A stretch of DNA of 64,000 nt, taken from Natronosalvus halobius. Its GTDB lineage: Archaea > Halobacteriota > Halobacteria > Halobacteriales > Natrialbaceae. The stretch spans positions 1,240,001 through 1,304,000 of the forward strand of contig NZ_CP099997.1 of the NCBI RefSeq assembly GCF_024138145.1, read 5' to 3'. This document shows positions 1-64,000 of the stretch, in pieces. The number at the start of each line of letters is the position of its first letter. The first letter of the stretch is position 1. The position numbers and the translations under genes are program-made. The notes below the pieces were generated by a model. That model saw nothing but the letters and a program-made list of their open reading frames with translations. It made no database searches and had not been told where the DNA came from.

Positions 1-375
1 GCCGTCTTCACCGACCCAGTAGCTGGCGAGGACGCGGAGGTTGGGGTACTTTCGGGAGACGCGCTCTTCACCGATGCGCTGAATGTTCTTCCGGCGACCG
101 ATGCGGTTGACGCCCTGGCGCTTCGTCCGACGCCCGGCCTTGTGTCGCTGCTTGCGCGCGTTCCCTTTACGGACGGCGACGCGCGTCACGACGATGCCTT
201 GCTTCGCCTTGTAACCGAGTTCGCGCGCCTTGTCCAGTCGCGTCGGGCGCTCGATACGCTCGATGGCGCCCTCTTTGCGCCACTCCTGCTTTCGTTGCCA
301 CTGCAGTTCGCCGAGCTTGCCGTCGCCCGGGTTCTTCCATGCCTCCTTGATGTGGGAGTAGAAGCTTCGTGCCAT
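1..375 (-). CDS. rpl15e: 50S ribosomal protein L15e (3' end cut by window edge)
   Basis: Archaeal/eukaryal-type large-subunit ribosomal protein L15e, a basic rRNA-binding protein of the 50S subunit. The minus-strand frame opens with ATG at 375 and begins MARSFYSHIKEAWKNPGDG. It stays open for 125 codons with the family's basic stretches (RKGNARKQRHKAGRRTKRQG, then the GRRKNIQRIGEERVSRKYPN region). It ends at the window edge in the LASYWVGEDG segment, so roughly a third of a usual ~195-residue protein is missing. It is not disrupted, only truncated by the window. The 220 nt upstream of it carry a TATA-like GCTTATA reading leftward near 520-530, so a leader is possible. The downstream end of the DUF58 membrane operon lies on its 5' side, but nothing suggests co-function. 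Confidence 0.96.
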   Translation of the reverse strand, partial: MARSFYSHIKEAWKNPGDGKLGELQWQRKQEWRKEGAIERIERPTRLDKARELGYKAKQGIVVTRVAVRKGNARKQRHKAGRRTKRQGVNRIGRRKNIQRIGEERVSRKYPNLRVLASYWVGEDG

Positions 376-595
376 TGGTAGTCTGCGGGCGTTTCCCGGT
401 TCAGAAGCGATCTTGCGTTCGACACGCGAGTAGCTTCCACATTCCAACCTGTGGCGTGAGCCGAACAGGTGCCCGCCGTCGCCCGCGGACCGACGAGTCG
501 GTTGGTGCTATCAGCGTGGCGGGTATAAGCGCTTCGAACCGTCCGTTCGCGAGTGTACGTCGACCGATAGATCGCTCGAGTCACCTACGCGCCCG

Positions 596-2251
596 TCAAT
601 ATCTACCTGGCGGCGGCTGTTTGAAGTCGCCAGCCGCGTCGCTTGAGGACAGCCGGCCGAGCAACCAGAGGACGGCGATCGGAACCCCGATCAACAGGAC
701 GACGGTCAGCAACGCGTCGAGTGCGTCGACGACGGTTGCCATCGCCAGGACGAGGAGGACGACGAGGGCGGTGACGGCGAGTTGGCTTCGCAGTCCAGTT
801 ACGACACGACGTCGTGCCGCCGACAGCCATTCGGAACTCATAGCGATCGATCCGACGAGGGCGAACACCGCGAGCAGTGCCAGCGTGACCGGGGCGAGGG
901 CGTGCCATCGCTGCCCCGGCGGTGTCACGGCGCCGATCCCGTACATGGCGAGTGCCGCGAGGGAAACCCCGACTCCGCCGACGACGACCGTCCCCATCGC
1001 GTGGACGAGTTCCGTTTGACGGCTGTCGACCGACGGCCCCAGCTGTGCGCGGAGGGCGTGACTCCGCTCGGTGAGATCCCAGACCGCAATCGCGCTCGCC
1101 ACGGCGAGAAACACGCCTAACGGAGCGAGACCGAGCCGAGAGCCGACGAACGTTACGACGAGCATCGACCCGCAGCCGAGTCGCCGAAGCCATCCTCGCC
1201 AGTCGCGCAGGTCCGACGTCATGACGAGCAACTCGAGGAGGACGGCCGTCAACAACACGCCGAACGGAACCCAGACCGCCACGATCGGGTCCACCTCGAC
1301 GAACGGGAGGGATGCTAGCGCGAACGCGACGGGCGGGACGACCAGGCCACCGGTGGCAAACGCGACCGTCCGGAGCGGGACGGGACCGAACCAGGCACGC
1401 GCCGGCGACGCGACCATCCAGCTGAGACAGATCACACCCGCCCCGAGAGACGCGCCCAGGAGGGCGAGGTGGAGGGCGCCGCTCTCCAGGACGAAGCGGA
1501 CGAGCGAGCCGACGGTTCCCATCGCTCGCAACGTCGACTCGAACGCGTCACCGGTTCCCGGGGCCAGCAACACGACGATCCCGATCACGAGAACGTAATA
1601 GCCACCCGTCGGAATATTCCGTACCCGTTCGACGATCGATCGAACGGTCAGCGTCGACGTTCGATCCGGGAGGAGTCGCTCGAGGGCGGACCCGGCACAC
1701 GCGATCAGCACCGTCGCCACCGCGGACAGCGCGAGTACGGAGAGAAAACTCGCGTACGTTCCGATCGTCATCGCCTCGAGCGTCAGTCTCGTCCCCGAAA
1801 GCACCCGTCCGACGACGCCGGTCGCCAGGGCGAAAATCCCGACGGTAACGGGGAGTGACGAGAGGGTCGAGTCACGAACCGACCAGGCGGCCGATTCCCG
1901 ACTCGAGTCCCCGTCGATCCCTGCGACACCGATTGCGAGCACGGCGACCGTGTTCGCGACGACCAGGAGCAGGCCAACACCGCCCTCGTGGACAGCGAGA
2001 CTCCAGCCGCCGAGGACGGTGAGCAGGCCTGTCGTGATGAGGACGCTGCCGAGGGCTCGACGAGCGAGTCGGTCTGAAGCGGCGAGTACAGCCCCCAGAG
2101 CCAGTCCGAGTGCGCCCAATCCTGCCAGCGCACCCTCCAGTCCGTACCCAGCGCCCCAGCAGACGCCGACCGTCGTTACCGCCGCGATGGTCGCGGCGAG
2201 CAAGCGAAGGTCAGTGGCTGCGACCGCACGATCCGTCTTCACGTCGACCAC
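596..2251 (-). CDS. Polytopic membrane protein, DUF7519-like (DUF58 operon)
   Basis: Protein of 551 residues with about 12 hydrophobic segments spread along its length and short acidic loops, so an integral membrane protein. The segment around residues 20-60 is Gly/Ala/Leu rich (GLEGALAGLGALGLALGAVL). It is the last gene of a four-gene minus-strand operon (DUF4129, DUF7269, DUF58, this gene). Its start overlaps the end of the DUF58 gene by 13 nt, which implies translational coupling. In haloarchaea this gene position is held by a family I recall as DUF7519. No catalytic motif is visible, and I do not assign a function beyond association with the DUF58 module. The C-terminus after the last membrane span is short and polar (SSDAAGDFKQPPPGRY). 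Confidence 0.82.
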   Translation of the reverse strand: MVDVKTDRAVAATDLRLLAATIAAVTTVGVCWGAGYGLEGALAGLGALGLALGAVLAASDRLARRALGSVLITTGLLTVLGGWSLAVHEGGVGLLLVVANTVAVLAIGVAGIDGDSSRESAAWSVRDSTLSSLPVTVGIFALATGVVGRVLSGTRLTLEAMTIGTYASFLSVLALSAVATVLIACAGSALERLLPDRTSTLTVRSIVERVRNIPTGGYYVLVIGIVVLLAPGTGDAFESTLRAMGTVGSLVRFVLESGALHLALLGASLGAGVICLSWMVASPARAWFGPVPLRTVAFATGGLVVPPVAFALASLPFVEVDPIVAVWVPFGVLLTAVLLELLVMTSDLRDWRGWLRRLGCGSMLVVTFVGSRLGLAPLGVFLAVASAIAVWDLTERSHALRAQLGPSVDSRQTELVHAMGTVVVGGVGVSLAALAMYGIGAVTPPGQRWHALAPVTLALLAVFALVGSIAMSSEWLSAARRRVVTGLRSQLAVTALVVLLVLAMATVVDALDALLTVVLLIGVPIAVLWLLGRLSSSDAAGDFKQPPPGRY

Positions 2252-3771
2252 CGCCGTTTACTCCGGTCGACTGCGACGTGGAGCGATTCGTCGGGGCGCC
2301 ACTCGACGACGCGAACGCCGTGGCTCCGGAGCGTCGATAGCCGGCGCTCGAGCGCGTCGCGCTCGAGCGTGCCGGCGAGGTCGGGTCGGTCGGCAACCCC
2401 CGGACAGACGACGGTCACCTCGTGCCCGTAGGCGCGGAACCGACGAGCGGACGCGACGGGAGCGTCGTCGAGCAGGGGCGTGACGAAGACCAGCTGTTTC
2501 TCGTCGGCCAGGTGGCGGCAGAACCGGTCGACCGCGCGGTCGCCGTGGGCGAGCCACGACGGGCGGCCAAACGAGCCACACCACTCGCCGTCGAGCAACC
2601 GACGGACGCGAGCCAACTGGTCGCGACCGGTCCGCGGGAGCAGATAGTCTCCGCGGCCGCCGTAGAGGGCGACTCCGACGCGGTTGTTCTCGGCCAGTAA
2701 CGTCGTCGCCACCCACTCGGCGGCACGGATCGAAAGCGAGCGACCATCGAGTTCGCCCGGGTTCCGGACGACCGCACTCGCGTCCCGTGCGTCGACGACC
2801 ACGACGACCGACGCGGCTCGCTCCTCGCGGAACTCGATGGTCGTCAACTCGCCGGTTCGCGCGAGTCGTTTCCAGTCGACCCGACGCATCGGATCGCTCG
2901 GCTGGAAGGGGCGAAGCGAGTGAAACTCCAGTCCTTCGCCCCCGACGTCGGTCTCGACCCGACCGGGGTGCTGTATCGTCTGTCCCGCGAGGGGGAGGCG
3001 CTCGAGCGCGTCGTTCCAGGTCAGGCGGTTCGCCCCATTGCAGTCGTCCTGGTCCCGATCCTGGTCTTCGACCTCGCCCCCGCTATCGAACGCATACCGC
3101 GTCCGCAGCCGTTCGCTCCCGCTCACGTTCCGGCTCTCGACGACGACGTCGCCGAAGACGTGCGTGCCGCGTCTCGGGTGAACGGCGTACTCGAACGCGA
3201 GCGATTCGCCAGGTGCCAGACTGCCGACCGTCCTGGACGCCCCGTCGAGGACGAGGTTCGTCGGCGGTTGGTCGGCCACACGTATGTCCGGTTCGGCATC
3301 GGTTCCGTGGTTGGACACCGTGACGGTAACCGAGACGGATTCGCCTGGGACGGGATCGGACGGGTCGAGCCGTCGCTCGACGGCTAACTGTGGCGACGGC
3401 GGGGTCGTCGCGTAGCCGTAGGCGGCGTAGGTCAGGGCCACGACCGACGACAGGAACACGGCGGCGTCGCGAGCGATCACGCCGACGCCGATGGCCACCA
3501 GGGCGATCCCGAGGGCGACCATCCAGCGGTCGCTCGAGATCGGTCGCTCGTCGGCGACGGTTCCCGTCGTCCGAGCGGCTGAATCGCCGCCGACGGCTTC
3601 GATCGTGTCCTTCTCCGATTTCGAGGTCAGCGGTTCGGTGCCGTCGGAAGCGGTATCGTCGACGGAGACGCTGTCGGGTTCGGACCTGGGTGCGTCGGCT
3701 CTGCCCCTACTGGATGTGTCTGCTCCCAACTCGACCGCGTTCGCGTCGCTCACGATCTCGCTCGCCTCCAC
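2239..3771 (-). CDS. DUF58 domain-containing protein with vWA-like C-terminus
   Basis: Protein of 510 residues. An acidic cytosolic N-terminus (about 1-75) is followed by two close membrane segments at about 83-120 (ALGIALVAIGVGVIARDAAVF). Then comes a beta-rich repeat-like domain (SVTVTVSNHGTDAEPDI) and the DUF58 signature near 285-305 (FHSLRPFQPSDPMRRVDWKR). The C-terminal part resembles a von Willebrand A fold (ASVVVVVDARDAS as the strand carrying the first metal-site Asp). DUF58 proteins usually act with MoxR AAA+ ATPases, but no moxR lies next to this operon. It overlaps DUF7269 by 22 nt at its start and DUF7519 by 13 nt at its end, so the four genes are very likely one transcript. The start at 3771 is the first ATG after the preceding gene's last codons. 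Confidence 0.9.
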   Translation of the reverse strand: MEASEIVSDANAVELGADTSSRGRADAPRSEPDSVSVDDTASDGTEPLTSKSEKDTIEAVGGDSAARTTGTVADERPISSDRWMVALGIALVAIGVGVIARDAAVFLSSVVALTYAAYGYATTPPSPQLAVERRLDPSDPVPGESVSVTVTVSNHGTDAEPDIRVADQPPTNLVLDGASRTVGSLAPGESLAFEYAVHPRRGTHVFGDVVVESRNVSGSERLRTRYAFDSGGEVEDQDRDQDDCNGANRLTWNDALERLPLAGQTIQHPGRVETDVGGEGLEFHSLRPFQPSDPMRRVDWKRLARTGELTTIEFREERAASVVVVVDARDASAVVRNPGELDGRSLSIRAAEWVATTLLAENNRVGVALYGGRGDYLLPRTGRDQLARVRRLLDGEWCGSFGRPSWLAHGDRAVDRFCRHLADEKQLVFVTPLLDDAPVASARRFRAYGHEVTVVCPGVADRPDLAGTLERDALERRLSTLRSHGVRVVEWRPDESLHVAVDRSKRRWST

Positions 3772-4439
3772 GGCCGATCCTGCTTCTCGAGGTCGGGTTC
3801 ATGGTCCCCGAGTCCGTTGGGGACGGTCCCCGGCATCGATTCGTCGGAGCGGTCTTCGGGGGGCGACTCCCGAAGTACCACGAGTTCCGTCACGGCCGCC
3901 TGGACCTGTCGCTGCTCGCGCCGACCGACGAGCCAGTCCCGCAACCGCGTCTGGTTCGACAACGTGACTGCGTCCGAAAGATAGGCGGCCGCCCGCGGGT
4001 CGTCCGTCCACGTCCCCGATCGAATCGCCTCTCGTGCGTCCTCCGCGTCGTAGCCGCAGTCGATCAGCGTCGCCATCACCGCGTCGGTAACGGCGATGCG
4101 CACTCGGTTCTGCGCTCTTCGTCGTCGAACCCGTTCGGCGCGATCCTCGCCGAGCGTCTGTCGTTCGAGGGCGTGCTCGACATCGTCGCCGATTCGGTCG
4201 ACCGAGACACCGTCGTCGGTTGGGCCTCCGAGCCCCGAGTGTGCCCCGGCATCGGTTACCGTCGAGACGAGCACCATCGCGCCCAGGACGATCGCGACCC
4301 CACCGCCCCCGAGTACGATCGCGTCCCGGCCGATGGCCGCGCTAGCCGGCGGGAGCACCACTACACCGGTGGTCACCAGGAGCGTCGTCAGCAGAGCGCC
4401 CGCCCCGAGTACGATCAGGATCGTTCGTTTCACTCTCAC
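3750..4439 (-). CDS. Small membrane-anchored protein, DUF7269-like
   Basis: Protein of 229 residues with two N-terminal membrane segments (about residues 6-30 and 42-62: LIVLGAGALLTTLLVTTGVV and DAIVLGGGGVAIVLGAMVLV). An acidic, mostly helical cytosolic part follows (VDRIGDDVEHALERQTLGED; CGYDAEDAREAIRSGTWTDD). It sits between the DUF4129 gene (ATGA overlap at 4436-4439) and the DUF58 gene (22 nt overlap). This order is typical of the haloarchaeal DUF58 gene cluster, where I recall the family as DUF7269. No enzyme motif is seen. The role is inferred only from the operon: a cytosolic adaptor tethered to the membrane complex is plausible but unproven. Confidence 0.8.
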   Translation of the reverse strand: MRVKRTILIVLGAGALLTTLLVTTGVVVLPPASAAIGRDAIVLGGGGVAIVLGAMVLVSTVTDAGAHSGLGGPTDDGVSVDRIGDDVEHALERQTLGEDRAERVRRRRAQNRVRIAVTDAVMATLIDCGYDAEDAREAIRSGTWTDDPRAAAYLSDAVTLSNQTRLRDWLVGRREQRQVQAAVTELVVLRESPPEDRSDESMPGTVPNGLGDHEPDLEKQDRPWRRARS

Positions 4440-5608
4440 TCACCGTCCCTTCCGTCGTGTCTCGAAACGATCCGCTCGTAGGCCGCTCGTGCGCGACGGA
4501 CGCGAGCGTCGGTTGCCGGGTAGTTTCCGTACCGAACCTCTCGAAACGTCTCGGTGAGCGTCGAGATGGCCGACTCCGGAAAACCGGCGTCGACCGCGGC
4601 ACTCGCGTACTCACCCGGCGTCTTCGACCGGTCTCGTCTCCGTGAGACGAGTTCGGTCAGTCTCGCCCAGGCCTCCTCGACCGTCTGGGGTTCAGGATCG
4701 GCCTCGGTCTCGGCGTCGTCGGTCGTTCGGCCGTCGCCTCGAGCGGCCGTCGACCGCGTCCAGGAACCGGCCTCTCGTCGAGGCAGGCTGAAGCCGTCGA
4801 AGAGCGACGCGATGCCCCCGGAGAGGGAGAACGAGCGGGAACGTCCACCGAGCGAACCCAGCGCGCCAGCGATTCCTGTCGGAAGCGAGACGACCGCGGA
4901 CCTGAGTCCGCGACCGAGACCGTGTCCAACCATTCCGAGTGCCGACCCGGCGGCGCGCCCGGTTCGAACGAAGCTGTCGACGATAGCCGGCGTCACGCGC
5001 GTGAATCCGATCGTCGCCGTCATCGTCACCTGTGGGATTCGCTTGAGACGAAACCGCAGGCGAGGGAGGAATCCGTCCGGAAGAGCTACGTCCGCGTCCA
5101 CGTTTCCGGGTGCTCGAGCAGGGTGTGTTCCCCGCCAGAGCAGGACCATCGGGCTGACGACGACCAGGCCGACGAGCGCGACGACAGCGGCTCGAATGAG
5201 GTCGGCACCGCCGTCCGACGTGCCGTCTTCGGGTTCGGCGGTGTCCCCGGCAGCGGTCGATTCGTTTTCGTCGTTGGCGTCGTCAGGTCCGTCGTCCGAA
5301 TCGTCCGGATCGGCACTCGAGTCGGAGTCGTCACTATCTTCCTGGTCGTCCGTCGTCGATCCGTTCTCGCGTTCGTTTTCGTCGGGGCTGTCGCTTGCGT
5401 CGCTATTCGGGTCCGTCGCGTCTCCGTCCGAATCGCTCGACCCGTTCCCGCCGTCGGTCCCGGGTCCGGACTCGAGGTAGTGGTCGTCGCTCACGGCGTC
5501 CTGGTCGGGGTAGTCGCCGTAGCCGGCCGCGGGGAGGAACGCGGCGGCGGCGAGGATCGCGAAGACACAACAGGCGACGAGGGCGGCGTTGTGGCGGTCG
5601 TATCCCAC
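4436..5608 (-). CDS. DUF4129 domain-containing membrane protein
   Basis: First gene of the DUF4129-DUF7269-DUF58-DUF7519 operon. From the chosen start it has 390 residues: an N-terminal membrane segment (ACCVFAILAAAAFLPAAGYG), a long Asp/Glu/Ser/Asn-rich external linker, a second membrane segment (IRAAVVALVGLVVVSPMVLL) and a C-terminal DUF4129 domain (RRRDRSKTPGEYASAAVDAG, then FREVRYGNYPATDARVRRAR). An in-frame ATG lies at 5650, but I prefer the GTG at 5608. A TATA-like TTTTTAC sits about 30 nt in front of it, inside the longer version, as expected for a leaderless haloarchaeal mRNA, and the extra residues (MVTFLRVDHTRSD) look uncoded. DUF4129 domains often accompany transglutaminase-like and DUF58/MoxR proteins, which agrees with the context. 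Confidence 0.86.
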   Translation of the reverse strand: MGYDRHNAALVACCVFAILAAAAFLPAAGYGDYPDQDAVSDDHYLESGPGTDGGNGSSDSDGDATDPNSDASDSPDENERENGSTTDDQEDSDDSDSSADPDDSDDGPDDANDENESTAAGDTAEPEDGTSDGGADLIRAAVVALVGLVVVSPMVLLWRGTHPARAPGNVDADVALPDGFLPRLRFRLKRIPQVTMTATIGFTRVTPAIVDSFVRTGRAAGSALGMVGHGLGRGLRSAVVSLPTGIAGALGSLGGRSRSFSLSGGIASLFDGFSLPRREAGSWTRSTAARGDGRTTDDAETEADPEPQTVEEAWARLTELVSRRRDRSKTPGEYASAAVDAGFPESAISTLTETFREVRYGNYPATDARVRRARAAYERIVSRHDGRDGE

Positions 5609-5735
5609 ACTATCACTTCGTGTGTGGTCGACCCGTAAAAATGTTACCACTGTGACCAGTAGTCAATCGGACAGGTGAGAGCGTACGACGTCGGCGCGAC
5701 GAAACTATTTTCGACCGACAGGTTCAACCGGGTGC

Positions 5736-6821
5736 ATGGCCTCCCGTGACCTCCTCGGACGCATGGCGACGACGCTCGGTGCCATCGTCCTCGCCAACCT
5801 GGTGCTCGCCCTCGTCTTCGTCACCTTGCTCGAGCCCTGGCTCGCCCCCGTTTTCGACGGCGTCGGACTCTCTCGCGGCGTCGCGTTCGCTCTCGCGACG
5901 GCCCTCTGTCTGGGATGTCTGCTCGTCGTCCAGTTGCGGTACGCCCGCCTGGAACTCCTCGCCGAAGCCGACGCCCGAGCGCTCGTCCCCGACGAGCGGC
6001 CGGAACTGACCGATCGGGTCACGCGACTCGCCGCCCAGCTAGACGTCGCCGTTCCGGCGGTCGCCGTGGCCGATACCCAGGTGGCCAACAGCTTCGCCGT
6101 CGGCAGCGTTCGTTCGGGCACCATCGTCGTCAGCGAGGGGCTCCTGGAGACGCTCGATTCCGCCGAACTCGACGCCGTCCTCGCCCACGAACTCGCACAT
6201 CTGAAGAACCGCGACGCGGCCGTGATGACCCTGGCCTCGTTCCTCCCGGCGCTGATCGCCGACGAACACGTCGTCTTCGGGGATCACCTGCCGCGGTGGA
6301 CTCGATCGTACGTCTACGGTGGGCTCCTGTTCGTCGCGGCACTCCTCGGGTCGTCGTTCACCGATGCGCCCGTGTTCACCCTGAACGGACTCCTACAACT
6401 CGCCGTAGCCCTGGCCGTCACCGTCGTCGTAGGCGGGATCGTTCTCGGCGTCGTCGCGACCGCCGTCGTCTTCCTCAGCCGCAGCCTTTCGCGCCAGCGG
6501 GAGTTCGTCGCCGACCGCGCTGGCGCTCTCACCACCGGTGATCCGGCGACGCTCGCGGGCGTCCTCGAGCGACTCGACGGACACTCGAACGCCCCCGTGG
6601 AAGACGCACGAAACGATGCGGAGGCGACGTCCGGCGGGCACTACCGTGGCCTCGAAGGAATGTGCTTGCTTCCGCACGGTTTCGATCGGTCACGGGAGGG
6701 AGCGACGGATGGTGGCGACCCTCTCCAGGTGGATACTTACGCCCATCCCTCGACGATCGAGCGTATCGCACGGCTTCGAACGTTGGCTGCTGAACTGGAA
6801 CGCGCGCCATATGCGGAGTGA
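5736..6821 (+). CDS. htpX: M48 family zinc metalloprotease, HtpX-like
   Basis: Membrane-bound zinc endopeptidase of family M48, proposed to degrade misfolded membrane proteins. It has 361 residues. Two N-terminal membrane segments (about 13-34 and 46-66) precede the zinc motif HELAH at 151-155, which supplies two His ligands and the catalytic Glu. Two further hydrophobic segments lie at about 185-205 and 215-250, and the third ligand is the Glu of REFVADRAGA. The order matches HtpX. The C-terminus has the usual loop and ends with a short segment on Ser/Thr-Ile-Glu-Arg-Ile repeats (HPSTIERIARLRTLAAELER). The gene is single and divergent from the DUF4129 operon; the 85-127 nt between them hold both promoters. 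Confidence 0.93.
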   Translation: MASRDLLGRMATTLGAIVLANLVLALVFVTLLEPWLAPVFDGVGLSRGVAFALATALCLGCLLVVQLRYARLELLAEADARALVPDERPELTDRVTRLAAQLDVAVPAVAVADTQVANSFAVGSVRSGTIVVSEGLLETLDSAELDAVLAHELAHLKNRDAAVMTLASFLPALIADEHVVFGDHLPRWTRSYVYGGLLFVAALLGSSFTDAPVFTLNGLLQLAVALAVTVVVGGIVLGVVATAVVFLSRSLSRQREFVADRAGALTTGDPATLAGVLERLDGHSNAPVEDARNDAEATSGGHYRGLEGMCLLPHGFDRSREGATDGGDPLQVDTYAHPSTIERIARLRTLAAELERAPYAE

Positions 6822-6882
6822 AATTCGGAGTCCGAACGAGGAACGGCCGTAGTCGTCATCGGAGACGGTACCAAAAACGTCC

Positions 6883-8124
6883 TCAGTCGTCCGCTGCCAC
6901 GGACGGCGCATCGAGCGCCGCGAATCCCGACTCGAGGTCAGCGAGCAGGTCGTCGATCGACTCGACGCCGACGGACACGCGAATCAGCGTATCGGTGATG
7001 CCGACGGCTTCTCGCTCCTCCCGCGGAAGGGGCTCGTGAGTCATCGCCGCTGGAAGTTCGATCAGGCTCTCGACGCCGCCGACGCTGACCGCGAGGGTGA
7101 ACTCCTCGAGCGCCTCGAGGAACCGCTTCGCATCCTCGAGTTCGCCCGCGAGTTCGAACGAGAGGATGCCGCCGAAGCCCTCCATCTGGTGGGCCGCGAG
7201 GTCGTGTTGCGGGTGGGACTCGAGGCCGGGATAGTAGACGTCGGTGACGGCGTCGTGGCCCTCGAGGAACTCGGCGACGGCCATCGCGTTCGCCTCGTGC
7301 TGGCGCATGCGCATCGGGAGGGTCTTGAGCCCCCGGAGGACGAGGTAGCTGTCGAAGGGCGCGAGCATGTCGCCGACGCCGACTTGCTGCTGGAACCGGA
7401 TCTCTTCGGCGAGATCATCGTCGCTCGTGACGACGGCTCCACCGATGGAGTCCGAGTGACCGTTCAGGTACTTCGTCGTACTGTGTGCGACGACGTCGGC
7501 GCCCAACTCGAGCGGACGCTGGAAGTAGGAACTGGCGAAGGTGTTGTCCACGCCAAGCAGCGCGTCGTAGCTCTCGGCAATTTCTGCGATCGCGGCCACG
7601 TCACACAGGGTCATCCGGGGGTTCGTCGGCGTCTCCATCCAGATCACGACCGTCTCGTCGGTAACGGTACCCTCGAGAGACGCCACGTCGCTCCCGTCGA
7701 CGAACGTCACGTCCACGTCGAGGCGGTCGCGAAACACCGACTCGAGCATCCGCCGGGTGCCGGCGTAGAGGTCGTCGCCAGCGACGAGGTGATCGCCGGG
7801 TTCGACGCTAGAGAGCAGGGTCGTGAAGATGGCTGCGGTACCCGAGGAGAAGGCCATCGCGTGTTCGCCGCCCTCGAGGCTCGCCAGGCGTTTCTCGAGG
7901 GCGTGTCGCGTCGGGTTCGAGAGTCGAGAGTAGAGGAACTCGCCGCGGTCGGGGTCGACGTCTTCGAGGCTGAGGTCGGTGTCGAGTCCGGGGAGGGCGA
8001 ACGTCGACGAGAGGTGGATGGGGGTGGTGACGTCGCCCGCCTCGCTCCCCACGCGGAACGGCTCCTCGCCGGCGGTGACAGCCCGGGTCTCGAACGCGGC
8101 AAAGTCACGATCTTCCTGTTCCAT
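6883..8124 (-). CDS. Cystathionine gamma-synthase/lyase family PLP enzyme
   Basis: Cys/Met metabolism PLP-dependent enzyme (fold type I) of 413 residues. It shows the family landmarks: FLYSRLSNPTRHALEKRL at 64-80, SSGTAAI at 93-99, the D of LLGVDNTFA near 193, and the Schiff-base lysine in STTKYLNGHSDSIGG (K218). The C-terminal substrate region contains VSVGGVESLIELPAAMTH, the signature of cystathionine gamma-synthase, gamma-lyase and related sulfhydrylases. Sequence alone does not separate synthase, lyase and methionine gamma-lyase; haloarchaeal copies are usually called cystathionine gamma-synthase or gamma-lyase. The gene is monocistronic. A TATA-like GTTATTAC sits about 30 nt upstream of the ATG at 8124 on the minus strand. 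Confidence 0.93.
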   Translation of the reverse strand: MEQEDRDFAAFETRAVTAGEEPFRVGSEAGDVTTPIHLSSTFALPGLDTDLSLEDVDPDRGEFLYSRLSNPTRHALEKRLASLEGGEHAMAFSSGTAAIFTTLLSSVEPGDHLVAGDDLYAGTRRMLESVFRDRLDVDVTFVDGSDVASLEGTVTDETVVIWMETPTNPRMTLCDVAAIAEIAESYDALLGVDNTFASSYFQRPLELGADVVAHSTTKYLNGHSDSIGGAVVTSDDDLAEEIRFQQQVGVGDMLAPFDSYLVLRGLKTLPMRMRQHEANAMAVAEFLEGHDAVTDVYYPGLESHPQHDLAAHQMEGFGGILSFELAGELEDAKRFLEALEEFTLAVSVGGVESLIELPAAMTHEPLPREEREAVGITDTLIRVSVGVESIDDLLADLESGFAALDAPSVAADD

Positions 8125-8279
8125 ACTCGATGTCCACGATAGATTACGGGTAATAACTTTCCATCTACCAGTAATATTTGCCTCGCTCTCGTATTATCGG
8201 CAGCTATTTTTCACCCGAAGACAGGGAGAATCGAGTCGAGACGCAAACCAATAACTACCGTGCAGATGGATATCCGAGT

Positions 8280-9395
8280 ATGAGTCTCTCCGTCGGGGTA
8301 CTGGGGTATCGATTCATGGGCAAGGCGCACGCGAACGCGTTCGCACGGCTCCCGATGTTCTTCCCCGAGGCGCCGGACGTCGAGCGGCAAGTGTTGATCG
8401 GCCGTGACGAGGACGCCCTCGCGGACGCCGCTGACCGCCTGGGCTTCGCGTCGACCGCCACCGACTGGGCCGACGTCGTCGACGATGTCGATGTCTTCTA
8501 CAACCTCGGGCCGAACCACGTCCACGCCGAACCAACCATCGCCGCCCTCGAGGCCGGCACCCCCGTCTTCTGTGAGAAGCCACTCGCGCCAACGCTCGAG
8601 GCCGCCGAGGAGATGGCCGAGGCGGCCCGCGAGGCCGGCGTCCCCGCCGGCGCCGCGTTCAACTACCGGTTCGTGCCAGCGATTCAGTACGCGAAGAACC
8701 TGCTCGAGGCGGGCGAGTTGGGGGAGATCCACCACGTCCGCGGGCGCTACCTCCAGGACTGGCTGGTCGACCCCGAGGCCGAGTGGTCCTGGCGAAACGA
8801 CGAGGAGATGGCCGGGTCGGGCGCACTCGGCGACCTGGGCTCGCATACGGTCGACCTCCTGCGTTTTCTGGTCGGGAGCGACGACCTCGCAGGCGAAATC
8901 GAGCGCGTCAACGGACATCTCCGAACGTTCGTCGACGAACGGCCCACCGGGGACGGGGAGACGCGCCCTGTCACCGTCGACGACGCCTACTCCGCACAGG
9001 TCGAGTTCGCGAACGGGACGATGGGCACGCTCGAGGCTTCGCGATTCGCCACGGGGCACAAGAACGACCACACGATCGAGGTTCACGGTTCGAAGGGGAG
9101 TTTGAAATTCTCCCTCGAGCGGCTGAACGAACTCGAGGTCCTGCACGAGGGCAACCGGGGTTACGAGACCGTGCTGGTCACCGACGAGGACGACCCTTAC
9201 GTCGATCACTGGTGGCCGCCGGGGCACGTTATCGGCTGGGAGCACACCTTCGTCCACGAGAACTACGAGTTCCTCTCGGCCGTCGACGCGGGTGAGGAGT
9301 ACGAACCGAGCTTCGAGGACGGACTGGCAGCCCAGCGGGTCCTCGACGCCGTCGAGCGAAGCGACGAGCGCGGGGAGTGGGTGACCCTCGAGTAG
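8280..9395 (+). CDS. Gfo/Idh/MocA family NAD(P)-dependent oxidoreductase
   Basis: Sugar or inositol-type dehydrogenase family member of 371 residues. The N-terminal Rossmann domain starts directly at the protein's beginning (VGVLGYRFMGKAHANAF), which is why the ATG at 8280 is chosen over an upstream ATG at 8178. The family motif CEKPLA is at 98-103 with the catalytic Lys at 100. The C-terminal domain has the typical GDLGSHTVDLLRFL segment with the second active-site His. A TATA-like CAATAACTA lies about 28 nt in front of the start, consistent with a leaderless mRNA. The substrate is not predictable. The gene is divergent from the PLP enzyme, with no obvious pathway partner next to it. Confidence 0.93.
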   Translation: MSLSVGVLGYRFMGKAHANAFARLPMFFPEAPDVERQVLIGRDEDALADAADRLGFASTATDWADVVDDVDVFYNLGPNHVHAEPTIAALEAGTPVFCEKPLAPTLEAAEEMAEAAREAGVPAGAAFNYRFVPAIQYAKNLLEAGELGEIHHVRGRYLQDWLVDPEAEWSWRNDEEMAGSGALGDLGSHTVDLLRFLVGSDDLAGEIERVNGHLRTFVDERPTGDGETRPVTVDDAYSAQVEFANGTMGTLEASRFATGHKNDHTIEVHGSKGSLKFSLERLNELEVLHEGNRGYETVLVTDEDDPYVDHWWPPGHVIGWEHTFVHENYEFLSAVDAGEEYEPSFEDGLAAQRVLDAVERSDERGEWVTLE

Positions 9396-9473
9396 TCGGG
9401 AAGCGTCGCGGAACTGTTTTCCTGAAGGATGCCGCTCGAGTCGAACCTCGAACCGAAATGAAGTCCGGCCGCC

Positions 9474-11660
9474 TCAGGTTTCCACGCCCAGGACGGTGTT
9501 ATCGTCGGCATCGCCGAACGCCACCCAGTCGTCGTCCGTTTTGGCTGCGTTCGCCTCACCTGGGCCGAACGTGTACGTCCCCGTCTCTTCGGGTGCCTCC
9601 GCAAAGTAGGTGAACGTGGCCGTCTCACCCGGAACCGCGGTCCCGAAGTAGACGAATTGCACGTCGCCGTCCTCCTCGACGCGCTCCACGTCGCCGTAGG
9701 CGTCGTCGACTGACCACTCGACGGGGACGACGTCCCGCACCATTGCTTCGTGTGAGACCGACTCGACGGTCACGTCGACGCGATTGGTCTGGCCGGCGGT
9801 GAACGCCGACCCGTCGTCCTCGCGAGCGCCCGCCACCTCGAGCGTCTCGGGCGTGTCGGGATCGGCCAGTTCGACGTCGTTGTGCTTCGCGAAGTCACCG
9901 GCCTCCGCTCGCCGAACGGCTGACGGCGCGTCGACGAAGCCGGCGCCGGCGTTCCACGGGGTGTAGGCAGTGTGGGCGTCGCGGGCCTGGGATTCAACCG
10001 TGTAGATAACGTCCGCAGGCGACCAATCGTGGCCGTTCTTGCGCGCGGCGTCGATCACCAGGGCACAGATGCCGGCGGCCGCCGGGCAGGCCATGCTCGT
10101 CCCCGTCATCGGCGAGTAGTAGAGTTCCTCGTCCGGCTCGAGGGCGTCCAGCGGGTCGGTCGGGCCGACCGTACTCATCACGGAGTTACCCGGGGTCGCA
10201 ACGCCGGGGCGGTAGAGCCCGACTGGCCGATACCGATACGGTTCGCCGAGCTGTTCGAACGCCTCGAGGTCGATCTCGTAGGTAACTACGACGTTGGTCG
10301 CGGGTTCGACCTCGATCCAGTACGTCTCGCCGCCCTCGACGTCCGTCGTCAGCGTCCGGTGCTGGTAGACGGGCTCCTCGCCGAGTTTGGCGACTTCCTC
10401 GCCGTCTTTCGAGCCCCGGTGGACTGTCAGCGTGATCTGCTCGCCGTCTGGAGTCAACGACAGGTCGAGCTCCAGGACGTCGGCGTTTTTCGGCGCGACC
10501 CACTCGTAGTAGTCGCTGCCGGTACCCGTAGGGCCGAGTTCGCCCGTCCACGAATCGGTGTCGACGACGTACTGCCCGCGAGTCATCGCGGCGTGGAACT
10601 TCTCGAGGTTTCGCAGGGCTTTCCGGCGGTCGTAGTTGGTCTCACGCTCCTCGTCGGGCGTGCGCCCGCGAGAGGAGAAATCTGTGACGTGCTTGTCGTC
10701 ACGGGTGGCTGCCACGCCGAGAACGTGGGGCGCCTTGGCGAACCGCGAGAGGGTGTCCGAATCGGGCCCGTCGTTGCCCGCCGCGAAGACGGGGACGATC
10801 CCGCGCTGGAACGCCTCCCAGGACGCGACGTTGACGGGGTCGTTCGGGTTGTACCGCATGTCGCGGGCGACGCCGTAGGAGTTCGAGACGACGTCGGGGT
10901 CGAAGTCGTCATCGGGGTCGTCCGCCCGGGCCAGCATGTGGTCCCACGCGCCGACGACGAACGGGAGGTAGACGGCCTCGTTAGTCGAGTACACCGACAC
11001 GCGGGCCCCGGGAGCCATCCCGCGGTACTGCCCGTCGCTCGCCGCTCCGTCGCCGGCGACGATACCGGCACAGTGGGTACCGTGCCCCAGGTCGTCGGTG
11101 TCTGCCTCGGATCCGAGGTCGATCCAGTCGGGGTCGGGGTCTCCCAGCGGATTGTCGACCCACTGCCAGTTCGACTCGAGTCGCCCGTCGAAGTCGGGGT
11201 GCGGCCCGGAAAAGCCCGAGTCGATGACGACGGTGTCCACCGACGAGCCGTCGTAGCCGAGGTCCGACTGAACCACGTCGGCGCCCGTGGCCTCGCGGGA
11301 GTCGTCGTTGTAAAACTCGAGGTCGACGGCCTTGGCGACCCGTCGAACGGCATCCCAGTCGGCGACCGTGGTGAGCTGGTCGCCGGTCAGGGCGGTGTAG
11401 GCCATCGGGAGGACCTCGTACTCGACGAGTCCCGCCTGCAGGTCGAGGTCTCCGAGGAGGCCGACCGATTCGGCGTCGTCGAAAACGACGATCACCTCCT
11501 GAAGCACGTCGGTCGCGGTGTCGAGCAGGCCGTCGAGCACCGACGTGTCCGTGTCCGCTGCCGCGGTTCCCGAGAACGGGAGGAGCGAGGCCGCGCCGGC
11601 GGCGCCGGCAGTCCTGAGTACTGTGCGTCGGTTTACGTGTCGTGACGTGTCCTCTGACAT
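9474..11660 (-). CDS. Tat-exported S8 family serine protease (subtilase)
   Basis: Secreted subtilisin-like protease of 728 residues. The N-terminus carries a twin-arginine signal (NRRTVLRTAG at 10-19, then an Ala-rich stretch to about residue 36). An inhibitor-I9-like propeptide follows at about 55-120. The S8 catalytic domain has Asp147 (VVIDSGF), His193 (GHGTHCAGI), oxyanion Asn296 (FAAGNDG) and nucleophile Ser522 (GTSMACP). The gap between Asn and Ser holds an inserted beta-rich domain of about 120 residues (about 365-485). The C-terminal ~110 residues form a domain (FTAGQTNRVDVTVES ... VQFVYFG) that is repeated in the neighbouring protease at 11754-14564. Export in folded form by Tat is the norm for haloarchaeal extracellular enzymes. 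It lies 93 nt downstream of the paralogue on the same strand. Confidence 0.94.
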   Translation of the reverse strand: MSEDTSRHVNRRTVLRTAGAAGAASLLPFSGTAAADTDTSVLDGLLDTATDVLQEVIVVFDDAESVGLLGDLDLQAGLVEYEVLPMAYTALTGDQLTTVADWDAVRRVAKAVDLEFYNDDSREATGADVVQSDLGYDGSSVDTVVIDSGFSGPHPDFDGRLESNWQWVDNPLGDPDPDWIDLGSEADTDDLGHGTHCAGIVAGDGAASDGQYRGMAPGARVSVYSTNEAVYLPFVVGAWDHMLARADDPDDDFDPDVVSNSYGVARDMRYNPNDPVNVASWEAFQRGIVPVFAAGNDGPDSDTLSRFAKAPHVLGVAATRDDKHVTDFSSRGRTPDEERETNYDRRKALRNLEKFHAAMTRGQYVVDTDSWTGELGPTGTGSDYYEWVAPKNADVLELDLSLTPDGEQITLTVHRGSKDGEEVAKLGEEPVYQHRTLTTDVEGGETYWIEVEPATNVVVTYEIDLEAFEQLGEPYRYRPVGLYRPGVATPGNSVMSTVGPTDPLDALEPDEELYYSPMTGTSMACPAAAGICALVIDAARKNGHDWSPADVIYTVESQARDAHTAYTPWNAGAGFVDAPSAVRRAEAGDFAKHNDVELADPDTPETLEVAGAREDDGSAFTAGQTNRVDVTVESVSHEAMVRDVVPVEWSVDDAYGDVERVEEDGDVQFVYFGTAVPGETATFTYFAEAPEETGTYTFGPGEANAAKTDDDWVAFGDADDNTVLGVET

Positions 11661-11753
11661 CGTGAAAGTAGATTCGTATCGGTAGTGGTACGCTTCGAGA
11701 CTCGAGCCATCGTTCGAACCGCGGACTCGAGGCTCGAGGCGGTGAACCGGGTT

Positions 11754-14564
11754 CTAGGTGCTCTGACCGACGACGACATTCGAGTCGCTCGTTCCCGAAA
11801 CCGCGACCCAACCGTCGCCTGCGTCGACCTCGGCAGGGCCGAAGTCGTAGGTGTCGCTCAGCAGCAGTTCGTCGGGCGCCTCGACGAAGTACTCGACCGA
11901 CGTGTCGGTGTCAGCCGCGGCCGTCCCGAAGTAGACGTACTGGACGCCCTCGCCCTCCTCGACGCGGGTGACGTCGTCGGAGTACTCGGTCAGAACGTCC
12001 CACTCGGCGGGGACGACGTCCCGGAGTTCGGCGTCGGCACTCGGGTTCGCGGTCAACTCGACGTGGTTGGTCTGGCCGCCCGTGAAGACGCTGGCGTCGT
12101 CGTCGCGGGTGCCGTCGACGAAGAAGCCGTCTTCGACGTCCACCGAGAGATCGAGGTGGACCTGCACATCGTCGCCGTTGACGCAACTCGGAACGTTGAC
12201 CAGTTTCGCGACGACGAACACCGTCTGCTCGCCCGCGTCGCGGCCGAACGAGACGGACGTCTCGGCGGTTCCGTCGAGCCCCTGGGCCCGTCCAAGCACG
12301 TTCGGCTCGCCGTTGTCGGCCGGATTCGCGGCATCGTAGACGAACAGGTCGATGTGCGGATCACCCTTCGCCGCGCCCTTGTCGCCGCCCGAAAGGTGGC
12401 TGACCTGGACGTTCGCGGTGACCGTGCCCGGTCCGGCCTGCACGTAGCCCGCTGCAGCGCGCTCGTCTTCGGGGACGTTCAGGCCGACGACCTCGCTCGA
12501 TGTACCCGACAGTTCTCGGGTCACGGCGTCGATGGCCGGGCCGGGGTTCACGCGACCGTACCCCTCGAACGGGTCCCGCCCGCCGAAGTCGTACGTCGGT
12601 GCCTTCGCGCGGTGGTACGGCGCAGCGGTGAGCGCCGTCTCCGACGCGGTGGCGAGCAGCACCTGCTTGAGGCGCATCACGTCGTCGAAGTCCGTCTCCG
12701 CGGGTTCGGGCAGCGCGATGCTCGAGGGCGCGTCCTCCTCCATCGCCTGGGCGACCAGCCCGGCAGTGCCGTTCGTGTACGGGGAGGCCATCGACGTGCC
12801 GGCCTTGCCGGTGTAGCCCCGGATCGGCGCCTGTTCGTCCTCCGGCTGATCCGCGACGCCGGTGTCGGCCGCGTTGGCTGTATCCGTCACGTACCCGCCC
12901 GGTGCGGTGACGTCGGGTTTCATGTACGTGTCGTAGTCCTCCTCGTCGATGCCGCCGATACCACCGCTCGAGTACGCCGAAATACCGTCGAGCGGGCCGG
13001 TCGCGACGACCGAAATCGCCTCGTCCGCGACAGCCGGCGAGCCGTTCCCGTTGGCCGGCGTTGCAGCGTTGCCCGCCGCCGCGACCGACAGCACGCCCGC
13101 GTCGGCGATTTCCTTGATTCGAGCCGGGATTCGGTCGAGCGTACCCGCCGCTGCGCCCAGCGGCAGGCCGCCGACGTAGCCCCAGGACATGTTGACCGCG
13201 CGCATGTTGAACAGGTCGGCGAAGTCCTCGGCGTGTCGACCCAGGTCCTCGGTCGGACCCGAGAGCCCCTGCAGGCACACGAGGCTCGCGTTCGGCGCGA
13301 CACCGGAGTGGAAGCCATCGTGTTCGCCGGTTCGGTCGGCGGCGGTCTTGTCGGGGTCGATGAACGCACCGGCAGCGACGGAATCGACGTACGCAGACGT
13401 CGCCAGTTCGCCCTCGGCCGTCCGAACGTATACCGTATAGGTGCCCGATTCCTCGGCCGGTGTTACCGCGGTCACGTTGTCCTGGACACCCTCGTCGGTG
13501 TCGAGCGTGGTCCGCTCGAGCGTTCGCCCGTCGGGTCCCTCGATCAGGACCTCGATGAGTTCGCCGTACGCGGAACCGAAGACCCCCGTGCCGGCGTCGG
13601 CCTCGACCTCGTAGGCGAGGTAATTGCCGGTCACCGCCGAGAGCGCGGTGCGAGGTTCGTCGGTCTGGACCGTGTCCGGGTCGACGGCACTAGCCCGGCC
13701 GCTCCCGCCCATGATGGACGCGCAGTGGGTCCCGTGGCCGTTCTCGTCGCGCGGTCGTTCGTAGAACCCGTAGCGAGAGCCGGCGTCGTACCAGCCCACC
13801 GTCTTGGGGGTGTCGGCCGTCGGCGTGCCGTCGGTTCCCTCGAAGACGACGCTCGAGTCGTAGGTCGTTCGCTCGCCCTCGTACGCGAAGTACGTGCCCG
13901 AAATCTCGTACTCCGAGAGCGTGTTGATGTACGCCTCGGCGACGAACCGGTATCGCCGGTCGGGCGCAACCGACGCCCGGATCGTCTCCGGCATGTCCGC
14001 CGAAGCGGCCCGCGCGGCGGTCTCCCACTGGCCGTCGACGTACTCGTCGAGTCGGAACTCGAGGTCGTTGGTGTTCTCGACGAACGGCGACCACGAGAGC
14101 GAGGCGTCCAGTTCCTCGACGCCGCTGGGTGTCGTGAACTCGTGGTAGACCTCCTCGCCGGAGACGAACGTCCCCGGTCCCATCGTTCCCGAAAAGGACT
14201 CGGCGTCGCCGGTCTCGACGCGCTCGAGGTCGTTCTCGTCCGGTTTCGTGAGTTTGACCTGATCGTCCTCGACGAACGCCTGGACACCGTTCCACGGCCC
14301 GAGATCCGGATGCCGCGAGTCCAGGCCGGAATCAGTTAGCGCAATCGTCCGGTCGGTTCGACCGCGATATCCTCGATCCCAGGCGTGACGCGCCTCGAGC
14401 ACCCGCCAGTTGAGAAATCGTGGATCGATGTCGTCGGTCGCTCCTACGGTGTTCGTCGCTGCCCCACCGGCCAGCGCCGCCCCTACAGCGACCCCGGTCG
14501 CTTTGACGAATGTTCGACGTGAGAACCCGGTTCCCCTCTGCTTATCTCCGTTACTCCCTGACAT
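11754..14564 (-). CDS. Large Tat-exported S8 family serine protease with insert domains
   Basis: Secreted subtilase of 936 residues. Twin-arginine signal SRRTFVKATG (15-24), then a hydrophobic Ala/Gly stretch. All catalytic residues are present: Asp78 (LTDSGLD), His277 (NGHGTHCAS), oxyanion Asn499 (AAAGNA) and Ser591 (GTSMASP). The distance from Asp to His (about 200 residues) and from His to Asn (about 220) is far above the family norm because of two inserted beta-rich domains (about 125-245 and 300-400). They look like carbohydrate-binding or pre-peptidase C-terminal-like modules (YRFVAEAYINTLSEYEISG; SGTYTVYVRTAEGELATSAY). The C-terminal domain (FTGGQTNHVELT ... VQYVYFG) matches that of the adjacent protease. 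There is almost no propeptide. The promoter TATA GTTATAAA is at about 14592-14599, 30 nt upstream. Confidence 0.94.
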   Translation of the reverse strand: MSGSNGDKQRGTGFSRRTFVKATGVAVGAALAGGAATNTVGATDDIDPRFLNWRVLEARHAWDRGYRGRTDRTIALTDSGLDSRHPDLGPWNGVQAFVEDDQVKLTKPDENDLERVETGDAESFSGTMGPGTFVSGEEVYHEFTTPSGVEELDASLSWSPFVENTNDLEFRLDEYVDGQWETAARAASADMPETIRASVAPDRRYRFVAEAYINTLSEYEISGTYFAYEGERTTYDSSVVFEGTDGTPTADTPKTVGWYDAGSRYGFYERPRDENGHGTHCASIMGGSGRASAVDPDTVQTDEPRTALSAVTGNYLAYEVEADAGTGVFGSAYGELIEVLIEGPDGRTLERTTLDTDEGVQDNVTAVTPAEESGTYTVYVRTAEGELATSAYVDSVAAGAFIDPDKTAADRTGEHDGFHSGVAPNASLVCLQGLSGPTEDLGRHAEDFADLFNMRAVNMSWGYVGGLPLGAAAGTLDRIPARIKEIADAGVLSVAAAGNAATPANGNGSPAVADEAISVVATGPLDGISAYSSGGIGGIDEEDYDTYMKPDVTAPGGYVTDTANAADTGVADQPEDEQAPIRGYTGKAGTSMASPYTNGTAGLVAQAMEEDAPSSIALPEPAETDFDDVMRLKQVLLATASETALTAAPYHRAKAPTYDFGGRDPFEGYGRVNPGPAIDAVTRELSGTSSEVVGLNVPEDERAAAGYVQAGPGTVTANVQVSHLSGGDKGAAKGDPHIDLFVYDAANPADNGEPNVLGRAQGLDGTAETSVSFGRDAGEQTVFVVAKLVNVPSCVNGDDVQVHLDLSVDVEDGFFVDGTRDDDASVFTGGQTNHVELTANPSADAELRDVVPAEWDVLTEYSDDVTRVEEGEGVQYVYFGTAAADTDTSVEYFVEAPDELLLSDTYDFGPAEVDAGDGWVAVSGTSDSNVVVGQST

Positions 14565-14898
14565 GGGATGTGAACGCGTATTCCAACGTGGTTTATAACA
14601 TAAACGGTTGTGACAAACCGATCCAAATGAAGCTACATATTTGTAGAACGTATGGATTGAACGAAGTTTCTTGTTGATGTTTACAGACTTCGACGAACCA
14701 TCGAGTTCCGCGAATCGCGCTCGAACCCAGTGACCACCTGGTCCAGAGTCGTCCAGGTCCGCCCCGAGAGCGGTTCACTATCGAACGGCCTCTATTCAGT
14801 ACGTAGTCGGCCAAATACGTACAATTCGGAAGCCACCATCGGCCGCAACCGATCGGCAGTATTTTGTCCGGCCCGGCACGAGTACGACCCAGAGAACC
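14565..14898. other. Intergenic region between protease and PHP gene
   Basis: A 334-nt stretch with two divergent promoters and no gene that I can support. The TATA-like GTTATAAA on the minus strand at about 14591-14599 serves the large subtilase. A weak T-rich box (GTATTTTG, about 14861-14868) precedes the PHP gene. The middle (14600-14700) is comparatively AT-rich. Nothing else is seen. Confidence 0.5.
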
Positions 14899-15585
14899 GT
14901 GTTGTCGGTCGAACTCCACGTCCACTCGTCGCTCTCGTACGACGGCCGCGACCCGGTCGAGTTCATTCTCGAGCAAGCATCGGCCGTCGGCCTCGACGCC
15001 ATCGCGATCACCGATCACGACGAAATCGCCGCGAGCCTCGAGGCCGTCGAACGGGCCCCGAACTACGGCCTCGTTGGCATTCCAGGCATGGAGATTTCGA
15101 GCAAAGCGGGCCACATTCTCGGATTCGGCATCGCCGAGGCCGTCCCGCCGGGGCTCTCCTATGAGTCCACCCTCGAGGCGATCCGTGAGCAAGGCGGCAT
15201 CGCCGTCGTCCCCCACCCGTTCCAGGAATCCCGACACGGCGTGATGGCCCGGGTATCGCGCGCCGACCTCGCACAGGCGGACGCGATCGAAGTCTACAAC
15301 TCCCGCCTGTTGACCGGACGGGCGAACCGCCAGGCCGAACGCTTCGCGCGCTCTCGAAACCTGCCGATGACCGCCGGGAGCGACGCCCACATCGGCGAGA
15401 TGGTCGGCCAGGCGGTCACGCGCGTCGACACCGACGAGCGTTCGGCCGACGCGATCCTGGAGGCCATCGCCGACGGACGGACGACGATCGAGGGGAAGCG
15501 AACGCCCTGGCACATCAGCTTCCGCCAGGCCGCCGGCGGCGTCAAGCGCCGGATCAAGGGCGGGGTCTTTCAGCTGTTTCGATGA
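14899..15585 (+). CDS. PHP domain metal-dependent phosphoesterase
   Basis: Protein of 228 residues with the PHP (polymerase and histidinol phosphatase) fold. Metal ligands are visible in ELHVHSSLSYDG (HxH near the N-terminus) and AITDHDEI (about 32-39), with further His in VPHPFQ and the terminal Asp-x-His of TAGSDAHIGE. This is the stand-alone PHP type that hydrolyses small phosphate esters or nucleotides; the substrate is unknown. The start is a GTG at 14899, placed so that the first ligand motif lies at residues 6-8. The gene ends in an ATGA overlap with the PP-loop gene, so the two are translationally coupled. The C-terminal tail is basic (KRRIKGGVFQLFR). Confidence 0.88.
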   Translation: MLSVELHVHSSLSYDGRDPVEFILEQASAVGLDAIAITDHDEIAASLEAVERAPNYGLVGIPGMEISSKAGHILGFGIAEAVPPGLSYESTLEAIREQGGIAVVPHPFQESRHGVMARVSRADLAQADAIEVYNSRLLTGRANRQAERFARSRNLPMTAGSDAHIGEMVGQAVTRVDTDERSADAILEAIADGRTTIEGKRTPWHISFRQAAGGVKRRIKGGVFQLFR

Positions 15586-16772
15586 CGGGTATGGATTCCG
15601 GTTGCGATTCCGATTCCGATTCCGATTCTCGTGGCGGTACCGAGGGACACCCCATTCGGGGCGCCTCGGCCACCCGCATCCGCGACGCCCTCGAGACGCG
15701 CGACCCTTTCCCCGGAACCGCTGGGTTCGCCGGCTGGATCGACGACGCGCTCGTGCGTGACGTCCTCGGTCGCGTTCCGCTGTTCGTCGAGGAACCCGTT
15801 CTCGAGGGAGATGTCTCGCTGGCCCCCGATCGAGTGGCGTTTTCGCCCGAATCCCTGGCGGCCCCGGTACTCGTTCCCGCAGGCTCCCGCCTGGGACCGT
15901 CGGGGCTCGAACGGATCTGGTCACTTCCCGAAATCGACGTCTCGGAATCAGGGGTCGACGGAAGAGACGATGCTACCGCCATCGACGCCGTCGACGACGC
16001 CATCGCCACCGCTATCGACGCCGTCGATGCGCGAAACGTCGCCGTCGCCTTCTCCGGTGGCGTCGACTCTGCACTCGTCGCCGAGTTGCTCGACGCGCCA
16101 CTGTACGTCGTCGGCTTCCAGGACAGTCACGATGTCGAAGCCGCTCGCACGGCCGCCGAGGCGATGGGCCGAGACCTGACCGTCGTCTCCCTCGAGCCGA
16201 GCGACCTCGAACGCGCGACGCCCGCGGTCGCCCGAGCCATCGGGCGAACGAACGCCATGGACGTTCAGATCGCCCTGCCGCTGTACCTCGTGGCCGAACG
16301 AATCGCCGCGGACGGCTTCGACGCGATGGCCGTCGGCCAGGGGGCCGACGAACTCTTCGGTGGGTACGAGAAGGTCGTCCACCTCGATCACCGGGTCGAG
16401 GCCGAGACGGTCCGCGGTGCGGTTCGGGAACAGATCGAGACGCTCCCGGCACAGCTACCGCGAGACGTCCTGGCAGCCGAAGCCGCCGGCGTTTCCCCCG
16501 TCGCGCCGCTGCTCCACGACGCCGTCGTCGAGGCGGCGCTCGCGCTCCCCCCGCACCTGCTCGCCGACGAGGACGAGCGAAAGCGGGCGCTCCGGGCGGT
16601 CGCCAGTCGATATCTCCCCGACTCCGTTGCCCGGCGAGAGAAGAAGGCCGTCCAGTACGGCAGCCTGGTGGCCCGCGAACTCGACCGTCTCGCCCGCCAG
16701 GCCGGGTACAAGCGACGGATGGACGATCACGTCACGCGGTACGTGTCGTCGCTTCTCTCGAGCGATAGCTGA
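15582..16772 (+). CDS. Asparagine synthase-related PP-loop protein
   Basis: Protein of 396 residues homologous to the C-terminal (synthetase) half of AsnB. The ATP pyrophosphatase PP-loop is in AFSGGVDSALVAELL (about 155-169), and a second nucleotide/substrate loop is GQGADELFGGYEK (about 248-260). It lacks the N-terminal glutaminase domain and its Cys2, so it would need free ammonia or act in another adenylation reaction. The N-terminus has a Ser-Asp repeat (DSDSDSDSRGG) encoded by a hexanucleotide tandem repeat, followed by a ~130-residue haloarchaeal N-terminal region. It overlaps the PHP gene by 4 nt (ATGA), which links the two functionally. Similar stand-alone proteins are annotated asparagine synthase C-terminal domain proteins; true asparagine synthesis is not established. 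Confidence 0.85.
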   Translation: MTGMDSGCDSDSDSDSRGGTEGHPIRGASATRIRDALETRDPFPGTAGFAGWIDDALVRDVLGRVPLFVEEPVLEGDVSLAPDRVAFSPESLAAPVLVPAGSRLGPSGLERIWSLPEIDVSESGVDGRDDATAIDAVDDAIATAIDAVDARNVAVAFSGGVDSALVAELLDAPLYVVGFQDSHDVEAARTAAEAMGRDLTVVSLEPSDLERATPAVARAIGRTNAMDVQIALPLYLVAERIAADGFDAMAVGQGADELFGGYEKVVHLDHRVEAETVRGAVREQIETLPAQLPRDVLAAEAAGVSPVAPLLHDAVVEAALALPPHLLADEDERKRALRAVASRYLPDSVARREKKAVQYGSLVARELDRLARQAGYKRRMDDHVTRYVSSLLSSDS

Positions 16773-16837
16773 TCGATGAATGACCGCGTGGAACGGGCGG
16801 TCGACGAGCGGACGAGCGGACGACTCGAGACGCCCGC

Positions 16838-16966
16838 TTAGGTCCAGTCGCCGAGACAGCGCGAGGAACAGAAGTGAAGGTCGACCGTCTCCGATGGCTC
16901 GCTCTCGAGGTGCGTCTTGAGCGTGTACGCGACCGAGTCGTTCGTGGCACAGTTATCGCATTCCAT
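16838..16966 (-). CDS. Cys4 zinc-finger microprotein, 42 aa
   Basis: Very small gene on the minus strand: ATG at 16966, TAA at 16838. The product begins MECDNCATNDSVAYTL and ends FCSSRCLGDWT. The cysteines form CxxC near the N-terminus and CxxxC near the C-terminus, about 27 residues apart, as in a treble-clef zinc site. The same spacing is seen at the N-terminus of the P-type ATPase at 29666. Haloarchaea encode many such microproteins of 40-70 residues. The function is unknown; a protein-protein or nucleic-acid adaptor is possible. It is not coupled to a neighbour: the PP-loop gene ends 66 nt away on the other strand. Confidence 0.75.
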   Translation of the reverse strand: MECDNCATNDSVAYTLKTHLESEPSETVDLHFCSSRCLGDWT

Positions 16967-17193
16967 ACGACGTCAATCGTCACTCCCTACCCTTACTATG
17001 GGGTCGTTAACGCGCCTCGAGCGGCGGAAATCCGTCGTTTCAGACGAGTCAAGGCGGGCCTGAACGCACTGGCCTGCACGAAGTCGCCCGGCCCGATGGA
17101 TCCAAACTCACTCGCGAGCACGCCGAGAGACGACAGTCGCCCGATCCCCGGCGTATCGAAACCCTTACTCCCCGGTGCCCTCAGTGGTCGCAT

Positions 17194-17472
17194 ATGAGCG
17201 AGGACGCCGTCACCCCCGAGGCCGTCCGCCACGTCGCGGCACTGGCCCGGGTCGACCTCGAGGACGACGAGGTCGACCAGTTCACCGAGCAGTTCGCCGA
17301 CATCCTGGCCGCCTTCGAGACGCTCGATTCGGTTCCGGACGTCGACACCGACGCCGACCTGACGAACGTCATGCGCGCCGACGAGGTCCGAGGCAGCCTC
17401 GAGACGGATACGGCGCTCCGGAACGCGCCGGACAGCGAGGACGAGTACTTCAAGGGGCCGAACGTCTCCTGA
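17194..17472 (+). CDS. gatC: Asp/Glu-tRNA amidotransferase subunit C
   Basis: GatC, 92 residues, the small stabilising subunit of the heterotrimeric GatCAB amidotransferase. GatCAB converts Glu-tRNA(Gln) (and Asp-tRNA(Asn) in some organisms) to the amide form. The sequence has the family features: an N-terminal TPEAVRHVAALARVDL helix, the LAAFETLDSVPDVDTD segment and a C-terminal LRNAPDSEDEYFKGPNV tail. It lies 6 nt before gatA on the same strand, so the pair is an operon; gatB is not in the window. A box-like CCCTTAC lies about 30 nt upstream. Confidence 0.96.
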   Translation: MSEDAVTPEAVRHVAALARVDLEDDEVDQFTEQFADILAAFETLDSVPDVDTDADLTNVMRADEVRGSLETDTALRNAPDSEDEYFKGPNVS

Positions 17473-17478
17473 TCAGCC

Positions 17479-18753
17479 ATGAGCGAGGACATCTTCATCA
17501 CCGAGACGACCATCGACGGGGCCGACGACGGGCCGCTGGCCGGCCAAACGGTCGCGGTCAAGGACAACATCTCCACGGCGGACGTGCGAACCACCTGCGG
17601 ATCGAGGATGCTCGAAGAGTACGTCCCGCCGTACGACGCCACGGTCGTCGGCCGTATTTCGGAGGCGGGTGCCACCATCGTCGGTAAGGCCAACATGGAC
17701 GAGTTCGGCATGGGCACGACCACCGAAACCTCCCACTTCGGCCCGACGGACAATCCCGCCGCACCAGGACACGTCCCCGGTGGCTCCTCCGGTGGCTCCG
17801 CCGCGGCCGTCGCCGCCGGCGAAGCCGACATCGCGCTGGGTTCGGACACCGGCGGGTCGATCCGCTGTCCCGCCGCGTTCTGCGGCGTCGTCGGGATCAA
17901 GCCCACCTACGGCCTCGTCTCTCGGTATGGCCTCGTCGCCTATGCCAACAGCCTCGAGCAGATCGGCCCACTGGCGGCGACCACGGAAGCGGCCGCGGCC
18001 CTCCTCGACGTCGTCGCCGGGCCCGACGAGTACGACGGGACGACCCGCGAGGATCCCAACGCCGACCGAGGAACCTATGCCGAGGCGGCCGACGGCGATG
18101 TCGACGGCCTCACCATCGGCGTCCCCACGGAACTGCTTGAAGGCGCTGAGGAGGGCGTCGTCGAGACCTTCTTGGACGCTATCGGCACGCTCGAGGACCA
18201 GGGTGCCTCTTACCACGAGGTCAGCCTCCCCTCCGTCGAACACGCCGTCGAGGCCTACTACGTGATCGCGATGTCCGAAGCGTCCTCGAACCTGGCGCGC
18301 TTCGACGGCGTCCGGTACGGACACTCGGGCGGCTACGAGGGCAACTGGAACGAGTCGTTCTCGACGGCGCGCGCGGAAGGGTTCGGCCCCGAGGTCAAAC
18401 GCCGCATCCTCCTCGGTACCTACGCGCTCTCGGCGGGCTACCACGACAAGTACTACAAGAAGGCCCAGGACGCCCGCGCGTGGGTCAAACAGGACTTCGA
18501 CGCGGCGCTCGAGGAAGCCGACGTGCTCGCCTCGCCAACGATGCCGGTCACCCCGTTCGAACTCGGCGAGAGCCTCGACGACCCGCTGCAGATGTACCTG
18601 GCCGACGCGAATACGGTCCCAGTCAACCTGGCGGATCTGCCAGCGATTTCGGCACCCGCCGGCGAGACCGGTGGCCTCCCGGTGGGTATCCAGTTCGTCG
18701 GCCCCGCCTTCGGCGAGCGCCGCCTCGTCCGAGCGGCGAGCGCGCTCGAGTAG
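17479..18753 (+). CDS. gatA: Asp/Glu-tRNA amidotransferase subunit A
   Basis: GatA, 424 residues, the amidase-signature subunit that releases ammonia from glutamine for tRNA-dependent amidation. The Ser-cisSer-Lys triad is intact: Lys28 (VAVKDN), cis-Ser103 in the GGSSGGS loop and nucleophile Ser127 in GSDTGGSIR. The product is somewhat shorter than bacterial GatA (about 485), as is usual for haloarchaea. It directly follows gatC with 6 nt between them. It ends at 18753 just before a strong promoter for the next gene. Confidence 0.97.
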   Translation: MSEDIFITETTIDGADDGPLAGQTVAVKDNISTADVRTTCGSRMLEEYVPPYDATVVGRISEAGATIVGKANMDEFGMGTTTETSHFGPTDNPAAPGHVPGGSSGGSAAAVAAGEADIALGSDTGGSIRCPAAFCGVVGIKPTYGLVSRYGLVAYANSLEQIGPLAATTEAAAALLDVVAGPDEYDGTTREDPNADRGTYAEAADGDVDGLTIGVPTELLEGAEEGVVETFLDAIGTLEDQGASYHEVSLPSVEHAVEAYYVIAMSEASSNLARFDGVRYGHSGGYEGNWNESFSTARAEGFGPEVKRRILLGTYALSAGYHDKYYKKAQDARAWVKQDFDAALEEADVLASPTMPVTPFELGESLDDPLQMYLADANTVPVNLADLPAISAPAGETGGLPVGIQFVGPAFGERRLVRAASALE

Positions 18754-18768
18754 CGCGCTCTACGTAGA

Positions 18769-18776
18769 TTTATATA
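18769..18776 (+). promoter_or_regulatory. TATA box for gene at 18822
   Basis: TTTATATA, the clearest box A in this part of the window, preceded by a purine-containing BRE-like stretch (CGTAGA). Transcription should start about 25 nt downstream, near 18798-18802, leaving a short leader before the ATG at 18822. Confidence 0.7.
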
Positions 18777-18782
18777 CTAGAT

Positions 18783-18795
18783 TCACGAATCGTGA
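18783..18795. promoter_or_regulatory. Palindromic operator candidate TCACGA-A-TCGTGA
   Basis: Perfect inverted repeat with 6-bp arms around a single A. It lies between the TATA box (18769-18776) and the expected transcription start, where a bound dimeric HTH protein would block the initiation complex. The HTH regulator at 19315-19665 is the nearest candidate, but nothing in the sequence proves the pairing. Confidence 0.5.
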
Positions 18796-18821
18796 CATGA
18801 GCGTATAGCGGGAAGGTATCT

Positions 18822-19250
18822 ATGAAGATTACACCGGATCTGGAAGTCGAGTTTGAAGAAATCGAGTTCGACGAGTTCTCTCGCGCCTGCGACCTCGTCG
18901 AGGAGTACTTCGGCGAGGCGATCGACGACGTCGCCCTCCACGCGCCGGTCTCACGACGCCAGCTCGTCGCCGTGCTCGCGCGTGCCCAACTCTCGGGCCG
19001 TCAGCTGGCGATCGACGGACTGACCGACGAGGGCGAGATGGTCTACCAGTCGAACGACGAGACGCTCCTCTGGCTCGACGGCGACTTCTGGCTCGACATG
19101 CGCGGACTTCACCACCTCAGTCCCGACGAAGGGCGGGCGGCGCGCGAAGTTCATCGCCGCCTCATCGAAGCGATCGACGGCGACGTTCCCTACTACAACC
19201 GCGAGCGAGATCCGTTCGTGTTGATCGAACGGCGTCCCGACGGCGTCTGA
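18822..19250 (+). CDS. Uncharacterised acidic haloarchaeal protein
   Basis: Protein of 142 residues that I do not recognise. It is acidic, has no membrane segment, and reads as a compact alpha/beta protein: an acidic first strand (ITPDLEVEFEEIEFDEF), a helix (RACDLVEEYFGEAI), a second helix with RRQLVAVLARAQLSGRQLAI, a Trp-rich segment (LLWLDGDFWLDMRG) and a C-terminal helix (EGRAAREVHRRLIEAID). It ends with PYYNRERDPFVLIERR. It is monocistronic behind a strong TATA box and a palindrome, which suggests regulated expression. The convergent gene downstream encodes an HTH regulator. Confidence 0.75.
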   Translation: MKITPDLEVEFEEIEFDEFSRACDLVEEYFGEAIDDVALHAPVSRRQLVAVLARAQLSGRQLAIDGLTDEGEMVYQSNDETLLWLDGDFWLDMRGLHHLSPDEGRAAREVHRRLIEAIDGDVPYYNRERDPFVLIERRPDGV

Positions 19251-19280
19251 AAGCGATCCGATTTTTGGGCGAAAATCAGC

Positions 19281-19308
19281 GAAACTCGAAACTCGAAACC
19301 CGAAACGT
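19281..19308. repeat. 7-bp tandem repeat (GAAACTC) x4 after HTH gene stop
   Basis: Units GAAACTC, GAAACTC, GAAACCC, GAAACGT in direct succession. They end 6 bp before the stop codon of the minus-strand HTH gene, that is, immediately downstream of that gene. The same 7-bp periodicity follows the salactin gene and the gene at 36571. Confidence 0.75.
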
Positions 19309-19314
19309 GAGCCG

Positions 19315-19665
19315 TTACTCCTGGTAGGCCAGGTTCATGATCCACTGCGAAAAGGCGTCGCTGTTGGGATCGACCTCCTCCTCGCCGATGAACGGCGAAA
19401 GCATATCGCCAGCCATCAACAGGGTGAAATCGAGGTCTCGAGCCGTCGGCGTGATGTAATAGGTGTTGTGTCCATTGTAGACGGTTTCCTCGCGGTCGAC
19501 GAGTTCCTTCTCGACCAGGGACTCGACGATTCGACTCCCCTTGCGCGAGGAGACGCCGAGTTCCTTCCAGAAGTCGCTCTGGTGGATCCCGCTCGTCTGC
19601 CGGACGAGTTCGAGGCCCGCGAACTCGTCCTCCGACAGCTCCGCTTCGGCGGCCGAGACGCTCAT
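19315..19665 (-). CDS. Winged-helix HTH transcriptional regulator
   Basis: Protein of 116 residues with a MarR/DUF7343-like winged helix. Residues about 12-70 contain the helix-turn-helix (IHQSDFWKELGVSSRKGSRI) and the wing (ELVDREETVYNGHNTYYITP). The C-terminal segment (DLDFTLLMAGDMLSPFIGEE, then AFSQWIMNLAYQE) is well conserved among haloarchaeal relatives as far as I recall and may form the dimer interface. It is probably a DNA-binding regulator; the target is unknown. It is convergent with the gene at 18822, whose promoter has a palindrome. It starts at the first ATG; MSVSAAEAELSEDEF gives an acidic N-terminal arm. Confidence 0.85.
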   Translation of the reverse strand: MSVSAAEAELSEDEFAGLELVRQTSGIHQSDFWKELGVSSRKGSRIVESLVEKELVDREETVYNGHNTYYITPTARDLDFTLLMAGDMLSPFIGEEEVDPNSDAFSQWIMNLAYQE

Positions 19666-19740
19666 CGCAACTCCCCTCCGACCATACCGACCGCTCCTGG
19701 TTCCGGCGCGTTCATACCCGATCCACCGGTCGCAAGCCGC

Positions 19741-20616
19741 TTAAATGTGCCCTTCGCGGTCGGTCCAGTTCTCGACTAGTGGCTCGAGTGGGCGCTCCAG
19801 GCGACCCCCGGCGTCGACCTCGACGTCCCGATACGGCGTTCGACACGGCGGGCCGTCGGCGAACGCGTACCCTCGCCGGTCCCCGAGGACGATCAGCGAC
19901 GACGACCGCGTACCGTACCCGTCTCCGTGGACGCAGACCCCGTACTCGTGATCGCCGAGGACCGTTCGGGCCTGCTCCAGCCACTCGAGCGCCGGCGTGC
20001 GGGTCGAGCCTACGTCCGAAGACCGGACACCGTCGGTCGAGGGCGCCTCCGCTGCGTCGGATGCCAGGTCGACCGCCGCGGCGGAGAGGTCCCGCTGCAC
20101 GCGGCGGGCGTTCTCGGCCTGGGCTGTCGCAGCGTCCGCTCGCCCGTGTGGAATCTCGAACGTCTCGTCGAATCCGACGTTGACGACGACGTGCACGCCC
20201 GGTTCGAGCGTCGTCGTCCGCAGCCTGCCGTCCCACTCCAGGACGAAGGCGTCGTCGCGGTCGGCTACCACGAGACTGAATCCCTCGAACTCCACGGCAT
20301 CGACGGCCTCCGCTACGAACGTCCGGGCCTCGAGTGCGGACGGTCGTGAGAGCACGTCGGCGACGAGGCGGCCGCGAGAGCGCTCGCCCGCGAGGTCGGC
20401 GTCGGTCCATCGGTTCGTGATTCCCACGAACAGGTTGTGGTCGTTGAACCCGATCCAGGTGCCGCCGGCCTCGGCGTCACGCGGGGCGACGACGAGGGGA
20501 TCGGTCACGTACAGGTCCGGGGATTCGCTGGGTCGTTCGAGACCCTCGTCGCGGTTGGCGGCGACGACGACCGGCGCTTCCTCGAACACCTGCCAGGCGA
20601 GCGTCAGGGTGCACAC
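19741..20616 (-). CDS. NRDE family protein (TANGO2-like)
   Basis: Protein of 291 residues with the NRDE signature near the N-terminus (VVVAANRDEGLERPSE, residues about 16-31) directly after MCTLTLAW, where Cys2 is conserved in the family. This N-terminal-nucleophile-like fold resembles penicillin/choloylglycine acylases. The eukaryotic relative is TANGO2, linked to lipid and heme handling, but the archaeal substrate is unknown. Other family landmarks are GGTWIGFNDHNLFVGITNRW (about 52-71) and the C-terminal GTRSSSLIVLGDRRGYAFAD. It is monocistronic, just upstream (in minus orientation) of the HTH gene and following the men cluster. Confidence 0.9.
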   Translation of the reverse strand: MCTLTLAWQVFEEAPVVVAANRDEGLERPSESPDLYVTDPLVVAPRDAEAGGTWIGFNDHNLFVGITNRWTDADLAGERSRGRLVADVLSRPSALEARTFVAEAVDAVEFEGFSLVVADRDDAFVLEWDGRLRTTTLEPGVHVVVNVGFDETFEIPHGRADAATAQAENARRVQRDLSAAAVDLASDAAEAPSTDGVRSSDVGSTRTPALEWLEQARTVLGDHEYGVCVHGDGYGTRSSSLIVLGDRRGYAFADGPPCRTPYRDVEVDAGGRLERPLEPLVENWTDREGHI

Positions 20617-20659
20617 GTTGGAAAGGACGGGGGCGACGCCCTTAGCGTTTTAGCAGACC

Positions 20660-20754
20660 TCACCGACCGCTCGACACTTCACTGACCGGTCGGCGCTTCA
20701 CCGACCGTTTGGCACCTCACCGACCGCTCGGCGCTTCACCGATCGCCCGAGACG
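20660..20754. repeat. 19-bp tandem repeat x5 carrying menE stop codon
   Basis: Five imperfect 19-bp units (20660, 20679, 20698, 20717, 20736), each beginning TCAC on the plus strand, for example TCACCGACCGCTCGGCGCT. The last unit is the 3' end of menE itself: its TCA at 20736-20738 is the menE stop (TGA on the minus strand). The other four copies lie downstream of the stop. Because 19 is not a multiple of 3, the copied stop codons fall into all three frames. Confidence 0.85.
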
Positions 20755-22388
20755 TCGACGCCCGCCTCCTCGAGCCGCGCGCGGACCTGCTCACGGTCGA
20801 CGGTTCCGGAGTGCGTTCGCGGGAGCGACGACGCGATCCCGATCGTCTTCGGACACTTGAACCCGGCCAGGCGGTCGCGGCAGTACGCTCTGACCTCGTG
20901 CGGATCGATCTCCTCCCTGCTCGAGGCGACGACCAGCGCACCGACGCGCTCGCCCCACTCCTCGTCGGACAGGCCGACGACAGCGGCGGCCGACACCGCG
21001 GGATGATCCTCGAGGACGGCCGCGACTGCCGTGGGATCGACGTTCTCGCCGCCGGTGACGATCCGGTCGCTCTGCCGATCGAGAATCCAGAGGCGACCGT
21101 CCTGGTCACGCCGGCCACGGTCGCCCGTGCGGAGGCCGCGCTCGTCGAAAGCGGCCCGCGTTCGCTCGGGTTCGAGGTAGCCCGGCGTGACGGTCGGGCC
21201 GGAGACGACGATTTCACCCGTCTCGCCCGTCTCGACGGGATCACCGTCGTCGTCGAGAATCGCCACCTCCGTGCAGACGAGCGGTCGTCCGACGGTGCCC
21301 TCGTGGGCGATCGCCTCTTCGGGCGTCGCCGTCGCAATCTGGGAGGCCGTCTCGGTCATGCCGTAGGTTGGGCACGCAGGGACGCCGCGTTGCCCACAGC
21401 GGTCGATCAGATTGGGGCTCGCGGGAGCGCCGCCGAGCAGGACGAAACGGAGACTCGCCGGCGGCCGCCAGCCCGCCTCGAGCAACCGCGAGAGCATCGT
21501 CGGGACGAGCGAGACACCGGTCACGTCGTGCGATTCCATCGTTCGCGCGGTCGTGTCCGGGTCGAACTCGCGCTGGAGGACGACCGCCGTCCCGTACAGC
21601 GCCGACCGAAAGACCGGCGCCAGCCCCCCGACGTGGTACATGGGGAGACAGCAGAGCCAGCGGTCGTCGGGATCGACGCCGAGCCTGAACGCCGACGCCG
21701 TAGCGCTCGAGACGAGGTTCTCGGCGGTGAGGCGGACGCCTTTGGGTTCGCCGGTCGTGCCCGAGGTGAAGGCGACGAGGAGTTCCTTCCCGCCGCTATG
21801 CCTACCGGTGTCGGCCAGTTCGGGGGTTCGATTCGTCTCGCCTTCCGTGTCCGATTCCGATTCGGGTGTCGGGGCCCCTTCTGTGCTCGACTCGAGTGAC
21901 GGGTCTCGATCCGCGTTTGGCTCGAGCGAAACGAGTGACGCAAGCGACGCGAGCGGACTCGAGTTCCCACCCTGCGTGCCATCGACCGTGTAGATCGGAA
22001 CCGATCCGTCGCCGATTTCGCGTGCCAGGCCCTCGGTGTCGTCCTCGCAGAGCAGGACGGAGACGTCCGCTCGATCCGCCTTCGACCGCAACTCCTCGGC
22101 CGTCTCACGGACGTTCAGGAGGACGAGCGTTCGCTGACCGCGCATCGCCGCGAAAAGCAGCGTCACGAACGCGGGCCGGGTCGTCAGGACGACGCCGAGC
22201 CGATCACCCGGCTCGCCTGGCAGCCGCTCCAGGAGGACGTCCACGGCTCGATCGAGGACCCCGTAGCTGTATCGACGGCCCTCGTCGGCGTCGATCAGCC
22301 CCGTTCGCTCGGGCGTCGTCGCCGCTCGCCGCGCGAGGAGGTCGTCGGTCGCCCACTCGAGTCCCGTCGGTCCGATTGCCCCCGTCAC
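20736..22388 (-). CDS. menE: o-Succinylbenzoate--CoA ligase (MenE)
   Basis: AMP-forming acyl-CoA synthetase of 550 residues that activates o-succinylbenzoate with CoA in menaquinone synthesis. The P-loop-like motif is TSGTTGEPKG (AMP-binding), followed by the CPTYGMTETA box and the LRTGDRG and DR-SD-I-GGENV (A8/A10-type) C-terminal motifs. The start is a GTG at 22388 giving VTGAIGPTGLEWATDDLL, which overlaps the menC stop (GTGA). The longer frame upstream is only the shadow of menC. An internal acidic/Ser-rich linker between about residues 165 and 215 (SESDTEGETNRT) precedes the TSGTTG motif. It is the last gene of the men cluster. Its 3' end carries the 19-bp repeat. Confidence 0.93.
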   Translation of the reverse strand: MTGAIGPTGLEWATDDLLARRAATTPERTGLIDADEGRRYSYGVLDRAVDVLLERLPGEPGDRLGVVLTTRPAFVTLLFAAMRGQRTLVLLNVRETAEELRSKADRADVSVLLCEDDTEGLAREIGDGSVPIYTVDGTQGGNSSPLASLASLVSLEPNADRDPSLESSTEGAPTPESESDTEGETNRTPELADTGRHSGGKELLVAFTSGTTGEPKGVRLTAENLVSSATASAFRLGVDPDDRWLCCLPMYHVGGLAPVFRSALYGTAVVLQREFDPDTTARTMESHDVTGVSLVPTMLSRLLEAGWRPPASLRFVLLGGAPASPNLIDRCGQRGVPACPTYGMTETASQIATATPEEAIAHEGTVGRPLVCTEVAILDDDGDPVETGETGEIVVSGPTVTPGYLEPERTRAAFDERGLRTGDRGRRDQDGRLWILDRQSDRIVTGGENVDPTAVAAVLEDHPAVSAAAVVGLSDEEWGERVGALVVASSREEIDPHEVRAYCRDRLAGFKCPKTIGIASSLPRTHSGTVDREQVRARLEEAGVDVSGDR

Positions 22389-23428
22389 GTCGCCCCCCAC
22401 ACGTCGTCGATGCCGAGCCCCTTCGCCTGCGGGACGACGGCGGCCCCCTTCTCGAAGAGCACGGGGTCGCGACCGAGGTCCGTCTTCAGCAACTCGCCCG
22501 TCGCCAGGCCACAGGGCGGGACGTCGGGCATCGAGGCTGCGAGGTGAACCGCCGCCGTCCGCGCCACGACGCCGTCGATGGTCGTCGTCACCAGGCTCTC
22601 GAGGCCGAGTTCGCCGGTCCAGGTGACGACCTCCCGAGCGACGTCCAGCCCGCCGAGGGCCATCGGCTTCAGGATCAACACGTCGGCGGCGCTCGCTTCG
22701 CAAATCGCGTCGACGCCGTGTTCGAGCAAGCCCTCGTCCAGGGCGATCTTCGGACCGCGCCCGCGGAGGTCGGCGTGCCCCTCGAGGGCTCCGGCCGGCA
22801 GCGGCTGTTCGACGATCGAAACCCCCGCCTCGTCGAGTCCGCGGATGGCCTCGACGGCCTCGTCGAACGTCCACGACCCGTTCGCGTCGACTCGCACCTC
22901 GACGTCGTCACCGACGGCCTCCCGGACGCGCTCGACGCGCGTCACGTCCTCGTCGACCGAGCGCCGGCCCACCTTGAGCTTGCACGACCGAAATCCGCGG
23001 TCGACGGCGTCGCGTGCGGCCGCCGCGGTCGCGTCCGCGTCGTCGTCGCCGACGGTCGAATTGACCGGGACCCTGGCGACTCGGGACCCGTCGCCCAGGT
23101 ACTGGTAGAGCGGCCGGGCCCCGCGGGTCGCGTAGCAATCAGAAATCGCCAGGGAGACGCCGTGTCTGGCCGCCGCCGTGTCCTCGACCGCGTCCAGGAC
23201 GGCGCCCGACCCGTCGTCGGCGGCGTCGACGGCTTCCTGGAGCGCCCGTTCGCAGTCCTCGAGGGATTCGGTCCAGCCCGGAAGCGGGGTCGCCTCGCCG
23301 ATGCCGACGACTCCCTGGAACTCGGCGCGGATCAGGAACCCCTCGCGGGTCGTGATCGTCGCGTCGCCCGACTCGAAGGGCTGCTCGAGTTCGAGTTCGA
23401 AGGGGCGAAACTGGAGGTCGAGCCCCAT
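22385..23428 (-). CDS. menC: o-Succinylbenzoate synthase (MenC)
   Basis: Enolase-superfamily enzyme of 347 residues that dehydrates SHCHC to o-succinylbenzoate. It has the muconate-lactonizing-enzyme fold: N-terminal capping domain (FRPFELELEQPFESGDATIT), the catalytic KLKVG (second Lys of the KxK pair), metal ligands in VRVDANGSWTFDEA and EQPLPAG, and IALDEGLL, then the opposite-face Lys in LILKPMALGG. The ATG at 23428 shares one base with the menA stop (TGATG), and its own stop overlaps the menE GTG. This is tight coupling in the order menA-menC-menE. Confidence 0.93.
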   Translation of the reverse strand: MGLDLQFRPFELELEQPFESGDATITTREGFLIRAEFQGVVGIGEATPLPGWTESLEDCERALQEAVDAADDGSGAVLDAVEDTAAARHGVSLAISDCYATRGARPLYQYLGDGSRVARVPVNSTVGDDDADATAAAARDAVDRGFRSCKLKVGRRSVDEDVTRVERVREAVGDDVEVRVDANGSWTFDEAVEAIRGLDEAGVSIVEQPLPAGALEGHADLRGRGPKIALDEGLLEHGVDAICEASAADVLILKPMALGGLDVAREVVTWTGELGLESLVTTTIDGVVARTAAVHLAASMPDVPPCGLATGELLKTDLGRDPVLFEKGAAVVPQAKGLGIDDVWGAT

Positions 23429-24396
23429 CAGAGCCCCACCCCGGTTCCGACCGCGGGCCCGGCCTCGAGGGCGATGCCGACCGCGAACAGGAGTGCGTGG
23501 CCCGCCAGGAGTTTCCCGGTCTGCTCGAGAGCCGGATTCAGCGCCTCGCCGTCGGTTCTGGTCCAGACAGTGCGGGTGACCGCGAGCGCGTACGGGGCGG
23601 TGAGCAGCGGCAGGAGCGCGGAGGCGGAGAACCCCCAGCCGATCCAGAACCAGAGCGGGACGACGTAGGCGAGGGAAACGAGTGCTGCGAACTCGAGGCG
23701 ACTGAACCGATAGCCCAGTCGCACGGCCAACGTGCGCTTGCCCGTCTCGGCGTCGGTCTCGCGGTCGCGGACGTTGTTGACGACGAGAATCGCCGTCGAG
23801 AGGCCGGCCACGGGGATGCTCGCCACGAACGCCTCGGGTGGCATCGTTCCCGCCGGAATCGTCGTGATCAGGGGCTCGATGTGGGCGGCCGCCTGGACGT
23901 AGAAGGTGCCGACGACGGCGACGACGCCGAAGAAGACGAAGACGAAGAGGTCCCCGAGGCCGTGATAGCCGAGGGGGTAGGGGCCGCCGGTGTAGGCCCA
24001 GCCACAGAAGACGCTCACCAGGCCGATGACGAGGATTGGGACGCCGCCGACGTAGACGAGGTAGACGCCCGAGAGGATGGCCGCGGCGAAGGTGACGAGC
24101 GTCGCGAATTTGACCTGACCGGCGTCGATCAGCCCCGACTGGGTGACCCGGGTGAATCCCTCTCGATCGTCCGTGTCGGCGCCCTTCACGGCGTCGTAGT
24201 AGTCGTTGGCGAAGTTCGTTCCGATCTGGATCAACGCGGCCCCGACGAAGGCCATCAGCGCGGGGAGCGCCGCGAACACGCCCTCGGAAACGGCGAGACC
24301 CGTTCCCACGAGCACTGGCGCGGCGGCCGCCGGCAGCGTCTGGGGACGAGCGGCCATCACCCAGGCCTTCGTTCGAGACACCTCTGCCGTACTCAT
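23428..24396 (-). CDS. menA: 1,4-Dihydroxy-2-naphthoate polyprenyltransferase (MenA)
   Basis: UbiA-family integral membrane prenyltransferase, 322 residues, nine predicted membrane segments. It attaches the isoprenoid tail to DHNA to give demethylmenaquinone. The first Asp-rich motif is [17 protein letters not shown] (about 59-75) and the second is [17 protein letters not shown] (about 202-218), as in UbiA enzymes. The N-terminus has the MenA-type [19 protein letters not shown]. It starts the menA-menC-menE sub-operon. The upstream thiE gene is 114 nt away and on the same strand. Confidence 0.95.
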
Positions 24397-24510
24397 TGTT
24401 CGAACGTGCCACTCGAAAGAGTGTTAACGTTGGCATTGCGGCCGCGGTGGCGGCTTTCGGTGGCTGTCAGTGACGGCCCGCGGTCTCGACAGTGGCGGCC
24501 TACGGTCTCG

Positions 24511-25161
24511 TCAGCGCCGAACCGCCGCCGCCAGTCGCTCGCTCGCCGCTTTCGGATCGTCGGCGGCCGTGATTTCGCTGATCACTGCGACGCCGGCCGC
24601 ACCGGCCTCGACGACGGGACTCGCGTTCTCAGTGGTGATCCCGCCGATGCCGACCACGGGGATCGAGACGGCGTCGACGACGGCGGCGATTCGCGCCGGC
24701 CCGACGCCAGATTCGTCGGGGTCGACGTTCTTCGAGGACGTGGCGTAGACGGAGCCGACGCCGAGGTAGTCCGCGCCGTCGGCTTCCGCCCGCTTCGCGT
24801 CGGCGACCGTCGAGGCCGAGCAGCCAACGATCGCATCGGGCCCCAGAACGTCACGAGCGACCGCCACGGGGAGGTCGGACTGCCCGACGTGGACGCCGTC
24901 GGCCTCGATCGCCAGCGCGAGGTCGATTCGATCGTTGACGATCAGGGGAACGCCCGCGGCCGCGGTTAGTTCGCGGAGTTCGAGCCCGAGTTCGTACCGA
25001 CGGCGGGCACTCACACTCTTCTCCCTGAGCTGAATCACGTCCACGCCGCCCTCGAGTGCCGCGCCGACGATCTCGAGGGTCGATCTCCCGGCCGAGACGG
25101 ACTCCTGGGTGACGAGGTACGTGCGCCACCCGCCCGGATCCGTTGCGCTCGAGTCGATCAT
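24511..25161 (-). CDS. thiE: Thiamine-phosphate synthase (ThiE)
   Basis: TIM-barrel enzyme of 216 residues joining HMP-pyrophosphate and thiazole phosphate to give thiamine phosphate. It shows the ThiE landmarks: VIQLREKSVSARR (about 42-54), VNDRIDLALAIEADGVHVGQ, VGCSAST, DYLGVGSVYATSSK and the phosphate-binding VVGIGGITTENA. It is complete and of normal length. It sits inside the men cluster between menB and menA on the same strand; no other thiamine gene is nearby. The 76 nt between menB and thiE are mostly the 21-bp repeat. Confidence 0.95.
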   Translation of the reverse strand: MIDSSATDPGGWRTYLVTQESVSAGRSTLEIVGAALEGGVDVIQLREKSVSARRRYELGLELRELTAAAGVPLIVNDRIDLALAIEADGVHVGQSDLPVAVARDVLGPDAIVGCSASTVADAKRAEADGADYLGVGSVYATSSKNVDPDESGVGPARIAAVVDAVSIPVVGIGGITTENASPVVEAGAAGVAVISEITAADDPKAASERLAAAVRR

Positions 25162-25177
25162 CGTCGCTTTCGGGCTA

Positions 25178-25257
25178 GTAGTGCCACGGGTACTGTTAGT
25201 AGTGCCACGGGTACTGTTAGTAGTGCCACGGGTACTGTTAGTAGTGCCACGGGTACT
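25178..25257. repeat. 21-bp tandem repeat, 3.8 copies, duplicating the menB 3' end
   Basis: Three identical 21-bp units (25178-25198, 25199-25219, 25220-25240) and a fourth partial copy (25241-25257) that is the coding 3' end of menB. Read on the minus strand each unit encodes YPWHY followed by TAA. The period is a multiple of three, so stop codons recur in frame: readthrough of menB would add QYPWHY and stop again. Confidence 0.9.
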
Positions 25258-26125
25258 CCGAGAAGTCGGGCTCTCGTCCCTCGTTGAAGGCGTCCCGCCC
25301 CTCCTTTGCCTCGTCGGTCATGTAGCCCAGCCTCGTCGCTTCGCCGGCGAACACCTGCTGGCCCACGAAGCCGTCGTCGGCCATGTTGAACGCGTACTTG
25401 AGCATCCGCATCGCGTTCGGGCTCTTGGCGTTGATCTCTGCGGCCCACTCGAGTGCGGTCTCCTCGAGGTCCTCGTGAGGAACGGCCTCGTTCACCATCC
25501 CCATCTCCGCGGCTTCCTCGGCGGAGTACGTCTTCCCGAGGAAGAACACCTCGCGGGCCTTCTTCTGGCCGATCTGTCGGGCAAGGTACGCGGAGCCGAA
25601 GCCGGCGTCGTAGCTCCCCACGTCGGGATCGGTCTGGAGGAACTTCGCGTGCTCCTCACTCGCGAGCGTGAGGTCACAGACCACGTGCAGGGAGTGGCCG
25701 CCGCCGACCGCCCATCCGGGAACGACGCAGACGACAATTTTCGGAATGTGGCGGATCAGGCGCTGGACCTCGAGGATGTGCAGTCGACCCTGTTCGGACG
25801 CGCGCGTTTCATCGCCCTCGTACTCGTAGCCAGCGTCGCCGCGAATTGACTGGTCGCCGCCCGAACAGAAGGCCCAGCCGCCGTCTTTGGGCGAGGGGCC
25901 GTTCCCGGTCAGCAGGACGCACCCGACGTCGGTCTGTCGTTTGGCGTGATCCAGGGCGTCGTACAGTTCGTCGACGGTTCCCGGCCGGAAGGCGTTGCGC
26001 ACTTCGGGACGGTCGAACGCGATGCGGACGGTCCCCGACTCGAGCGAGCGGTGATACGTGATATCGCGGAAGTCGAACCCATCGACCGGCTCCCACCGGG
26101 CGGGATCGAACGTTTCCGAAACCAT
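25238..26125 (-). CDS. menB: 1,4-Dihydroxy-2-naphthoyl-CoA synthase (MenB)
   Basis: Crotonase-fold enzyme of 295 residues that closes the naphthoate ring from o-succinylbenzoyl-CoA. Visible motifs are the oxyanion-hole segments GWAFCSGGDQSIRGD and CVVPGWAVGGGHSLHVVCDL, the MenB-type DVGSYDAGFGSAYLARQ loop and the conserved C-terminal SEYPWHY. The ATG at 26125 is chosen (MVSETFDPARWEPVDGF); the longer upstream frame is basic and unrelated. The gene follows menD at about 155 nt in the minus direction, with a 17-bp repeat between them. Its last codons are tandemly duplicated after the stop. Confidence 0.95.
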   Translation of the reverse strand: MVSETFDPARWEPVDGFDFRDITYHRSLESGTVRIAFDRPEVRNAFRPGTVDELYDALDHAKRQTDVGCVLLTGNGPSPKDGGWAFCSGGDQSIRGDAGYEYEGDETRASEQGRLHILEVQRLIRHIPKIVVCVVPGWAVGGGHSLHVVCDLTLASEEHAKFLQTDPDVGSYDAGFGSAYLARQIGQKKAREVFFLGKTYSAEEAAEMGMVNEAVPHEDLEETALEWAAEINAKSPNAMRMLKYAFNMADDGFVGQQVFAGEATRLGYMTDEAKEGRDAFNEGREPDFSEYPWHY

Positions 26126-26195
26126 GGTTCGACGTGGGTTCGAGGTCGTGAAATAGGTTCTCGTCTCCCGCCGTTCCCTCCGCCCTCTCCACCCC

Positions 26196-26280
26196 CGACA
26201 GATCACCACGCTCGACAGATCACCACGCTCGACAGATCACCACGCTCGACAGATTGCCGCACTCGACCGATCGCCGTACT
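26196..26280. repeat. 17-bp tandem repeat x5 between menD and menB
   Basis: Five units of 17 bp: three identical CGACAGATCACCACGCT (26196, 26213, 26230) and two diverged (26247, 26264). The last abuts the menD stop codon at 26280-26282. Read on the minus strand, the first three units each contain TGA, and the period of 17 places them in different frames. They lie in the 154-nt menD-menB spacer. Confidence 0.85.
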
Positions 26281-28109
26281 CAATCACTCGACCCCGAGTT
26301 ACCGCCTTCCTCGAAACCGAGGTCGTGAACCCTCTCCAGGACGCGCTCTTCGAGCACGTCCCGCTGACGGTGGCTCGCTTCGGCGTCGAACGACACCGAG
26401 AGCAGTTGCGTGCCGGGCATCGAGAGTGACTCGCGGTAGGCGTCCTCGAACTCGGCGGGGTCGACGTGGCGGACGTCGAACCCGTACAGTTCGCCGAGTG
26501 GGTCGAACTCGAGGCCGTGAGGCGTCCGGAACTGCTCCGTGAAGGGGGGATCGAACGACTCGATGGGTAGCTTGTGGAAGATGCCGCCGCCGTCGTTGTC
26601 GAGCAGGACGATCGTCGCGTCGACGCCGCAGCGCTCGAGCGCAAGCAGGCCATTGGCGTCGTGGTAGAGCGCAAGATCGCCCGTGACGAGCACCAGCGGG
26701 TCGTCGGTTGCGCTTCCGGCCCCGAGTGCGGTGCTCACGATACCGTCGATCCCGCTGGCCCCCCGGTTCGCGAGGACGGTGAGGTTGGCGTCTCGAGGCT
26801 CGCCGAAGCGGTCGGCGTCCCGGATCGGCATGCTGTTCGAGACGAAGACGGTCGATGGATCGGGCGCGTTTTCGAACACCGTTGCGAGGATCGCCCCCTC
26901 GAAGGGAGCAGACTCGAGGTCGGCTCGACCTGACGTCGAAACCGCCCAGTGTCGAGCCTCGGCGGCCGCGAGCGTCTCGAGCCAGTCGCTATCGGCTCCT
27001 GCGCAGGTCGTCTCGTCCTCGAGTTCGCTCGAGACGGCCTCGAAGAGGGGTGCGGGCTCCGAAACGACGAGATCGGTCGCAGTAAACGTCGCCTCGCGCC
27101 ACTCGCCCGCGGGGTCGACCAGGAACTGCCGGCAGTCGGCGTCCCGCAGCGCGTGTTGGAGGGATTTCGACGTGGGAGAGGCGCCGAATCGAACGACGAC
27201 GTCGGGATCCGGGACGGCGTCGACGTAGGTGTCGTAGCCGCCGTAGACGACTGGTTCGCCCTCCACCGCTGCCCCGAGGTGCGACCCGAACCGCAGCGTC
27301 GACAGCGGGTCCGCGAAGATCGGCACACCAACGGCAGTCGCGAGGTCGAGGACGGCGCTCGTTGCGGGTTCTCTGACCGGCGGGTCCGCCGGCCCCGCGA
27401 CGATCAGCGGCCGGGCGGCGTTCTCGAGTGCTCTAGCGATCCGTTCGGGTGTTCGTGAGTCCGCCGGCGACGTCGTCTCCCCCGCCGACACCCGAACGAA
27501 CGGTCCGTCGCGTCCCCGTCCGGCCAGCGTGTCCTCGAGCCCCGTTGGCACCGCGTCCGGCACTCGCGTCGGCTCGAGGGGCTTGCGGAACGGGCAGTTC
27601 AGGTGAACTGGGCCGGCCGGCGTGCCCGTCGTTTGGGTGAGCGCTCGAGCGGCGGTCGTCCGCAGGCTTCGAAGTGCGCGCTCGTCGGGTTCGGGAACCG
27701 GGAGTTCGGCGTACCAGCGAACGGCGTCGTCGTAGAGCTTCACCTGGTCGACCGTCTGATTCGCCCCGCTGTCGCGTAGTTCGGGCGGCCGGTCGGCGGT
27801 CAGGACGAGCAGCGGAACCCGGGCCTGACTCGCCTCGATCACCGCCGGGTGGAAGTTCGCCGCCGCCGTTCCCGATGTGCAGACGAGCGCCGTGGGCTCG
27901 CCGGTTCGTCGCGCGCGTCCGAGGGCGAAAAACGCCGCCGAGCGCTCGTCCAGGAGAGAGTACGTCTCGATCTCGGGGTGTTCGGCGAACGCCACCGTCA
28001 GCGGCGTCGACCGACTGCCGGGGGCGAGACAGACGGCCTCGAGGCCCCCGGCAGCAAGTTCGTCGACGAGCGTGCGACCCCAGAGTGTCGCGCGGTTCGG
28101 TGTCGTCAT
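26280..28109 (-). CDS. menD: SEPHCHC synthase (MenD)
   Basis: Thiamine-diphosphate enzyme of 609 residues that adds decarboxylated 2-oxoglutarate to isochorismate. The N-terminal pyrimidine-binding domain includes CLAPGSRSTPLTVAF (about 28-42) and LDERSAAFFALG with the catalytic Glu. CTSGTAAANFHPAVIEA is typical of MenD. The C-terminal ThDP motif runs from VTGDLALYHDANGLL to the metal-binding Asn/Gly of VLLDNDGGGIFHKLP. It starts 4 nt after menF ends, so menF-menD are co-transcribed. Length and domain order are normal. Confidence 0.96.
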   Translation of the reverse strand: MTTPNRATLWGRTLVDELAAGGLEAVCLAPGSRSTPLTVAFAEHPEIETYSLLDERSAAFFALGRARRTGEPTALVCTSGTAAANFHPAVIEASQARVPLLVLTADRPPELRDSGANQTVDQVKLYDDAVRWYAELPVPEPDERALRSLRTTAARALTQTTGTPAGPVHLNCPFRKPLEPTRVPDAVPTGLEDTLAGRGRDGPFVRVSAGETTSPADSRTPERIARALENAARPLIVAGPADPPVREPATSAVLDLATAVGVPIFADPLSTLRFGSHLGAAVEGEPVVYGGYDTYVDAVPDPDVVVRFGASPTSKSLQHALRDADCRQFLVDPAGEWREATFTATDLVVSEPAPLFEAVSSELEDETTCAGADSDWLETLAAAEARHWAVSTSGRADLESAPFEGAILATVFENAPDPSTVFVSNSMPIRDADRFGEPRDANLTVLANRGASGIDGIVSTALGAGSATDDPLVLVTGDLALYHDANGLLALERCGVDATIVLLDNDGGGIFHKLPIESFDPPFTEQFRTPHGLEFDPLGELYGFDVRHVDPAEFEDAYRESLSMPGTQLLSVSFDAEASHRQRDVLEERVLERVHDLGFEEGGNSGSSD

Positions 28110-28113
28110 GAAA

Positions 28114-29472
28114 TCACTCGCGGAGTTCGTCCAGGATCGGTCGGTACTTGAGCACGACCTCGTCCCACTCGTCGTCGGGGTCGCTGTCGGCGACGATGCC
28201 GTTTCCGGCGAACAGCGTCACCGCGTCCTCGCGGGCGACCCCCGAGCGGATGCCGACGGCGAACTCGCCGTCGCCGACGGCGTCGAACCAGCCGATCGGT
28301 GCCGCGTACCACCCCCGGTCGAACGTCTCGACGTCGCGGATCGTCTCCCAGGCGGCTCCGGGGGGGATGCCGCCCACCGCTGGCGTCGGGTGCAGGGCCT
28401 CGACGACGTCGAGTACGTGGTGGCCCCCCTCGAGCGTCGCCTCGATGGGCGTCCAGCAGTGTTGAATCGTGGCCAGCCGTTTGACTCGTCGCTCGTCGAC
28501 CCGAATGTCAGCCGCGAGCGCCTCGAGCTGGTTGCGAATCGTGTCGACGACGATTCCGTGTTCGCGCCGGATCTTCTCGCTGTCGAGGAGTCGGTTGGCC
28601 AGTTCCTCGTCGGCCTCCCTGGTATCGCCTCGAGGGGCCGACCCTGCGAGCGCCTCCGTCCGGACGTCAGTGCCGGACTTTCCCACCAGGCGCTCGGGCG
28701 GGGCTCCGAAGAACGTGCCACTCTCGCCGTCCTGGAAGAGAAAACGATAGCAGTTCGGGTATCGTCGGCGCAGGCGTTCGAGACAGGCCGGCACGTCGAG
28801 GGGGCCTTCGAGGTCGACATCGAGGGCCTGGGCGAGGACGACCTTCTCGAGGACGCCGTCCGCGATGCGCTCGAGGGCCGTTTCGACGCCCGCGGTCCAC
28901 TGCTCGCGCGTCGTCGTTCGCCGGGTGTCGTCGATTCCGGGGCCCGTCCCGCTCGAGCGCATCGCAGGCCCGTCCGAAAGCCGGTCGTACCAGGACTCGA
29001 GTGCCGTCGTCGCGTCGTCGTCGCTCGTGTCGACCGCGGTGAGCCACGTTCCCTCGTCGGTTCGCGCGAGAACCACCGACGGAACGACGAACGTCGCCGC
29101 GGCGAACCCCATCCAGGGGTCGCGCGGCTCGTGGCCGTCGTGGAAGGCGAATCCGCCGAACGCCCGAGGACGGGCAACAGCCGGACCGTCGTGGTCGACC
29201 CCGTCGAACGCCGTCGTCGCCTGCGCCCGAATCTCGTCGAACCGATCCGATCCGCTCGCGCTCAACCGGGCGGTCTCGCCCCAGCCGACCAGTTCGAGGC
29301 CGTCGGCCGTCGCCCACTGCAATCGCGTTCCCTGGGCGTGCTCGAGGGCGTTCCCGAACGAGACGTCGCCGATGGTACGGCTCCGACTCACCAGTCGGCG
29401 GCCCGCTCCCGTCGCGGAGGCCGTCGCCCGCCCGCTCGCGTCGACTCGTCCCTGACCCGACGGTCGATCCAT
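28114..29472 (-). CDS. menF: Isochorismate synthase (MenF-type)
   Basis: Chorismate-binding enzyme of 452 residues that isomerises chorismate to isochorismate, the entry to the menaquinone branch. The conserved C-terminal half contains LEKVVLAQALDVDLEG, FFGAPPERLVGKSG, TEALAGSAPRG, EHGIVVDTIRNQL, HPTPAVGG and FAGNGIVADSDPDDEWDE with the Mg-binding Glu. The N-terminal third is less conserved. It opens the men cluster and lies divergent from the P-type ATPase gene; the 190-nt gap holds both promoters. Confidence 0.94.
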   Translation of the reverse strand: MDRPSGQGRVDASGRATASATGAGRRLVSRSRTIGDVSFGNALEHAQGTRLQWATADGLELVGWGETARLSASGSDRFDEIRAQATTAFDGVDHDGPAVARPRAFGGFAFHDGHEPRDPWMGFAAATFVVPSVVLARTDEGTWLTAVDTSDDDATTALESWYDRLSDGPAMRSSGTGPGIDDTRRTTTREQWTAGVETALERIADGVLEKVVLAQALDVDLEGPLDVPACLERLRRRYPNCYRFLFQDGESGTFFGAPPERLVGKSGTDVRTEALAGSAPRGDTREADEELANRLLDSEKIRREHGIVVDTIRNQLEALAADIRVDERRVKRLATIQHCWTPIEATLEGGHHVLDVVEALHPTPAVGGIPPGAAWETIRDVETFDRGWYAAPIGWFDAVGDGEFAVGIRSGVAREDAVTLFAGNGIVADSDPDDEWDEVVLKYRPILDELRE

Positions 29473-29665
29473 TGGCGCATTTCGGTGTGGGGGCGCCTTC
29501 AGCGTTTCGAGGTCGCTCTCTCGGGGTTCGATTTCGAACTCGTTTAACCGCTCGCGTCCCTACGGTCGGCAATGGTCTCGAGATCGGGCAGCCGATGCAG
29601 TCCCGTCGAGCGACTCACACGGACCCGCGAACAGGGGTGGATCGCCGACCACCCGGTGGTCTGTA

Positions 29666-32527
29666 GTGGCTGAGGACGACCGGTCGCCAGCGACAACCAT
29701 CTGCTCGCTGTGTGGCCGAGAGGTCGAGGACTCGTCGACGCCCGAAAAGAAGGCGACGCTCGAGGACGACGCGACGTTCTGCTCGCCAGGGTGTCGGCGC
29801 GTCTGGGAGACACTCGAGCCGGATCCGTCGGCGGATCTCGCGGTGGAATCGGGTCCCGCAGATCCCTCGAGTGGCGCGCACGGTGAACACTTCGAGGCGG
29901 TAGCTGTCGAGACGGGAGACCCTGACGGTGAGCCAGAGGGCCTCCTGGAAGACGTAGGCTCCAACGTCGAGAACGGCGGTAACTCGGACGATGCCGACGG
30001 TGTCGAAACTGCAGGCGAGAAGGAGACTGCCTCGGACGTCGAAGCCACAGCCGGAGCCGAAGTCGAAGCTGAAACCGAAACCGAAACCGAATCCGGGCCC
30101 AAAACTGAATCCGGGGCCAAAACCGAATCCGAAACTGAATCCGAAGCCACGGCCGGAGCCGAAACTGAATCCGAACCCACGGCCGGAGCCGAAAGCGACG
30201 AACAGGACGACCGCCCACCGATACGCACCCATCTCCGGGTCGACGGCATGCACACCGCCACCTGCGAGGCCTACCTCGAGTCCGTCGCGACCGACCTGGA
30301 CGGCGTCCTCGAGGCCGAGGCGAGTTACGTCACCGAGTCGGTTCGCGTCGATCACGACCCCGCGACCGTCGCGCCGGCGGACCTCCAGGACGCCCTGAGC
30401 ATCACGGGGTACACGGCGTACCTCCGGGACGACGCTGGATCACAGACTCAGGCGGACCAGACCGGGAAGAGCCGCCGCTCGCGCGAGATGAGCGGTGTTC
30501 GCAAGCGACGGACCGACGACATGCGCCAGGTCCGGTACGTCCTGGGGGTCGTCTTCGGGTCGTTCCTGCTCTTGCCCTATATCGTGATGCTCTACCCCTC
30601 CTACATGGCGGACATGGCGCCGATCGGCCCGCTCTCGTCGTTCCAGACGATCTTCACCGACGGCGGTATCATGTTCATGCGGGTCTACTTCGTCCTGACG
30701 GGAATTGTCCTCTACGTCACCGGGATGCCACTGCTCCGGGGCGCCTACGTCAGCCTCAAGCTTCGACGCCCGAACACGGATCTGCTCGCGGCGATGACCA
30801 TCGTCGGCGCCTACCTCTACAGCTCCGTCGCGGTCTTCGTGACCAGTCCGAACGTCTACTTCGACCTCGTGCTCGTCGTCGCCTCCGCCGTCATGGGCGC
30901 GATCCTCTACGAGTCGATAGTCAAACAGCGCGCGATGGACCGCCTGACCGAACTCACGATCTCCCAGGTCGACAGCGCCCGCCGGTACGAGGCGGACGGA
31001 TCGGTCACCGACGTCGACGTGGCCGACCTCGAGGCCGGAGACACCGTCCTCGTCAAGCAGGGCGAGCGCATCCCGATCGACGGCGTCCTCGCGGAGGGGA
31101 CCTGCACGGTCGACGAAGCGATCGTGACCGGCGAATCCGTTCCCATCGCCAAAGACGCGGGCGACGAGGTCGTCGGCGGCTCGATCGTGACCGCCGACGC
31201 CGCCGTAATCGAGGTCGACGATCGTGGATCGAGCAGCCTCGAGCGCCTCACCGAAACGGTCTGGGACCTCCAGACCGCCGTCCACGGAACCCAGCGGCGG
31301 GTCGACGACCTGGCCGGCCGACTCGTTCGACCGCTCGTCGGCACCGCAATCGCCGCCGGCATCGTCGCGCTCGTCTTCGGACGCGGTCCAGGCGAGGCGA
31401 CCCTGTGGTCGCTGACGGTCGTCCTGGTCGGCACCCCCTGGCTACTCGGTGTGGCGACGCCCCTGTCGATCGCGACGACCATCGAGGCGGCGATGGAACG
31501 CGGCGTCGTCGTCTTCGACGAGACCGTCTTCGAGCGACTCCGGGCGATCGACACGATCGTCTTCGACAAGACCGGCACACTCACCCGCGGCGAGATGACC
31601 GTCCTGGAGACCGAGGCACCCGACGACTTGCTGAAAGCGGCGGGAGTGCTCGAACAGCGGGCGTCCCATCCCGCTGCGGACGCCATCGCTCGAGCCTACG
31701 CCGTGGGTGGGTCCGACTCGAGCGGTAGCGATCGCGACGACACCGCCACTCGCCCCGATGGCGGTGCGACGGGCGAACACGCTACCCCGAACCGGGTATC
31801 AGACTTCGAGAGCCACGGAAACGCCGTCGAGGGAACCGTCGGCGACGGTCGTGTGCTCGTCGGCCATCCCGACGCGTTCGCCGACCGGGGGTGGACACTG
31901 GGTGAGGACGTCGAAGCCCGCGCGAGCGAGGCGCGCGGCTTCGGGCGCCTCCCCGTCGTCGTCGGTCGAGACGGCGTCGCCGAGGGCGTGATCGTCGTCG
32001 GCGACGAGCCCCGCCCCGCCTGGGAGGAGACGCTCTCGGCGCTCGAGACACGCGGCATGGACGTGGTCGTGTTGACCGGCGACGACCCGGAGGCCACGGA
32101 CGCCTTCGAGGCCCACCCGGCGGTCTCCCACGCGTTCGCGGGCGTCCCGCCCGAGGGGAAGGTTGCGACGGTTCGCCACCTCCGGGAGCGTGGGCGGGTC
32201 GCGATGGTCGGCGACGGGACGAACGACGCGCCCGCGCTGGCCGAGGCGGACCTCGGGATTTCGCTGGGGAGCGGCACCGACCTGGCTTCGGACGCCTCCG
32301 ACCTGGCGATCGTCGAAGACGACCTCGCGTCCATCGAGACGGCGTTCGAACTGGCCGCGGCTGCCAGCAAACGGGTCGAGCAAAACGAGCGCCTCGCCTT
32401 CTCGTACAACGTGCTCACGATCCCCGCCGCCGCTGCAGGACTGTTGAATCCGCTCGTGGCGATCCTGGCGAGCGTCGTCGGGCTCGGCCTGCTGGGCGGG
32501 AATTGCCTCCGTTCGCTCCTCGAGTAG
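29666..32527 (+). CDS. P1B-type heavy-metal ATPase with non-canonical TPW motif
   Basis: Cation-translocating P-type ATPase of 953 residues, GTG start at 29666. Order: N-terminal Cys4 site (C13, C16, C39, C43); acidic low-complexity linker (about 60-185, ETETETESGPKTES-like repeats); a ferredoxin-like metal domain (about 187-255) where the usual GMxCxxC reads GMHTATC, so one Cys is lost. The ATPase core has TGES (488-491), phosphorylated Asp634 in DKTGTLT, a Ser-His-Pro (about 672) and GDGTNDAP. The transmembrane motif that is CPC in Cu/Zn pumps is GTPWLLGVATP (590-592 = TPW), and the terminal MxxSS is absent, while YN (SYNV) is kept. The N-terminal Cys site resembles FixI/CopA2-like pumps. 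Metal specificity cannot be deduced. Confidence 0.9.
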   Translation: MAEDDRSPATTICSLCGREVEDSSTPEKKATLEDDATFCSPGCRRVWETLEPDPSADLAVESGPADPSSGAHGEHFEAVAVETGDPDGEPEGLLEDVGSNVENGGNSDDADGVETAGEKETASDVEATAGAEVEAETETETESGPKTESGAKTESETESEATAGAETESEPTAGAESDEQDDRPPIRTHLRVDGMHTATCEAYLESVATDLDGVLEAEASYVTESVRVDHDPATVAPADLQDALSITGYTAYLRDDAGSQTQADQTGKSRRSREMSGVRKRRTDDMRQVRYVLGVVFGSFLLLPYIVMLYPSYMADMAPIGPLSSFQTIFTDGGIMFMRVYFVLTGIVLYVTGMPLLRGAYVSLKLRRPNTDLLAAMTIVGAYLYSSVAVFVTSPNVYFDLVLVVASAVMGAILYESIVKQRAMDRLTELTISQVDSARRYEADGSVTDVDVADLEAGDTVLVKQGERIPIDGVLAEGTCTVDEAIVTGESVPIAKDAGDEVVGGSIVTADAAVIEVDDRGSSSLERLTETVWDLQTAVHGTQRRVDDLAGRLVRPLVGTAIAAGIVALVFGRGPGEATLWSLTVVLVGTPWLLGVATPLSIATTIEAAMERGVVVFDETVFERLRAIDTIVFDKTGTLTRGEMTVLETEAPDDLLKAAGVLEQRASHPAADAIARAYAVGGSDSSGSDRDDTATRPDGGATGEHATPNRVSDFESHGNAVEGTVGDGRVLVGHPDAFADRGWTLGEDVEARASEARGFGRLPVVVGRDGVAEGVIVVGDEPRPAWEETLSALETRGMDVVVLTGDDPEATDAFEAHPAVSHAFAGVPPEGKVATVRHLRERGRVAMVGDGTNDAPALAEADLGISLGSGTDLASDASDLAIVEDDLASIETAFELAAAASKRVEQNERLAFSYNVLTIPAAAAGLLNPLVAILASVVGLGLLGGNCLRSLLE

Positions 32528-32561
32528 GTATTTCGGTCGCTCCGTTCGCTCCTCGAGTAGG
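32507..32561. repeat. Direct repeat of ATPase 3' end and stop
   Basis: A 22-bp sequence at 32507-32528, which covers the last codons (RSLLE) and TAG of the ATPase gene, is repeated perfectly at 32540-32561, 33 bp further on. A third degenerate trace (CACGAGTAGGCG) lies at about 32585-32596. Confidence 0.8.
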
Positions 32562-32669
32562 CGTTCCAGACGCCCCGGTCACTTCACGAGTAGGCGCTCG
32601 CTTTCGCCGATTCCCACGCGGTGAGAACGTGGCGAACGGTTCGAACCTCCCGGTAAAATAGAGCCGACG

Positions 32670-33029
32670 ATGGCACCACACGTGTACACTAAAATCGGAG
32701 GACGGAAAGCTGTCGAATCGGTCGTCTCGGACTTCTACGACAAGGTTCTCGCAGACGACCAGCTCGCGGGCTACTTCGACGGCTACGACCTGGAGGAACT
32801 GTACGCCCACCAGGTCCAGTTCATCAGTTCGGTGGCCGGCGGACCCGTCACGTACACGGGCGCGGACATGCGCGAGGCGCACGCGGATCTGGATCTCGAC
32901 CCTGCCGATTTCGACGCCGTCGCAGCCTATCTCGAGACAGCCCTCTTCGATAACGGCGTCGACGAGGACCACGTCGAGGCGATTCTCGCGGCGGTCGCCG
33001 AACTCGAGGAACCGATCCTCGGTCAGTGA
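32670..33029 (+). CDS. Group I truncated haemoglobin
   Basis: Heme protein of 119 residues with the 2-on-2 globin fold. N-terminal HVYTKIGGRKAVESVV and DFYDKVLADD correspond to helices A/B (Tyr23 is a candidate B10 ligand-stabilising residue). AHQVQFIS marks helix E, and GADMREAHADLDLDPADF contains the likely proximal His71. Such proteins bind O2 or NO and are often NO dioxygenases. It is a single gene. The promoter region contains the palindrome GGTTCGAACC at 32638-32647 and a TATA-like GTAAAATA unusually close to the ATG. Confidence 0.92.
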   Translation: MAPHVYTKIGGRKAVESVVSDFYDKVLADDQLAGYFDGYDLEELYAHQVQFISSVAGGPVTYTGADMREAHADLDLDPADFDAVAAYLETALFDNGVDEDHVEAILAAVAELEEPILGQ

Positions 33030-33149
33030 CTGGATGTGGGGACTCGATCCCCAGTCGATAATCGAACGCAGGGTCCCATTCTCGGTCGGTAACGGACCCC
33101 GGGCTCTCGGCGACCATGACCACGGGGAACTCCGAATTTTTCTCAGATA

Positions 33150-33167
33150 ACTGGTAACACCACCAGT
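33150..33167. promoter_or_regulatory. Inverted repeat ACTGGT-N6-ACCAGT upstream of ABC genes
   Basis: Perfect 6-bp arms separated by AACACC, ending 33 bp upstream of the ABC ATPase start at 33201. Its position is suitable for an operator of the ABC operon. No cognate regulator is identifiable next to it. Confidence 0.4.
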
Positions 33168-33200
33168 ACAACCAAATGGCCGTGCTGAGTAGGCTTCGGT

Positions 33201-34133
33201 ATGGCCGTCATCGAACTCGAGGGGCTCACGAAGAACTACGGCGACGTGCGAGCGGCCGACGACCTCACGCTCACCGTCGACCGCGGCGAAATCTTCGGCT
33301 ACCTCGGCCCCAATGGGGCGGGCAAGACCACGACAATCCGCATGCTTCTCGGCTTCATCTCGCCGACGGCGGGATCGGCCCGGGTCCTGGGCGCGGACGT
33401 CCGCGACCGGAAGGCGTTGCTCGAGGCCAGGCGCCAGGTCGGCTACCTCTCGGACGACCCCGGGTTCGACGAGGAGGCCACCGGAACCGAAATCCTCGAC
33501 CTACACGCCGCAGTGAAAGGAGGCGAGCGCCAGGACGAACTGCTCGAATTGTTCGACCCGCCGCTCGATCGCCAGGTGCGCGAGTACTCCCGTGGGAACG
33601 TCCAGAAGCTTGGGATCGTTACGACGTTCATGCACGACCCCGACCTCGTGATCCTGGACGAGCCGACCAGCGGGCTCGACCCGCTCATGAAGCAGCGCTT
33701 CTCGGAGTTTCTGCGAGGCGAACGCGACCGAGGCGTGACCACGTTCTTCTCCTCGCACATTCTGAGCGAGGTTCGCCGCCTCTGTGATCGCGTCGGCATC
33801 ATCCGCAACGGGCAGCTAGTGACCGTGGACCCAATCGAAACCCTGCTCACCCGGAGCGGGAAAGTCGTTCGCATCCACGCCAGCGAATCGATTCCCGTCG
33901 AAATCCTCGACCTCGAGGGCGTTCACGGTCTCGAGACGAGCGCCAGCGATGCCGACGCGGCCGTTGCGAGCGAACAGACAACGCACTTCACCGAGTGCGC
34001 GTTCACCTTCACCGGCGACATCAACGCCCTGCTCGAGCGCCTCTCGCCGTACGACCTGCTGGACCTCTCGATCGAGGAGGCCCCACTCGAGGACGTCTTC
34101 ATGCGGTTCTACGGAGGCGAGGACGATGTTTGA
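33201..34133 (+). CDS. ABC transporter ATP-binding protein (ABC-2 type)
   Basis: Nucleotide-binding subunit of 310 residues. Walker A GPNGAGKTTT (about 38-47), the signature region YSRGNVQKL, Walker B LVILDEPTSGLDP and the H-loop FFSSHIL are all intact. The C-terminal ~90 residues form the extra domain found in ABC-2 exporters of the drug/copper type (NatA/CcmA-like). It overlaps the permease by 8 nt, so they form a two-gene exporter. The substrate is unknown; drug, Na+ and Cu (NosF-type) exporters share this form. Confidence 0.95.
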   Translation: MAVIELEGLTKNYGDVRAADDLTLTVDRGEIFGYLGPNGAGKTTTIRMLLGFISPTAGSARVLGADVRDRKALLEARRQVGYLSDDPGFDEEATGTEILDLHAAVKGGERQDELLELFDPPLDRQVREYSRGNVQKLGIVTTFMHDPDLVILDEPTSGLDPLMKQRFSEFLRGERDRGVTTFFSSHILSEVRRLCDRVGIIRNGQLVTVDPIETLLTRSGKVVRIHASESIPVEILDLEGVHGLETSASDADAAVASEQTTHFTECAFTFTGDINALLERLSPYDLLDLSIEEAPLEDVFMRFYGGEDDV

Positions 34134-34911
34134 ATTCCTCCGGTACGAGGCCCGAAAACGGGTGAAAGGCAGCCTCTACCTCTCACTCGGGATGATGGCG
34201 CTGGCCGGAATGATCATCTGGGTCTACCCCTCCTTCCGCGACTCGTTCCAGGAGGACGAACTCCTCGATGCGTACCCGCCACAGATCCTCCAGCTATTCG
34301 ACGTCGAGACGATGGCGTCGCTCGAGGGCTTTCTCGCCTTCGAGTTCTACGTCTTCGGCTGGGTCATCCTTCTCGGGCTCTACCTGGCCTACAGCGGCGC
34401 CGGACTGATCGCCGACGACGTCGACCGCGGCCGGATGGACACCATCCTGGCGATGCCGGTTTCGCGATCGCAACTGGTCGCCGAGAAGTTCGCCGCCCTC
34501 GCCGTGCCCATCGTCACGGTAAACCTTCTCCTCCCGCCAGTGATCCTCGCGGGCGGGTGGCTCATCGACGAGTCGCTCTCCGTGGCGGACGTCTTCGCAG
34601 TCCACCTGCTCTCGATCCCCTACCTGTTCGCCTGCGCCGGGATCGGCCTCTGCTGTTCGGTCGTCTTCGACCGGGTGGGGATCGCCCAGCGCGCAGCCCT
34701 CGGAATTACCTTCGGAATTTTTCTCGGCGAATCGTTACTCGAGGGAACCGGCTACGAGTTCCTCGGCGCCGTCGTCCCGATGCGTTACTACGATCCGAAC
34801 GCCGTCCTCCTCCAGGGCGAGTACGACCTCGTCGGCGTCGCGATTCTCGTTGCGATCACGCTCGTCCTGGTCCTCGCCAGCAGCGCCTGGTTCACGCGAA
34901 AAGACGTCTGA
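34126..34911 (+). CDS. ABC-2 family transporter permease
   Basis: Membrane partner of the preceding ATPase, 261 residues with six membrane segments (first at about 17-36, LYLSLGMMALAGMIIWVYPS, after MFEFLRYEARKRVKG). Family features are a cytosolic loop with DDVDRGRMDTILAMPVSRSQ, typical of ABC-2 permeases of the NatB/NosY class. The ATG at 34126 lies within the last codons of the ATPase gene; the longer upstream frame is a shadow. The final segment is followed by FTRKDV. Confidence 0.92.
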   Translation: MFEFLRYEARKRVKGSLYLSLGMMALAGMIIWVYPSFRDSFQEDELLDAYPPQILQLFDVETMASLEGFLAFEFYVFGWVILLGLYLAYSGAGLIADDVDRGRMDTILAMPVSRSQLVAEKFAALAVPIVTVNLLLPPVILAGGWLIDESLSVADVFAVHLLSIPYLFACAGIGLCCSVVFDRVGIAQRAALGITFGIFLGESLLEGTGYEFLGAVVPMRYYDPNAVLLQGEYDLVGVAILVAITLVLVLASSAWFTRKDV

Positions 34912-34912
34912 G

Positions 34913-35503
34913 CTAGCTGTACCGCTCTTCCTTCCACGGATCGGCCGTCTCGGAGTACCCCCGTCGTTCCCAGTACCCCAGTTCCGGTTCGGTCAGAAAC
35001 TCCACGCCGGTGACCCACTTCGCCCCCTTGTAGGCGTAGCGGTGTGGCGTCACGACTCGAAGCGGCCCACCGTGTTCGCGCGCGAGCGGTTCCCCGTCGA
35101 AGGCCCACGCGAAGAGGACCTCCTCGCGGAGACAGTTCTGGAGCGGGAGGTCCGTCGTGTAGTCGTCGAGGGCCGCGAACATGACGTGGCTCGCGTCGTC
35201 CGTCACCCCGGCGCGCTCGGCCAGGTCGGTGAAGGGCACCCCGGTGAACTCGCAGTCGAACTTGCTCCACCCGGTGACGCAGTGAAAGTCCTGGCGCTGG
35301 GTTTCGGCCGGCAGATCGCGAAACTCCTCCCACGTGAACGAGAGGGGGTTCTCGACGGCGCCGGTGACGGTAAACTCCCAGGTGTTGGGGTCCCACGGCG
35401 GCGTCTCGCCCTTCGAGAGGACCGGAAACTTCGACGTCTCGCGCTGTCCGGGCGGCAACCGTTCGTCGCCGAACTCCTGATAGAGATTCGTGACGTCCTT
35501 CAT
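34913..35503 (-). CDS. Sulfite oxidase-like molybdopterin oxidoreductase
   Basis: Protein of 196 residues with the oxidoreductase molybdopterin-binding domain of the YedY/MsrP group. The molybdenum-ligating Cys is C75 in DFHCVTGWSKF. Other conserved parts are WEFTVTGAVENPLSFTWEEF, PLRVVTPHRYAYKGAKWV and GYWERRGYSETADPWKEERY. The ATG at 35503 is chosen (MKDVTNLYQEFGDERLPPG). No Tat signal is present, so it is likely cytosolic, unlike bacterial MsrP. It is convergent with the ABC permease (1 nt between stops). Confidence 0.93.
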   Translation of the reverse strand: MKDVTNLYQEFGDERLPPGQRETSKFPVLSKGETPPWDPNTWEFTVTGAVENPLSFTWEEFRDLPAETQRQDFHCVTGWSKFDCEFTGVPFTDLAERAGVTDDASHVMFAALDDYTTDLPLQNCLREEVLFAWAFDGEPLAREHGGPLRVVTPHRYAYKGAKWVTGVEFLTEPELGYWERRGYSETADPWKEERYS

Positions 35504-35640
35504 CGTCGACTCGTCCGTGCGGGACGACCGTAACCGTACCGTTCGATGTCGAGAGGGCGCTCTGTTTCGCACAATAAATCCGAGATTCCCCGCCCGTTGA
35601 CCCGTGTGAAATCGGATGGAACGAACGTTCGAGGGACCCA

Positions 35641-35660
35641 ATCCCTCGGTACCGAGGGAT
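35641..35660. promoter_or_regulatory. Perfect 20-bp palindrome upstream of TATA box
   Basis: ATCCCTCGGTACCGAGGGAT, its own reverse complement across all 20 bp. It ends 5 bp before the TATA box CTTTATAA (35666-35673) of the small membrane protein gene at 35705. This is the expected place for an activator or a repressor acting on BRE/TATA recognition. It is also 138 bp upstream of the divergent sulfite-oxidase-like gene. Confidence 0.65.
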
Positions 35661-35665
35661 ACGCG

Positions 35666-35673
35666 CTTTATAA
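35666..35673 (+). promoter_or_regulatory. TATA box for small membrane protein
   Basis: CTTTATAA, 31 nt in front of the ATG at 35705 and flanked upstream by the 20-bp palindrome. The spacing suggests a leaderless or nearly leaderless mRNA. Confidence 0.7.
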
Positions 35674-35704
35674 CCAATACGGGCGTGGGCGATGGGTCTA
35701 TCGC

Positions 35705-35998
35705 ATGGCGAGTACACAACGACTCACAGAGCGGGAGACGAGTGACGAGATGGAAAAGAAGGGATCCCAGGCCATGGGGCCTGCGTTTATGGCTGCAGCT
35801 GCATCAGTCGGCCTCTCGTGGTACTATTTCTTCGCGCGAGGAGACAAGGAGCGAGGACTCTTCGTCGGCCTCTGGCCGCCAACGATCCTGGCGTTCGCGA
35901 GCTACTTCAACCAGCGGAAAATGCGCCGTCAGATTGATATGCTGGCGAAGCCAGCCTCGTCGATCAAGAACACGCTCGAGTCGATGATGAGCAAGTAG
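35705..35998 (+). CDS. Small haloarchaeal membrane protein
   Basis: Protein of 97 residues that I do not recognise. A polar N-terminus (MASTQRLTERETSDEMEKKG) is followed by two membrane segments (about 25-42, GPAFMAAAASVGLSWYYFFA, and 50-66, LFVGLWPPTILAFASYF) joined by a short charged loop. A basic amphipathic tail with MRRQIDMLAKPASSIKNTLE follows. The ATG at 35705 fits a TATA box at 35666-35673. The gene is solitary, with a perfect palindrome in its promoter, so it is probably regulated. Confidence 0.8.
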   Translation: MASTQRLTERETSDEMEKKGSQAMGPAFMAAAASVGLSWYYFFARGDKERGLFVGLWPPTILAFASYFNQRKMRRQIDMLAKPASSIKNTLESMMSK

Positions 35999-36104
35999 CG
36001 GGCATCACCGTTTCTGACGAACTCATTTTCCACCCGCTATATCGTCGCGAGCGACTGCACCGTGGTCGTCTATTCCGTGGTCGTCCATTCCTGCCCCCGT
36101 CAAT

Positions 36105-36112
36105 CTTAAATA
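36105..36112 (+). promoter_or_regulatory. TATA box for RHH gene
   Basis: CTTAAATA, 24 nt before the ATG at 36137, a spacing typical of leaderless haloarchaeal genes. Confidence 0.6.
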
Positions 36113-36136
36113 CCCCCTCACCGAAACCCGAATCAG

Positions 36137-36349
36137 ATGCCGAAAGTAGAGATCACGATACCGGAACATCTCGAGATGCAGATCGCGCAGATGGTGGAAC
36201 GCGGCGAGTTCGTCAACCGCGAAGAAGCGATCGAGGACCTGCTCTCGACGGGGATTAAGGCGTACAAGACGAGCGGCCCGATGGACGAGGACGAAACGGG
36301 CCTCGAGAACGACGGAATGATGGGCCACGACGACGAATACGTTTTCTGA
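36137..36349 (+). CDS. Ribbon-helix-helix (CopG-like) protein
   Basis: Protein of 70 residues. The N-terminal strand KVEITIPEHL is followed by the two helices AQMVERGEFVNREEAIEDLL, the RHH/CopG-like DNA-binding or dimerisation fold. The acidic C-terminus (MDEDETGLENDGMMGHDDEY) is unlike antitoxins with a toxin partner, and no toxin gene is adjacent. It is probably a small DNA-binding regulator. TATA box at 36105-36112. Confidence 0.85.
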   Translation: MPKVEITIPEHLEMQIAQMVERGEFVNREEAIEDLLSTGIKAYKTSGPMDEDETGLENDGMMGHDDEYVF

Positions 36350-36438
36350 CTCTCTCCGGTGGCTGTGGTGGCCTCCGACGCCGTTTTGATTTCTTCGACG
36401 GAGCGCTCGGACACGGCCGAGCTATGAGATTTTCTATG

Positions 36439-36480
36439 CTCAGCATGGCGTGCTCAGCGTGCCGTGCTCGGCGTGGCGTA
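36439..36480. repeat. 14-bp tandem repeat x3
   Basis: GCTCAGCATGGCGT, GCTCAGCGTGCCGT and GCTCGGCGTGGCGT follow one another in the spacer between the RHH gene and the convergent gene at 36571. Confidence 0.75.
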
Positions 36481-36524
36481 ATCGAGTGAAACGAGAGACT
36501 AGAGCGATGGCGAAACCGAGGATA

Positions 36525-36573
36525 GCGGTTAGCGGTTAGCGGTTAACTGTTAGCAGTTAGCAGTTAGCAGTTA
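36525..36573. repeat. 7-bp tandem repeat x7 ending in a stop codon
   Basis: Units GCGGTTA (3), ACTGTTA (1) and GCAGTTA (3). The TTA of the last unit (36571-36573) is the stop codon of the minus-strand gene that follows. Every unit contains TTA (TAA on the minus strand), and a period of 7 puts the TAA copies into all three frames. Confidence 0.85.
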
Positions 36574-36753
36574 GAACAGACCCATCGGGATCGCGAGGGT
36601 GATCGCGACGCCGATGACCATCACGACGAACCCGAACGCCGCATCACGCGGCGAAAAGGGGCTCATCGGTGCGGTCGTTCGCTCGTCCTCGAGGTCGTGG
36701 CCGACGGTGGCTCCCGAATCCTCGTCGTGGGTGGGTTCCGTCTCGTCTGTCAT
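36571..36753 (-). CDS. Single-pass small membrane protein, DUF7550-like
   Basis: Protein of 60 residues, ATG at 36753. The acidic N-terminal half (MTDETEPTHDEDSGATVGHD) includes the TTAPMSPFSPRDAAFGF segment. One membrane span follows (about 40-58, FVVMVIGVAITLAIPMGLF). Similar small haloarchaeal proteins are, as I recall, grouped as DUF7550. The function is unknown. Its stop codon lies inside the last unit of a 7-bp tandem repeat. The longer reading frame over the same bases to 37881 is a shadow of hisF. Confidence 0.75.
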   Translation of the reverse strand: MTDETEPTHDEDSGATVGHDLEDERTTAPMSPFSPRDAAFGFVVMVIGVAITLAIPMGLF

Positions 36754-36969
36754 ACGCGAGTGTTTCGGACTCGAGCACTTAAGCGCTACTAGACGACGAA
36801 CGAGGGGAGACAGATGGTGGACGGCAGACGACGGATGGCAGACGACAGACGGCCGACTACCGATGACTGGCCAGAACACACAACGGCTACACAATCTGAA
36901 AACGGCGCAGACGCGGGCACCTGCCGTGGTCGAAACCGTCAAACCCCGGTCGACCCAACCTCGAGACAG

Positions 36970-37782
36970 ATGCTCACCAAGCGTATTATCCCGTGTATCG
37001 ACGTCGACGTCGACGACGACGGGAACCCGGCGGTATACACCGGCGTTCACTTCGAGGACCTCGAGTACACCGGCGACCCCGTCGAGATGGCTCGCGCGTA
37101 CAACGAGGCCGGGGCCGACGAGTTCGTCTTCCTCGACATTACCGCTTCCGCCGAGGGCCGCGAGACCATGCTCTCGGTCGTCGAGCGAGTCGCCGACGAG
37201 GTGTTCATCCCGCTGACCGTCGGCGGCGGCATCCGAACCGTCGACGACATCAAGGAGACCCTGCGCGCGGGAGCGGACAAGGTCTCGATCACCACGGGTG
37301 CCCTGGAGCGCCCGGAGCTCATCAACGAGGGTGCCCGCGCGTTCGGCAGCCAGTGCATCGTCATCAGCGTCGACGCACGGCGACGGTTCGACGAGGGCGG
37401 CGAACACTACGTCGACCTCGACGGCGAGTCCTGCTGGTTCGAGTGCACGAAGAAGGGCGGCCGCGAAGGGACCGGCATCGACGTCGTCGAGTGGGCCCAG
37501 GAGGCCGAGTCCCGAGGTGCCGGCGAACTGTTCGTCAACTCCATCGACGCCGACGGGACGAAAGACGGCTACGACGTCCCGCTCATGCGCGCGGTCTCGG
37601 ACGCGGTCAACACGCCGGTCATCGCCTCCTCGGGCTGTGGCGGCCCGGAGGACATGTACGAGGTATTCACCGAGGCGGACGCCGACGCCGGCCTGGCGGC
37701 CTCCATCTTCCACTTTGGGGAGTACTCGATCGAAGAGGTCAAGCGCTACCTCGACGAGCGTGACGTGCCAGTCAGGCTGTGA
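36970..37782 (+). CDS. hisF: Imidazole glycerol phosphate synthase subunit HisF
   Basis: Cyclase subunit of 270 residues in histidine biosynthesis. With HisH it forms imidazole glycerol phosphate and AICAR from PRFAR and glutamine. The TIM-barrel landmarks are [15 protein letters not shown] (first catalytic Asp), [24 protein letters not shown] (phosphate site), VISVDARRR with the second catalytic Asp, and [17 protein letters not shown]. The ATG at 36970 starts directly with [11 protein letters not shown]. It stands alone; no other his biosynthesis gene with clear identity is near, although a HisG-like orphan lies at 48715. Confidence 0.97.
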
Positions 37783-38085
37783 CTGGCCAGGCCGTGACCG
37801 CTCGCCGTTCCCGCTCTTGCTCCCATTACTAAGCGGGCGCGTTCGACCGAAGCTCGCGTTTGATGTCTCCAAGCGGCGCACTCGTTGCGTCAGTGCCTCG
37901 AGTTGGCCGATCCAGGACGGCCGATGCCGTTCGCACTACTCGCACAGTTCGTGGACTCGCTCGGTTCGCGCTACACGAGACGTGCGATGGGCGACTCACG
38001 GCTGACCACGGGACCACGGGACCACGGGACCACGGACGACGTGCTACCCGTTCGTCACACCAGGCTGAGAACAGCAACTCGATCC
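37783..38085. other. Intergenic region between hisF and rpoL ends
   Basis: A 303-nt convergent spacer. It contains an 8-bp tandem repeat (ACCACGGG, four units at 38005-38036, the last one ACCACGGA). No gene, RNA or clear hairpin is seen. Confidence 0.5.
38005..38036. repeat. 8-bp tandem repeat ACCACGGG x4
   Basis: Three identical units followed by ACCACGGA, in the spacer between the converging hisF and rpoL genes. Confidence 0.7.
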
Positions 38086-38370
38086 TCAAATAGCCGCCTC
38101 GAACGCGTCGCGGAACGCCGCCGTCTTCGACCGAACGTCGCCGGCAGCCTCCTCGAGCGCGTCGAGCGGTTCGACGCCACCCTCAGTCTTGACCGTCAGG
38201 ATGGGATCCGTCTGACCGCCCGACTGCTCGGGATTCATGTCGTACGTTGCCGCGCTCACGTCGTCGTGCTCGAGCAACGCACCCTTGAGCACGTTCATGA
38301 ACGTGTGATCCTCGCCGACGATTTCGATCGAGAGCTCGTTCTCGCTACTCTCGGTGACCCGCAGTTCCAT
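38086..38370 (-). CDS. rpoL: DNA-directed RNA polymerase subunit L
   Basis: Archaeal Rpo11 (RpoL) of 94 residues, which pairs with Rpo3 (subunit D) in the polymerase assembly platform. Motifs are [40 protein letters not shown] and [20 protein letters not shown]. The ATG at 38370 is used because the longer frame adds 30 residues without family similarity and runs into the rhomboid promoter. It is monocistronic. Confidence 0.95.
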
Positions 38371-38524
38371 GTCCCACTCTCCGGCCGTTGGCCGCTTGTA
38401 CCTTTCGAAGCCGCTGGCGTCCAGCGCTCGTTCGGGGTCGTCGTCGGCTCCCCTCGTCACATACCGAACGACGCACGACCCTAGAGAGGGAAATCCCTAT
38501 ACTGCTCCCCCCTTACCAGCAGGT

Positions 38525-40348
38525 ATGAACTGGTTGACGACCGGACTCACCGCACTCGTCGTCCTGACGGTGCTCTGCTCGCTGTTCGTCGTCAGCCGAC
38601 TCGACCCGAGAGAGCGCCGCTGGCGGGACGTCCTCGAGGACCGGTTCGTCCTCGGCGTGCCGTGGGGAACGCTGGTCGTCGTCGGCTTCGTGATCGCCGT
38701 CTACCTCTTCGTCCAGGACGGGATCACCGACTTCGACAACCCCGTCGTGACGCCGTTTCGCGCCTGGTCGTTTTTCTACCCGCTGGGCATCCTCACCGCC
38801 CCGTTCGCCCACGCCTACCCGGGCCACCTCACGGGGAACCTCATCGGCACCATCGTCGTGGCGCCTATCGCCGAGTACGCGTGGGGGCACTACGCGAACG
38901 GGAGCCGGAACAGAACCGTCGAGTCGAACTCGAACACGTCGAGCGGTCTCGCCTCGAGTCTCCTGACGAACCCGTGGCTTCGCGCGCTCGTCGTCTTCCC
39001 CGCGGGCGTCCTCGCCGTCGGCGTGATCACCGGCCTCTTCGCGCTGGGCCCGGTCATCGGCTTCTCGGGCGTCGTCTTCGCCTTCGCGGGCTTCGCGATC
39101 GTTCGGTACCCCATCGTCACGCTCATCGGCGCCATCGGCGTCCACGGCACCCTGTCGACGATTTACGGCGCCCTCCAGCGGCCGATCGGGTGGTACGTCG
39201 TCCAACCCCGGCCGCCGGCGGCCCCGTGGTGGGCGTCGACGGCCATCCAGGGCCACGCCCTCGGATTCTTCGTCGGCCTCGTCGTCGCACTCGTGATTTT
39301 CGACCGCCGGGACGACGGCTACCGGCCGGACCCGCTCGCGATCTGGCTCGCCGTCCTCATCTACGGCTTCTCGAAGTCGCTCTGGGCGATTTACTGGTTC
39401 GACGGCGCGAACCGGTACGTCCTGTTCCGGGGCCCCGGCGTCGTAGTCGTCATCGCGCTCGCGCTCGTGATCACCGTTGCGGTGACCGGCTCTCAGCGCT
39501 CGATTCTCCCCGCTCGCCTCGAGCGCCGACTCTCGCGGCCAACCGCGCCGATACTCGAGGATGGCGGCCTTCTCTCCCGATTGTTCGCGAACGACGCGGC
39601 GACCAGCGATCGACTCCGCGAACTCGTCGCGCAACCGAAATCCCGAGTCCCGTCGCTCGCGAGTACTTCACGCCAGTACGCGGCAGTCGTGGTCGTCTTC
39701 GTCGTCCTCGCGGCGATTTGTGGGCCAGCGATTCCGGTCAACCTGTTCGTCCTGGATGGAGACGACGCGGGCTCGACGGAGGGCACGCTCACCGTCGAAG
39801 ATTATTCGATCACGTACGCCGAGAAGGCGCAGAACCCGATCGCCTCCGTCGTCGACCTCGAGGCCTTCGACGCGGGCGGGGTCGAGGGCAGCGGCGTGAT
39901 CGTCTCGAGCCCCAACCGTCACATCTGGTCGGAGTCGGTCTCTGTCCAGCGGCTGGCCTTTAGCGGCTCGGAAACCGTCCACGTCGGCGGTCCCGGCTGG
40001 CGGGAGTCGATTACGGCCACTCGCGCAGGGTGGACCCCCGTGGGGAACGACACCGTCTACCAGGTCTGGCTCGAGCACGACGACCGGCGGGTGCTCGCTC
40101 ACGCCTCGGAGCCATCGACCGCCAACGCCCGAATCGACGGCAAGAACGTCACGATTGCACCCGCCGACGGCGCGTTCGTCCTCGAGGTCAGCGCGAACGC
40201 ATCCGCCGACCCGACCAGGGCAGAGGTTCCGGCCGCCGACGAGTCGGTCGCGGTCGACGGCCTGGAGTTCACTCGTGTCAGAAACGATCTGTTCGTGACC
40301 ACCGGCGAGACGACGGTCCAGATCGCGAGCAAGGAGACATACAACTGA
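38525..40348 (+). CDS. Rhomboid intramembrane serine protease with C-terminal domain
   Basis: Protein of 607 residues. The rhomboid core has HLTGN (His101, Asn105), the catalytic GFSG (Ser181) and the His244 of IQGHALGFFVGL. The core is followed by further membrane segments (to about 370), a polar linker, another membrane segment (about 445, AAVVVVFVVLAAICGPAIPV) and a ~160-residue beta-rich domain (GTLTVEDYSITYAEKAQNPI) that is probably outside the cell. Rhomboids cut membrane helices, and the ectodomain may select substrates. The ATG at 38525 gives MNWLTTGLTALVVLTVL as the first span. It is divergent from rpoL. Confidence 0.92.
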   Translation: MNWLTTGLTALVVLTVLCSLFVVSRLDPRERRWRDVLEDRFVLGVPWGTLVVVGFVIAVYLFVQDGITDFDNPVVTPFRAWSFFYPLGILTAPFAHAYPGHLTGNLIGTIVVAPIAEYAWGHYANGSRNRTVESNSNTSSGLASSLLTNPWLRALVVFPAGVLAVGVITGLFALGPVIGFSGVVFAFAGFAIVRYPIVTLIGAIGVHGTLSTIYGALQRPIGWYVVQPRPPAAPWWASTAIQGHALGFFVGLVVALVIFDRRDDGYRPDPLAIWLAVLIYGFSKSLWAIYWFDGANRYVLFRGPGVVVVIALALVITVAVTGSQRSILPARLERRLSRPTAPILEDGGLLSRLFANDAATSDRLRELVAQPKSRVPSLASTSRQYAAVVVVFVVLAAICGPAIPVNLFVLDGDDAGSTEGTLTVEDYSITYAEKAQNPIASVVDLEAFDAGGVEGSGVIVSSPNRHIWSESVSVQRLAFSGSETVHVGGPGWRESITATRAGWTPVGNDTVYQVWLEHDDRRVLAHASEPSTANARIDGKNVTIAPADGAFVLEVSANASADPTRAEVPAADESVAVDGLEFTRVRNDLFVTTGETTVQIASKETYN

Positions 40349-40366
40349 CCGCGATCCGAACTCGAA

Positions 40367-41065
40367 CTACGACCGCGACTCCCTCTCCCGCCACTCGACC
40401 CGAAACACCTCGGCCTCGAGCATCGCCCGCTCGCGGTCGTGGAAGGCGAATCGGTGGTCGATCGGGAACTCGGCTTCGAATGCGTGGGTGACGGTGCCGC
40501 CCTCGTCGGCCGCGAACGATTCGACGAATTCCTGGCTCCCCTCGTTGTGAATGGTGTAGGAGACGTCGGCCAGATCTGCAGCGGCCTCGAGGAAACTCCG
40601 GTCGGCGTGGCGGTTACCCCGTTGTGCACCGAACGGCGGGTTCGAGAGAACGGTGACTGGCGCGGAGAGTCTCTCCCGTTCGAACGGAAGCCGAGACACG
40701 TCGGCGCGAAACCACTCGTAGCCCGAACTCGGTCCGACGATCGAGGTTGCTCCGACCTCGCGGGCCACCTCGTCGACGCGCCCCTGATTGCGTCTCGCCT
40801 GGACCAGGGCGGCGGCGTCGACGTCGACCCCGACGACCCTGTCGGGGGCGTACTGGCCCGCAGCCAGCGCCAGCATTCCCGTTCCAGTTCCGAGGTCGAG
40901 GACCGTCGCGCCAGTCAGGTCGCCGTGAACGGCGGCGAGGTGACTGAGGTGCGCGGCGAGCTCTGTGGGCGTGAGGTACTGCTCGAGGTCGATATCGGGA
41001 CTGGGAAAATCGGCAACTGATTCGAGAACACGGGCGAGTTGTCGGCGGGAGAGCCCCGAGGGCAT
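40367..41065 (-). CDS. METTL5-like RNA N6-adenine methyltransferase
   Basis: SAM-dependent methylase of 232 residues. The N-terminus has EQYLTPTELAAHL as in archaeal METTL5-family enzymes. The SAM site is TVLDLGTGTGMLALAA (about 55-70) and GVDVDAAAL. The catalytic NPPF motif at about 140 (VLSNPPFGAQRG) identifies an N6-adenine type. Eukaryotic METTL5 modifies 18S rRNA; the archaeal target is presumably rRNA too (inference). It follows the unknown gene at 41069 with only 3 nt between, so they are one operon. Confidence 0.9.
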   Translation of the reverse strand: MPSGLSRRQLARVLESVADFPSPDIDLEQYLTPTELAAHLSHLAAVHGDLTGATVLDLGTGTGMLALAAGQYAPDRVVGVDVDAAALVQARRNQGRVDEVAREVGATSIVGPSSGYEWFRADVSRLPFERERLSAPVTVLSNPPFGAQRGNRHADRSFLEAAADLADVSYTIHNEGSQEFVESFAADEGGTVTHAFEAEFPIDHRFAFHDRERAMLEAEVFRVEWRERESRS

Positions 41066-41068
41066 CGC

Positions 41069-41476
41069 CTACGCTTCGCGGTCGAGGGTAATGGGTGCGT
41101 CGAGTTCGAACGAGAGCCCTTCTCGGTCGGCCCGTTCGGCACAGGCCTCGAGCGCGGGACGGACCTTCTCGGCGTTCGCGACGTCGTCGCAATCGACGGT
41201 CACGGTGCCGACGCCGAGGAACGCGCCGGCGCGAACGTAGCTTCGAACTCGATCGATTTCGGCCTGCGTATCGAGCGAACAGTCCTCCGCGAAACAGGCG
41301 TCGACCGTCAGCCCGGCCGGGAAGAGGTCGTTTCGCGTGAACTCGCGCTTGAGGTCGCGCAGGTACTCGGGGGCCGTCGAGTCGAGATCAGAGGCGTCGA
41401 GCGCCACGGGAGTGACGTCGGTCGGCCGACAGCGATCGATCGTTCGCTCGAACTGGGGTGACGATGTCGTGCTCAT
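41069..41476 (-). CDS. Uncharacterised protein upstream of METTL5-like gene
   Basis: Protein of 135 residues that I do not recognise. It has no membrane span. The middle contains ARG-rich and Cys-bearing parts (VDACFAEDCSLDTQAEIDRV), followed by YVRAGAFLGVGTVTVDCDDV and a terminal helix (RPALEACAERADREGLSFEL). It is translationally adjacent to the methylase gene (3 nt), so it may act with it or with its RNA target. The start at 41476 (MSTTSSPQFERTIDR) fits a TATA-like ACTATTTG about 30 nt upstream on the minus strand. Confidence 0.72.
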   Translation of the reverse strand: MSTTSSPQFERTIDRCRPTDVTPVALDASDLDSTAPEYLRDLKREFTRNDLFPAGLTVDACFAEDCSLDTQAEIDRVRSYVRAGAFLGVGTVTVDCDDVANAEKVRPALEACAERADREGLSFELDAPITLDREA

Positions 41477-41649
41477 ACGACAGCATACACAGGCCGCATA
41501 CAAATAGTTTTCCAAATGCTCAGTAGTAATACAACTCGGAGGCAAACGACTGTCGTTCGCCGTGCGCGCCAGTACCAATGCCAGTGCTGGTGGCAGTGCC
41601 AGTGGATCGAGAACATACACTTAAGATAGCTGCCTGTCATTCCGTAGCC

Positions 41650-41820
41650 ATGGACGACTGCCCACGGTGCCAGGCTCCACTCGAGCGGCTCACGCTGGGG
41701 GAGGTCACGACGACCGCGTGCAATCGGTGCGGATTCGCGGACGTACCCGTCGAACACGAGAGCCGAGAGATGGCGTTCGAATCCTGGCAGGACGCGTTCA
41801 ACCGCTTTTACGAAACCTGA
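41650..41820 (+). CDS. Zinc-ribbon microprotein, 56 aa
   Basis: Small protein with two CxxC pairs: CPRC at residues 4-7 and CNRC at about 24-27, a zinc ribbon of the TFIIB/CPxCG type. The C-terminal half is helical (REMAFESWQDAFNRFYET). The ATG at 41650 is preceded by a TATA-like ACTTAAGA about 30 nt upstream. Function unknown. It is divergent from the METTL5-like operon with about 170 nt between. Confidence 0.82.
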   Translation: MDDCPRCQAPLERLTLGEVTTTACNRCGFADVPVEHESREMAFESWQDAFNRFYET

Positions 41821-41880
41821 CGGTCGCTGACGGCCGTCGAGGTCAACGGGAAACGCTGTCGAAGAAAAATGTGATCCGGG

Positions 41881-41950
41881 AACCGGGAACCGGAAACCGG
41901 AAACCGAAAACCGAAAACTGAGAACTGAGAACTGAGAACTGGAAACCGAA
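41881..41950. repeat. 7-bp tandem repeat x10 downstream of salactin gene
   Basis: Ten 7-bp units drifting gradually from AACCGGG through AACCGGA, AACCGAA and AACTGAG back to AACCGAA. The array ends 4 bp before the stop codon of the actin gene (TTA at 41955-41957). Neighbouring units are more alike than distant ones, which points to growth by slippage. Confidence 0.85.
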
Positions 41951-41954
41951 CGAG

Positions 41955-42980
41955 TTACTCGCTCGCAGCCGTCGCTTCGGCTTCCTCTTCCTCGTAATCG
42001 ACGTCCTCGTCCGAACGAGCAGCGACGAGTCCACCGCGAGCGACGCTGTACAGCGGCTCGTCGGCGTGGCTCACGCCGCTGATCGAGAACGGAATCGCTG
42101 CGTCCTGGAGGTGGTCTCGGAACAGGGCCTCGAAGCCGTTGGGGCTCGATGTCCCGCCGGTGACGACCACGGGCACGTCGAGGCCTTCCTCGACGTCCTC
42201 GTCGTCCACTTCCTTGACGATGTTCTCGATGACGTAGTCCAGGAGGTTTTCGTAGTAGATCGAGAGCGCACCTTCGACGCCGCCGACGTCGGTCGTGAAG
42301 TCGAGTTCGAAGTTGTCCTCCTTGATCGAGGTGACCTTGTCGACCGGGGTGCCGGTCGCGCGGGCGGCCTGCTCGTCGATCCAGTCGCCACCGCGGGCGA
42401 CGGAGAACTTCATGACCGGGACTGCGTAGTACGCAAGACAGACGTTCGTCATCCCGGCGCCGAAACTGATGCCGAGGCCGGTGAAGTTGTTGTCCGCGAG
42501 TTCGGAGTAGATGACGGACATCCCCTCGTTGATCGGTTCGGCGTCGTAGCCGATGTCGTTGAGGAAGGACTCGATCGTCTTCTGGTGGTAGAGCGTCGAG
42601 AGATCGTCGTCGATCGGATCGGCGGGCGTCGAGAAGTAGAGTTTCTCGTCGGGATAGGACGGCTCGCCGACGACCTGCTCGATGATGAGTTTCATCATCG
42701 GAATCGCGCTCTTCTCGTCGGCCGAGAGGATGCCGTGTTTCATCGGCCGGCGAGTTTCTTTGTTGAAGATGTTCGCGAAGTTGAGTGCGTCGTCGCCGAC
42801 GACGTACACCTTGTCGTCCTTTCGGATGTGAAGGACTTCGCTTCGCGAGAGCATCTGCTCCGCCATGTCGGAGTATTCGATCTCCACGAAGGAGTTACGC
42901 TGCTGCACAAATACGGTATCGGAACCATCCTGCTGTGCCGACAGGATGTTCATTGTTCCAACGTCTAGGCCTTTGGCCAT
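41955..42980 (-). CDS. Salactin-type actin homologue
   Basis: Actin/HSP70-superfamily ATPase of 341 residues. The phosphate-1 loop is [14 protein letters not shown] at the N-terminus, phosphate-2 is [18 protein letters not shown] (about 168-185), and the adenosine loop is [17 protein letters not shown] (about 275-291). Together with [20 protein letters not shown] this agrees with the haloarchaeal actin homologue salactin described in Halobacterium salinarum, which forms dynamic polar filaments. Identification is from memory of that family. A C-terminal acidic tail ([18 protein letters not shown]) is present. TATA box TTTATAAT at 43003-43010 on the minus strand, 23-30 nt upstream: leaderless. 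The upstream gene encodes a membrane protein. Confidence 0.85.
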
Positions 42981-43002
42981 GTTTCCTCAACTCCACTGAC
43001 GG

Positions 43003-43010
43003 ATTATAAA
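43003..43010 (-). promoter_or_regulatory. TATA box for salactin-type actin gene
   Basis: Read on the minus strand: TTTATAAT, about 27 nt upstream of the ATG at 42980. It shows that the actin gene has its own promoter inside the 95-nt gap to the membrane-protein gene. Confidence 0.75.
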
Positions 43011-43075
43011 TCTATGTACGTTTATTTCCGAGAAAGCTAGAGGTTATAAGTCCAATTACTCCATCGGCGAGTGCG

Positions 43076-43981
43076 TTAATTACGATTTACCAGCGACCGC
43101 AAGCGCTCCAGCAGCCCCGAGAGCGGGTTCGTGATGCGACGCCCCCCTGCTTCCTCGGCGGCCTGTTCCTTGCGTCGCTGTTCGCGCAGTTCCTTGAGTT
43201 TCTGGGTCTGGTCGTCGACCGACGACTCCGAAACGGCGGTCTTCTTCTCTCCACCCTTGAGCCCCTTGAGGCCCGCAACCTGTGCGTCGACGCCACTCGA
43301 CCGGGTCGTCTTCGTCGCCATGTTCGTGTCCAGGTTTTCGCTGTCGAACTCGTGGTCCGAAAAGGTCAGTCGTTTGTTCTCGGACTTCTGGACGCCTCCC
43401 CAGGAGAGTTCGACGCCCTCCATCGCGGCGTCGATGTCCTCTCGAATTTCCTCGTCGGAGTAGGTGAGTTCCTCGCCGTCCTGGTCGTCCCCACTCGCCT
43501 CGTTGACGGCCTGGGCCATCTCGAGGTAGTGCGCGATCAGCGCCGCCCCCGTCGAGGCGGTGACGCCGGCGAGTCCAACAGCGTAGACTGCGACGATCTG
43601 GGTGGTGTAATTGTTCCCGTACCTGTTCCAGTGATCGGGGTAGGCGTACAGGAATCCACCGACGGCCACGACCGTGACGGCGAGTCCGGCGATCGAGGTG
43701 TACAGGACTCGTCGTTCCGACGGGAGCAAGACCACGATCCCCAGCATCAGGACGGGAAGGGAGATCATCGCTACGGAGTACGCCGGCTCTACCCACACGA
43801 AGTACGCCGGAGCCTCGAGCGTACTACTCCACAGGTAGATGAGTAGCGCGACGATCGCGAATCCAATACCACCGAGAAACAGTCCGAACCCGACGTACAC
43901 ATCGGTCCGGTCGTCCGGTTCACCGATGTAGCGCCGGTAGAGGTCGAACAGGTACCCATCTGCAGGGTCTTCGGCTGCCAT
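43076..43981 (-). CDS. Membrane protein with cytosolic tail, DUF7139-like
   Basis: Protein of 301 residues. After a polar start (MAAEDPADGYLFDLYRRYIG) there are four membrane segments (about 27-50, 62-82, 92-112, 130-150). A long cytosolic tail follows, with LTYSDEEIREDIDAAMEGVE, WGGVQKSENKRLTFSD and a charged helix (DDQTQKLKELREQRRKEQAA). The family is, as I recall, DUF7139. It lies directly upstream of the salactin-type gene on the same strand, so it is a candidate membrane anchor or regulator for the filament (inference only). A GGAGGT ribosome-binding sequence stands just before the ATG, unusual among the leaderless genes here. Confidence 0.8.
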   Translation of the reverse strand: MAAEDPADGYLFDLYRRYIGEPDDRTDVYVGFGLFLGGIGFAIVALLIYLWSSTLEAPAYFVWVEPAYSVAMISLPVLMLGIVVLLPSERRVLYTSIAGLAVTVVAVGGFLYAYPDHWNRYGNNYTTQIVAVYAVGLAGVTASTGAALIAHYLEMAQAVNEASGDDQDGEELTYSDEEIREDIDAAMEGVELSWGGVQKSENKRLTFSDHEFDSENLDTNMATKTTRSSGVDAQVAGLKGLKGGEKKTAVSESSVDDQTQKLKELREQRRKEQAAEEAGGRRITNPLSGLLERLRSLVNRN

Positions 43982-44100
43982 TGACCTCCATTTACCCTCC
44001 AGTATTATGACTGTTGGGACGAAAAATACTCGCGTCGGTGTGCTCGATTCGAACGGAACGCGAGTGACCAGAACGGCCGTTCAGATCGGTGGGACGCCGC

Positions 44101-44493
44101 TCAGTCGTGACAACAGCCGCCGGCCTCGCCGCCGAAGTCGACCGCGAGGGGGTCCGAAATCGCCCGGTTGATCGTCTCGAGGCGTGCCGTCAGGTCGCCC
44201 TTCGCCTCGAGGAAGTCAGCCATCGGCTCCATCGCGTGCAATTCCTGCTGGGTCTCCTGGAGGTGTTGTAAGTCCTCCTGGGAGGCCGTCCCCGTCTGGC
44301 GGGCCATCATAAACTCCTGGCGAACGCGCTCGAACTCGTCGATTTTCGCCTGGACCTCGTCGTCCGCTTCGACGGCGCGCTGGGCCTCCTCGAAGGCCTC
44401 GTACTCGGGCAGAGTCGTGATGGCTTCGCCGAGGGCTTCGCCGAGGGTTTCGACGTCGGTCTCGGTCGGGTCGGGGGCGGTTTCGACGCTCAT
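44101..44493 (-). CDS. YlbF/YmcA family protein
   Basis: Protein of 130 residues, almost entirely helical, with the Com_YlbF fold (LPEYEAFEEAQRAVEADDEV, KIDEFERVRQEFMMARQTG). In Bacillus YlbF, YmcA and YaaT form a complex affecting RNase Y and development. The archaeal role is unknown. The C-terminus ends GGEAGGCCHD, a Cys-Cys-His tail that could bind a metal. The ATG at 44493 is chosen (MSVETAPDPTETDVETLG), with a TATA-like box about 28 nt upstream. It is divergent from dph2. Confidence 0.85.
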   Translation of the reverse strand: MSVETAPDPTETDVETLGEALGEAITTLPEYEAFEEAQRAVEADDEVQAKIDEFERVRQEFMMARQTGTASQEDLQHLQETQQELHAMEPMADFLEAKGDLTARLETINRAISDPLAVDFGGEAGGCCHD

Positions 44494-44590
44494 GAACTCT
44501 GGTTGGGACGCGGGCCGTTTGTATGTGCCGGATCCGCCGTCGGCGTCGGAAACCCGCGTCGTTTTACGTCCGCGTCCGCAATATCGTCCA

Positions 44591-45640
44591 ATGAGCCAGG
44601 AGTCGGAGTACAGCGAGGGTGACCTCCGGAACACGGGTATGTCCCTCAAACACGACCGGGAGTGGGACTACGAACTCGAGCGAATCGTCGAGGCCGTTGA
44701 GGAGAAAGACGCGAAGAAAATCGGGTTGCAGTTCCCCGAGGGATTGAAACGCCGCGGCCCGAAGGTGGCCGACGACCTCCGGGAACTGGTCCCAGAGGAC
44801 GTGACGATCATGCTTTCGGGCCAGCCCTGCTACGGTGCCTGCGACCTGGACACCTACCTGATGAAACGCACCGACGTGTTCGTCCACTTCGGCCACTCGC
44901 CGATGAAGGATACGGACAAGGTGATCTACGTCCCGCTGTTCTCGAACGTCGAGGTGACGCCGATCATCCAGGAGGCCCTGGAGACGCTCGAGTCGCCCGA
45001 CGAGTTACCGGAAGTCGGACTCGTCACCACCGCCCAGCACATGAATCGCTTCGATGAAATGCGCGACTTCCTCGAACAGCAGGGCTACGAGGTGAAGACA
45101 CGTCGCGGCGACGACCGCCTGACCCACGAAGGGCAGGTACTGGGATGCAACTACGCCAGCGCGGACGTCCCCGCCGACCAGGTGCTCTACGTCGGCGGCG
45201 GCAAGTTCCACCCGCTCGGCCTGGCGATGGAACACCCCGACAAGCACGTCGTCATCGCCGACCCGGTCAACAACGTCGTCACTGTGGCGGATACGGAGAA
45301 GTTCATGAAACAGCGCTACGGCGCCGTCCACCGCGCGATGGACGCCGAGAAGTGGGGCGTCATCTTCTGTACCAAAATCGGACAGGGCCGCTGGGAGAAA
45401 GCCCAGGAAATCCTCGAGGGCAACGACGACGCCTACCTCATCACGATGGACGAGGTTACCCCCGACCGCCTTCGCAACTTCGACATGGACGCCTTCGTCA
45501 ACACCGGGTGTCCCCGGATTACGACCGACGACGGCCCCCGCTTCCACAAGCCGATGCTCACCCCCGGCGAGTACGAGATTGCCGTCGGGAACGAACCCCT
45601 CGAGAACCTCGAGTTCGACACGTTCCACGGGACCTGGTGA
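44591..45640 (+). CDS. dph2: Diphthamide biosynthesis enzyme Dph2
   Basis: Radical [4Fe-4S] enzyme of 349 residues that transfers the 3-amino-3-carboxypropyl group of SAM to His of elongation factor 2, the first step of diphthamide. The three cluster cysteines are present: C84 (CYGACD), C186 (LGCNYAS) and C307 (NTGCPRI). IGLQFPEGLKRRGP and YVGGGKFHPLGLAM are typical. The ATG at 44591 lies about 24-30 nt behind GTTTTACG, so the mRNA is leaderless. A second Met (17) would be a weaker start. Confidence 0.96.
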   Translation: MSQESEYSEGDLRNTGMSLKHDREWDYELERIVEAVEEKDAKKIGLQFPEGLKRRGPKVADDLRELVPEDVTIMLSGQPCYGACDLDTYLMKRTDVFVHFGHSPMKDTDKVIYVPLFSNVEVTPIIQEALETLESPDELPEVGLVTTAQHMNRFDEMRDFLEQQGYEVKTRRGDDRLTHEGQVLGCNYASADVPADQVLYVGGGKFHPLGLAMEHPDKHVVIADPVNNVVTVADTEKFMKQRYGAVHRAMDAEKWGVIFCTKIGQGRWEKAQEILEGNDDAYLITMDEVTPDRLRNFDMDAFVNTGCPRITTDDGPRFHKPMLTPGEYEIAVGNEPLENLEFDTFHGTW

Positions 45641-45798
45641 GCACGGCCGCGACCGGTCCGATATTACTACACCAATCATAGTAATACCCTGCAAATTATA
45701 TAATTTAATTGACAACTGTTAACGCTCGAGAGAACCCGAAATTTTGCGAGCAAAATCGAACGACAACACTTACCCACCGCCCTCACACAGACTCGAGC

Positions 45799-46641
45799 AT
45801 GGCAACGAGCGACTGGGGAGACTGGCTCCCGAACGCGATCGAATCGGCCGACCCAGACGGGGTTTCGATCTGGTACCTGGGCTGTAACGGCTTCGTCCTG
45901 AAGGGGCGCGAGGGGACAACCATCTACGTCGACCCCTACGTCGGCCTGGGCGACCCGCCACGGACGGTACGGATGGTTCCCGTGCCCTTCGATCCCGAGG
46001 ACGTCGACCACGCCGACGCCCTCCTGGTCACCCACGAACACACTGACCACGTCCACGGCCCGAGCCAGGCGCCGATTCTGGCGAACTCGAGCGCCACGCT
46101 GTACGCCCCCGACGACAGTCTCGCGGTCGCGCGCGAAGACGAAGCGTGGACCGATAACTGGGACGTGACGGACGACCAGTTCGCCGAAGTGACAGTGGGC
46201 GACACCCTCGAGATTGGCGAGTTCACGATTCACGTCGAGTCGGCCAACGACCCCGACGCAACCCACCCCGTGAGCTACGTGATCGAACACGAGGCGGGCA
46301 CGGTGTTCCACGGTGGCGACACCAAACCCCCCGAGGACGATTCGTTCGAGCGCATCGGCGAGACGTACGATCTCGACCTCGGAATCCTCGCATTCGGCAC
46401 GGTCGGCACTATTCCCGACAAGGAAACGCGCGAACCCGTGCGCACGCGGTGGTACAACGACGAGAATCAGATCATCGAGTGCGCCGAGGCGCTGCAACTC
46501 GAGACTCTGCTCCCCAGCCACTGGGACATGTGGAAGGGGCTGACCGCTGACCCGAAAGTGCTCCACCATCACGCCCGGAGTTTCGAACACCCCAAGCGAC
46601 TCGATGTCGTCGAGATCGGTGATCGGGTCGATCTCACCTGA
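45799..46641 (+). CDS. MBL-fold metal-dependent hydrolase (UlaG-like)
   Basis: Metallo-beta-lactamase-fold protein of 280 residues. The metal motif THEHTDH (about 76-82) is followed by further ligands in FHGGDTK and the terminal LPSHWDMW. This form is like UlaG and other lactonases rather than classical lactamases. The substrate is unknown. The ATG at 45799 is chosen (MATSDWGDWLPNAIES); the upstream frame is a tail without similarity. TATA-like CACTTACC about 30 nt upstream. Confidence 0.9.
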   Translation: MATSDWGDWLPNAIESADPDGVSIWYLGCNGFVLKGREGTTIYVDPYVGLGDPPRTVRMVPVPFDPEDVDHADALLVTHEHTDHVHGPSQAPILANSSATLYAPDDSLAVAREDEAWTDNWDVTDDQFAEVTVGDTLEIGEFTIHVESANDPDATHPVSYVIEHEAGTVFHGGDTKPPEDDSFERIGETYDLDLGILAFGTVGTIPDKETREPVRTRWYNDENQIIECAEALQLETLLPSHWDMWKGLTADPKVLHHHARSFEHPKRLDVVEIGDRVDLT

Positions 46642-46713
46642 AAAGAAACGAATTCGGTCGCCCCAAACGAACGCCCGTTCGTTTTAAGGTAATGCTGAAT
46701 TAACGTTGCTCGC

Positions 46714-48531
46714 ATGAGCGAAACCGCGGATGGTGAGAAGGTGGTCGAGGTGACCGACAATGGGATAACGGTGCGAAAGTCGTTCACCGCAGACGAGTTC
46801 CCCGTGCCGGCCGTCCGGTTCGAATTCGAATCGACGCGAGAGGAACCGGCGACGATCCGACTCTCCGAATCGATCCCGGAATCGTTCCCGATGGACAGCG
46901 TCGGTTTCCACCCAGAGTACCACAGCGAGAACTGGACGGCGTTCCAGGACAACCACGTCGAGTTCTCCGGTGTCGTCTCGCCCGACAACTCGCTGGTCAC
47001 GGTTTACGGAGTCCGCCTCAACGAGGAGACGGACCCGACCGATTTTCTGACCGAACCGACGATCGAGGGTGTGTCCTCGGACGGAGACGAAGCAGGTGAT
47101 GGGGATGGCGATCTGGAGGACGAAGCCGAGGCAGACGAGGAAGCGGCCGGCCACCTCGACGAGACGATGATCGACGACATCATCGCCGACGACAGCAACC
47201 AGGTGGTCAAGGACATGCTGTCGGGGGAAGCCGACAGCGTGCCAGGCCTCGAGGACGATGAGGATGGTGTGGACGATGGAGACGATGAGGAGTCGAGCGA
47301 ACCGGAGGACGAATCCGCGGAGGCGACTACAGAAGCCGCGAACGAGGACGAAACCGCAGAAGCCGAAGACGAGGGCGAGCCCACAGAAGCTGAAAACGAG
47401 GACGAGTCGATCGACCTCGACTTCGACGAATCGGAAAGCGAGGATACGGTTTCCGACGACGCTGGCGACGCTGACAACGAAGACACCGGCGGCTTCCTCG
47501 ACGAGGACGAAGGACTCGACCTCGATCTGGGCGACGTCGACACCGACCCGACCCCAGTCGACGAGGACGAAGGAGACGACGAGGACGAGGACGCCCCCGA
47601 CATCGACCTCGGATTCGACGGCGAGGAGCTACCGGATCCCGCAGACGAGGACGAACCGGAAGACGACGCGCCGACGATAGAACTCGACCTCGAGGCGGCG
47701 GCCGCTGAGGCGGACGACGCAGACGATGCGGTAGACGATACCGAAGATGCCGACGCCAAAGACACCGACGTCGAAGACGCCGAGGCAGAGGAACTGGACC
47801 TCGAGGATCCCAGCGACGACGACACGGACAGCGATATGGACGAGGGCAAGGATGAGATCGAGGACGAAACCGACGTGACCGACAAACAGATCGCAGACGT
47901 GGCGAACGACGCCCAATCGCTCCCAGCCGACGCCGCGTCCGTCGGCGCGGCTCTCGCCAAGGAACTCCGCTCCGGTGAACTCGACGAGGATGACCGCGAG
48001 GCGATCCGGTCGGCCCTGGATGCCGACGTCGACTCCGAACCACCGGAGGCCACCCTTTCGGGTAGCGACGCCGCAAAGATCGAGCACCTCCAGTCCCGGG
48101 TGGAAGAACTCGCCGCCTACACCGGCGCGCTCGAAGAGTTCCTCGACGAGAACGGGACCGGTGAACAGCTCATCGACGAGTTCACGGAGCTAGTCGACTC
48201 GTTCGAGGCCGACCTCGAGGCGGTCAGCGAGACGGTCGAAACCGTCGACGAACGAACTGAGAACCTCGAGGCCGAACTCGCTGACACCGATTCGGCAGTC
48301 GACGACATCGAGGACGATTTGGAGGGCGTCGAAGGCGACCTGGAGAGCATCGAAGGCGACCTCGAGGAGGTCGAATCCGATCTGCAGGAATCTATCGACG
48401 ATGTCGAATCGTCGGTCGAGGACGTCCAGTCCGACGTCGAGACCCTCGAAGACGACCTCGAGGAGGTCCGAGACGAGGTCACGGACATCACGGAGTGGCG
48501 GAATCAGCTGGGTTCGATGTTCTCGGAGTAG
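46714..48531 (+). CDS. Large acidic coiled-coil protein
   Basis: Protein of 605 residues, not recognised as a named family. Residues 1-115 form a beta-rich domain (VVEVTDNGITVRKSFTADEF; PESFPMDSVGFHPEYHSE). Residues about 120-420 are a Glu/Asp-rich low-complexity linker with no hydrophobic segment. Residues about 455-600 are a long coiled coil with seven-residue periodicity (DLEGVEGDLESIEGDLEEVE). A conserved-looking segment (ADVANDAQSLPADAASVGAA) lies between the linker and coil. There is no signal peptide. It is probably a cytosolic structural or scaffolding protein. TATA-like GTTTTAAG about 27 nt upstream of the ATG. Confidence 0.85.
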   Translation: MSETADGEKVVEVTDNGITVRKSFTADEFPVPAVRFEFESTREEPATIRLSESIPESFPMDSVGFHPEYHSENWTAFQDNHVEFSGVVSPDNSLVTVYGVRLNEETDPTDFLTEPTIEGVSSDGDEAGDGDGDLEDEAEADEEAAGHLDETMIDDIIADDSNQVVKDMLSGEADSVPGLEDDEDGVDDGDDEESSEPEDESAEATTEAANEDETAEAEDEGEPTEAENEDESIDLDFDESESEDTVSDDAGDADNEDTGGFLDEDEGLDLDLGDVDTDPTPVDEDEGDDEDEDAPDIDLGFDGEELPDPADEDEPEDDAPTIELDLEAAAAEADDADDAVDDTEDADAKDTDVEDAEAEELDLEDPSDDDTDSDMDEGKDEIEDETDVTDKQIADVANDAQSLPADAASVGAALAKELRSGELDEDDREAIRSALDADVDSEPPEATLSGSDAAKIEHLQSRVEELAAYTGALEEFLDENGTGEQLIDEFTELVDSFEADLEAVSETVETVDERTENLEAELADTDSAVDDIEDDLEGVEGDLESIEGDLEEVESDLQESIDDVESSVEDVQSDVETLEDDLEEVRDEVTDITEWRNQLGSMFSE

Positions 48532-48586
48532 CTGTTCCGTTCTGTCGACCGTTCCGTGCTCTCGTTTCGATCGAAGCCCTGGTTGA

Positions 48587-48662
48587 CGCCACGGACACCA
48601 CGACCGTCACGGCCACCACAAACACCACGGTTACCACGCCGCCACAGACACCACAGCCACGA
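48587..48662. repeat. CACCAC-rich degenerate repeat
   Basis: A Pu/Py-skewed stretch of ACCAC/CCACA motifs, period roughly 9 bp and imperfect, between the coiled-coil gene and the HisG-like gene. Confidence 0.55.
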
Positions 48663-48714
48663 CATTTTCACCTGAAACGTAACCGGTTTAGCTGCCCGTC
48701 TCACAGCTACGCCA

Positions 48715-49644
48715 ATGGGCGAGCGCATTCCACTCGCGATGCCGCGAAAAGGTCGACCGCTCGAGTCGGTCCTCGACCTGCTGGCACGTCGGCTCGACGT
48801 ACCGGACCTCGCGGACGACGTCATCACGACGCTTCGACACGAGAAGGCCGTGACCAAGGGCTCCGTCGAGCCCGACGAGCCCGACATCTACCATCGCCTC
48901 GCCACCTACAGCGCCGTCGACGATTCGATGGCCCCCGAGTACACCCTGCTCCGGGACGACCGGGCCGGCAAGCCCCGACGGATCGTCTTCGACAGCGTCA
49001 CAATCCCGCTCGAGGGCGTCGACGGCGTCTCCGAGGGGACTGAACTCGTCCTCGTCGGCCGCGAGGAACCGTTTCGCGCCCTTCGAACTCACGAGTTCGC
49101 ACTTGGATTCGACAGCGCCGACCTCATTCTCGAGGAGGTCGTCGACCTGCGTTCGGACCCCCTCGAGCGCATCGCCGACGTCAACGCACGGATCGATCCC
49201 GCAAACACCGACGTCCAGGTCGTTTCTGGCCTGGGAGACACCGTCTACCACACGTTGATGGCGACACCCGACGCCGCCCCCACGAGCGAGGCGATCGATC
49301 GGGACTTCCTGCGAGACTACGCGGGCCCGCTGTGTATCACGCCCCGTTACGAACGGCTGGTTCGGGCCGTCCTCGGTACCGAAAGCCTCGAGAACGTCCG
49401 GTTTCAGTACCCCGGCGAGGGCGTCGAGGAAGAGCGGGCCATCGCCGAGACGGGCGTTGGCGTCTACCTCACCGTCACGGGCTCGACCGCCAGGGACCAC
49501 GGGTTGGTCCTAGGCGAGCAACTGTTCCCCAGTGAGACGGTTCTGATGGAGAACGCCGCCGAAATTTCCTCAGAAGTGGCCGCTGTTCGCTCGCTACTCG
49601 CGGATGGCGACACGGAGACGGAACTCGAAGTCGCACTCTCGTAG
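48715..49644 (+). CDS. HisG-like PRPP-binding protein, divergent
   Basis: Protein of 309 residues. The N-terminus (IPLAMPRKGRPLESVLDLL) matches the start of ATP phosphoribosyltransferase HisG, and TVTGSTARDHGL (253-264) matches its PRPP-binding TGxTLRxNGL loop. The fold is therefore probably the periplasmic-binding-protein-2 type of HisG. It departs from HisG in between: no clear allosteric domain, and the DLRSDPLERIADVNAR part is unfamiliar. It may be a paralogue with a different substrate; the true hisG is not in the window. The gene is not in an operon with other his genes. TATA-like GGTTTAGC about 25-30 nt upstream. Confidence 0.7.
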   Translation: MGERIPLAMPRKGRPLESVLDLLARRLDVPDLADDVITTLRHEKAVTKGSVEPDEPDIYHRLATYSAVDDSMAPEYTLLRDDRAGKPRRIVFDSVTIPLEGVDGVSEGTELVLVGREEPFRALRTHEFALGFDSADLILEEVVDLRSDPLERIADVNARIDPANTDVQVVSGLGDTVYHTLMATPDAAPTSEAIDRDFLRDYAGPLCITPRYERLVRAVLGTESLENVRFQYPGEGVEEERAIAETGVGVYLTVTGSTARDHGLVLGEQLFPSETVLMENAAEISSEVAAVRSLLADGDTETELEVALS

Positions 49645-49683
49645 TCGTAACGCCTCGCCGGGCCCCGATACACCACGCAACCC

Positions 49684-50403
49684 TCAAACGCCGAGCCCGT
49701 CCAGGTACGAGTCGACGTGTGCACGCTGTCTTGTCGCGATCTCGGCGACGATGTCGGCCATCCGTCTGGGAGATTCTCCCCACAGCCCCGGGTGAACCAG
49801 CAGTTGCATCCGTTCCGGCCGTCCCTCCGGAAACGGCGCCTCGGAGCGCCACTTCTGGCTCGAGTCCGACCGGTAGGTAATCTCCGAGAAGTACGCCGGC
49901 TGGTAGGTGTTCTCGAATCCGTCGAAGTCGACGTCGAGCACCCACTCGGGCGGGCGGTGAAACGAGACGACGTCGACGTGGCGGTTGAGCATCGTCCCCA
50001 GCACGTCGCACTCGGCGCGCACCTGCGTTCGGAGTTCGTCGTCGCTCGGCCGGCCGTCCCAGTAGTGGTGAGTATTGAAGTGAACCGCCACGTCGTGACC
50101 AAGCGCCTGAATTTCCCCCAGAGCCTTCGACCGATCGACCTCGAGCAGATTGTAAATCGGCGTCGTCACCAGCACGCAGTAGGTCGACGAAATGTCGAGC
50201 GCGGCCTCGAGCCGTGCCATCTCGAGAGCCAGTTCTGGTGAGAGATCGACGTCGTGGCGCAGGATCACCTCGTCGCGGTCGAGGGGCCGGCCGAAGCCCA
50301 CGAACGAGACGCCGTCTTCGAGCAACGTACGAAGGAGGTGTTCGTACTCCTGGAGGGTATACTCGAGGCGCTCGAGCGTCGAGAGTTCAGGCATTCCGGT
50401 CAC
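49684..50403 (-). CDS. Polysaccharide deacetylase-like protein
   Basis: Protein of 239 residues with a NodB/WbmS-like deacetylase core. The metal Asp-Asp motif is RHDVDLSPELALEM (about 50-63), and the second metal His pair lies in AVHFNTHHYWDG (about 108-119). VVSFHRPPEW and LLVHPGLWGESPRRM complete the active site. It probably removes acetyl or another acyl group from an amino sugar (inference). It overlaps the formyltransferase gene (50387-51496) by 17 nt and is translated after it. An alternative start is the ATG at 50394 (MPELSTLERL). Confidence 0.82.
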   Translation of the reverse strand: MTGMPELSTLERLEYTLQEYEHLLRTLLEDGVSFVGFGRPLDRDEVILRHDVDLSPELALEMARLEAALDISSTYCVLVTTPIYNLLEVDRSKALGEIQALGHDVAVHFNTHHYWDGRPSDDELRTQVRAECDVLGTMLNRHVDVVSFHRPPEWVLDVDFDGFENTYQPAYFSEITYRSDSSQKWRSEAPFPEGRPERMQLLVHPGLWGESPRRMADIVAEIATRQRAHVDSYLDGLGV

Positions 50404-51496
50404 CCTGACCTGAATCTGTACCCGTATTCGAATTTGAACTCGAGAGATTTTCGTGTTGGTCGGGCCGATCCACGCGATCCGGTTCGCCGCGGGAGTCGAA
50501 CCGATCGCCCACGGCGGGTTCCCAGTCCGAGGTCGAGTCCACTTCCCACTCGCGGACGAGCAGAGTTCCGTCGCCGGTCGCGACGACGAACTCGTCGGTC
50601 CAGAAGACCTCGACGATTGTCCCGGGCGGAGCCGACTTCGCGAGGTCCGACGAGAACGGAATGGCTTCCCAGATCATAACCTGTTCAAGGTGGTTCCGGG
50701 AGCCGTCAGCGTTGCTGGGCGCGTCGGCCTCCGCGTTGCCGTCGCCATCGACGTAGGTGAACGCACCCGGGTAGGGATCGGCTACCGCCCGAACGAGATT
50801 GTACAATTCCCGAGTGCCGTCTGCCCAGTGCACCTCGCCGTCCTCGGGAGTCCGCTTCGGATAGTACGTCGGTTCCCCGGTCTGCGGTTCGAAGGGCCGT
50901 TCGCCCTCGAGAATCGGCTCGACGACCTCCAGGAGCATCGTTTCGAGACACATCGAGACCTTATAGTACAACGTCTCGATGGTGTCGAACTCGGTGACGT
51001 CGAACTTCCGGGTCGTCACGACGTCCCCGGAGTCGGCGCCAGGATCAAGTCGAATCACCGAGAGGAGAAATCGGTCGCGGTCTTCGATGAGCGACCAGTT
51101 GAGTGGCGAGCGGCCGCGCCCCTTCGGCAGGCCGAACGCGCTGCCGTGGTTCCCGAGGGCGCCGTGGGTTGCCGTCTCAAGGATCGATTCCGGAATCAAT
51201 CGCTGCCAGCCGTTGACGATCAGGAGGTCGGGGTCGATCGTCCGGAAGTGATCCAGGTCGGCCGCGTCGGTCATCGAGTACGTCCGCGGGTGGTACACCT
51301 CGAGGTCGTGGGCCTCCGCGGTCGGTCGGAGGGAGGCATAGCCGGAGACGGCGTTCGCCTCGGCCATCTCGGGATCGATCGTCACGACCGAGTCGATAGG
51401 CAGGCCGTGTTCGAGGAGAGCTTCGAGAACGTTCCGACCGGGCGCGGTACACCCGACGTAGACGATCGAGTGCTCGCTGTCAGCGGTCATGTCCAC
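50387..51496 (-). CDS. Formyltransferase family protein
   Basis: Protein of 369 residues with the Fmt-type N-terminal formyltransferase domain and a C-terminal OB-like domain (about 205-330). The active-site loop is GNHGSAFGLPKGRGRSPLNW (115-134), and the catalytic Asp is in GADSGDVV (D156). The canonical Asn-x-His becomes Gly-Asn-His in this alignment. Archaea do not formylate initiator Met-tRNA, so a nucleotide-sugar amine is the likelier substrate, as in ArnA/VioF enzymes. This fits the overlapping deacetylase gene. The ATG at 51496 is used; MTADSEH (51490) is also possible. Confidence 0.85.
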   Translation of the reverse strand: MDMTADSEHSIVYVGCTAPGRNVLEALLEHGLPIDSVVTIDPEMAEANAVSGYASLRPTAEAHDLEVYHPRTYSMTDAADLDHFRTIDPDLLIVNGWQRLIPESILETATHGALGNHGSAFGLPKGRGRSPLNWSLIEDRDRFLLSVIRLDPGADSGDVVTTRKFDVTEFDTIETLYYKVSMCLETMLLEVVEPILEGERPFEPQTGEPTYYPKRTPEDGEVHWADGTRELYNLVRAVADPYPGAFTYVDGDGNAEADAPSNADGSRNHLEQVMIWEAIPFSSDLAKSAPPGTIVEVFWTDEFVVATGDGTLLVREWEVDSTSDWEPAVGDRFDSRGEPDRVDRPDQHENLSSSNSNTGTDSGQGDRNA

Positions 51497-51851
51497 AGTG
51501 AAGATGGATGGTCACATTGTTAGATGCCGATTTCCGCTCTGTGGGTAATGCCTTCCTCGATCACGTCGACGCTCCCTCGATCACGTCGACGGCACGTCGA
51601 TCACGTGGGTACTACGTCAATCAGCACCTCGAACTCGATCGTTTTCGCAGTGATCACGACAAGTCCGGACATCCTCCTCGAGGCGTATGCACACCGTCAC
51701 GACGACCGGGAGAATTACCATCCTCTCTCCGATCGCATCGTCGAAATCGACGCCGTTGGGGGCGCCTGCTCGAGCGGTCGGTGCCCCGCAGAGCGTGGCA
51801 TCGTCGAGGGAATCGTCAATCGTGCTCGAGGTGAACGGTCCGGGAAGACAC
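51497..51851. other. Intergenic region with 20-bp repeat
   Basis: A 355-nt stretch between the formyltransferase start and the UspA stop. The part nearest the formyltransferase holds its promoter. A 20-bp repeat lies at 51555-51614. The remainder (51615-51851) has no gene with recognisable similarity. Confidence 0.45.
51555..51614. repeat. 20-bp tandem repeat x3 (CGATCACGTCGAC core)
   Basis: Three units: two nearly identical with the core TCGATCACGTCGAC and a third diverged (CGTCGATCACGTGGGTACTA). They lie 60-120 bp upstream of the formyltransferase start. Confidence 0.65.
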
Positions 51852-52250
51852 TCAGGCGTCCCGTTCACTGCACAGCAAGACGGACCGGTTCGTGTTGAGA
51901 AACACGCCCTGAGCCACGCTGCCGAACAGCGCCTTTCCTGCCGGCGACCGTTTTCGACCGGCGATCGTAATGACGTCCGCCTCGTGTTCGTCCGCGGCGT
52001 CGAGAATTTCGTCGACGGGATTCCCACTTCGGCCCTCGACCCCGACATCGAACCCAGCGGCCTCGAGCACCGCCTTCGCTCGACGGACAGCACCGAGCTG
52101 TGTGACGGACGCCCCTTCGGGGTTATCGGTGAAGATGTGGACGACTCGCACTCGCGTCGACGCTGACTCCAGTTCAAGGCCGACGATGGACTCTGCCTGT
52201 GCGACTGCCCGGTCCTCGTCTCGATCGACTGCCAGTAGGATCGTGGACAT
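51852..52250 (-). CDS. UspA family universal stress protein
   Basis: Protein of 132 residues with the UspA fold: first strand with STILLAVDRDEDRAVAQAES, helix SVTQLGAVRRAKAVLEAAGF, DADEHEADVITIAGRKRSP, and the C-terminal ATP-binding-type loop G-x-A-LFGSVAQGVFLNTNRSV. The loop reads GKALFGSVAQGV, close to the ATP-binding G2xG9xS/T type. The ATG at 52250 is chosen (MSTILLAVDRDED). TATA-like CTATTTG about 32 nt upstream. Confidence 0.92.
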   Translation of the reverse strand: MSTILLAVDRDEDRAVAQAESIVGLELESASTRVRVVHIFTDNPEGASVTQLGAVRRAKAVLEAAGFDVGVEGRSGNPVDEILDAADEHEADVITIAGRKRSPAGKALFGSVAQGVFLNTNRSVLLCSERDA

Positions 52251-54132
52251 AGGTAGACAGTCACGATCCGACGACAAATAGGTACGGCCGAACGGTATCT
52301 GTCCGGAACACGATCCGTTCGCCACCCGGACGAAACGTGCTGGAACGACCGACTCCGGGTATCGCGGTAGCCACGACGTCCGGCGATAGTTCCGGCGATA
52401 CTCGAGCTATCAGCTTCCTTCTCACCAGGCCAAATTCAATATACCATTATGGAGTTTATGAGTTGTACCTCAGTCTTCGATTAGACAGGAATTACTGATG
52501 ATTTGTCAAGATGAGCTCACTATTCCCACCAGCCCGCCCCAATTTCACCGGGGTTGAGGGACGGTTTCGAGGCGACCGAACGTCGGTGTATTCCCAACCC
52601 GCCGGGCGGGCTGAGGCGGCAAACTGCCCGAAACAACCAGGACGAGCAGCGATCGAGAGTCGGGACCGGACGAGACAATTTCGTTCCCCTCGATATTCAC
52701 GCTTGCCGTTCTAGGAAGTACATCGACCACTTCTGTCGCCAGTTCCCAAGCCAGCGCGAGATGAATCGTGCGTCATCAACGGACGAAACCGCCTGTAGCT
52801 GGACGCGCCACACCACCAGGACCAATCGGGCCCGTTGGGCCGCACCGTGTCATCGAACACCTTCACGGGCCGCGTGAGCGGTTCTCTGACCCAGAGAGCG
52901 TTCCGAGACCGATCCACCCGAAGCGGCTTCTCCACCCCGTGCACTAACGTCCACACGCGCTGGTACGGAACCCAAAGGCAGGTTCGAGCGCCTCGAGGTG
53001 AACTGGCCCGGTCGAAGGACCCTCTCGATACCAAAGACGTACTAATTCCACCAGCAAAACGATCAAATCTGGCCGCAACTGGGCGCACTCCTCGAGGGGT
53101 TTCGCTGTGGTCAAGAGCAAGTGTAGCGGCTGTAGCGAAAGCGAATGTTGAGAGACAGCGACACGATCAACCAGTACTTCCAGGAGAGTGATTGAACCCG
53201 TTACCCAATACGGGGTGAATCCCCATCTCAGACGGTCGCAATTGTTGCTCCGGCCAAACGGAGGCTCCTCGACATCGATACATCGTTGTCTGAGCTACCC
53301 TGGTGTCGTAATCGATTCCAGACGACGCCACCCGTTGATCGAACGTCCCCTCCGCCTCTTCGCTACATTTCCCGACGAAAGCCCTCTCGAAGAACGTCAA
53401 CCGAGCCTTCGTCCTGGAGAACAGGTCGTTTTCGATCTCCAGGCGTGCTGGAACGACAGTGTCCTAATTGCGACACGCAATCCGAATCCGTGGGTTCCGT
53501 TCCGTCTTCTCTCAGACGCTCGAGTCCGCTCGGCAGATGGACGCACCCTCTCGATAGCGGAGTGATGTGCGAACACGGCCAGCTTGCGGTATGTCCGACC
53601 CACGACCGCTCGTCTCTCGACTTTGAACAAGCGACCTGGCCCTCTATTGCTCGTTGTCGAAGATGGATACATCACGACTTCGGACGGACACGTTCATCGA
53701 CGCGCCTCGACCCGGGTCTGAACGACCTTCGACCACCGTTCGACCACACCTCCTGGAGCGGACTCCGCCACCGGTCATCATCGGCTGGATCGACGCCACA
53801 CTATTTATCAGAATATGTAGAATTCCCCGCTCCGGATAATTAGAGATTCGGGACACAATCGACTCGGACTCGGTAGTGAAGCACCCCGGTTCAGTTTCGT
53901 CATGGACGACTTACCAGGCTAGCCTTCGTATGCTGCAGCAATTCGTTGAATTCTAATCTTGATCAACATACTCATTCTGACCAATCTCTAATCCCAAACT
54001 ACAGCATATGCTATCCGCAAATATAGAATTGCATACTCATAGTTAGGTATAATCCAGGCATCCATGTTTAGATAAGGTCTCTTATCTCGAGTAATAGCTA
54101 GATTGATTATCCTCGAGTACGGACCGTCTTCC
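52251..54132. other. Gene-poor 1.9-kb region before recombinase pair
   Basis: No protein gene that I can support. Open frames of 60-190 codons exist (for example 53188-53565 plus, 52711-53088 minus), but none shows a family motif and they overlap on both strands. AT content rises at about 52400-52510 and strongly at 53930-54120, unlike the rest of the window. A 10-bp inverted repeat (CAGCCCGCCC at 52530-52539 with its complement at 52604-52613) is present. The whole looks like decayed or imported DNA next to a tyrosine recombinase. I see no intact transposase or tRNA. Confidence 0.55.
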
Positions 54133-54525
54133 ATGAGTGACGATCCGGATTCGGAGACCGTCGTCGTCAGAACGTACGTCCCTAGATACCAGAAAGAAAA
54201 CTGGGCCACCCACGCTGACGAACTCGACATGAGTCAGAGCGAGTATGTAAGAAGTATGGTACAATCCGGTCGGAAGGGGTTCGAATCGTTAACAGCGGAG
54301 ACCCCTTCTCCGGACGCTACCCCTGGGGGTAGCGGTCTCGAAACACAGGTCCTCGACTTACTTCGTTCCGGGACCTATTCGTGGGAAGAATTGCTCGATG
54401 CAGTGAGCGACGACATCGAGTCTCAGCTCGACGAGACGCTCGAGCGCCTCCAGGCGACGAACCGGGTTCGATACAGCGGCCGCCACGGCGGATACACCCT
54501 GAGCAGTGATACCGATGGCAACTGA
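54133..54525 (+). CDS. DUF5805-type small RHH-like protein
   Basis: Protein of 130 residues. The N-terminal half (TVVVRTYVPRYQKENWATHA, DELDMSQSEYVRSMVQSGRK) has ribbon-helix-helix character. The C-terminal half looks like a winged-helix unit (LLRSGTYSWEELLDAVSDDI; ETLERLQATNRVRYSGRHGG). I recall the haloarchaeal family as DUF5805, whose gene regularly precedes a tyrosine recombinase. Here it overlaps the recombinase gene by 11 nt, so the two proteins are coupled. Its upstream region is AT-rich. It may bind DNA at the recombination site or regulate the pair. Confidence 0.85.
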   Translation: MSDDPDSETVVVRTYVPRYQKENWATHADELDMSQSEYVRSMVQSGRKGFESLTAETPSPDATPGGSGLETQVLDLLRSGTYSWEELLDAVSDDIESQLDETLERLQATNRVRYSGRHGGYTLSSDTDGN

Positions 54526-55555
54526 CCGAGCGAGCGAGCCAGCCACGATCGAGGAGCCAGTTTCCTACTTCCTCGAGGAGCAACGCTATCACGGCAAGAG
54601 CGAGCGGACGGTCGAGGCCTACGAACGCGTTCTCGGGCAGTTCGAGACGTTCGTCGAAGACGAGAGCGGCGTTACGCCTGCGAACGCGACTCGCCGGGAG
54701 TGTATGGCCTGGGTACACTCCCTGCGAGGCCACCTCGAGCCGAGTACGATCGCCACCTACGCCTCCTACGTCCACCGATTTTACGACTACATGACCCGCG
54801 TCGAGGCCTTCGAGGGGAATCCGATGTCGCTGGTCGTCGAAGAGATGAACGAATCGATCGACACGAACCCGACCAGACGTGAGATCTCGATCCCCGAAAT
54901 GCGATCGTTCGTCGGAGACCTCGCTCATCCCCTCGAGCGCGCCGTGGTCGTCACCCTCCTCAAGACGGGAATGCGTGTCGGCGAGCTCTGTAACCTGGAT
55001 CTACGCGATCTGCACGCTAATTTCGAGGCGGTCGACCTCGAGTGGACGCCACGAGTTCAACTCGAGGCCCGTCCTGACTCGCTGTACGTCGACGAGAAAC
55101 CGATACGCGGCGCGGTCGTCAACGGAGAGGAACGGACGGCATCGAACAAGCGCAAGCGCGGAACCGTGATTCCAGTCGATTCGGAGCTACAGGCGGTTCT
55201 CGCCGAGTGGTTGGCGATTCGACCAGACGCGCGGTCGACGGCCGAACCGCTCTTCCTCGACACCGGCGACAGCTGGGGCCAGCGCCTCGAGCCCTCGGAC
55301 GTGCGCTATATTGTCGAGGAACGTGCTCGAGCGCGGGGCTGGTATCGAACGGGCGGCGGTGCGAGCGAGAACGTGACGCCCCACTACTTCCGGCACTTTT
55401 TCACGACCCATCTCCGCGATCGGACGGGTGATCGCGGGGTCGTCAAGTACTTGCGGGGGGACGTCGCGAGTGACGTGATCGACACGTACACCCACGATTG
55501 GGGTGATCAGGTTCGAACGGTGTATGAAGCGAACATCTACTCGCTGGGGGTCTGA
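54515..55555 (+). CDS. Tyrosine recombinase (XerC/D-like integrase)
   Basis: Site-specific recombinase of 346 residues. The N-terminal SAM-like DNA-binding domain (about 12-100, RYHGKSERTVEAYERVLGQF) precedes the catalytic domain with Arg in TGMRVGEL (about 158), HYFRHFF (HxxR, about 290) and the nucleophilic Tyr in VIDTYTHDW (about 330). The ATG at 54515 overlaps the DUF5805 gene. It resembles haloarchaeal XerA-like enzymes more than phage integrases, and no att site or tRNA is visible. A chromosome-resolution role or a remnant of an integrated element are both possible. Confidence 0.9.
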   Translation: MATDRASEPATIEEPVSYFLEEQRYHGKSERTVEAYERVLGQFETFVEDESGVTPANATRRECMAWVHSLRGHLEPSTIATYASYVHRFYDYMTRVEAFEGNPMSLVVEEMNESIDTNPTRREISIPEMRSFVGDLAHPLERAVVVTLLKTGMRVGELCNLDLRDLHANFEAVDLEWTPRVQLEARPDSLYVDEKPIRGAVVNGEERTASNKRKRGTVIPVDSELQAVLAEWLAIRPDARSTAEPLFLDTGDSWGQRLEPSDVRYIVEERARARGWYRTGGGASENVTPHYFRHFFTTHLRDRTGDRGVVKYLRGDVASDVIDTYTHDWGDQVRTVYEANIYSLGV

Positions 55556-55677
55556 ACGAGCGATTTGCGGAGTTTCGAGTTATGAATCGAACCATAGCTG
55601 TTGGGTTATTGTCCATACTGCCCGGCCCACAACAGACAGATAAATCGTATCCTGCTATATTGAACTCGGGCCGAATT

Positions 55678-57063
55678 TTACCGTTCGGTGACCCCCCGTT
55701 CCACGACGAGGGCCCGAAGATCGTTGACGTTCGTTCCGGTCGCTCCCGTCCGAATCAGCGCGTTCGCCGACCCGAGCGCCGGATAGGCGTCGTTTCGCTC
55801 GAGCGCTCGTCGCGCCTTCAGCGGATCGAGTGATCCATCGCGGCTGACGGTTCGCTGGTCGGCGATGGCTCCCGCTGCGTCCGTCGCACCGTCGATACCA
55901 TCGGTGTCGACGCTGGCGACGACCGCCGGGACCGCGAGTTCGAGCGCCCCACCGAGGACGAACTCCTGGTTCGGGCCGCCTCGTCCGTGATTGTCTACGA
56001 GCGTGACAGTGGTTTCCCCGCCCGAGAGGACGACAGCCGGTGGCTCGACTGGCGTCCCCGTGCGGGCAATTTCCTCGGCAATGGCGACCTGTGTTTTCGC
56101 GGCCTCGCGTGCTTCGCCTCGGACGGACGAAGAGAGTACAAGCGGCGCGTAGCCGCGGTCGGCGGCGACCTCCTGGGCGGCTTCGAGTGCCGTGTTCGCA
56201 TTGGCGACGACGTGGCAGTCGATGTCGTCGAACACCGCATCGTCGCCGGTCGGCGTCTCTCGTTCGTTGCCGTCGGCCCCGCGTCGGAGGTGCTCGAGGA
56301 TCGGTTCCGGAGCGTCGATTCCGTAGCGATCGAGCACGTCGAGCGCGTCCGCGAAGGTCGTCGAGTCGGGCGAGAGCGGCCCGCTGGCAATCACGCTTGG
56401 ATCGTCTCCGGCGACGTCACTGACGAGCAACCCGACGACGGTCGCAGGAGCCGCGGCGCAGGCGAGATTCCCGCCCTTGAGCCTCGAGAGGTGTTTGCGG
56501 ACGGCGTTGATCTCGTCGATGGATGCGCCGCTCGCGAGCAGTGCCTCGGTAGTCTTTCGGAGGGCCTCGAGCGAGAGACCGTTCGCCGGGGCTGGAAGAA
56601 GGGAGCTACCGCCCCCGGTGAGACAGCCAAGGACGAGGTCGTCCGGGCCGGCGTCCGCGGCCCGTTCGAGGACTGTGTTCGCCCCTTCGACCCCGCGTTC
56701 GGAAGGGACGGGGTGATCGCCGGGTAGCACGTCGATACAGTCTGTCTCGACGGGGTCGTCGGTGACCACGACGCCGCCGTCGATCCGATCCCCCAGCAGG
56801 GATTCGAGCGCCGCGGCCACGTGTCCCGCCGCGTTTCCGCCGCCGAGAACGACTATGTCGTCGAACGCCTCGAGGTCGTAGGTCCTCGAGGGGCCGGTGA
56901 CAGGACTGACGGTGAGGTGCTCGTCGTCGAGTGCGAGTGCGTCGGAGACGACCCGTCGCGGGTGGGCCGCGTCGATACCCGCGACCAGACAGTCCAGGGC
57001 GACCGCTCGCGACTTGCTCGAGGCGAGTGCGTCGTAGTCCTCGATGGAAACGTGTGCGGTCAT
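55678..57063 (-). CDS. Glycerate 2-kinase (DUF4147/MOFRL)
   Basis: Two-domain enzyme of 461 residues forming 2-phosphoglycerate from glycerate, as in the semiphosphorylative Entner-Doudoroff branch or serine/glycine use. The N-terminal GCKII domain contains VVLGGGNAAGHVA (about 71-83), GDHPVPSERGVE and CLTGGGSSLLPAP. KHLSRLKGGNLA holds the active-site Lys. The C-terminal MOFRL domain contains VVLSGGETTVTL, GGPNQEFVLGGA and SVDTDGIDGATDAAGA. It is complete and monocistronic. The ATG is at 57063. Confidence 0.95.
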   Translation of the reverse strand: MTAHVSIEDYDALASSKSRAVALDCLVAGIDAAHPRRVVSDALALDDEHLTVSPVTGPSRTYDLEAFDDIVVLGGGNAAGHVAAALESLLGDRIDGGVVVTDDPVETDCIDVLPGDHPVPSERGVEGANTVLERAADAGPDDLVLGCLTGGGSSLLPAPANGLSLEALRKTTEALLASGASIDEINAVRKHLSRLKGGNLACAAAPATVVGLLVSDVAGDDPSVIASGPLSPDSTTFADALDVLDRYGIDAPEPILEHLRRGADGNERETPTGDDAVFDDIDCHVVANANTALEAAQEVAADRGYAPLVLSSSVRGEAREAAKTQVAIAEEIARTGTPVEPPAVVLSGGETTVTLVDNHGRGGPNQEFVLGGALELAVPAVVASVDTDGIDGATDAAGAIADQRTVSRDGSLDPLKARRALERNDAYPALGSANALIRTGATGTNVNDLRALVVERGVTER

Positions 57064-57333
57064 CCCGAAAGCTGTCTCTCGAGTCGCTGTCGCAACGAAC
57101 CCTGCCTCTCGAGTTTCCGTCGCAATTCAGTCGTCGTGTGTCCGTGCATACGGGACGTGTTCGACACACTCGCCTAAAGTGTTGAACGTCGAGCCACCGT
57201 CGTGCACCGTTCTACTCGCGAACGCGCGTACTCCCTCGAATTCTCCCCTGAGTTGATGCTATACTATCTATAGCTAATAGAACTGAACTCGGTTGATCAG
57301 CGGGTCGGCGTACGCGTCGCCGTCGGAACCAGC

Positions 57334-58278
57334 TCATAACGCCGACCGGATCCGGTCGGTGAGCTTCTCCATCGCCTCGGCCGATCGCTCGACCTCATCG
57401 GCCAGGCTCAACGCGCCGTGGGGTAACGACGGGTAATGGTGATGAGTCGTCGCCACGCCCGCACCCTGGAGTGCCCCGGCGTAGGCGATTCCCTCGTCAC
57501 GAAGTGGGTCGTGACCGCAGGTGACGACGGTGGCCGGTGGAAGTCCTTCGAGTGAGGGAGCCCGCAGGACCGACGCGTAGGGGTTCGCACCGTCGACCGG
57601 GTGGCGGAGGTACTGATCCCAGAACCAGCGCATGTCCGCGCGGGTGAGCAGGGGGCCGTCCCCGTTCTCCGTGTACGACGGCGTGTCGAACGCGTGGTCG
57701 GTGATCGGATAGCAGAGCACCTGCTGGGCCAGCACGTCGGCTCCTTCCCGAGCGTCCCACCGGGCGACCGCGGCTGCGAGGTTGGCCCCCGCGCTCGAGC
57801 CACAGACCCCGATTCGACCTGAGTCGCCACCGACGGCTTCCACGTGCTCGCCGACCCACTTGAGGGCGGCGACCGCGTCCTCGAGCGGGGCCGGAAACGG
57901 GTGTTCGGGGGCGAGACGGTAGTCGACCGAGACGACCAGCGACCCCGTCTCTGCGGCGAACGCCCGACAGAGGTCGTCGGCGGAGTCGAGCGTGCCGAGC
58001 GTCCACCCACCGCCGTGGTAGAAGACGAGTACCGGGAGGTCGTGAGCCTCGAGCGGGCGGTAGACGCGAATCGGAATCTCGCTCCCGTCGTCGGGTCCAG
58101 GAATCGCGGTGTCTGTCACCTCGGGGAGTGCTATCGTCGGCTCGCCGCCGAAGACGTCGTCCTCGAGTCGCCGGGCTGCCTCCACCGAGAGGGCGTTCCA
58201 CGGCGGAAGCGTTCGATAGGTCGGCTCCTCGAGTAGGCTCGCAACCTCCGGATTCAGGTCGGTCCGTCGTGTGTCCAT
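57334..58278 (-). CDS. Alpha/beta hydrolase, hormone-sensitive lipase family
   Basis: Esterase-type protein of 314 residues. The oxyanion-hole HGGGW is at about 90-94 (VLVFYHGGGWTLGT), and the nucleophile Ser lies in GVCGSSAGANLAAAVARW (GSSAG). Asp in CGHDPLRDEG and His in HYPSLPHGALSL complete the triad. A conserved SVDYRLAPEHPFPA segment assigns it to the HSL family. Substrates are short-chain esters in relatives. The ATG at 58278 is used (MDTRRTDLNPEVASLL). It is divergent from kynureninase with 55 nt between starts. Confidence 0.93.
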   Translation of the reverse strand: MDTRRTDLNPEVASLLEEPTYRTLPPWNALSVEAARRLEDDVFGGEPTIALPEVTDTAIPGPDDGSEIPIRVYRPLEAHDLPVLVFYHGGGWTLGTLDSADDLCRAFAAETGSLVVSVDYRLAPEHPFPAPLEDAVAALKWVGEHVEAVGGDSGRIGVCGSSAGANLAAAVARWDAREGADVLAQQVLCYPITDHAFDTPSYTENGDGPLLTRADMRWFWDQYLRHPVDGANPYASVLRAPSLEGLPPATVVTCGHDPLRDEGIAYAGALQGAGVATTHHHYPSLPHGALSLADEVERSAEAMEKLTDRIRSAL

Positions 58279-58333
58279 GACGGGCCCTTGCCGCGGCACA
58301 AAGATGAATGGGGGTGGCCGCGAAGGTGGGTGT

Positions 58334-59638
58334 ATGAGCGACCCCGAGGACGGAGCCGGATCGGATAGCGACGGGGAGTTCGACGCCAGCGAATCGAGGG
58401 CCCGCGAACTCGACGCGAGCGATCCGCTCGCGGGCTTTCGCGACCGTTTCGACGTACCTGACATCTGCTACCTGGACGGCAACTCGCTCGGTCCGGCGAG
58501 CGACGAGGCCGTCGCCGCCCTCGAGCACGTCGTCGAGGAGTGGCGCACCCTCGGAGTGCGTGGCTGGACCGAGGGTGACCCACCCTGGTTCTGGTACGGC
58601 GAGCGCCTCGGGGACCGACTGACACCGATGGTCGGCGCGAAGTCCGACGAGGTCGTCATCGGTAACTCCACGACGGTCAACATCCACACGCTGATCGGGA
58701 CCTTCCTGAAGGCGGCCGACGGCGACACCGTCGTGGTCAACGAACTCGACTTTCCGACCGACCACTACGCCATCACCTCCCAGCTTCGAGCGCGCGGACT
58801 GGACCCCGACGAGCACCTCGTTCGCGTCGAGAGCGAGGACGGCCGAACCATCGAGGAAGACGCGATCCGGGAGGTCGTCGACGACGAAACGGCGATCCTG
58901 TTCTTCCCCTCGGTGCTCTACCGGAGCGGCCAGTTGTTCGACCTCGAGGCACTCACCGAGATCGCCCACGAGCACGACGCGTTCGCGGGATTCGACCTCG
59001 CCCACTCGATCGGCGCAATGGCCCACGACCTCTCAGGAATCGGCGCGGACTTCGCCGTCTGGTGTCACTACAAGTACTGCAACGCCGGCCCCGGCGCTGT
59101 CGCCGGCCTCTACGTCAATGAACGCCACTTTGGGACGCGTCCTGGACTCGCTGGCTGGTGGGGTCACGAGAAGGAGACACAGTTCAACCTGAACCTCGAG
59201 TACACGCCCGCCCGCTCGGCCGGTGCCTGGCAGATCGGGACGATTCCGATCTTTTCGGCCGCGCCGCTCGACGGCGCGCTGTCGGTCCTGGAGGAGGCCG
59301 GACTCGAAGCAATCAGACGGAAGTCGGTCGCGCTCACCGAGTACCTCGTCGAACTCACCGACGAGCGCCTGAGCGAGTACGGCGTGGACGTCGGGACTCC
59401 TCGCGATGCCGACCGCCGCGGCGGCCACGTCGCTCTCGAGCACGACCAGGCCTACGCGCTCGGCGCGGTTCTCCGGGAACGCGGCTACGTCGTCGACGTT
59501 CGCCCGCCGAATGTCGTCCGGGTCTGTCCCGCACCCCTGTATCTGGGCTATCACGACGTCTGGGCCTTCGTGGACGTCCTGGACACGTTGTTCGACGAGG
59601 ATTCGCTCGACGCGGTCGACCCCGATGCCGTAACCTGA
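58334..59638 (+). CDS. kynU: Kynureninase
   Basis: PLP enzyme of 434 residues that cleaves kynurenine to anthranilate and alanine. The family motif is DGNSLGPASDEA, then WTEGDPPWFWYGERLGD with the substrate Trp/His region. NSTTVNIHTLIGTF gives the phosphate site, GFDLAHSIGAMAHDL holds the ring-stacking Asp, and the Schiff-base Lys is K247 in CHYKYCNAGPG. The ATG at 58334 follows a short acidic tail (EDGAGSDSDGEF). Tryptophan dioxygenase and formamidase are not in this window; the adjacent hydrolase at 57334 could be a formamidase-like esterase, but that is only a neighbour's suggestion. Confidence 0.95.
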   Translation: MSDPEDGAGSDSDGEFDASESRARELDASDPLAGFRDRFDVPDICYLDGNSLGPASDEAVAALEHVVEEWRTLGVRGWTEGDPPWFWYGERLGDRLTPMVGAKSDEVVIGNSTTVNIHTLIGTFLKAADGDTVVVNELDFPTDHYAITSQLRARGLDPDEHLVRVESEDGRTIEEDAIREVVDDETAILFFPSVLYRSGQLFDLEALTEIAHEHDAFAGFDLAHSIGAMAHDLSGIGADFAVWCHYKYCNAGPGAVAGLYVNERHFGTRPGLAGWWGHEKETQFNLNLEYTPARSAGAWQIGTIPIFSAAPLDGALSVLEEAGLEAIRRKSVALTEYLVELTDERLSEYGVDVGTPRDADRRGGHVALEHDQAYALGAVLRERGYVVDVRPPNVVRVCPAPLYLGYHDVWAFVDVLDTLFDEDSLDAVDPDAVT

Positions 59639-59676
59639 GAATCCGGCGGTCTGGAATTGTTCAGGTCCACCTCGCC

Positions 59677-61434
59677 TCAGTCGCTGGCCGATCCACTGCC
59701 CTCGCCAGACCGAACTCGTCGTTGTTCCTGTAGCCGCTGCTCGAGCGTCCACTGGACCTCGAACGCCCGCTCGGCGTCGATGTCGTGAGCCGTCGCGGGC
59801 CGTCCGAGAAGGGTCGCCGAACTGGCCGTGTCTGCCGTCACGCTCGCGAGGCGACGTCGGCGCTGGAACACCGTCTGTGCGTTCAGCACGGACTGCACCC
59901 GGTAGGCGGGAACGATCTTGGTCGACCGTCGCCAGAAGCCGGTTCGCGCGTAAAAGTACGCCTCGCCCACTCGGTAGCCGCGATTGCGCCACTTCAGGTG
60001 GGCCGCGGGTGGGACGAGGAAGAGCAGCGGCGCGAACGCGTACCAGTCGCGCACGATTTCGGTTCGGGAGGCCAGGACGTAGCCGGCGGCGAGCACCACG
60101 GTGATGACGGCGATGTACCGGACGGCGTAGCGTTCGCGGGCCCTGAGCGGCGGTCGCTCGAGCGGTGGGAAGTCAACGTCGTGTGAATCGTCGGTGGGCG
60201 CGTCTGTTGCGTCAGCGGGAGCGTCAACGGCGCCGACGGCGTCAGGGGCGCCAGGGGCGCCAGGGGTGTCAGGGGTGTCAGGGGCGTCAGGGGCGTCGAA
60301 GGCGGATCCCGTAAAATCGGCCGTCTCCGCCGCCCCGATCGTCTCGCCCATCTCGCTCGCCTCGAACGGCTCGATCGACCTGGCGAGCGCGACGACGCGA
60401 CCGACCTCAGCCAGCGGAATCGCCGATTCGGTCCCGCGGGAATCAGACTGTTCGGGACCGTAGCCGGCGGTCTCGACCGCCAGCGAAGCGTAGCCGAACC
60501 ACCGGTAGGGGACGGACTCGGTGATCGTGAGCGTCTGGACCTTCTCGAGCGGGATAGTCCCGCTGTAGCGCTGAACGAGGCCCCGTTCGTAGTAGAGTTC
60601 GTCGCCGACTCGCGTCAGTCGGAAACCGTAGTACCGCGTCAGCGTGAGGAGCGCGCTCAGAATCCAGGCCGCGAGCAGAAAGAGGAACCCCGCCCAGAGG
60701 ATAGCCACCACTCCCGTTCCTGGGAGGTCGCTCTCCAGGAGGTCGATGGGGACGAGCGTCGTCGGGTCGAACCCGCTGGCGAACGAGAGGATGAGCCCCC
60801 CGAGGAGGCTCGCGCCGGGATCGATCGTGAAGACGCTGAGGATGGCGAGTTCCTTCGGCTTGATCCGAAAGAGGGTCCGTTCGGCGTCCTGGTGTCGTTC
60901 TCCCGCGACCCCATCAGGTTCTCGAGGCGCACGGCCAGCGTCCGTGTCGACGGCCGTCGGCCCTTCGCGGTCGACGTCATCGGGTTCCGCCCCGACGCCG
61001 GCACCCGTTCGGAGACGGCGGGTGAGCGCTCGAGCCTCCGCCTCGTCGACGTACCGGAGCGTGATCTCGGTCTGGCTCCCGCCGGCCGTCTCGACGTGGA
61101 CCGCCGCGATGCCGAACAGGCGATGGAGCGCCGTCTGGCGGACGTCGACGTTCTGAACGCGGTGGAGTGGGACCTCGCGGTCGCGTCGCGAGACGACCCC
61201 CGAGACGACGTCGAAGGTGTCGTCGGCGACGGCGTACCGGAATCGCTCGTAGTAGGCGAGTTCGTAGAGGATGCCGACGAGGATCCCGCCCAGGACGAAC
61301 ACGCCGATGACGAAGAGGTTCGCCCCGGCCTCGCCTGGAGACGAGACGAGACCGACGACGAAGAAGAGAAAGCCGAGGTTGAGACTCCGCGAGAGCGAGC
61401 GGACGATCACCGACGACGGATGGAGGCGCTTCAT
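59677..61434 (-). CDS. Multi-PH-domain membrane protein (YdbT-like)
   Basis: Protein of 585 residues with paired membrane segments (about 15-55) followed by a bacterial PH domain, another membrane pair (about 215-270), a second PH unit, an Ala/Pro/Asp linker and a third membrane pair with PH unit. The PH strands carry the motif VVSRRDREVPLHRVQNVDVR (about 88-107), with relatives at about 300 (YSGTIPLEKVQTLTITES) and about 505 (STKIVPAYRVQSVLNAQTVF). It resembles the YdbT/DUF304 family. A 9-bp tandem repeat in the linker encodes (A/T)PD-type triplets. It overlaps the smaller PH gene by 4 nt and acts with it. Confidence 0.9.
   Translation of the reverse strand: MKRLHPSSVIVRSLSRSLNLGFLFFVVGLVSSPGEAGANLFVIGVFVLGGILVGILYELAYYERFRYAVADDTFDVVSGVVSRRDREVPLHRVQNVDVRQTALHRLFGIAAVHVETAGGSQTEITLRYVDEAEARALTRRLRTGAGVGAEPDDVDREGPTAVDTDAGRAPREPDGVAGERHQDAERTLFRIKPKELAILSVFTIDPGASLLGGLILSFASGFDPTTLVPIDLLESDLPGTGVVAILWAGFLFLLAAWILSALLTLTRYYGFRLTRVGDELYYERGLVQRYSGTIPLEKVQTLTITESVPYRWFGYASLAVETAGYGPEQSDSRGTESAIPLAEVGRVVALARSIEPFEASEMGETIGAAETADFTGSAFDAPDAPDTPDTPGAPGAPDAVGAVDAPADATDAPTDDSHDVDFPPLERPPLRARERYAVRYIAVITVVLAAGYVLASRTEIVRDWYAFAPLLFLVPPAAHLKWRNRGYRVGEAYFYARTGFWRRSTKIVPAYRVQSVLNAQTVFQRRRRLASVTADTASSATLLGRPATAHDIDAERAFEVQWTLEQRLQEQRRVRSGEGSGSASD
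60241..60294. repeat. 9-bp in-frame tandem repeat x6 within YdbT-like gene
   Basis: Units GTCAGGGGC, GCCAGGGGC, GCCAGGGGT, GTCAGGGGT and GTCAGGGGC twice. They encode Pro-Asp/Gly-Ala/Thr triplets in the polar linker of the membrane protein; being 9 bp they keep the frame. Confidence 0.8.
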
Positions 61435-61919
61435 ACGGCGTCTTCACCGTTGGTTTCGATCGTGAGTTCGCGGAGCCGTTCCTGTAACGCCTCGGCCCGG
61501 TCGGGCGTGAGGCCGGGAATCGCCACGTCGGCGTTCCTGGACCCTGCCGTGTAGACCACGAGCGTCCCGAATCCGAGGGCTCGCTCGAGCGGCGACCGCC
61601 TGGAGTCGACGTGCTGGACGCGGACGTAGGGGACTACGGTCTTGATCCGGGTAAAGACGCCGCGCTCGATGTACAGCGACTGGTCGCGGAGCGTGAAGCC
61701 GAACACGGCGTACCGGCGCCAGGCGACGGCGGTCCGGACGAGAGAGACGAGGACGACGAGCGCGACGGTTCCGAGGAGAATTCTATCCGTGCCGATCGCC
61801 AGCACCTCGCGAGTCTGTAACGCCACCAGGAGGCCCCCCAGGACGGTGCCCAGGATCACGGTTCGAACGACGGCGGCGACGATCCAGACCCAGCGAATCC
61901 TCGGCTCGAGTCGTTCCAT
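61431..61919 (-). CDS. PH domain membrane protein (YdbS-like)
   Basis: Protein of 162 residues with a basic N-terminus (MERLEPRIRWVWIVAAVVRT), two membrane segments (about 10-30 and 43-62) and a bacterial PH domain with IERGVFTRIKTVVPYVRVQH (about 104-123). LSLYIERG-type strands and the C-terminal helix RAEALQERLRELTI are typical. It is the partner of the larger PH protein; ATGA overlap at 61431-61434. YdbS/YdbT pairs in Bacillus protect from certain peptide antibiotics, but no such role is shown in archaea. Confidence 0.9.
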   Translation of the reverse strand: MERLEPRIRWVWIVAAVVRTVILGTVLGGLLVALQTREVLAIGTDRILLGTVALVVLVSLVRTAVAWRRYAVFGFTLRDQSLYIERGVFTRIKTVVPYVRVQHVDSRRSPLERALGFGTLVVYTAGSRNADVAIPGLTPDRAEALQERLRELTIETNGEDAV

Positions 61920-62042
61920 CGGGTCGGGATTCGACGGACAGCCCGATAAAGCGTCTGACAGCGGGCAGAAATTGAGAGTTGTGGCCGCAGCGATTAGAAG
62001 GGCAGCCAGTCAGAAGGTCAGTGGAGTAGTCGATCCAGTCGA

Positions 62043-62276
62043 TCAGTGAGTCGCTTTCCGAATCGCGTCGATTTCGTAGAGGTCCTCGTGGAGTCCCTCG
62101 CCATCACAGTCCTCCGTCGGGCACGCGTAGTGCCAGCCGTCTCGAGTCGCGTCGCGTTCCCGGAATCGCTCCCCACAGACCTGACAGTACAGTTGTCCTT
62201 TCTCACACGAGTCCCGGTGTATCTCGAGGGCGAGCGACGTCTGGAACGACTGGTTGCAGTTGCGACAGGTGTGCAT
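62043..62276 (-). CDS. C2H2-plus-CxxC zinc-finger protein, 77 aa
   Basis: Small protein with an N-terminal C2H2-like finger (MHTCRNCNQSFQTSLALEIH, followed by RDSC) and a second Cys site with LYCQVCGERFRERDATRDGW and ACPTEDCDGEG. The ATG at 62276 begins directly with the first finger; the longer frame adds 9 residues without similarity. It is a haloarchaeal double zinc-finger protein, probably nucleic-acid or protein binding. Monocistronic. Confidence 0.85.
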   Translation of the reverse strand: MHTCRNCNQSFQTSLALEIHRDSCEKGQLYCQVCGERFRERDATRDGWHYACPTEDCDGEGLHEDLYEIDAIRKATH

Positions 62277-62510
62277 ACGAGGAGTGACGTGAACCCAGGC
62301 CAAAAATCACGTGGGTTCGTTTATTTCACCGTATTCACCGCCGATTGGGCCACTCTCGGTCGATTTTGGCGTCGGGTTCGAGAAAAAATGAGCGTCACGA
62401 TCCAGTGAGCGTGATGCGGATCAATCAGTTTCGATTACAGGTCGACCCGAGAAAACGAGGATAGGTCGCGGTGGAAAAACGCTACTCGAAGTGTGTCGAG
62501 AACCCGTCAG

Positions 62511-63917
62511 TTACTCGTCGCCGAGGATGCCGCGCTCGGTCATCTTCCGCGGGTCGAGCACCTCGTCGGCCTCGTCCTCCGTGAGGTATCCCTTCTCGAG
62601 GGCGACCTCGCGAACCGTCTTGTCCTCCTTGAGCGCCGTCTTCGCGACCTCGCTAGCCTTGTCGTAGCCGATGTGGACGTTGAGCGAGGTCGCCAGCGCC
62701 ATCGACTGCTCGACCTGCCGTTCGCAGTACTCCTGGTTTGCCTCGAGCTTGCGGACGAAACGGTCGGCGAACACCGTGCTCGCGTTCGAGAGGAGTTCCG
62801 CCGACTCGAGGAAGTTGTGCGCCAGGACGGGCTTGTAGAGGTTGAGGTCGATCTGGCCCTCGGCGGCGCCGGCAGCGACGGCGGCGTCGTTGCCGACGAC
62901 CTGTTTGTGGACCTGATTCACGGCCTCGGCGACGACGGGATTGATCTTGCCGGGCATGATCGACGATCCGGGCTGATTCTCGGGCTGTTCGATCTCACCG
63001 AGGCCGTTTCGCGGGCCCGAGGCGAGCAGTCGCAGGTCGTTGGCGATTTTGTTGAGCGACCCTGCGACGACGCGAAGTGCGCCGTGGGCCTCCGACATGG
63101 CGTCGTGGGCGGCCTGCGCTTCGAAGTGGTCGTCGGCCTCGCGGAACTGGACGCCGGTCTCTTTGGTGATGTACTCGGCGGCGCGCCCGGGGAACTCGGG
63201 GTGGGTGTTCAGCCCCGTCCCAACTGCGGTTCCACCGAGGGCGAGTTCTGCGAGGTGCTCACGAGTCTTGTCGACGCGGGCGAGCCCCTTCGCGACCTGC
63301 GTTCGGTAGCCGCCGAACTCCTGGCCCAGGGTGACCGGCGTGGCGTCCTGGAGGTGCGTCCGTCCGGTCTTGACGACGTCGTCGAACTCCTCTTCTTTCG
63401 CTTCGAGCGCCTGGCGAAGCGTGTCGAGCGCGGGGATGACGTCCTTCTCGACGGCCTCGAGGGCGGCGACGTGCATCGCCGTCGGGATCACGTCGTTGCT
63501 TGACTGGCCGAAGTTGACGTGGTCGTTCGGGTGGACGACGCGGTCGCCGATTTCCGAACCCATGAGCTCGGCGGCCCGGTTGGCGATGACCTCGTTGGCG
63601 TTCATGTTCGAGGAGGTGCCAGAACCGGTCTGGAACACGTCGACGGGGAACTGGTCGTCGAGGTCGCCCGCGATGACCTCGTCGGCCGCCTCGACGATGG
63701 CGTCGGCGACGTCCTCGTCGATCAACTCGAGGTCGCGGTTGGCCTGGGCCGCGGCCTTCTTGACGACGCCGAGGGCGCGAACGAACCGGCGGCCGAACGT
63801 GATCCCCGAGATGGGGAAGTTCTCGACCGCTCGCTGGGTCTGTGCGCCCCAGTAGGCGTCGGCCGGGACCTGCATCTCGCCGAGACTGTCCTCCTCCGTG
63901 CGAAACTCGTCTCCCAT
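62511..63917 (-). CDS. fumC: Class II fumarate hydratase
   Basis: Fumarase C of 468 residues that hydrates fumarate to L-malate in the TCA cycle. Motifs are QTGSGTSSNMNANEVIANRA (about 97-116), HPNDHVNFGQSSND, GRTHLQDATPVTLGQEFGG with the catalytic His, and the superfamily signature GSSIMPGKINPV with the catalytic Ser. The C-terminal region (GYLTEDEADEVLDPRKMTER) is normal. It is monocistronic; 83 nt of upstream sequence remain before the window edge. Confidence 0.97.
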   Translation of the reverse strand: MGDEFRTEEDSLGEMQVPADAYWGAQTQRAVENFPISGITFGRRFVRALGVVKKAAAQANRDLELIDEDVADAIVEAADEVIAGDLDDQFPVDVFQTGSGTSSNMNANEVIANRAAELMGSEIGDRVVHPNDHVNFGQSSNDVIPTAMHVAALEAVEKDVIPALDTLRQALEAKEEEFDDVVKTGRTHLQDATPVTLGQEFGGYRTQVAKGLARVDKTREHLAELALGGTAVGTGLNTHPEFPGRAAEYITKETGVQFREADDHFEAQAAHDAMSEAHGALRVVAGSLNKIANDLRLLASGPRNGLGEIEQPENQPGSSIMPGKINPVVAEAVNQVHKQVVGNDAAVAAGAAEGQIDLNLYKPVLAHNFLESAELLSNASTVFADRFVRKLEANQEYCERQVEQSMALATSLNVHIGYDKASEVAKTALKEDKTVREVALEKGYLTEDEADEVLDPRKMTERGILGDE

Positions 63918-64000
63918 ACCCTAGCGGTTCGCGGGCGTCAGGTAAAATCCACCGAAAACCGCGGCCCCTCGTCCGTCGCGTCGCGACGCTCGCGCAGGGC

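Follow-up and report, generated by a model that had tools for sequence, protein, structure and literature searches.

P-type ATPases are thought to become phosphorylated only with their cargo bound, and KdpB of the KdpFABC complex (P1A) is an example of a P-type ATPase that drives transport through a partner. What the entry Met, CPC, YN and MxxSS do in CopA is described in two papers (PMC9433437; PMC7558416), the second of which, a review, holds that phosphorylation of prokaryotic CopA requires both membrane Cu sites to be occupied first. P1B-5, P1B-6 and P1B-7 are named as further subgroups beyond the Cu and Zn types in PMC4932525 and PMC7558416. Our literature search, which covered work other than the main classification of Smith et al. 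2014 (where an earlier mention is possible), returned no description of an SPW or TPW group of P1B ATPases and no paper pairing a P-type ATPase with CPC and SPW.

Here, we analyse a P1B ATPase gene from the haloarchaeon Natronosalvus halobius, located in a window of 64,000 nucleotides (the whole stretch of DNA under study; contig NZ_CP099997.1, positions 1,240,001 to 1,304,000), in which the CPC position of membrane helix M4 reads TPW, together with its relatives carrying the motif [S/C/T/A/N]-P-W, hereafter xPW. A natural clade without the Cu sites but with an intact catalytic core would allow a direct test of uncoupling the ATP cycle from cargo. In addition, automatic names such as 'cation-translocating P-type ATPase' are unsafe for the xPW group.

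Methods

A genome scan of bacteria and archaea yielded 80 haloarchaeal loci, which are the best 80 of 546 confirmed places, so that locus numbers are no measure of frequency. Two further genome samples contributed 30 + 30 loci, all of them xPW. A total of 172 ORFs was reduced, by removing exact duplicates, to 148 distinct P-type ORFs, which were aligned and which comprise, by M4 motif, 64 SPW, 17 CPW, 7 TPW, 3 APW, 1 NPW, 49 CPC and 7 CPH. Residue counts compare the 92 distinct xPW proteins with 44 CPC relatives; rows belonging to other P1B families (7 CPH, 5 CPC) were left out, as were gaps from the denominators. For trees and conservation, rows that were short or more than 85% identical were dropped, and helix identities were compared at matched divergence, that is, between pairs whose core identity is 48-62% (1059 within xPW and 413 within CPC relatives). 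Gene neighbours were surveyed in 37 stretches of CPC relatives longer than 9 kb and in 50 xPW stretches. The matching of xPW residues to CopA sites rests on structure-database matches and our own alignment. In-frame stops flagged in a third paralogue were checked in five loci (L181-L185) and set aside, as the flags looked like ordinary gene ends: in each, roughly 100 codons of retrieved sequence follow the stop of the long frame, and the upstream stops precede the protein.

The ATPase gene and its cytosolic domains

The gene and the features of its product outside the membrane path are listed below.

29666..32527, + strand: xPW-type P1B ATPase gene, 953 aa, GTG start, open frame, with Pfam and NCBIfam matches and clade membership by tree
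29702..29794, + strand: N-terminal Cys4 (C13, C16, C39, C43), zinc-finger-like, from sequence; the fifth Cys of CPC relatives (C40) is Ser here
29846..30217, + strand: acidic, repetitive low-complexity linker, about residues 61-184, from tandem repeats, dN/dS and low pLDDT
30221..30430, + strand: HMA domain, residues 186-255, loop GMHTATC with the single Cys C200, from Pfam and alignment
31103..31105, + strand: Cys480 of the A-domain, invariant in xPW (91/91) and found in 1/44 CPC relatives
31127..31138, + strand: TGES dephosphorylation motif, TGES in 88/91 and TGE in 91/91 xPW (gaps excluded)
31565..31579, + strand: DKTGT phosphorylation motif, 92/92 xPW
31667..31672, + strand: HP nucleotide-binding motif, 92/92 xPW
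32210..32227, + strand: GDGTND hinge motif, 92/92 xPW

The protein carries the Pfam domains HMA, E1-E2 ATPase and Hydrolase, and it scores 384.9 against TIGR01525 (NCBIfam heavy-metal P-type ATPase), whose cut-off is 346.25. With DKTGT, TGE, GDGxND and a HAD-type P domain all present it is a P-type ATPase, and by its MA/MB helices, HP motif and TIGR01525 score over cut-off it is a P1B (heavy-metal) ATPase by descent. Of the features that mark P1B-1 Cu(I) ATPases, YN in M5 is present, and CPC in M4 and MxxSS in M6 are absent. The initial annotation had reported TPW in place of CPC, a final helix lacking MxxSS, the loss of one of two HMA Cys, intact DKTGT, TGES, HP and GDGxND motifs and an N-terminal Cys4 site with an acidic linker. 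Each of these observations was borne out: TPW occupies residues 590-592, M6 reads S936-x-x-G939-L940, C200 is the remaining HMA Cys, the hinge is GDGTND, and the four N-terminal Cys are spaced C13-x2-C16-x22-C39-x3-C43 ahead of the repetitive linker. The YN pair of M5 (residues 914-915), absent from that annotation, is retained as well. Judging by its motifs, the xPW protein would hydrolyse ATP.

Ahead of the membrane part, the Cys4 residues are kept across the xPW clade (92 aligned members), whereas position 40 is Cys in 43/43 CPC relatives and Ser in 81/90 (Cys in 8/90) xPW, gaps excluded. The linker has a dN/dS of 0.49 against L086 and 0.32 against L087, and pLDDT falls below 50 at residues 57-178 of the AlphaFold2 model. 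The first HMA Cys (197) is found in 43/43 CPC relatives versus 10/90 xPW, and Cys200 is retained in 85/90 xPW. PF12156 (ATPase-cat_bd) has no match in the window protein at E 0.1, and among the six proteins scanned it matches, below cut-off, two CPC relatives and one CPW member. Besides Cys480 of the A-domain, H540 has been gained (92/92 xPW versus 23/44 CPC relatives). A coupled pair C200-C480 was considered and dropped, as rows that lack C200, L045 and L151 among them, still have C480.

AlphaFold2, run on 35 aligned members, predicts the expected eight helices with a break in M4 at 590-593 (mean pLDDT 77). The top Foldseek match is the E2P structure of LpCopA (4bbj; TM-score 0.79 on target), and KdpB structures appear as remote matches.

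Four genes of the window genome have an E1-E2 ATPase domain above cut-off. The tree places the other three, L081 (CPC, another family), L082 (CPH, CopB-like) and L083 (CPC, CopA-like), outside the group of xPW and CPC relatives, so that the CPC sister type is absent from this genome as sampled.

Replacement of the membrane metal path

Five features lie along the membrane path.

30527..30598, + strand: MA helix, with Met299 and Met302 of CPC relatives replaced and class-specific Y291, F297, F300 and P304
30776..30778, + strand: T371 at the position of the Cu(I) entry Met, by alignment equal to M158 of AfCopA and M148 of LpCopA
31433..31441, + strand: TPW at the CPC position of M4, from sequence and alignment
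32405..32410, + strand: YN of M5, kept, Y914 in 91/92 and N915 in 92/92 (xPW alignment)
32471..32485, + strand: S-x-x-G-L of M6, replacing MxxSS, from alignment

Position 592 is Trp in 92/92 distinct clade members and Cys in 44/44 CPC relatives, and the TPW pattern is therefore not a matter of chance. P591 is likewise found in 92/92 xPW, and position 590, Cys in 44/44 CPC relatives, reads S64 C17 T7 A3 N1 in xPW (S/T/A/N in 75/92). To our knowledge, PW is absent from the M4 motifs of P1B-5, P1B-6 and P1B-7. Met299 and Met302 of MA are near invariant in CPC relatives, while xPW have mostly S/T/A and L; position 371 is Met in 43/44 CPC relatives and Thr in 80/90 xPW; and position 936 is Met in 44/44 CPC relatives versus V57 A14 L9 T5 S3 I2 plus two others in xPW, Met not being among the six commonest residues there in the 92 proteins. 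S939 and S940, each 44/44 in CPC relatives, give way to mixed residues. As read from the alignment, the conserved sulfur ligands in the membrane part of CPC relatives, namely the two MA Met, the entry Met, CPC and the M6 Met, are thus replaced.

Comparing the membrane helices of the 92 xPW with those of the 44 CPC relatives, no newly conserved ligand (Cys, His, Met, Asp, Glu) was found, and the conserved membrane acids D400 (91/91) and E416 (90/91) of xPW are also common to CPC relatives. No further conserved polar residue has been gained in M5 or M6, and M4 has gained only S601, at its cytosolic end. Besides P591, W592, Y914 and N915, G925 and P929 are conserved in xPW.

A haloarchaeal clade of single origin

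The tree of 106 rows, built by a quick method without bootstrap after thinning at 85% identity, separates all 62 xPW rows from the rest by a single branch (SH-aLRT 100), nested inside the CPC relatives, and the same single xPW branch is obtained when the columns of M1, M4, M5 and M6 are removed (SH-aLRT 99). Within the clade residue 590 changes at least 11 times and W592 never, and Cys presence changes six times at 590, three times at HMA position 197 and three times at N-terminal position 40. The subclade that has both HMA Cys197 and CPW (L002, L006, L013, L078) is not basal.

The initial annotation had called for a tree of haloarchaeal P1B ATPases to see whether TPW forms its own clade, and a clade is what emerges, its motif being [S/C/T/A/N]-P-W rather than TPW alone. 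Close homologues with CPC, expected if the change were a recent mutation, were looked for and not encountered, the nearest proteins by tree path being CPW and SPW. The tree thus points to a single, haloarchaeal origin of the xPW clade and not to a recent mutation.

Among 243 genomes sampled across Halobacteriales, 59 have a match above 1050 bits, counted among the matches listed; every such match that was read is xPW, and a few more members score below, although most reach 1050 bits or more. Bit score is no perfect separator, with L162 (SPW) at 931 and L155 (CPC) at 1026. In a phylum-wide sample of 294 genomes, the best match outside the order, among the matches listed and judged by score, has 410 bits.

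Constraint on the membrane helices

At matched divergence, identity within xPW is lower than within CPC relatives in M6 (0.42/0.78, xPW/CPC), M4 (0.52/0.79), M3 (0.34/0.52), M5 (0.54/0.69), M1 (0.48/0.61) and M2 (0.58/0.63), and it is higher in HMA (0.58/0.51), MA (0.60/0.48), MB (0.55/0.51) and the A (0.62/0.54), P (0.66/0.61) and N (0.50/0.41) domains. Relative to the core, the difference has a bootstrap 95% interval of -0.64..-0.51 in M6 and of -0.52..-0.40 in M4, whereas the intervals of HMA, MA, MB, A, P and N are positive. The gap persists with the motif columns removed (M4 0.53/0.79, M6 0.48/0.74), and in a scan of 597 sliding windows the minima lie in M6 and M4. Conservation of the N-terminal Cys region is likewise lower in xPW. 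By these comparisons, M4 and M6 appear as the most relaxed parts of the xPW protein relative to its CPC relatives.

Against its two close relatives, the window gene has a dN/dS of 0.14 and 0.12 over residues 186-953, indicating purifying selection, and of 0.00 and 0.05 over M4-M6. The M4-M6 region is thus held among close relatives, yet is more variable between genera. A decaying gene, to which the ligand loss might point, is a highly improbable explanation, given this purifying selection, the invariant catalytic residues and the wide spread of the clade.

These patterns also bear on whether the protein is still a pump. The initial annotation had proposed either a subgroup or a pump for an unusual ion with an undescribed transport site; the subgroup stands, as the clade above, and the unusual ion finds no positive support, since no new ligand appears and the helices expected to hold a transport site, M4 and M6, show the least constraint relative to the CPC relatives. 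A related and rather unlikely alternative is a pump for a substrate other than a soft metal, such as an organic cation or a large monovalent one, with an aromatic and amide site made of W592, Y914 and N915. The conservation of W592, N915 and P591 (92/92) and Y914 (91/92), the intact catalytic motifs and the MATE exporters within several xPW stretches (6/50) are consistent with such a pump; however, the only other polar gain in M4-M6 is S601, at the cytosolic end of M4, the path-facing M4/M6 columns are otherwise relaxed, and D400 and E416 are shared with CPC relatives.

Gene neighbourhoods

The window copy is flanked by menF on one side and by a globin gene and an ABC transporter on the other, with no metal gene adjoining it.

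32670-33029, + strand: globin gene, bacterial-type (truncated), directly downstream of the ATPase

Among the loci compared, the order menF, xPW, globin, ABC is common only to L086 and L087, from the same genus, and because this synteny is confined to the window and two same-genus genomes, no function was assigned from the globin and menaquinone neighbours. Elsewhere, the window holds a gene for a molybdopterin-binding oxidoreductase (PF00174; 34913-35719, - strand) related to the MsrP/SoxC families and a phage-type integrase gene (54506-55555), around which G+C is lower (0.585 at 52001-56000); this stretch is perhaps an inserted element.

The stretches of CPC relatives contain DsbD-like (25/37), halocyanin-like (13/37) and COX1 (9/37) genes, compared with 0/50, 7/50 and 0/50 in xPW. 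The 50 xPW stretches also include multicopper oxidase (6), CDF transporter (5), PadR (7) and small HMA protein (7) genes. A sulfatase-like gene is near 12/50 xPW (L005, L007, L009, L014, L016, L019, L021, L022, L025, L026, L033, L161), and a MATE exporter gene, on either side and in several lineages, near 6/50 (L018, L023, L030, L156, L179, L180; two queries were run, and either one recovers five).

In 15/128 xPW stretches there is a further P1B gene, whose type is CPH, Zn/Cd-like, CopA-like or CPC; near copies and stretches with short flanks are part of this count. A Zn/Cd-like P1B ATPase gene immediately precedes xPW on the same strand in two genomes, which belong to different families (L162:2675-7355 and L147:4977-10057). 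The coding part of the upstream gene ends 10 bases before xPW on the same strand in L162, which is below the score limit of the 128-stretch count, and in L147 a gap of 92 bases separates the two genes, again on one strand; each pair is possibly one operon.

In Haloarcula marismortui (plasmid pNG600; RR_RS01705, WP_004594578.1) and Halobacterium hubeiense (pSTJ003), a CPW gene belongs to a copper island that also encodes a copper-translocating P-type ATPase, a multicopper oxidase, a plastocyanin-like protein and CtaA. These loci are not independent, given common ancestry and plasmids, and two other plasmid xPW copies inspected have no copper island. Cu(I) or another soft metal might still be moved by a weakened site (Trp cation-pi plus Tyr/Asn) acting as a low-affinity or slow exporter. 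Descent from Cu(I)-type ATPases on the tree, the one subclade that retains CPW with HMA CxxC and is located in copper islands, and other metal pumps as neighbours speak for this explanation, which we nevertheless consider improbable: the Cu(I)-binding Met and Cys of CopA are replaced, residue 590 has drifted between C, S, T, A and N, altering the CPC Cys of AfCopA impaired Cu binding (PMC9433437), and CcoI C417A/C419A gave no transport signal (PMC8475189).

Across lineages, no conserved neighbour gene was found; neighbourhoods differ, and most stretches are without a nearby metal gene. This weighs against an ATPase that, like KdpB, energises a separate channel or carrier subunit, an explanation suggested by the KdpFABC precedent, by the remote matches to KdpB structures and by ATP machinery that is conserved although no transport site is recognisable, and one to which we give very little credence.

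Interpretation

With the ATP machinery intact and the membrane metal path gone, the xPW protein probably has some function other than copper pumping. Our tentative reading, in which we place somewhat less than even confidence, is a non-transporting P-type ATPase that no longer moves Cu(I), has kept its ATP cycle and takes part in metal homeostasis as a regulator or partner. On this reading, CcoI/FixI-like Cu(I) P1B-ATPases would have given rise in haloarchaea to an offshoot that abandoned Cu(I) translocation but retained the conformational machine driven by ATP. Trp592 would sit in the former Cu site, ATP hydrolysis would be released from Cu gating in the membrane, with the cycle controlled by something else, and the protein may exert its effect on metal homeostasis by way of the cytosolic domains and the MA helix, be it as regulator, sensor or energy-giving partner. 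The more specific form, a "pseudo-pump" in which transport is abandoned, the phosphorylation cycle is kept, Trp592 closes the old Cu site and the protein uses ATP to sense or regulate other (neighbouring) P1B pumps, is conceivable, and we hold it with more reserve.

The tentative reading is supported by the single origin, the sulfur-ligand loss, the invariant Trp, the relaxed M4/M6 alongside tighter HMA, MA, A, P and N, and purifying selection, and further by the CopA fold, the neighbouring P1B pumps and the pNG600-type copper islands. Counting against it, M4-M6 have a dN/dS of 0-0.05 between close relatives, P591, W592, Y914, N915, G925 and P929 are kept as in a transporter, and exchange among V/A/L/I/G/T lowers helix identity without proving lost function. 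It is further weakened by the lack of a conserved partner gene and by most stretches showing no metal gene nearby; the window copy has none adjacent.

Comparison with known systems

Like CcoI/FixI, CopA2-type P1B-1 Cu(I) ATPases, the xPW proteins have P1B architecture and a Cys-rich N-terminal region before HMA, and their CPC relatives adjoin DsbD-like, halocyanin and COX1 genes. Unlike CcoI/FixI, they lack CPC, MxxSS and the entry Met, most lack the HMA CxxC, and they show no linkage to oxidase or assembly genes (DsbD-like 0/50, COX1 0/50). KdpB of KdpFABC differs in that no partner subunit gene was found near xPW, whose proteins have MA/MB helices and HMA. CopA (LpCopA 4bbj/3rfu, AfCopA) is the best fold match and has the same catalytic motifs and YN; the xPW protein differs from it in that the conserved membrane sulfur ligands are replaced.

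Follow-up and report, generated by a model that had tools for sequence, protein, structure and literature searches.

Volactin, the actin homologue VolA of Haloferax volcanii (HVO_2015; PF25216), forms dynamic filaments whose tips are attached to the membrane, an attachment for which the authors of that work invoked unknown binding factors; these dynamics have been published in vivo for H. volcanii only (PMC10869688). They are described as ParM-like, and volactin shapes both cells and tissue-like stages in Haloferax. No membrane partner is named in the volactin papers that we found, and our literature searches returned no mention of DUF7139 and nothing on HVO_2014 or HVO_2016. Salactin of Halobacterium salinarum (PF25229) is, like volactin, an actin-fold archaeal filament protein, but its acidic extension is N-terminal whereas that of volactin is C-terminal.

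Partner proteins of several other actins provide points of comparison. In the MreB-RodZ and MamK-McaA/McaB systems, bacterial actin filaments are joined to partner proteins at the membrane, as we propose below for volactin; RodZ combines a helix-turn-helix with one membrane span. ParR is a DNA-bound adaptor whose tail helix binds the end of the ParM filament through a hydrophobic groove, the mode of contact proposed here for the DUF7139 tail, except that the platform of ParR is DNA and that of the DUF7139 protein would be the membrane. In the arcade cluster, arcadin-2 has a conserved Trp-containing helix, preceded by an unstructured linker, that binds crenactin in its hydrophobic groove, a site that is also used by ParM-ParR (PMC5173319).

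A DUF7139 membrane protein encoded upstream of volactin

The window analyzed here is a 64,000-nucleotide stretch of the Natronosalvus halobius genome (NZ_CP099997.1, positions 1,240,001 to 1,304,000). The original prediction, made from the sequence of this window, had described a gene for a four-span, DUF7139-like membrane protein followed on the same strand by a salactin-type actin gene. Both genes were found there, on the minus strand and 95 bp apart [Table 1]. The membrane protein matches DUF7139 (PF23600) at 163.7 bits (curated cut-off, 30 bits) and its AF2 model shows four long helices, in agreement with the prediction. Unlike RodZ, it has four spans and no helix-turn-helix, DUF7139 being its sole Pfam match. 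The assignment of the actin had to be revised: the protein is a volactin, matching PF25216 at 459.6 bits over positions 1-321 of the 321-position profile (curated cut-off, 35 bits), and is a full-length member of the VolA family, salactin being a separate Pfam family (PF25229). Pfam returned no PF25229 match for this protein, and a search of the whole genome gave none either, which disposes of a salactin identity. The polar growth invoked in the original prediction does not apply either, as it was described for salactin, volactin filaments being attached to the membrane at their tips (PMC10869688). The AF2 model of the window volactin is a confident actin fold (pLDDT 90.3) whose best matches in the PDB are MreB (E 9e-16) and the MamK filament (TM 0.69). 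Between haloarchaeal families, volactin sequences are 79-94% identical, which is too little variation for contacts to be predicted by co-variation.

Table 1. Coordinates in the window of the two genes, the domains and motifs of the DUF7139 protein, and the promoter elements.
Feature	Coordinates	Strand	Basis or remarks
DUF7139 membrane-protein gene (volactin-associated)	43076..43981	-	301 aa; PF23600
Volactin gene (actin homologue)	41955..42980	-	341 aa; PF25216; acidic C-terminal extension
Four-helix transmembrane domain, residues 25-164	43490..43909	-	AF2 helices and loop charges
Cytosolic tail, residues 165-301 (137 residues)	43079..43489	-	Tail profile A1
Tail motif 1, DEEIREDIDAAM helix followed by SWGGV, residues 176-197	43391..43456	-	
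Tail motif 2, VDAQVAGLKGLKGG, residues 231-244	43250..43291	-	Predicted short helix, AF2 232-242
Tail motif 3, VDDQTQKLKELREQRRKEQAAEEA, residues 255-278	43148..43219	-	Charged helix, AF2 255-278
C-terminal amphipathic helix, residues 286-299	43085..43126	-	AF2 286-299
Volactin promoter element ACATAGATTTATAATCCGTC	42998..43017	-	TATA box 43010-43003
Promoter-like element CCCAACAGTCATAATACTGGAG upstream of the DUF7139 gene	43997..44018	-	Conserved

The separate promoters that had been predicted for the two genes are borne out by comparison with related loci. The TATA box of volactin lies approximately 30 nt 5' of the ATG, an arrangement of the leaderless archaeal type, and 42 of 47 loci have a TTTAT in the -38 to -22 interval relative to the volactin ATG, its usual position being -30 (mean of 1.9 and maximum of 6 loci in shuffled sequences). 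The DUF7139 gene has an element of its own, CCCAACAGTCATAGTACTGGAG, which close relatives keep before its ATG and which aligns with constant spacing in loci of the Natrialbaceae type. Upstream of the pair and on the same strand, the window encodes a YlbF/YmcA-family protein (PF06133; 44101-44499, minus strand) that ends in a Cys/His-rich GGCCHD. On the plus strand, it encodes a very acidic protein of 605 aa with a C-terminal coiled coil (46714-48531), whose only matches in Pfam are sub-threshold coiled-coil ones.

A four-span membrane domain followed by a flexible tail

The long helices of the DUF7139 protein (residues 25-52, 59-85, 90-113 and 126-164 of the AF2 model) form a block with pLDDT values of about 91-98. 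Among the orthologues sampled, positive charges number one to three in the loop that joins helices 2 and 3 and are almost absent from loops 1 and 3, a distribution indicative of an N-in/C-in topology with both ends cytosolic. A structure search of the PDB for a known fold of the membrane domain gave LTC4 synthase as best match at an E-value (0.09) that is not usable, a sequence search of the PDB with alignments A3 and A1 (the latter covering the tail) returned chance-level matches only, and neither Pfam nor the structure search revealed an enzyme signature in the membrane domain.

Most of the tail is modeled with low confidence; short helices at residues 176-187, 232-242, 255-278 and 286-299 are separated by low-confidence linkers. 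The conserved positions fall into three motifs. The first ends in WGG[VI] in 63 of 63 linked orthologues and, with conservation in this segment taken from alignments, has invariant D, A, W, G and G residues in the 22 rows of A1, while the patterns of motifs 2 and 3 recur in 62/63 and 61/63 linked orthologues, respectively. The abundance of Lys, Arg and Glu that the original prediction had noted in a tail helix is true of helix 255-278. The C-terminal helix is amphipathic, with a median moment of 0.64 for the best 11 residues within the last 24, compared to 0.42 in shuffled sequences.

Volactin and the tail are kept or lost together

Volactin (matches above cut-off) and the tail (profile A1) were recorded in 194 haloarchaeal genomes. 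Both are present in 117 genomes and both are absent from 75, with a single genome having volactin only (G060) and another the tail only (G187), such that 117 of the 118 genomes with a tail encode volactin. The Fisher p-value of this association (6e-52) is uncorrected for phylogeny, and we therefore place more weight on the pattern within genera and on the unlinked cases. Eight genera are in a mixed state, and their genomes have either both genes or neither, with no split pair other than in G187, a fragmented draft of 180 contigs. In G060, an ORF of 153 aa fuses the start of DUF7139 in frame to the end of volactin (L253, 5166-5624, plus strand), indicating that a single deletion took most of both genes. 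Given that one deletion can remove linked genes in this manner, many of the co-losses are not independent.

The two genes adjoin one another, with DUF7139 upstream, in 97 of the 117 genomes that have both. In the first set of loci, DUF7139 was directly 5' of volactin in 64 of 70, and in named genomes, Haloferax and Haloarcula among them, the tail protein adjoins volactin in 77 of 80 loci, the exceptions being two Halorubrum contigs and one Halostagnicola contig. In one Halorientalis the tail protein is found downstream of volactin instead. Genome G106 has three volactin matches (one of them partial) on contigs C3, C4 and C5, each directly downstream of a tail gene. The poor synteny reported for salactin (PMC10746226) is inapplicable to volactin. 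The 20 unlinked genomes, namely 17 of the Halorubrum type, G049, G076 and G129, have all retained both genes; the 17 comprise all of the volactin-positive genomes of the Halorubrum-type genus, where the two genes lie far apart. These 20 genomes are stronger evidence than the co-loss of linked genes.

The tail, rather than the membrane domain, follows volactin

DUF7139 proteins occur in 190 of the 194 haloarchaeal genomes, whatever their volactin status. The paralogues lack the tail motifs and carry instead a C-terminal DUF7140 cysteine motif (YCGNC...PYCG), a domain that is absent from the window protein and present in a DUF7139 protein encoded in the same genome (L102; C1:1677379-1677825). 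A further DUF7139 paralogue of this genome (C1:1742247-1742675) is part of a 984-aa open frame. In a tree built from 140 columns of the membrane domain, some of whose branches are long and of which the main splits only were used, the tail proteins, whether linked or not and including that of the window, group together with support of 98/94, the paralogues separating at 97/95 and the non-haloarchaeal proteins at 100/100. The unlinked proteins of the 17 Halorubrum-type genomes, G049 and G076, falling in one clade with the linked ones, are orthologues of these.

Comparison of these distributions indicates that volactin is tracked by the tail and not simply by the membrane domain. Salactin served as a control actin and showed no association with the tail in the 194 genomes (p 0.08; both present in 52, salactin only in 44, tail only in 66, neither in 32); none of the genomes of the window's family is among the salactin-positive ones. 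In G129, a copy of the tail in which IGG replaces WGG is carried by a PQQ-type beta-propeller protein devoid of the membrane domain (L074, 8501-9916, plus strand). The encoding gene is divergent from the adjoining volactin gene, and a normal DUF7139-tail protein is encoded elsewhere in G129.

The pair outside the haloarchaea

Volactin is also found in non-haloarchaeal genomes of the same phylum. At each of the 17 loci read (17/17), one homologous protein of 223-311 aa is encoded directly 5' of volactin, the other neighbours varying between loci. Profile-profile comparison aligns these proteins with haloarchaeal DUF7139 over the tail as well as the membrane domain (prob 99.4, E 1.2e-21), and Pfam, too, finds DUF7139 in them. 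Judged by coordinates, every one of the 23 non-haloarchaeal genomes whose volactin is intact has an over-threshold, divergent DUF7139 directly upstream. Among those devoid of volactin, an over-threshold DUF7139 was found only in G342, where it is part of a different kind of ORF, 601 aa long. Profile A1, made from haloarchaeal tails, gave no matches outside the haloarchaea, where the tails were detected by profile-profile comparison only. The position of DUF7139 upstream of volactin in these genomes suggests that the pair is most likely older than the haloarchaea. Conservation of the pair, the check that the original prediction had put forward, hence extends across haloarchaeal families to their non-haloarchaeal relatives.

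A candidate membrane anchor for volactin filaments

A partnership between DUF7139 and volactin is strongly supported, and we consider it probable that volactin has in the DUF7139-tail protein its dedicated membrane partner, in all likelihood an anchor. Because retention and loss of its tail go hand in hand with those of volactin, this protein is the best candidate yet for tying volactin filaments to the membrane. Four helices would fix it in the cytoplasmic membrane, the N and C termini both lying on the inner side, and would leave exposed to the cytoplasm a flexible tail made up of three short conserved helix motifs, one of them followed by the invariant Trp-Gly-Gly, and of the amphipathic C-terminal helix. 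Contact with volactin would be made by the tail, in all likelihood at the ends of filaments and via the hydrophobic groove of the actin, and a membrane patch of the protein may in this way hold or nucleate cell-crossing volactin filaments at their tips. We infer the physical binding, the anchoring of tips and the use of the groove as binding site; a role as anchor or nucleator of tips would suit a membrane protein whose flexible tail has multiple motifs and which is retained only alongside volactin. The DUF7139 tail resembles arcadin-2 in that a neighbour-encoded actin partner displays a conserved short helix and a disordered linker, and the WGG[VI] that follows a helix in all 63 linked orthologues is only suggestive of a groove binder of the arcadin-2 type. 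Arcadin-2 is, however, described as a depolymerizer with a C-terminal helix, whereas the DUF7139 protein spans the membrane four times and has several motifs, and the likeness is drawn without any claim of homology. The original prediction of a membrane partner contacting the filament through its tail holds insofar as the pair is conserved and the tail tracks volactin, but it was attached to the wrong actin subfamily.

Foremost among the alternatives is a sensory or regulatory role for the DUF7139 protein at the membrane, in which it would act on volactin polymerization as a nucleator, capper or depolymerizer that signals membrane state and would play no mechanical part. We regard this as unlikely, although the co-occurrence of volactin and tail fits it equally well, the four-helix domain has no enzymatic or known fold match, and a neighbour-encoded archaeal partner, arcadin-2, depolymerizes crenactin via its C-terminal helix (PMC5173319); the published attachment of filament tips to the membrane needs a physical link (PMC10869688), and a single protein may serve as both regulator and anchor. 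That volactin positions the DUF7139 protein as a cargo whose own activity is what matters strikes us as improbable. The paralogues that bear other tails in volactin-free genomes suggest that the membrane domain may act alone, but neither a known fold nor a signature of an enzyme was recognized in this domain, and the tail is also found without it, on the beta-propeller protein beside volactin.

The adjacency of the two genes might finally reflect inherited gene order with no functional link. Co-loss by one deletion is possible, as in G060, yet the adjacency persists in several families and outside the haloarchaea while other neighbours change, the tracking is specific to the tail, and a tail has come to lie beside volactin on another protein. 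Unlinked genomes keep both genes, and we reject this explanation in its pure form, considering it very improbable.

If the DUF7139-tail protein does anchor volactin, one gene, usually its direct neighbour, would encode the membrane-binding factor for which it is now a candidate, with a defined tail, and an archaeal actin would gain a membrane linker testable in a genetic model and a linkage whose age is shown. Linkers between actins and membranes are already known; DUF7139, an uncharacterized family, would be a new variant. It is about an even call whether the pair represents an ancient actin-membrane linkage module, predating the haloarchaea, with a portable tail of several motifs that captures filament tips at the membrane and can be borrowed by other proteins, which would thereby become volactin ligands.

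Actin domains fused to a membrane segment

The N. halobius genome encodes a second volactin-like actin domain in a protein that continues into a lengthy coiled coil and ends in a hydrophobic membrane segment (G000:C1:654513; L101, 6409-9159, plus strand) and that looks like a self-anchored actin. Such fused actin proteins of 650-1360 aa are also encoded at loci L255-L263, mostly in the window's family, and a C-terminal hydrophobic segment is present at 10 of 10 fused-actin loci.
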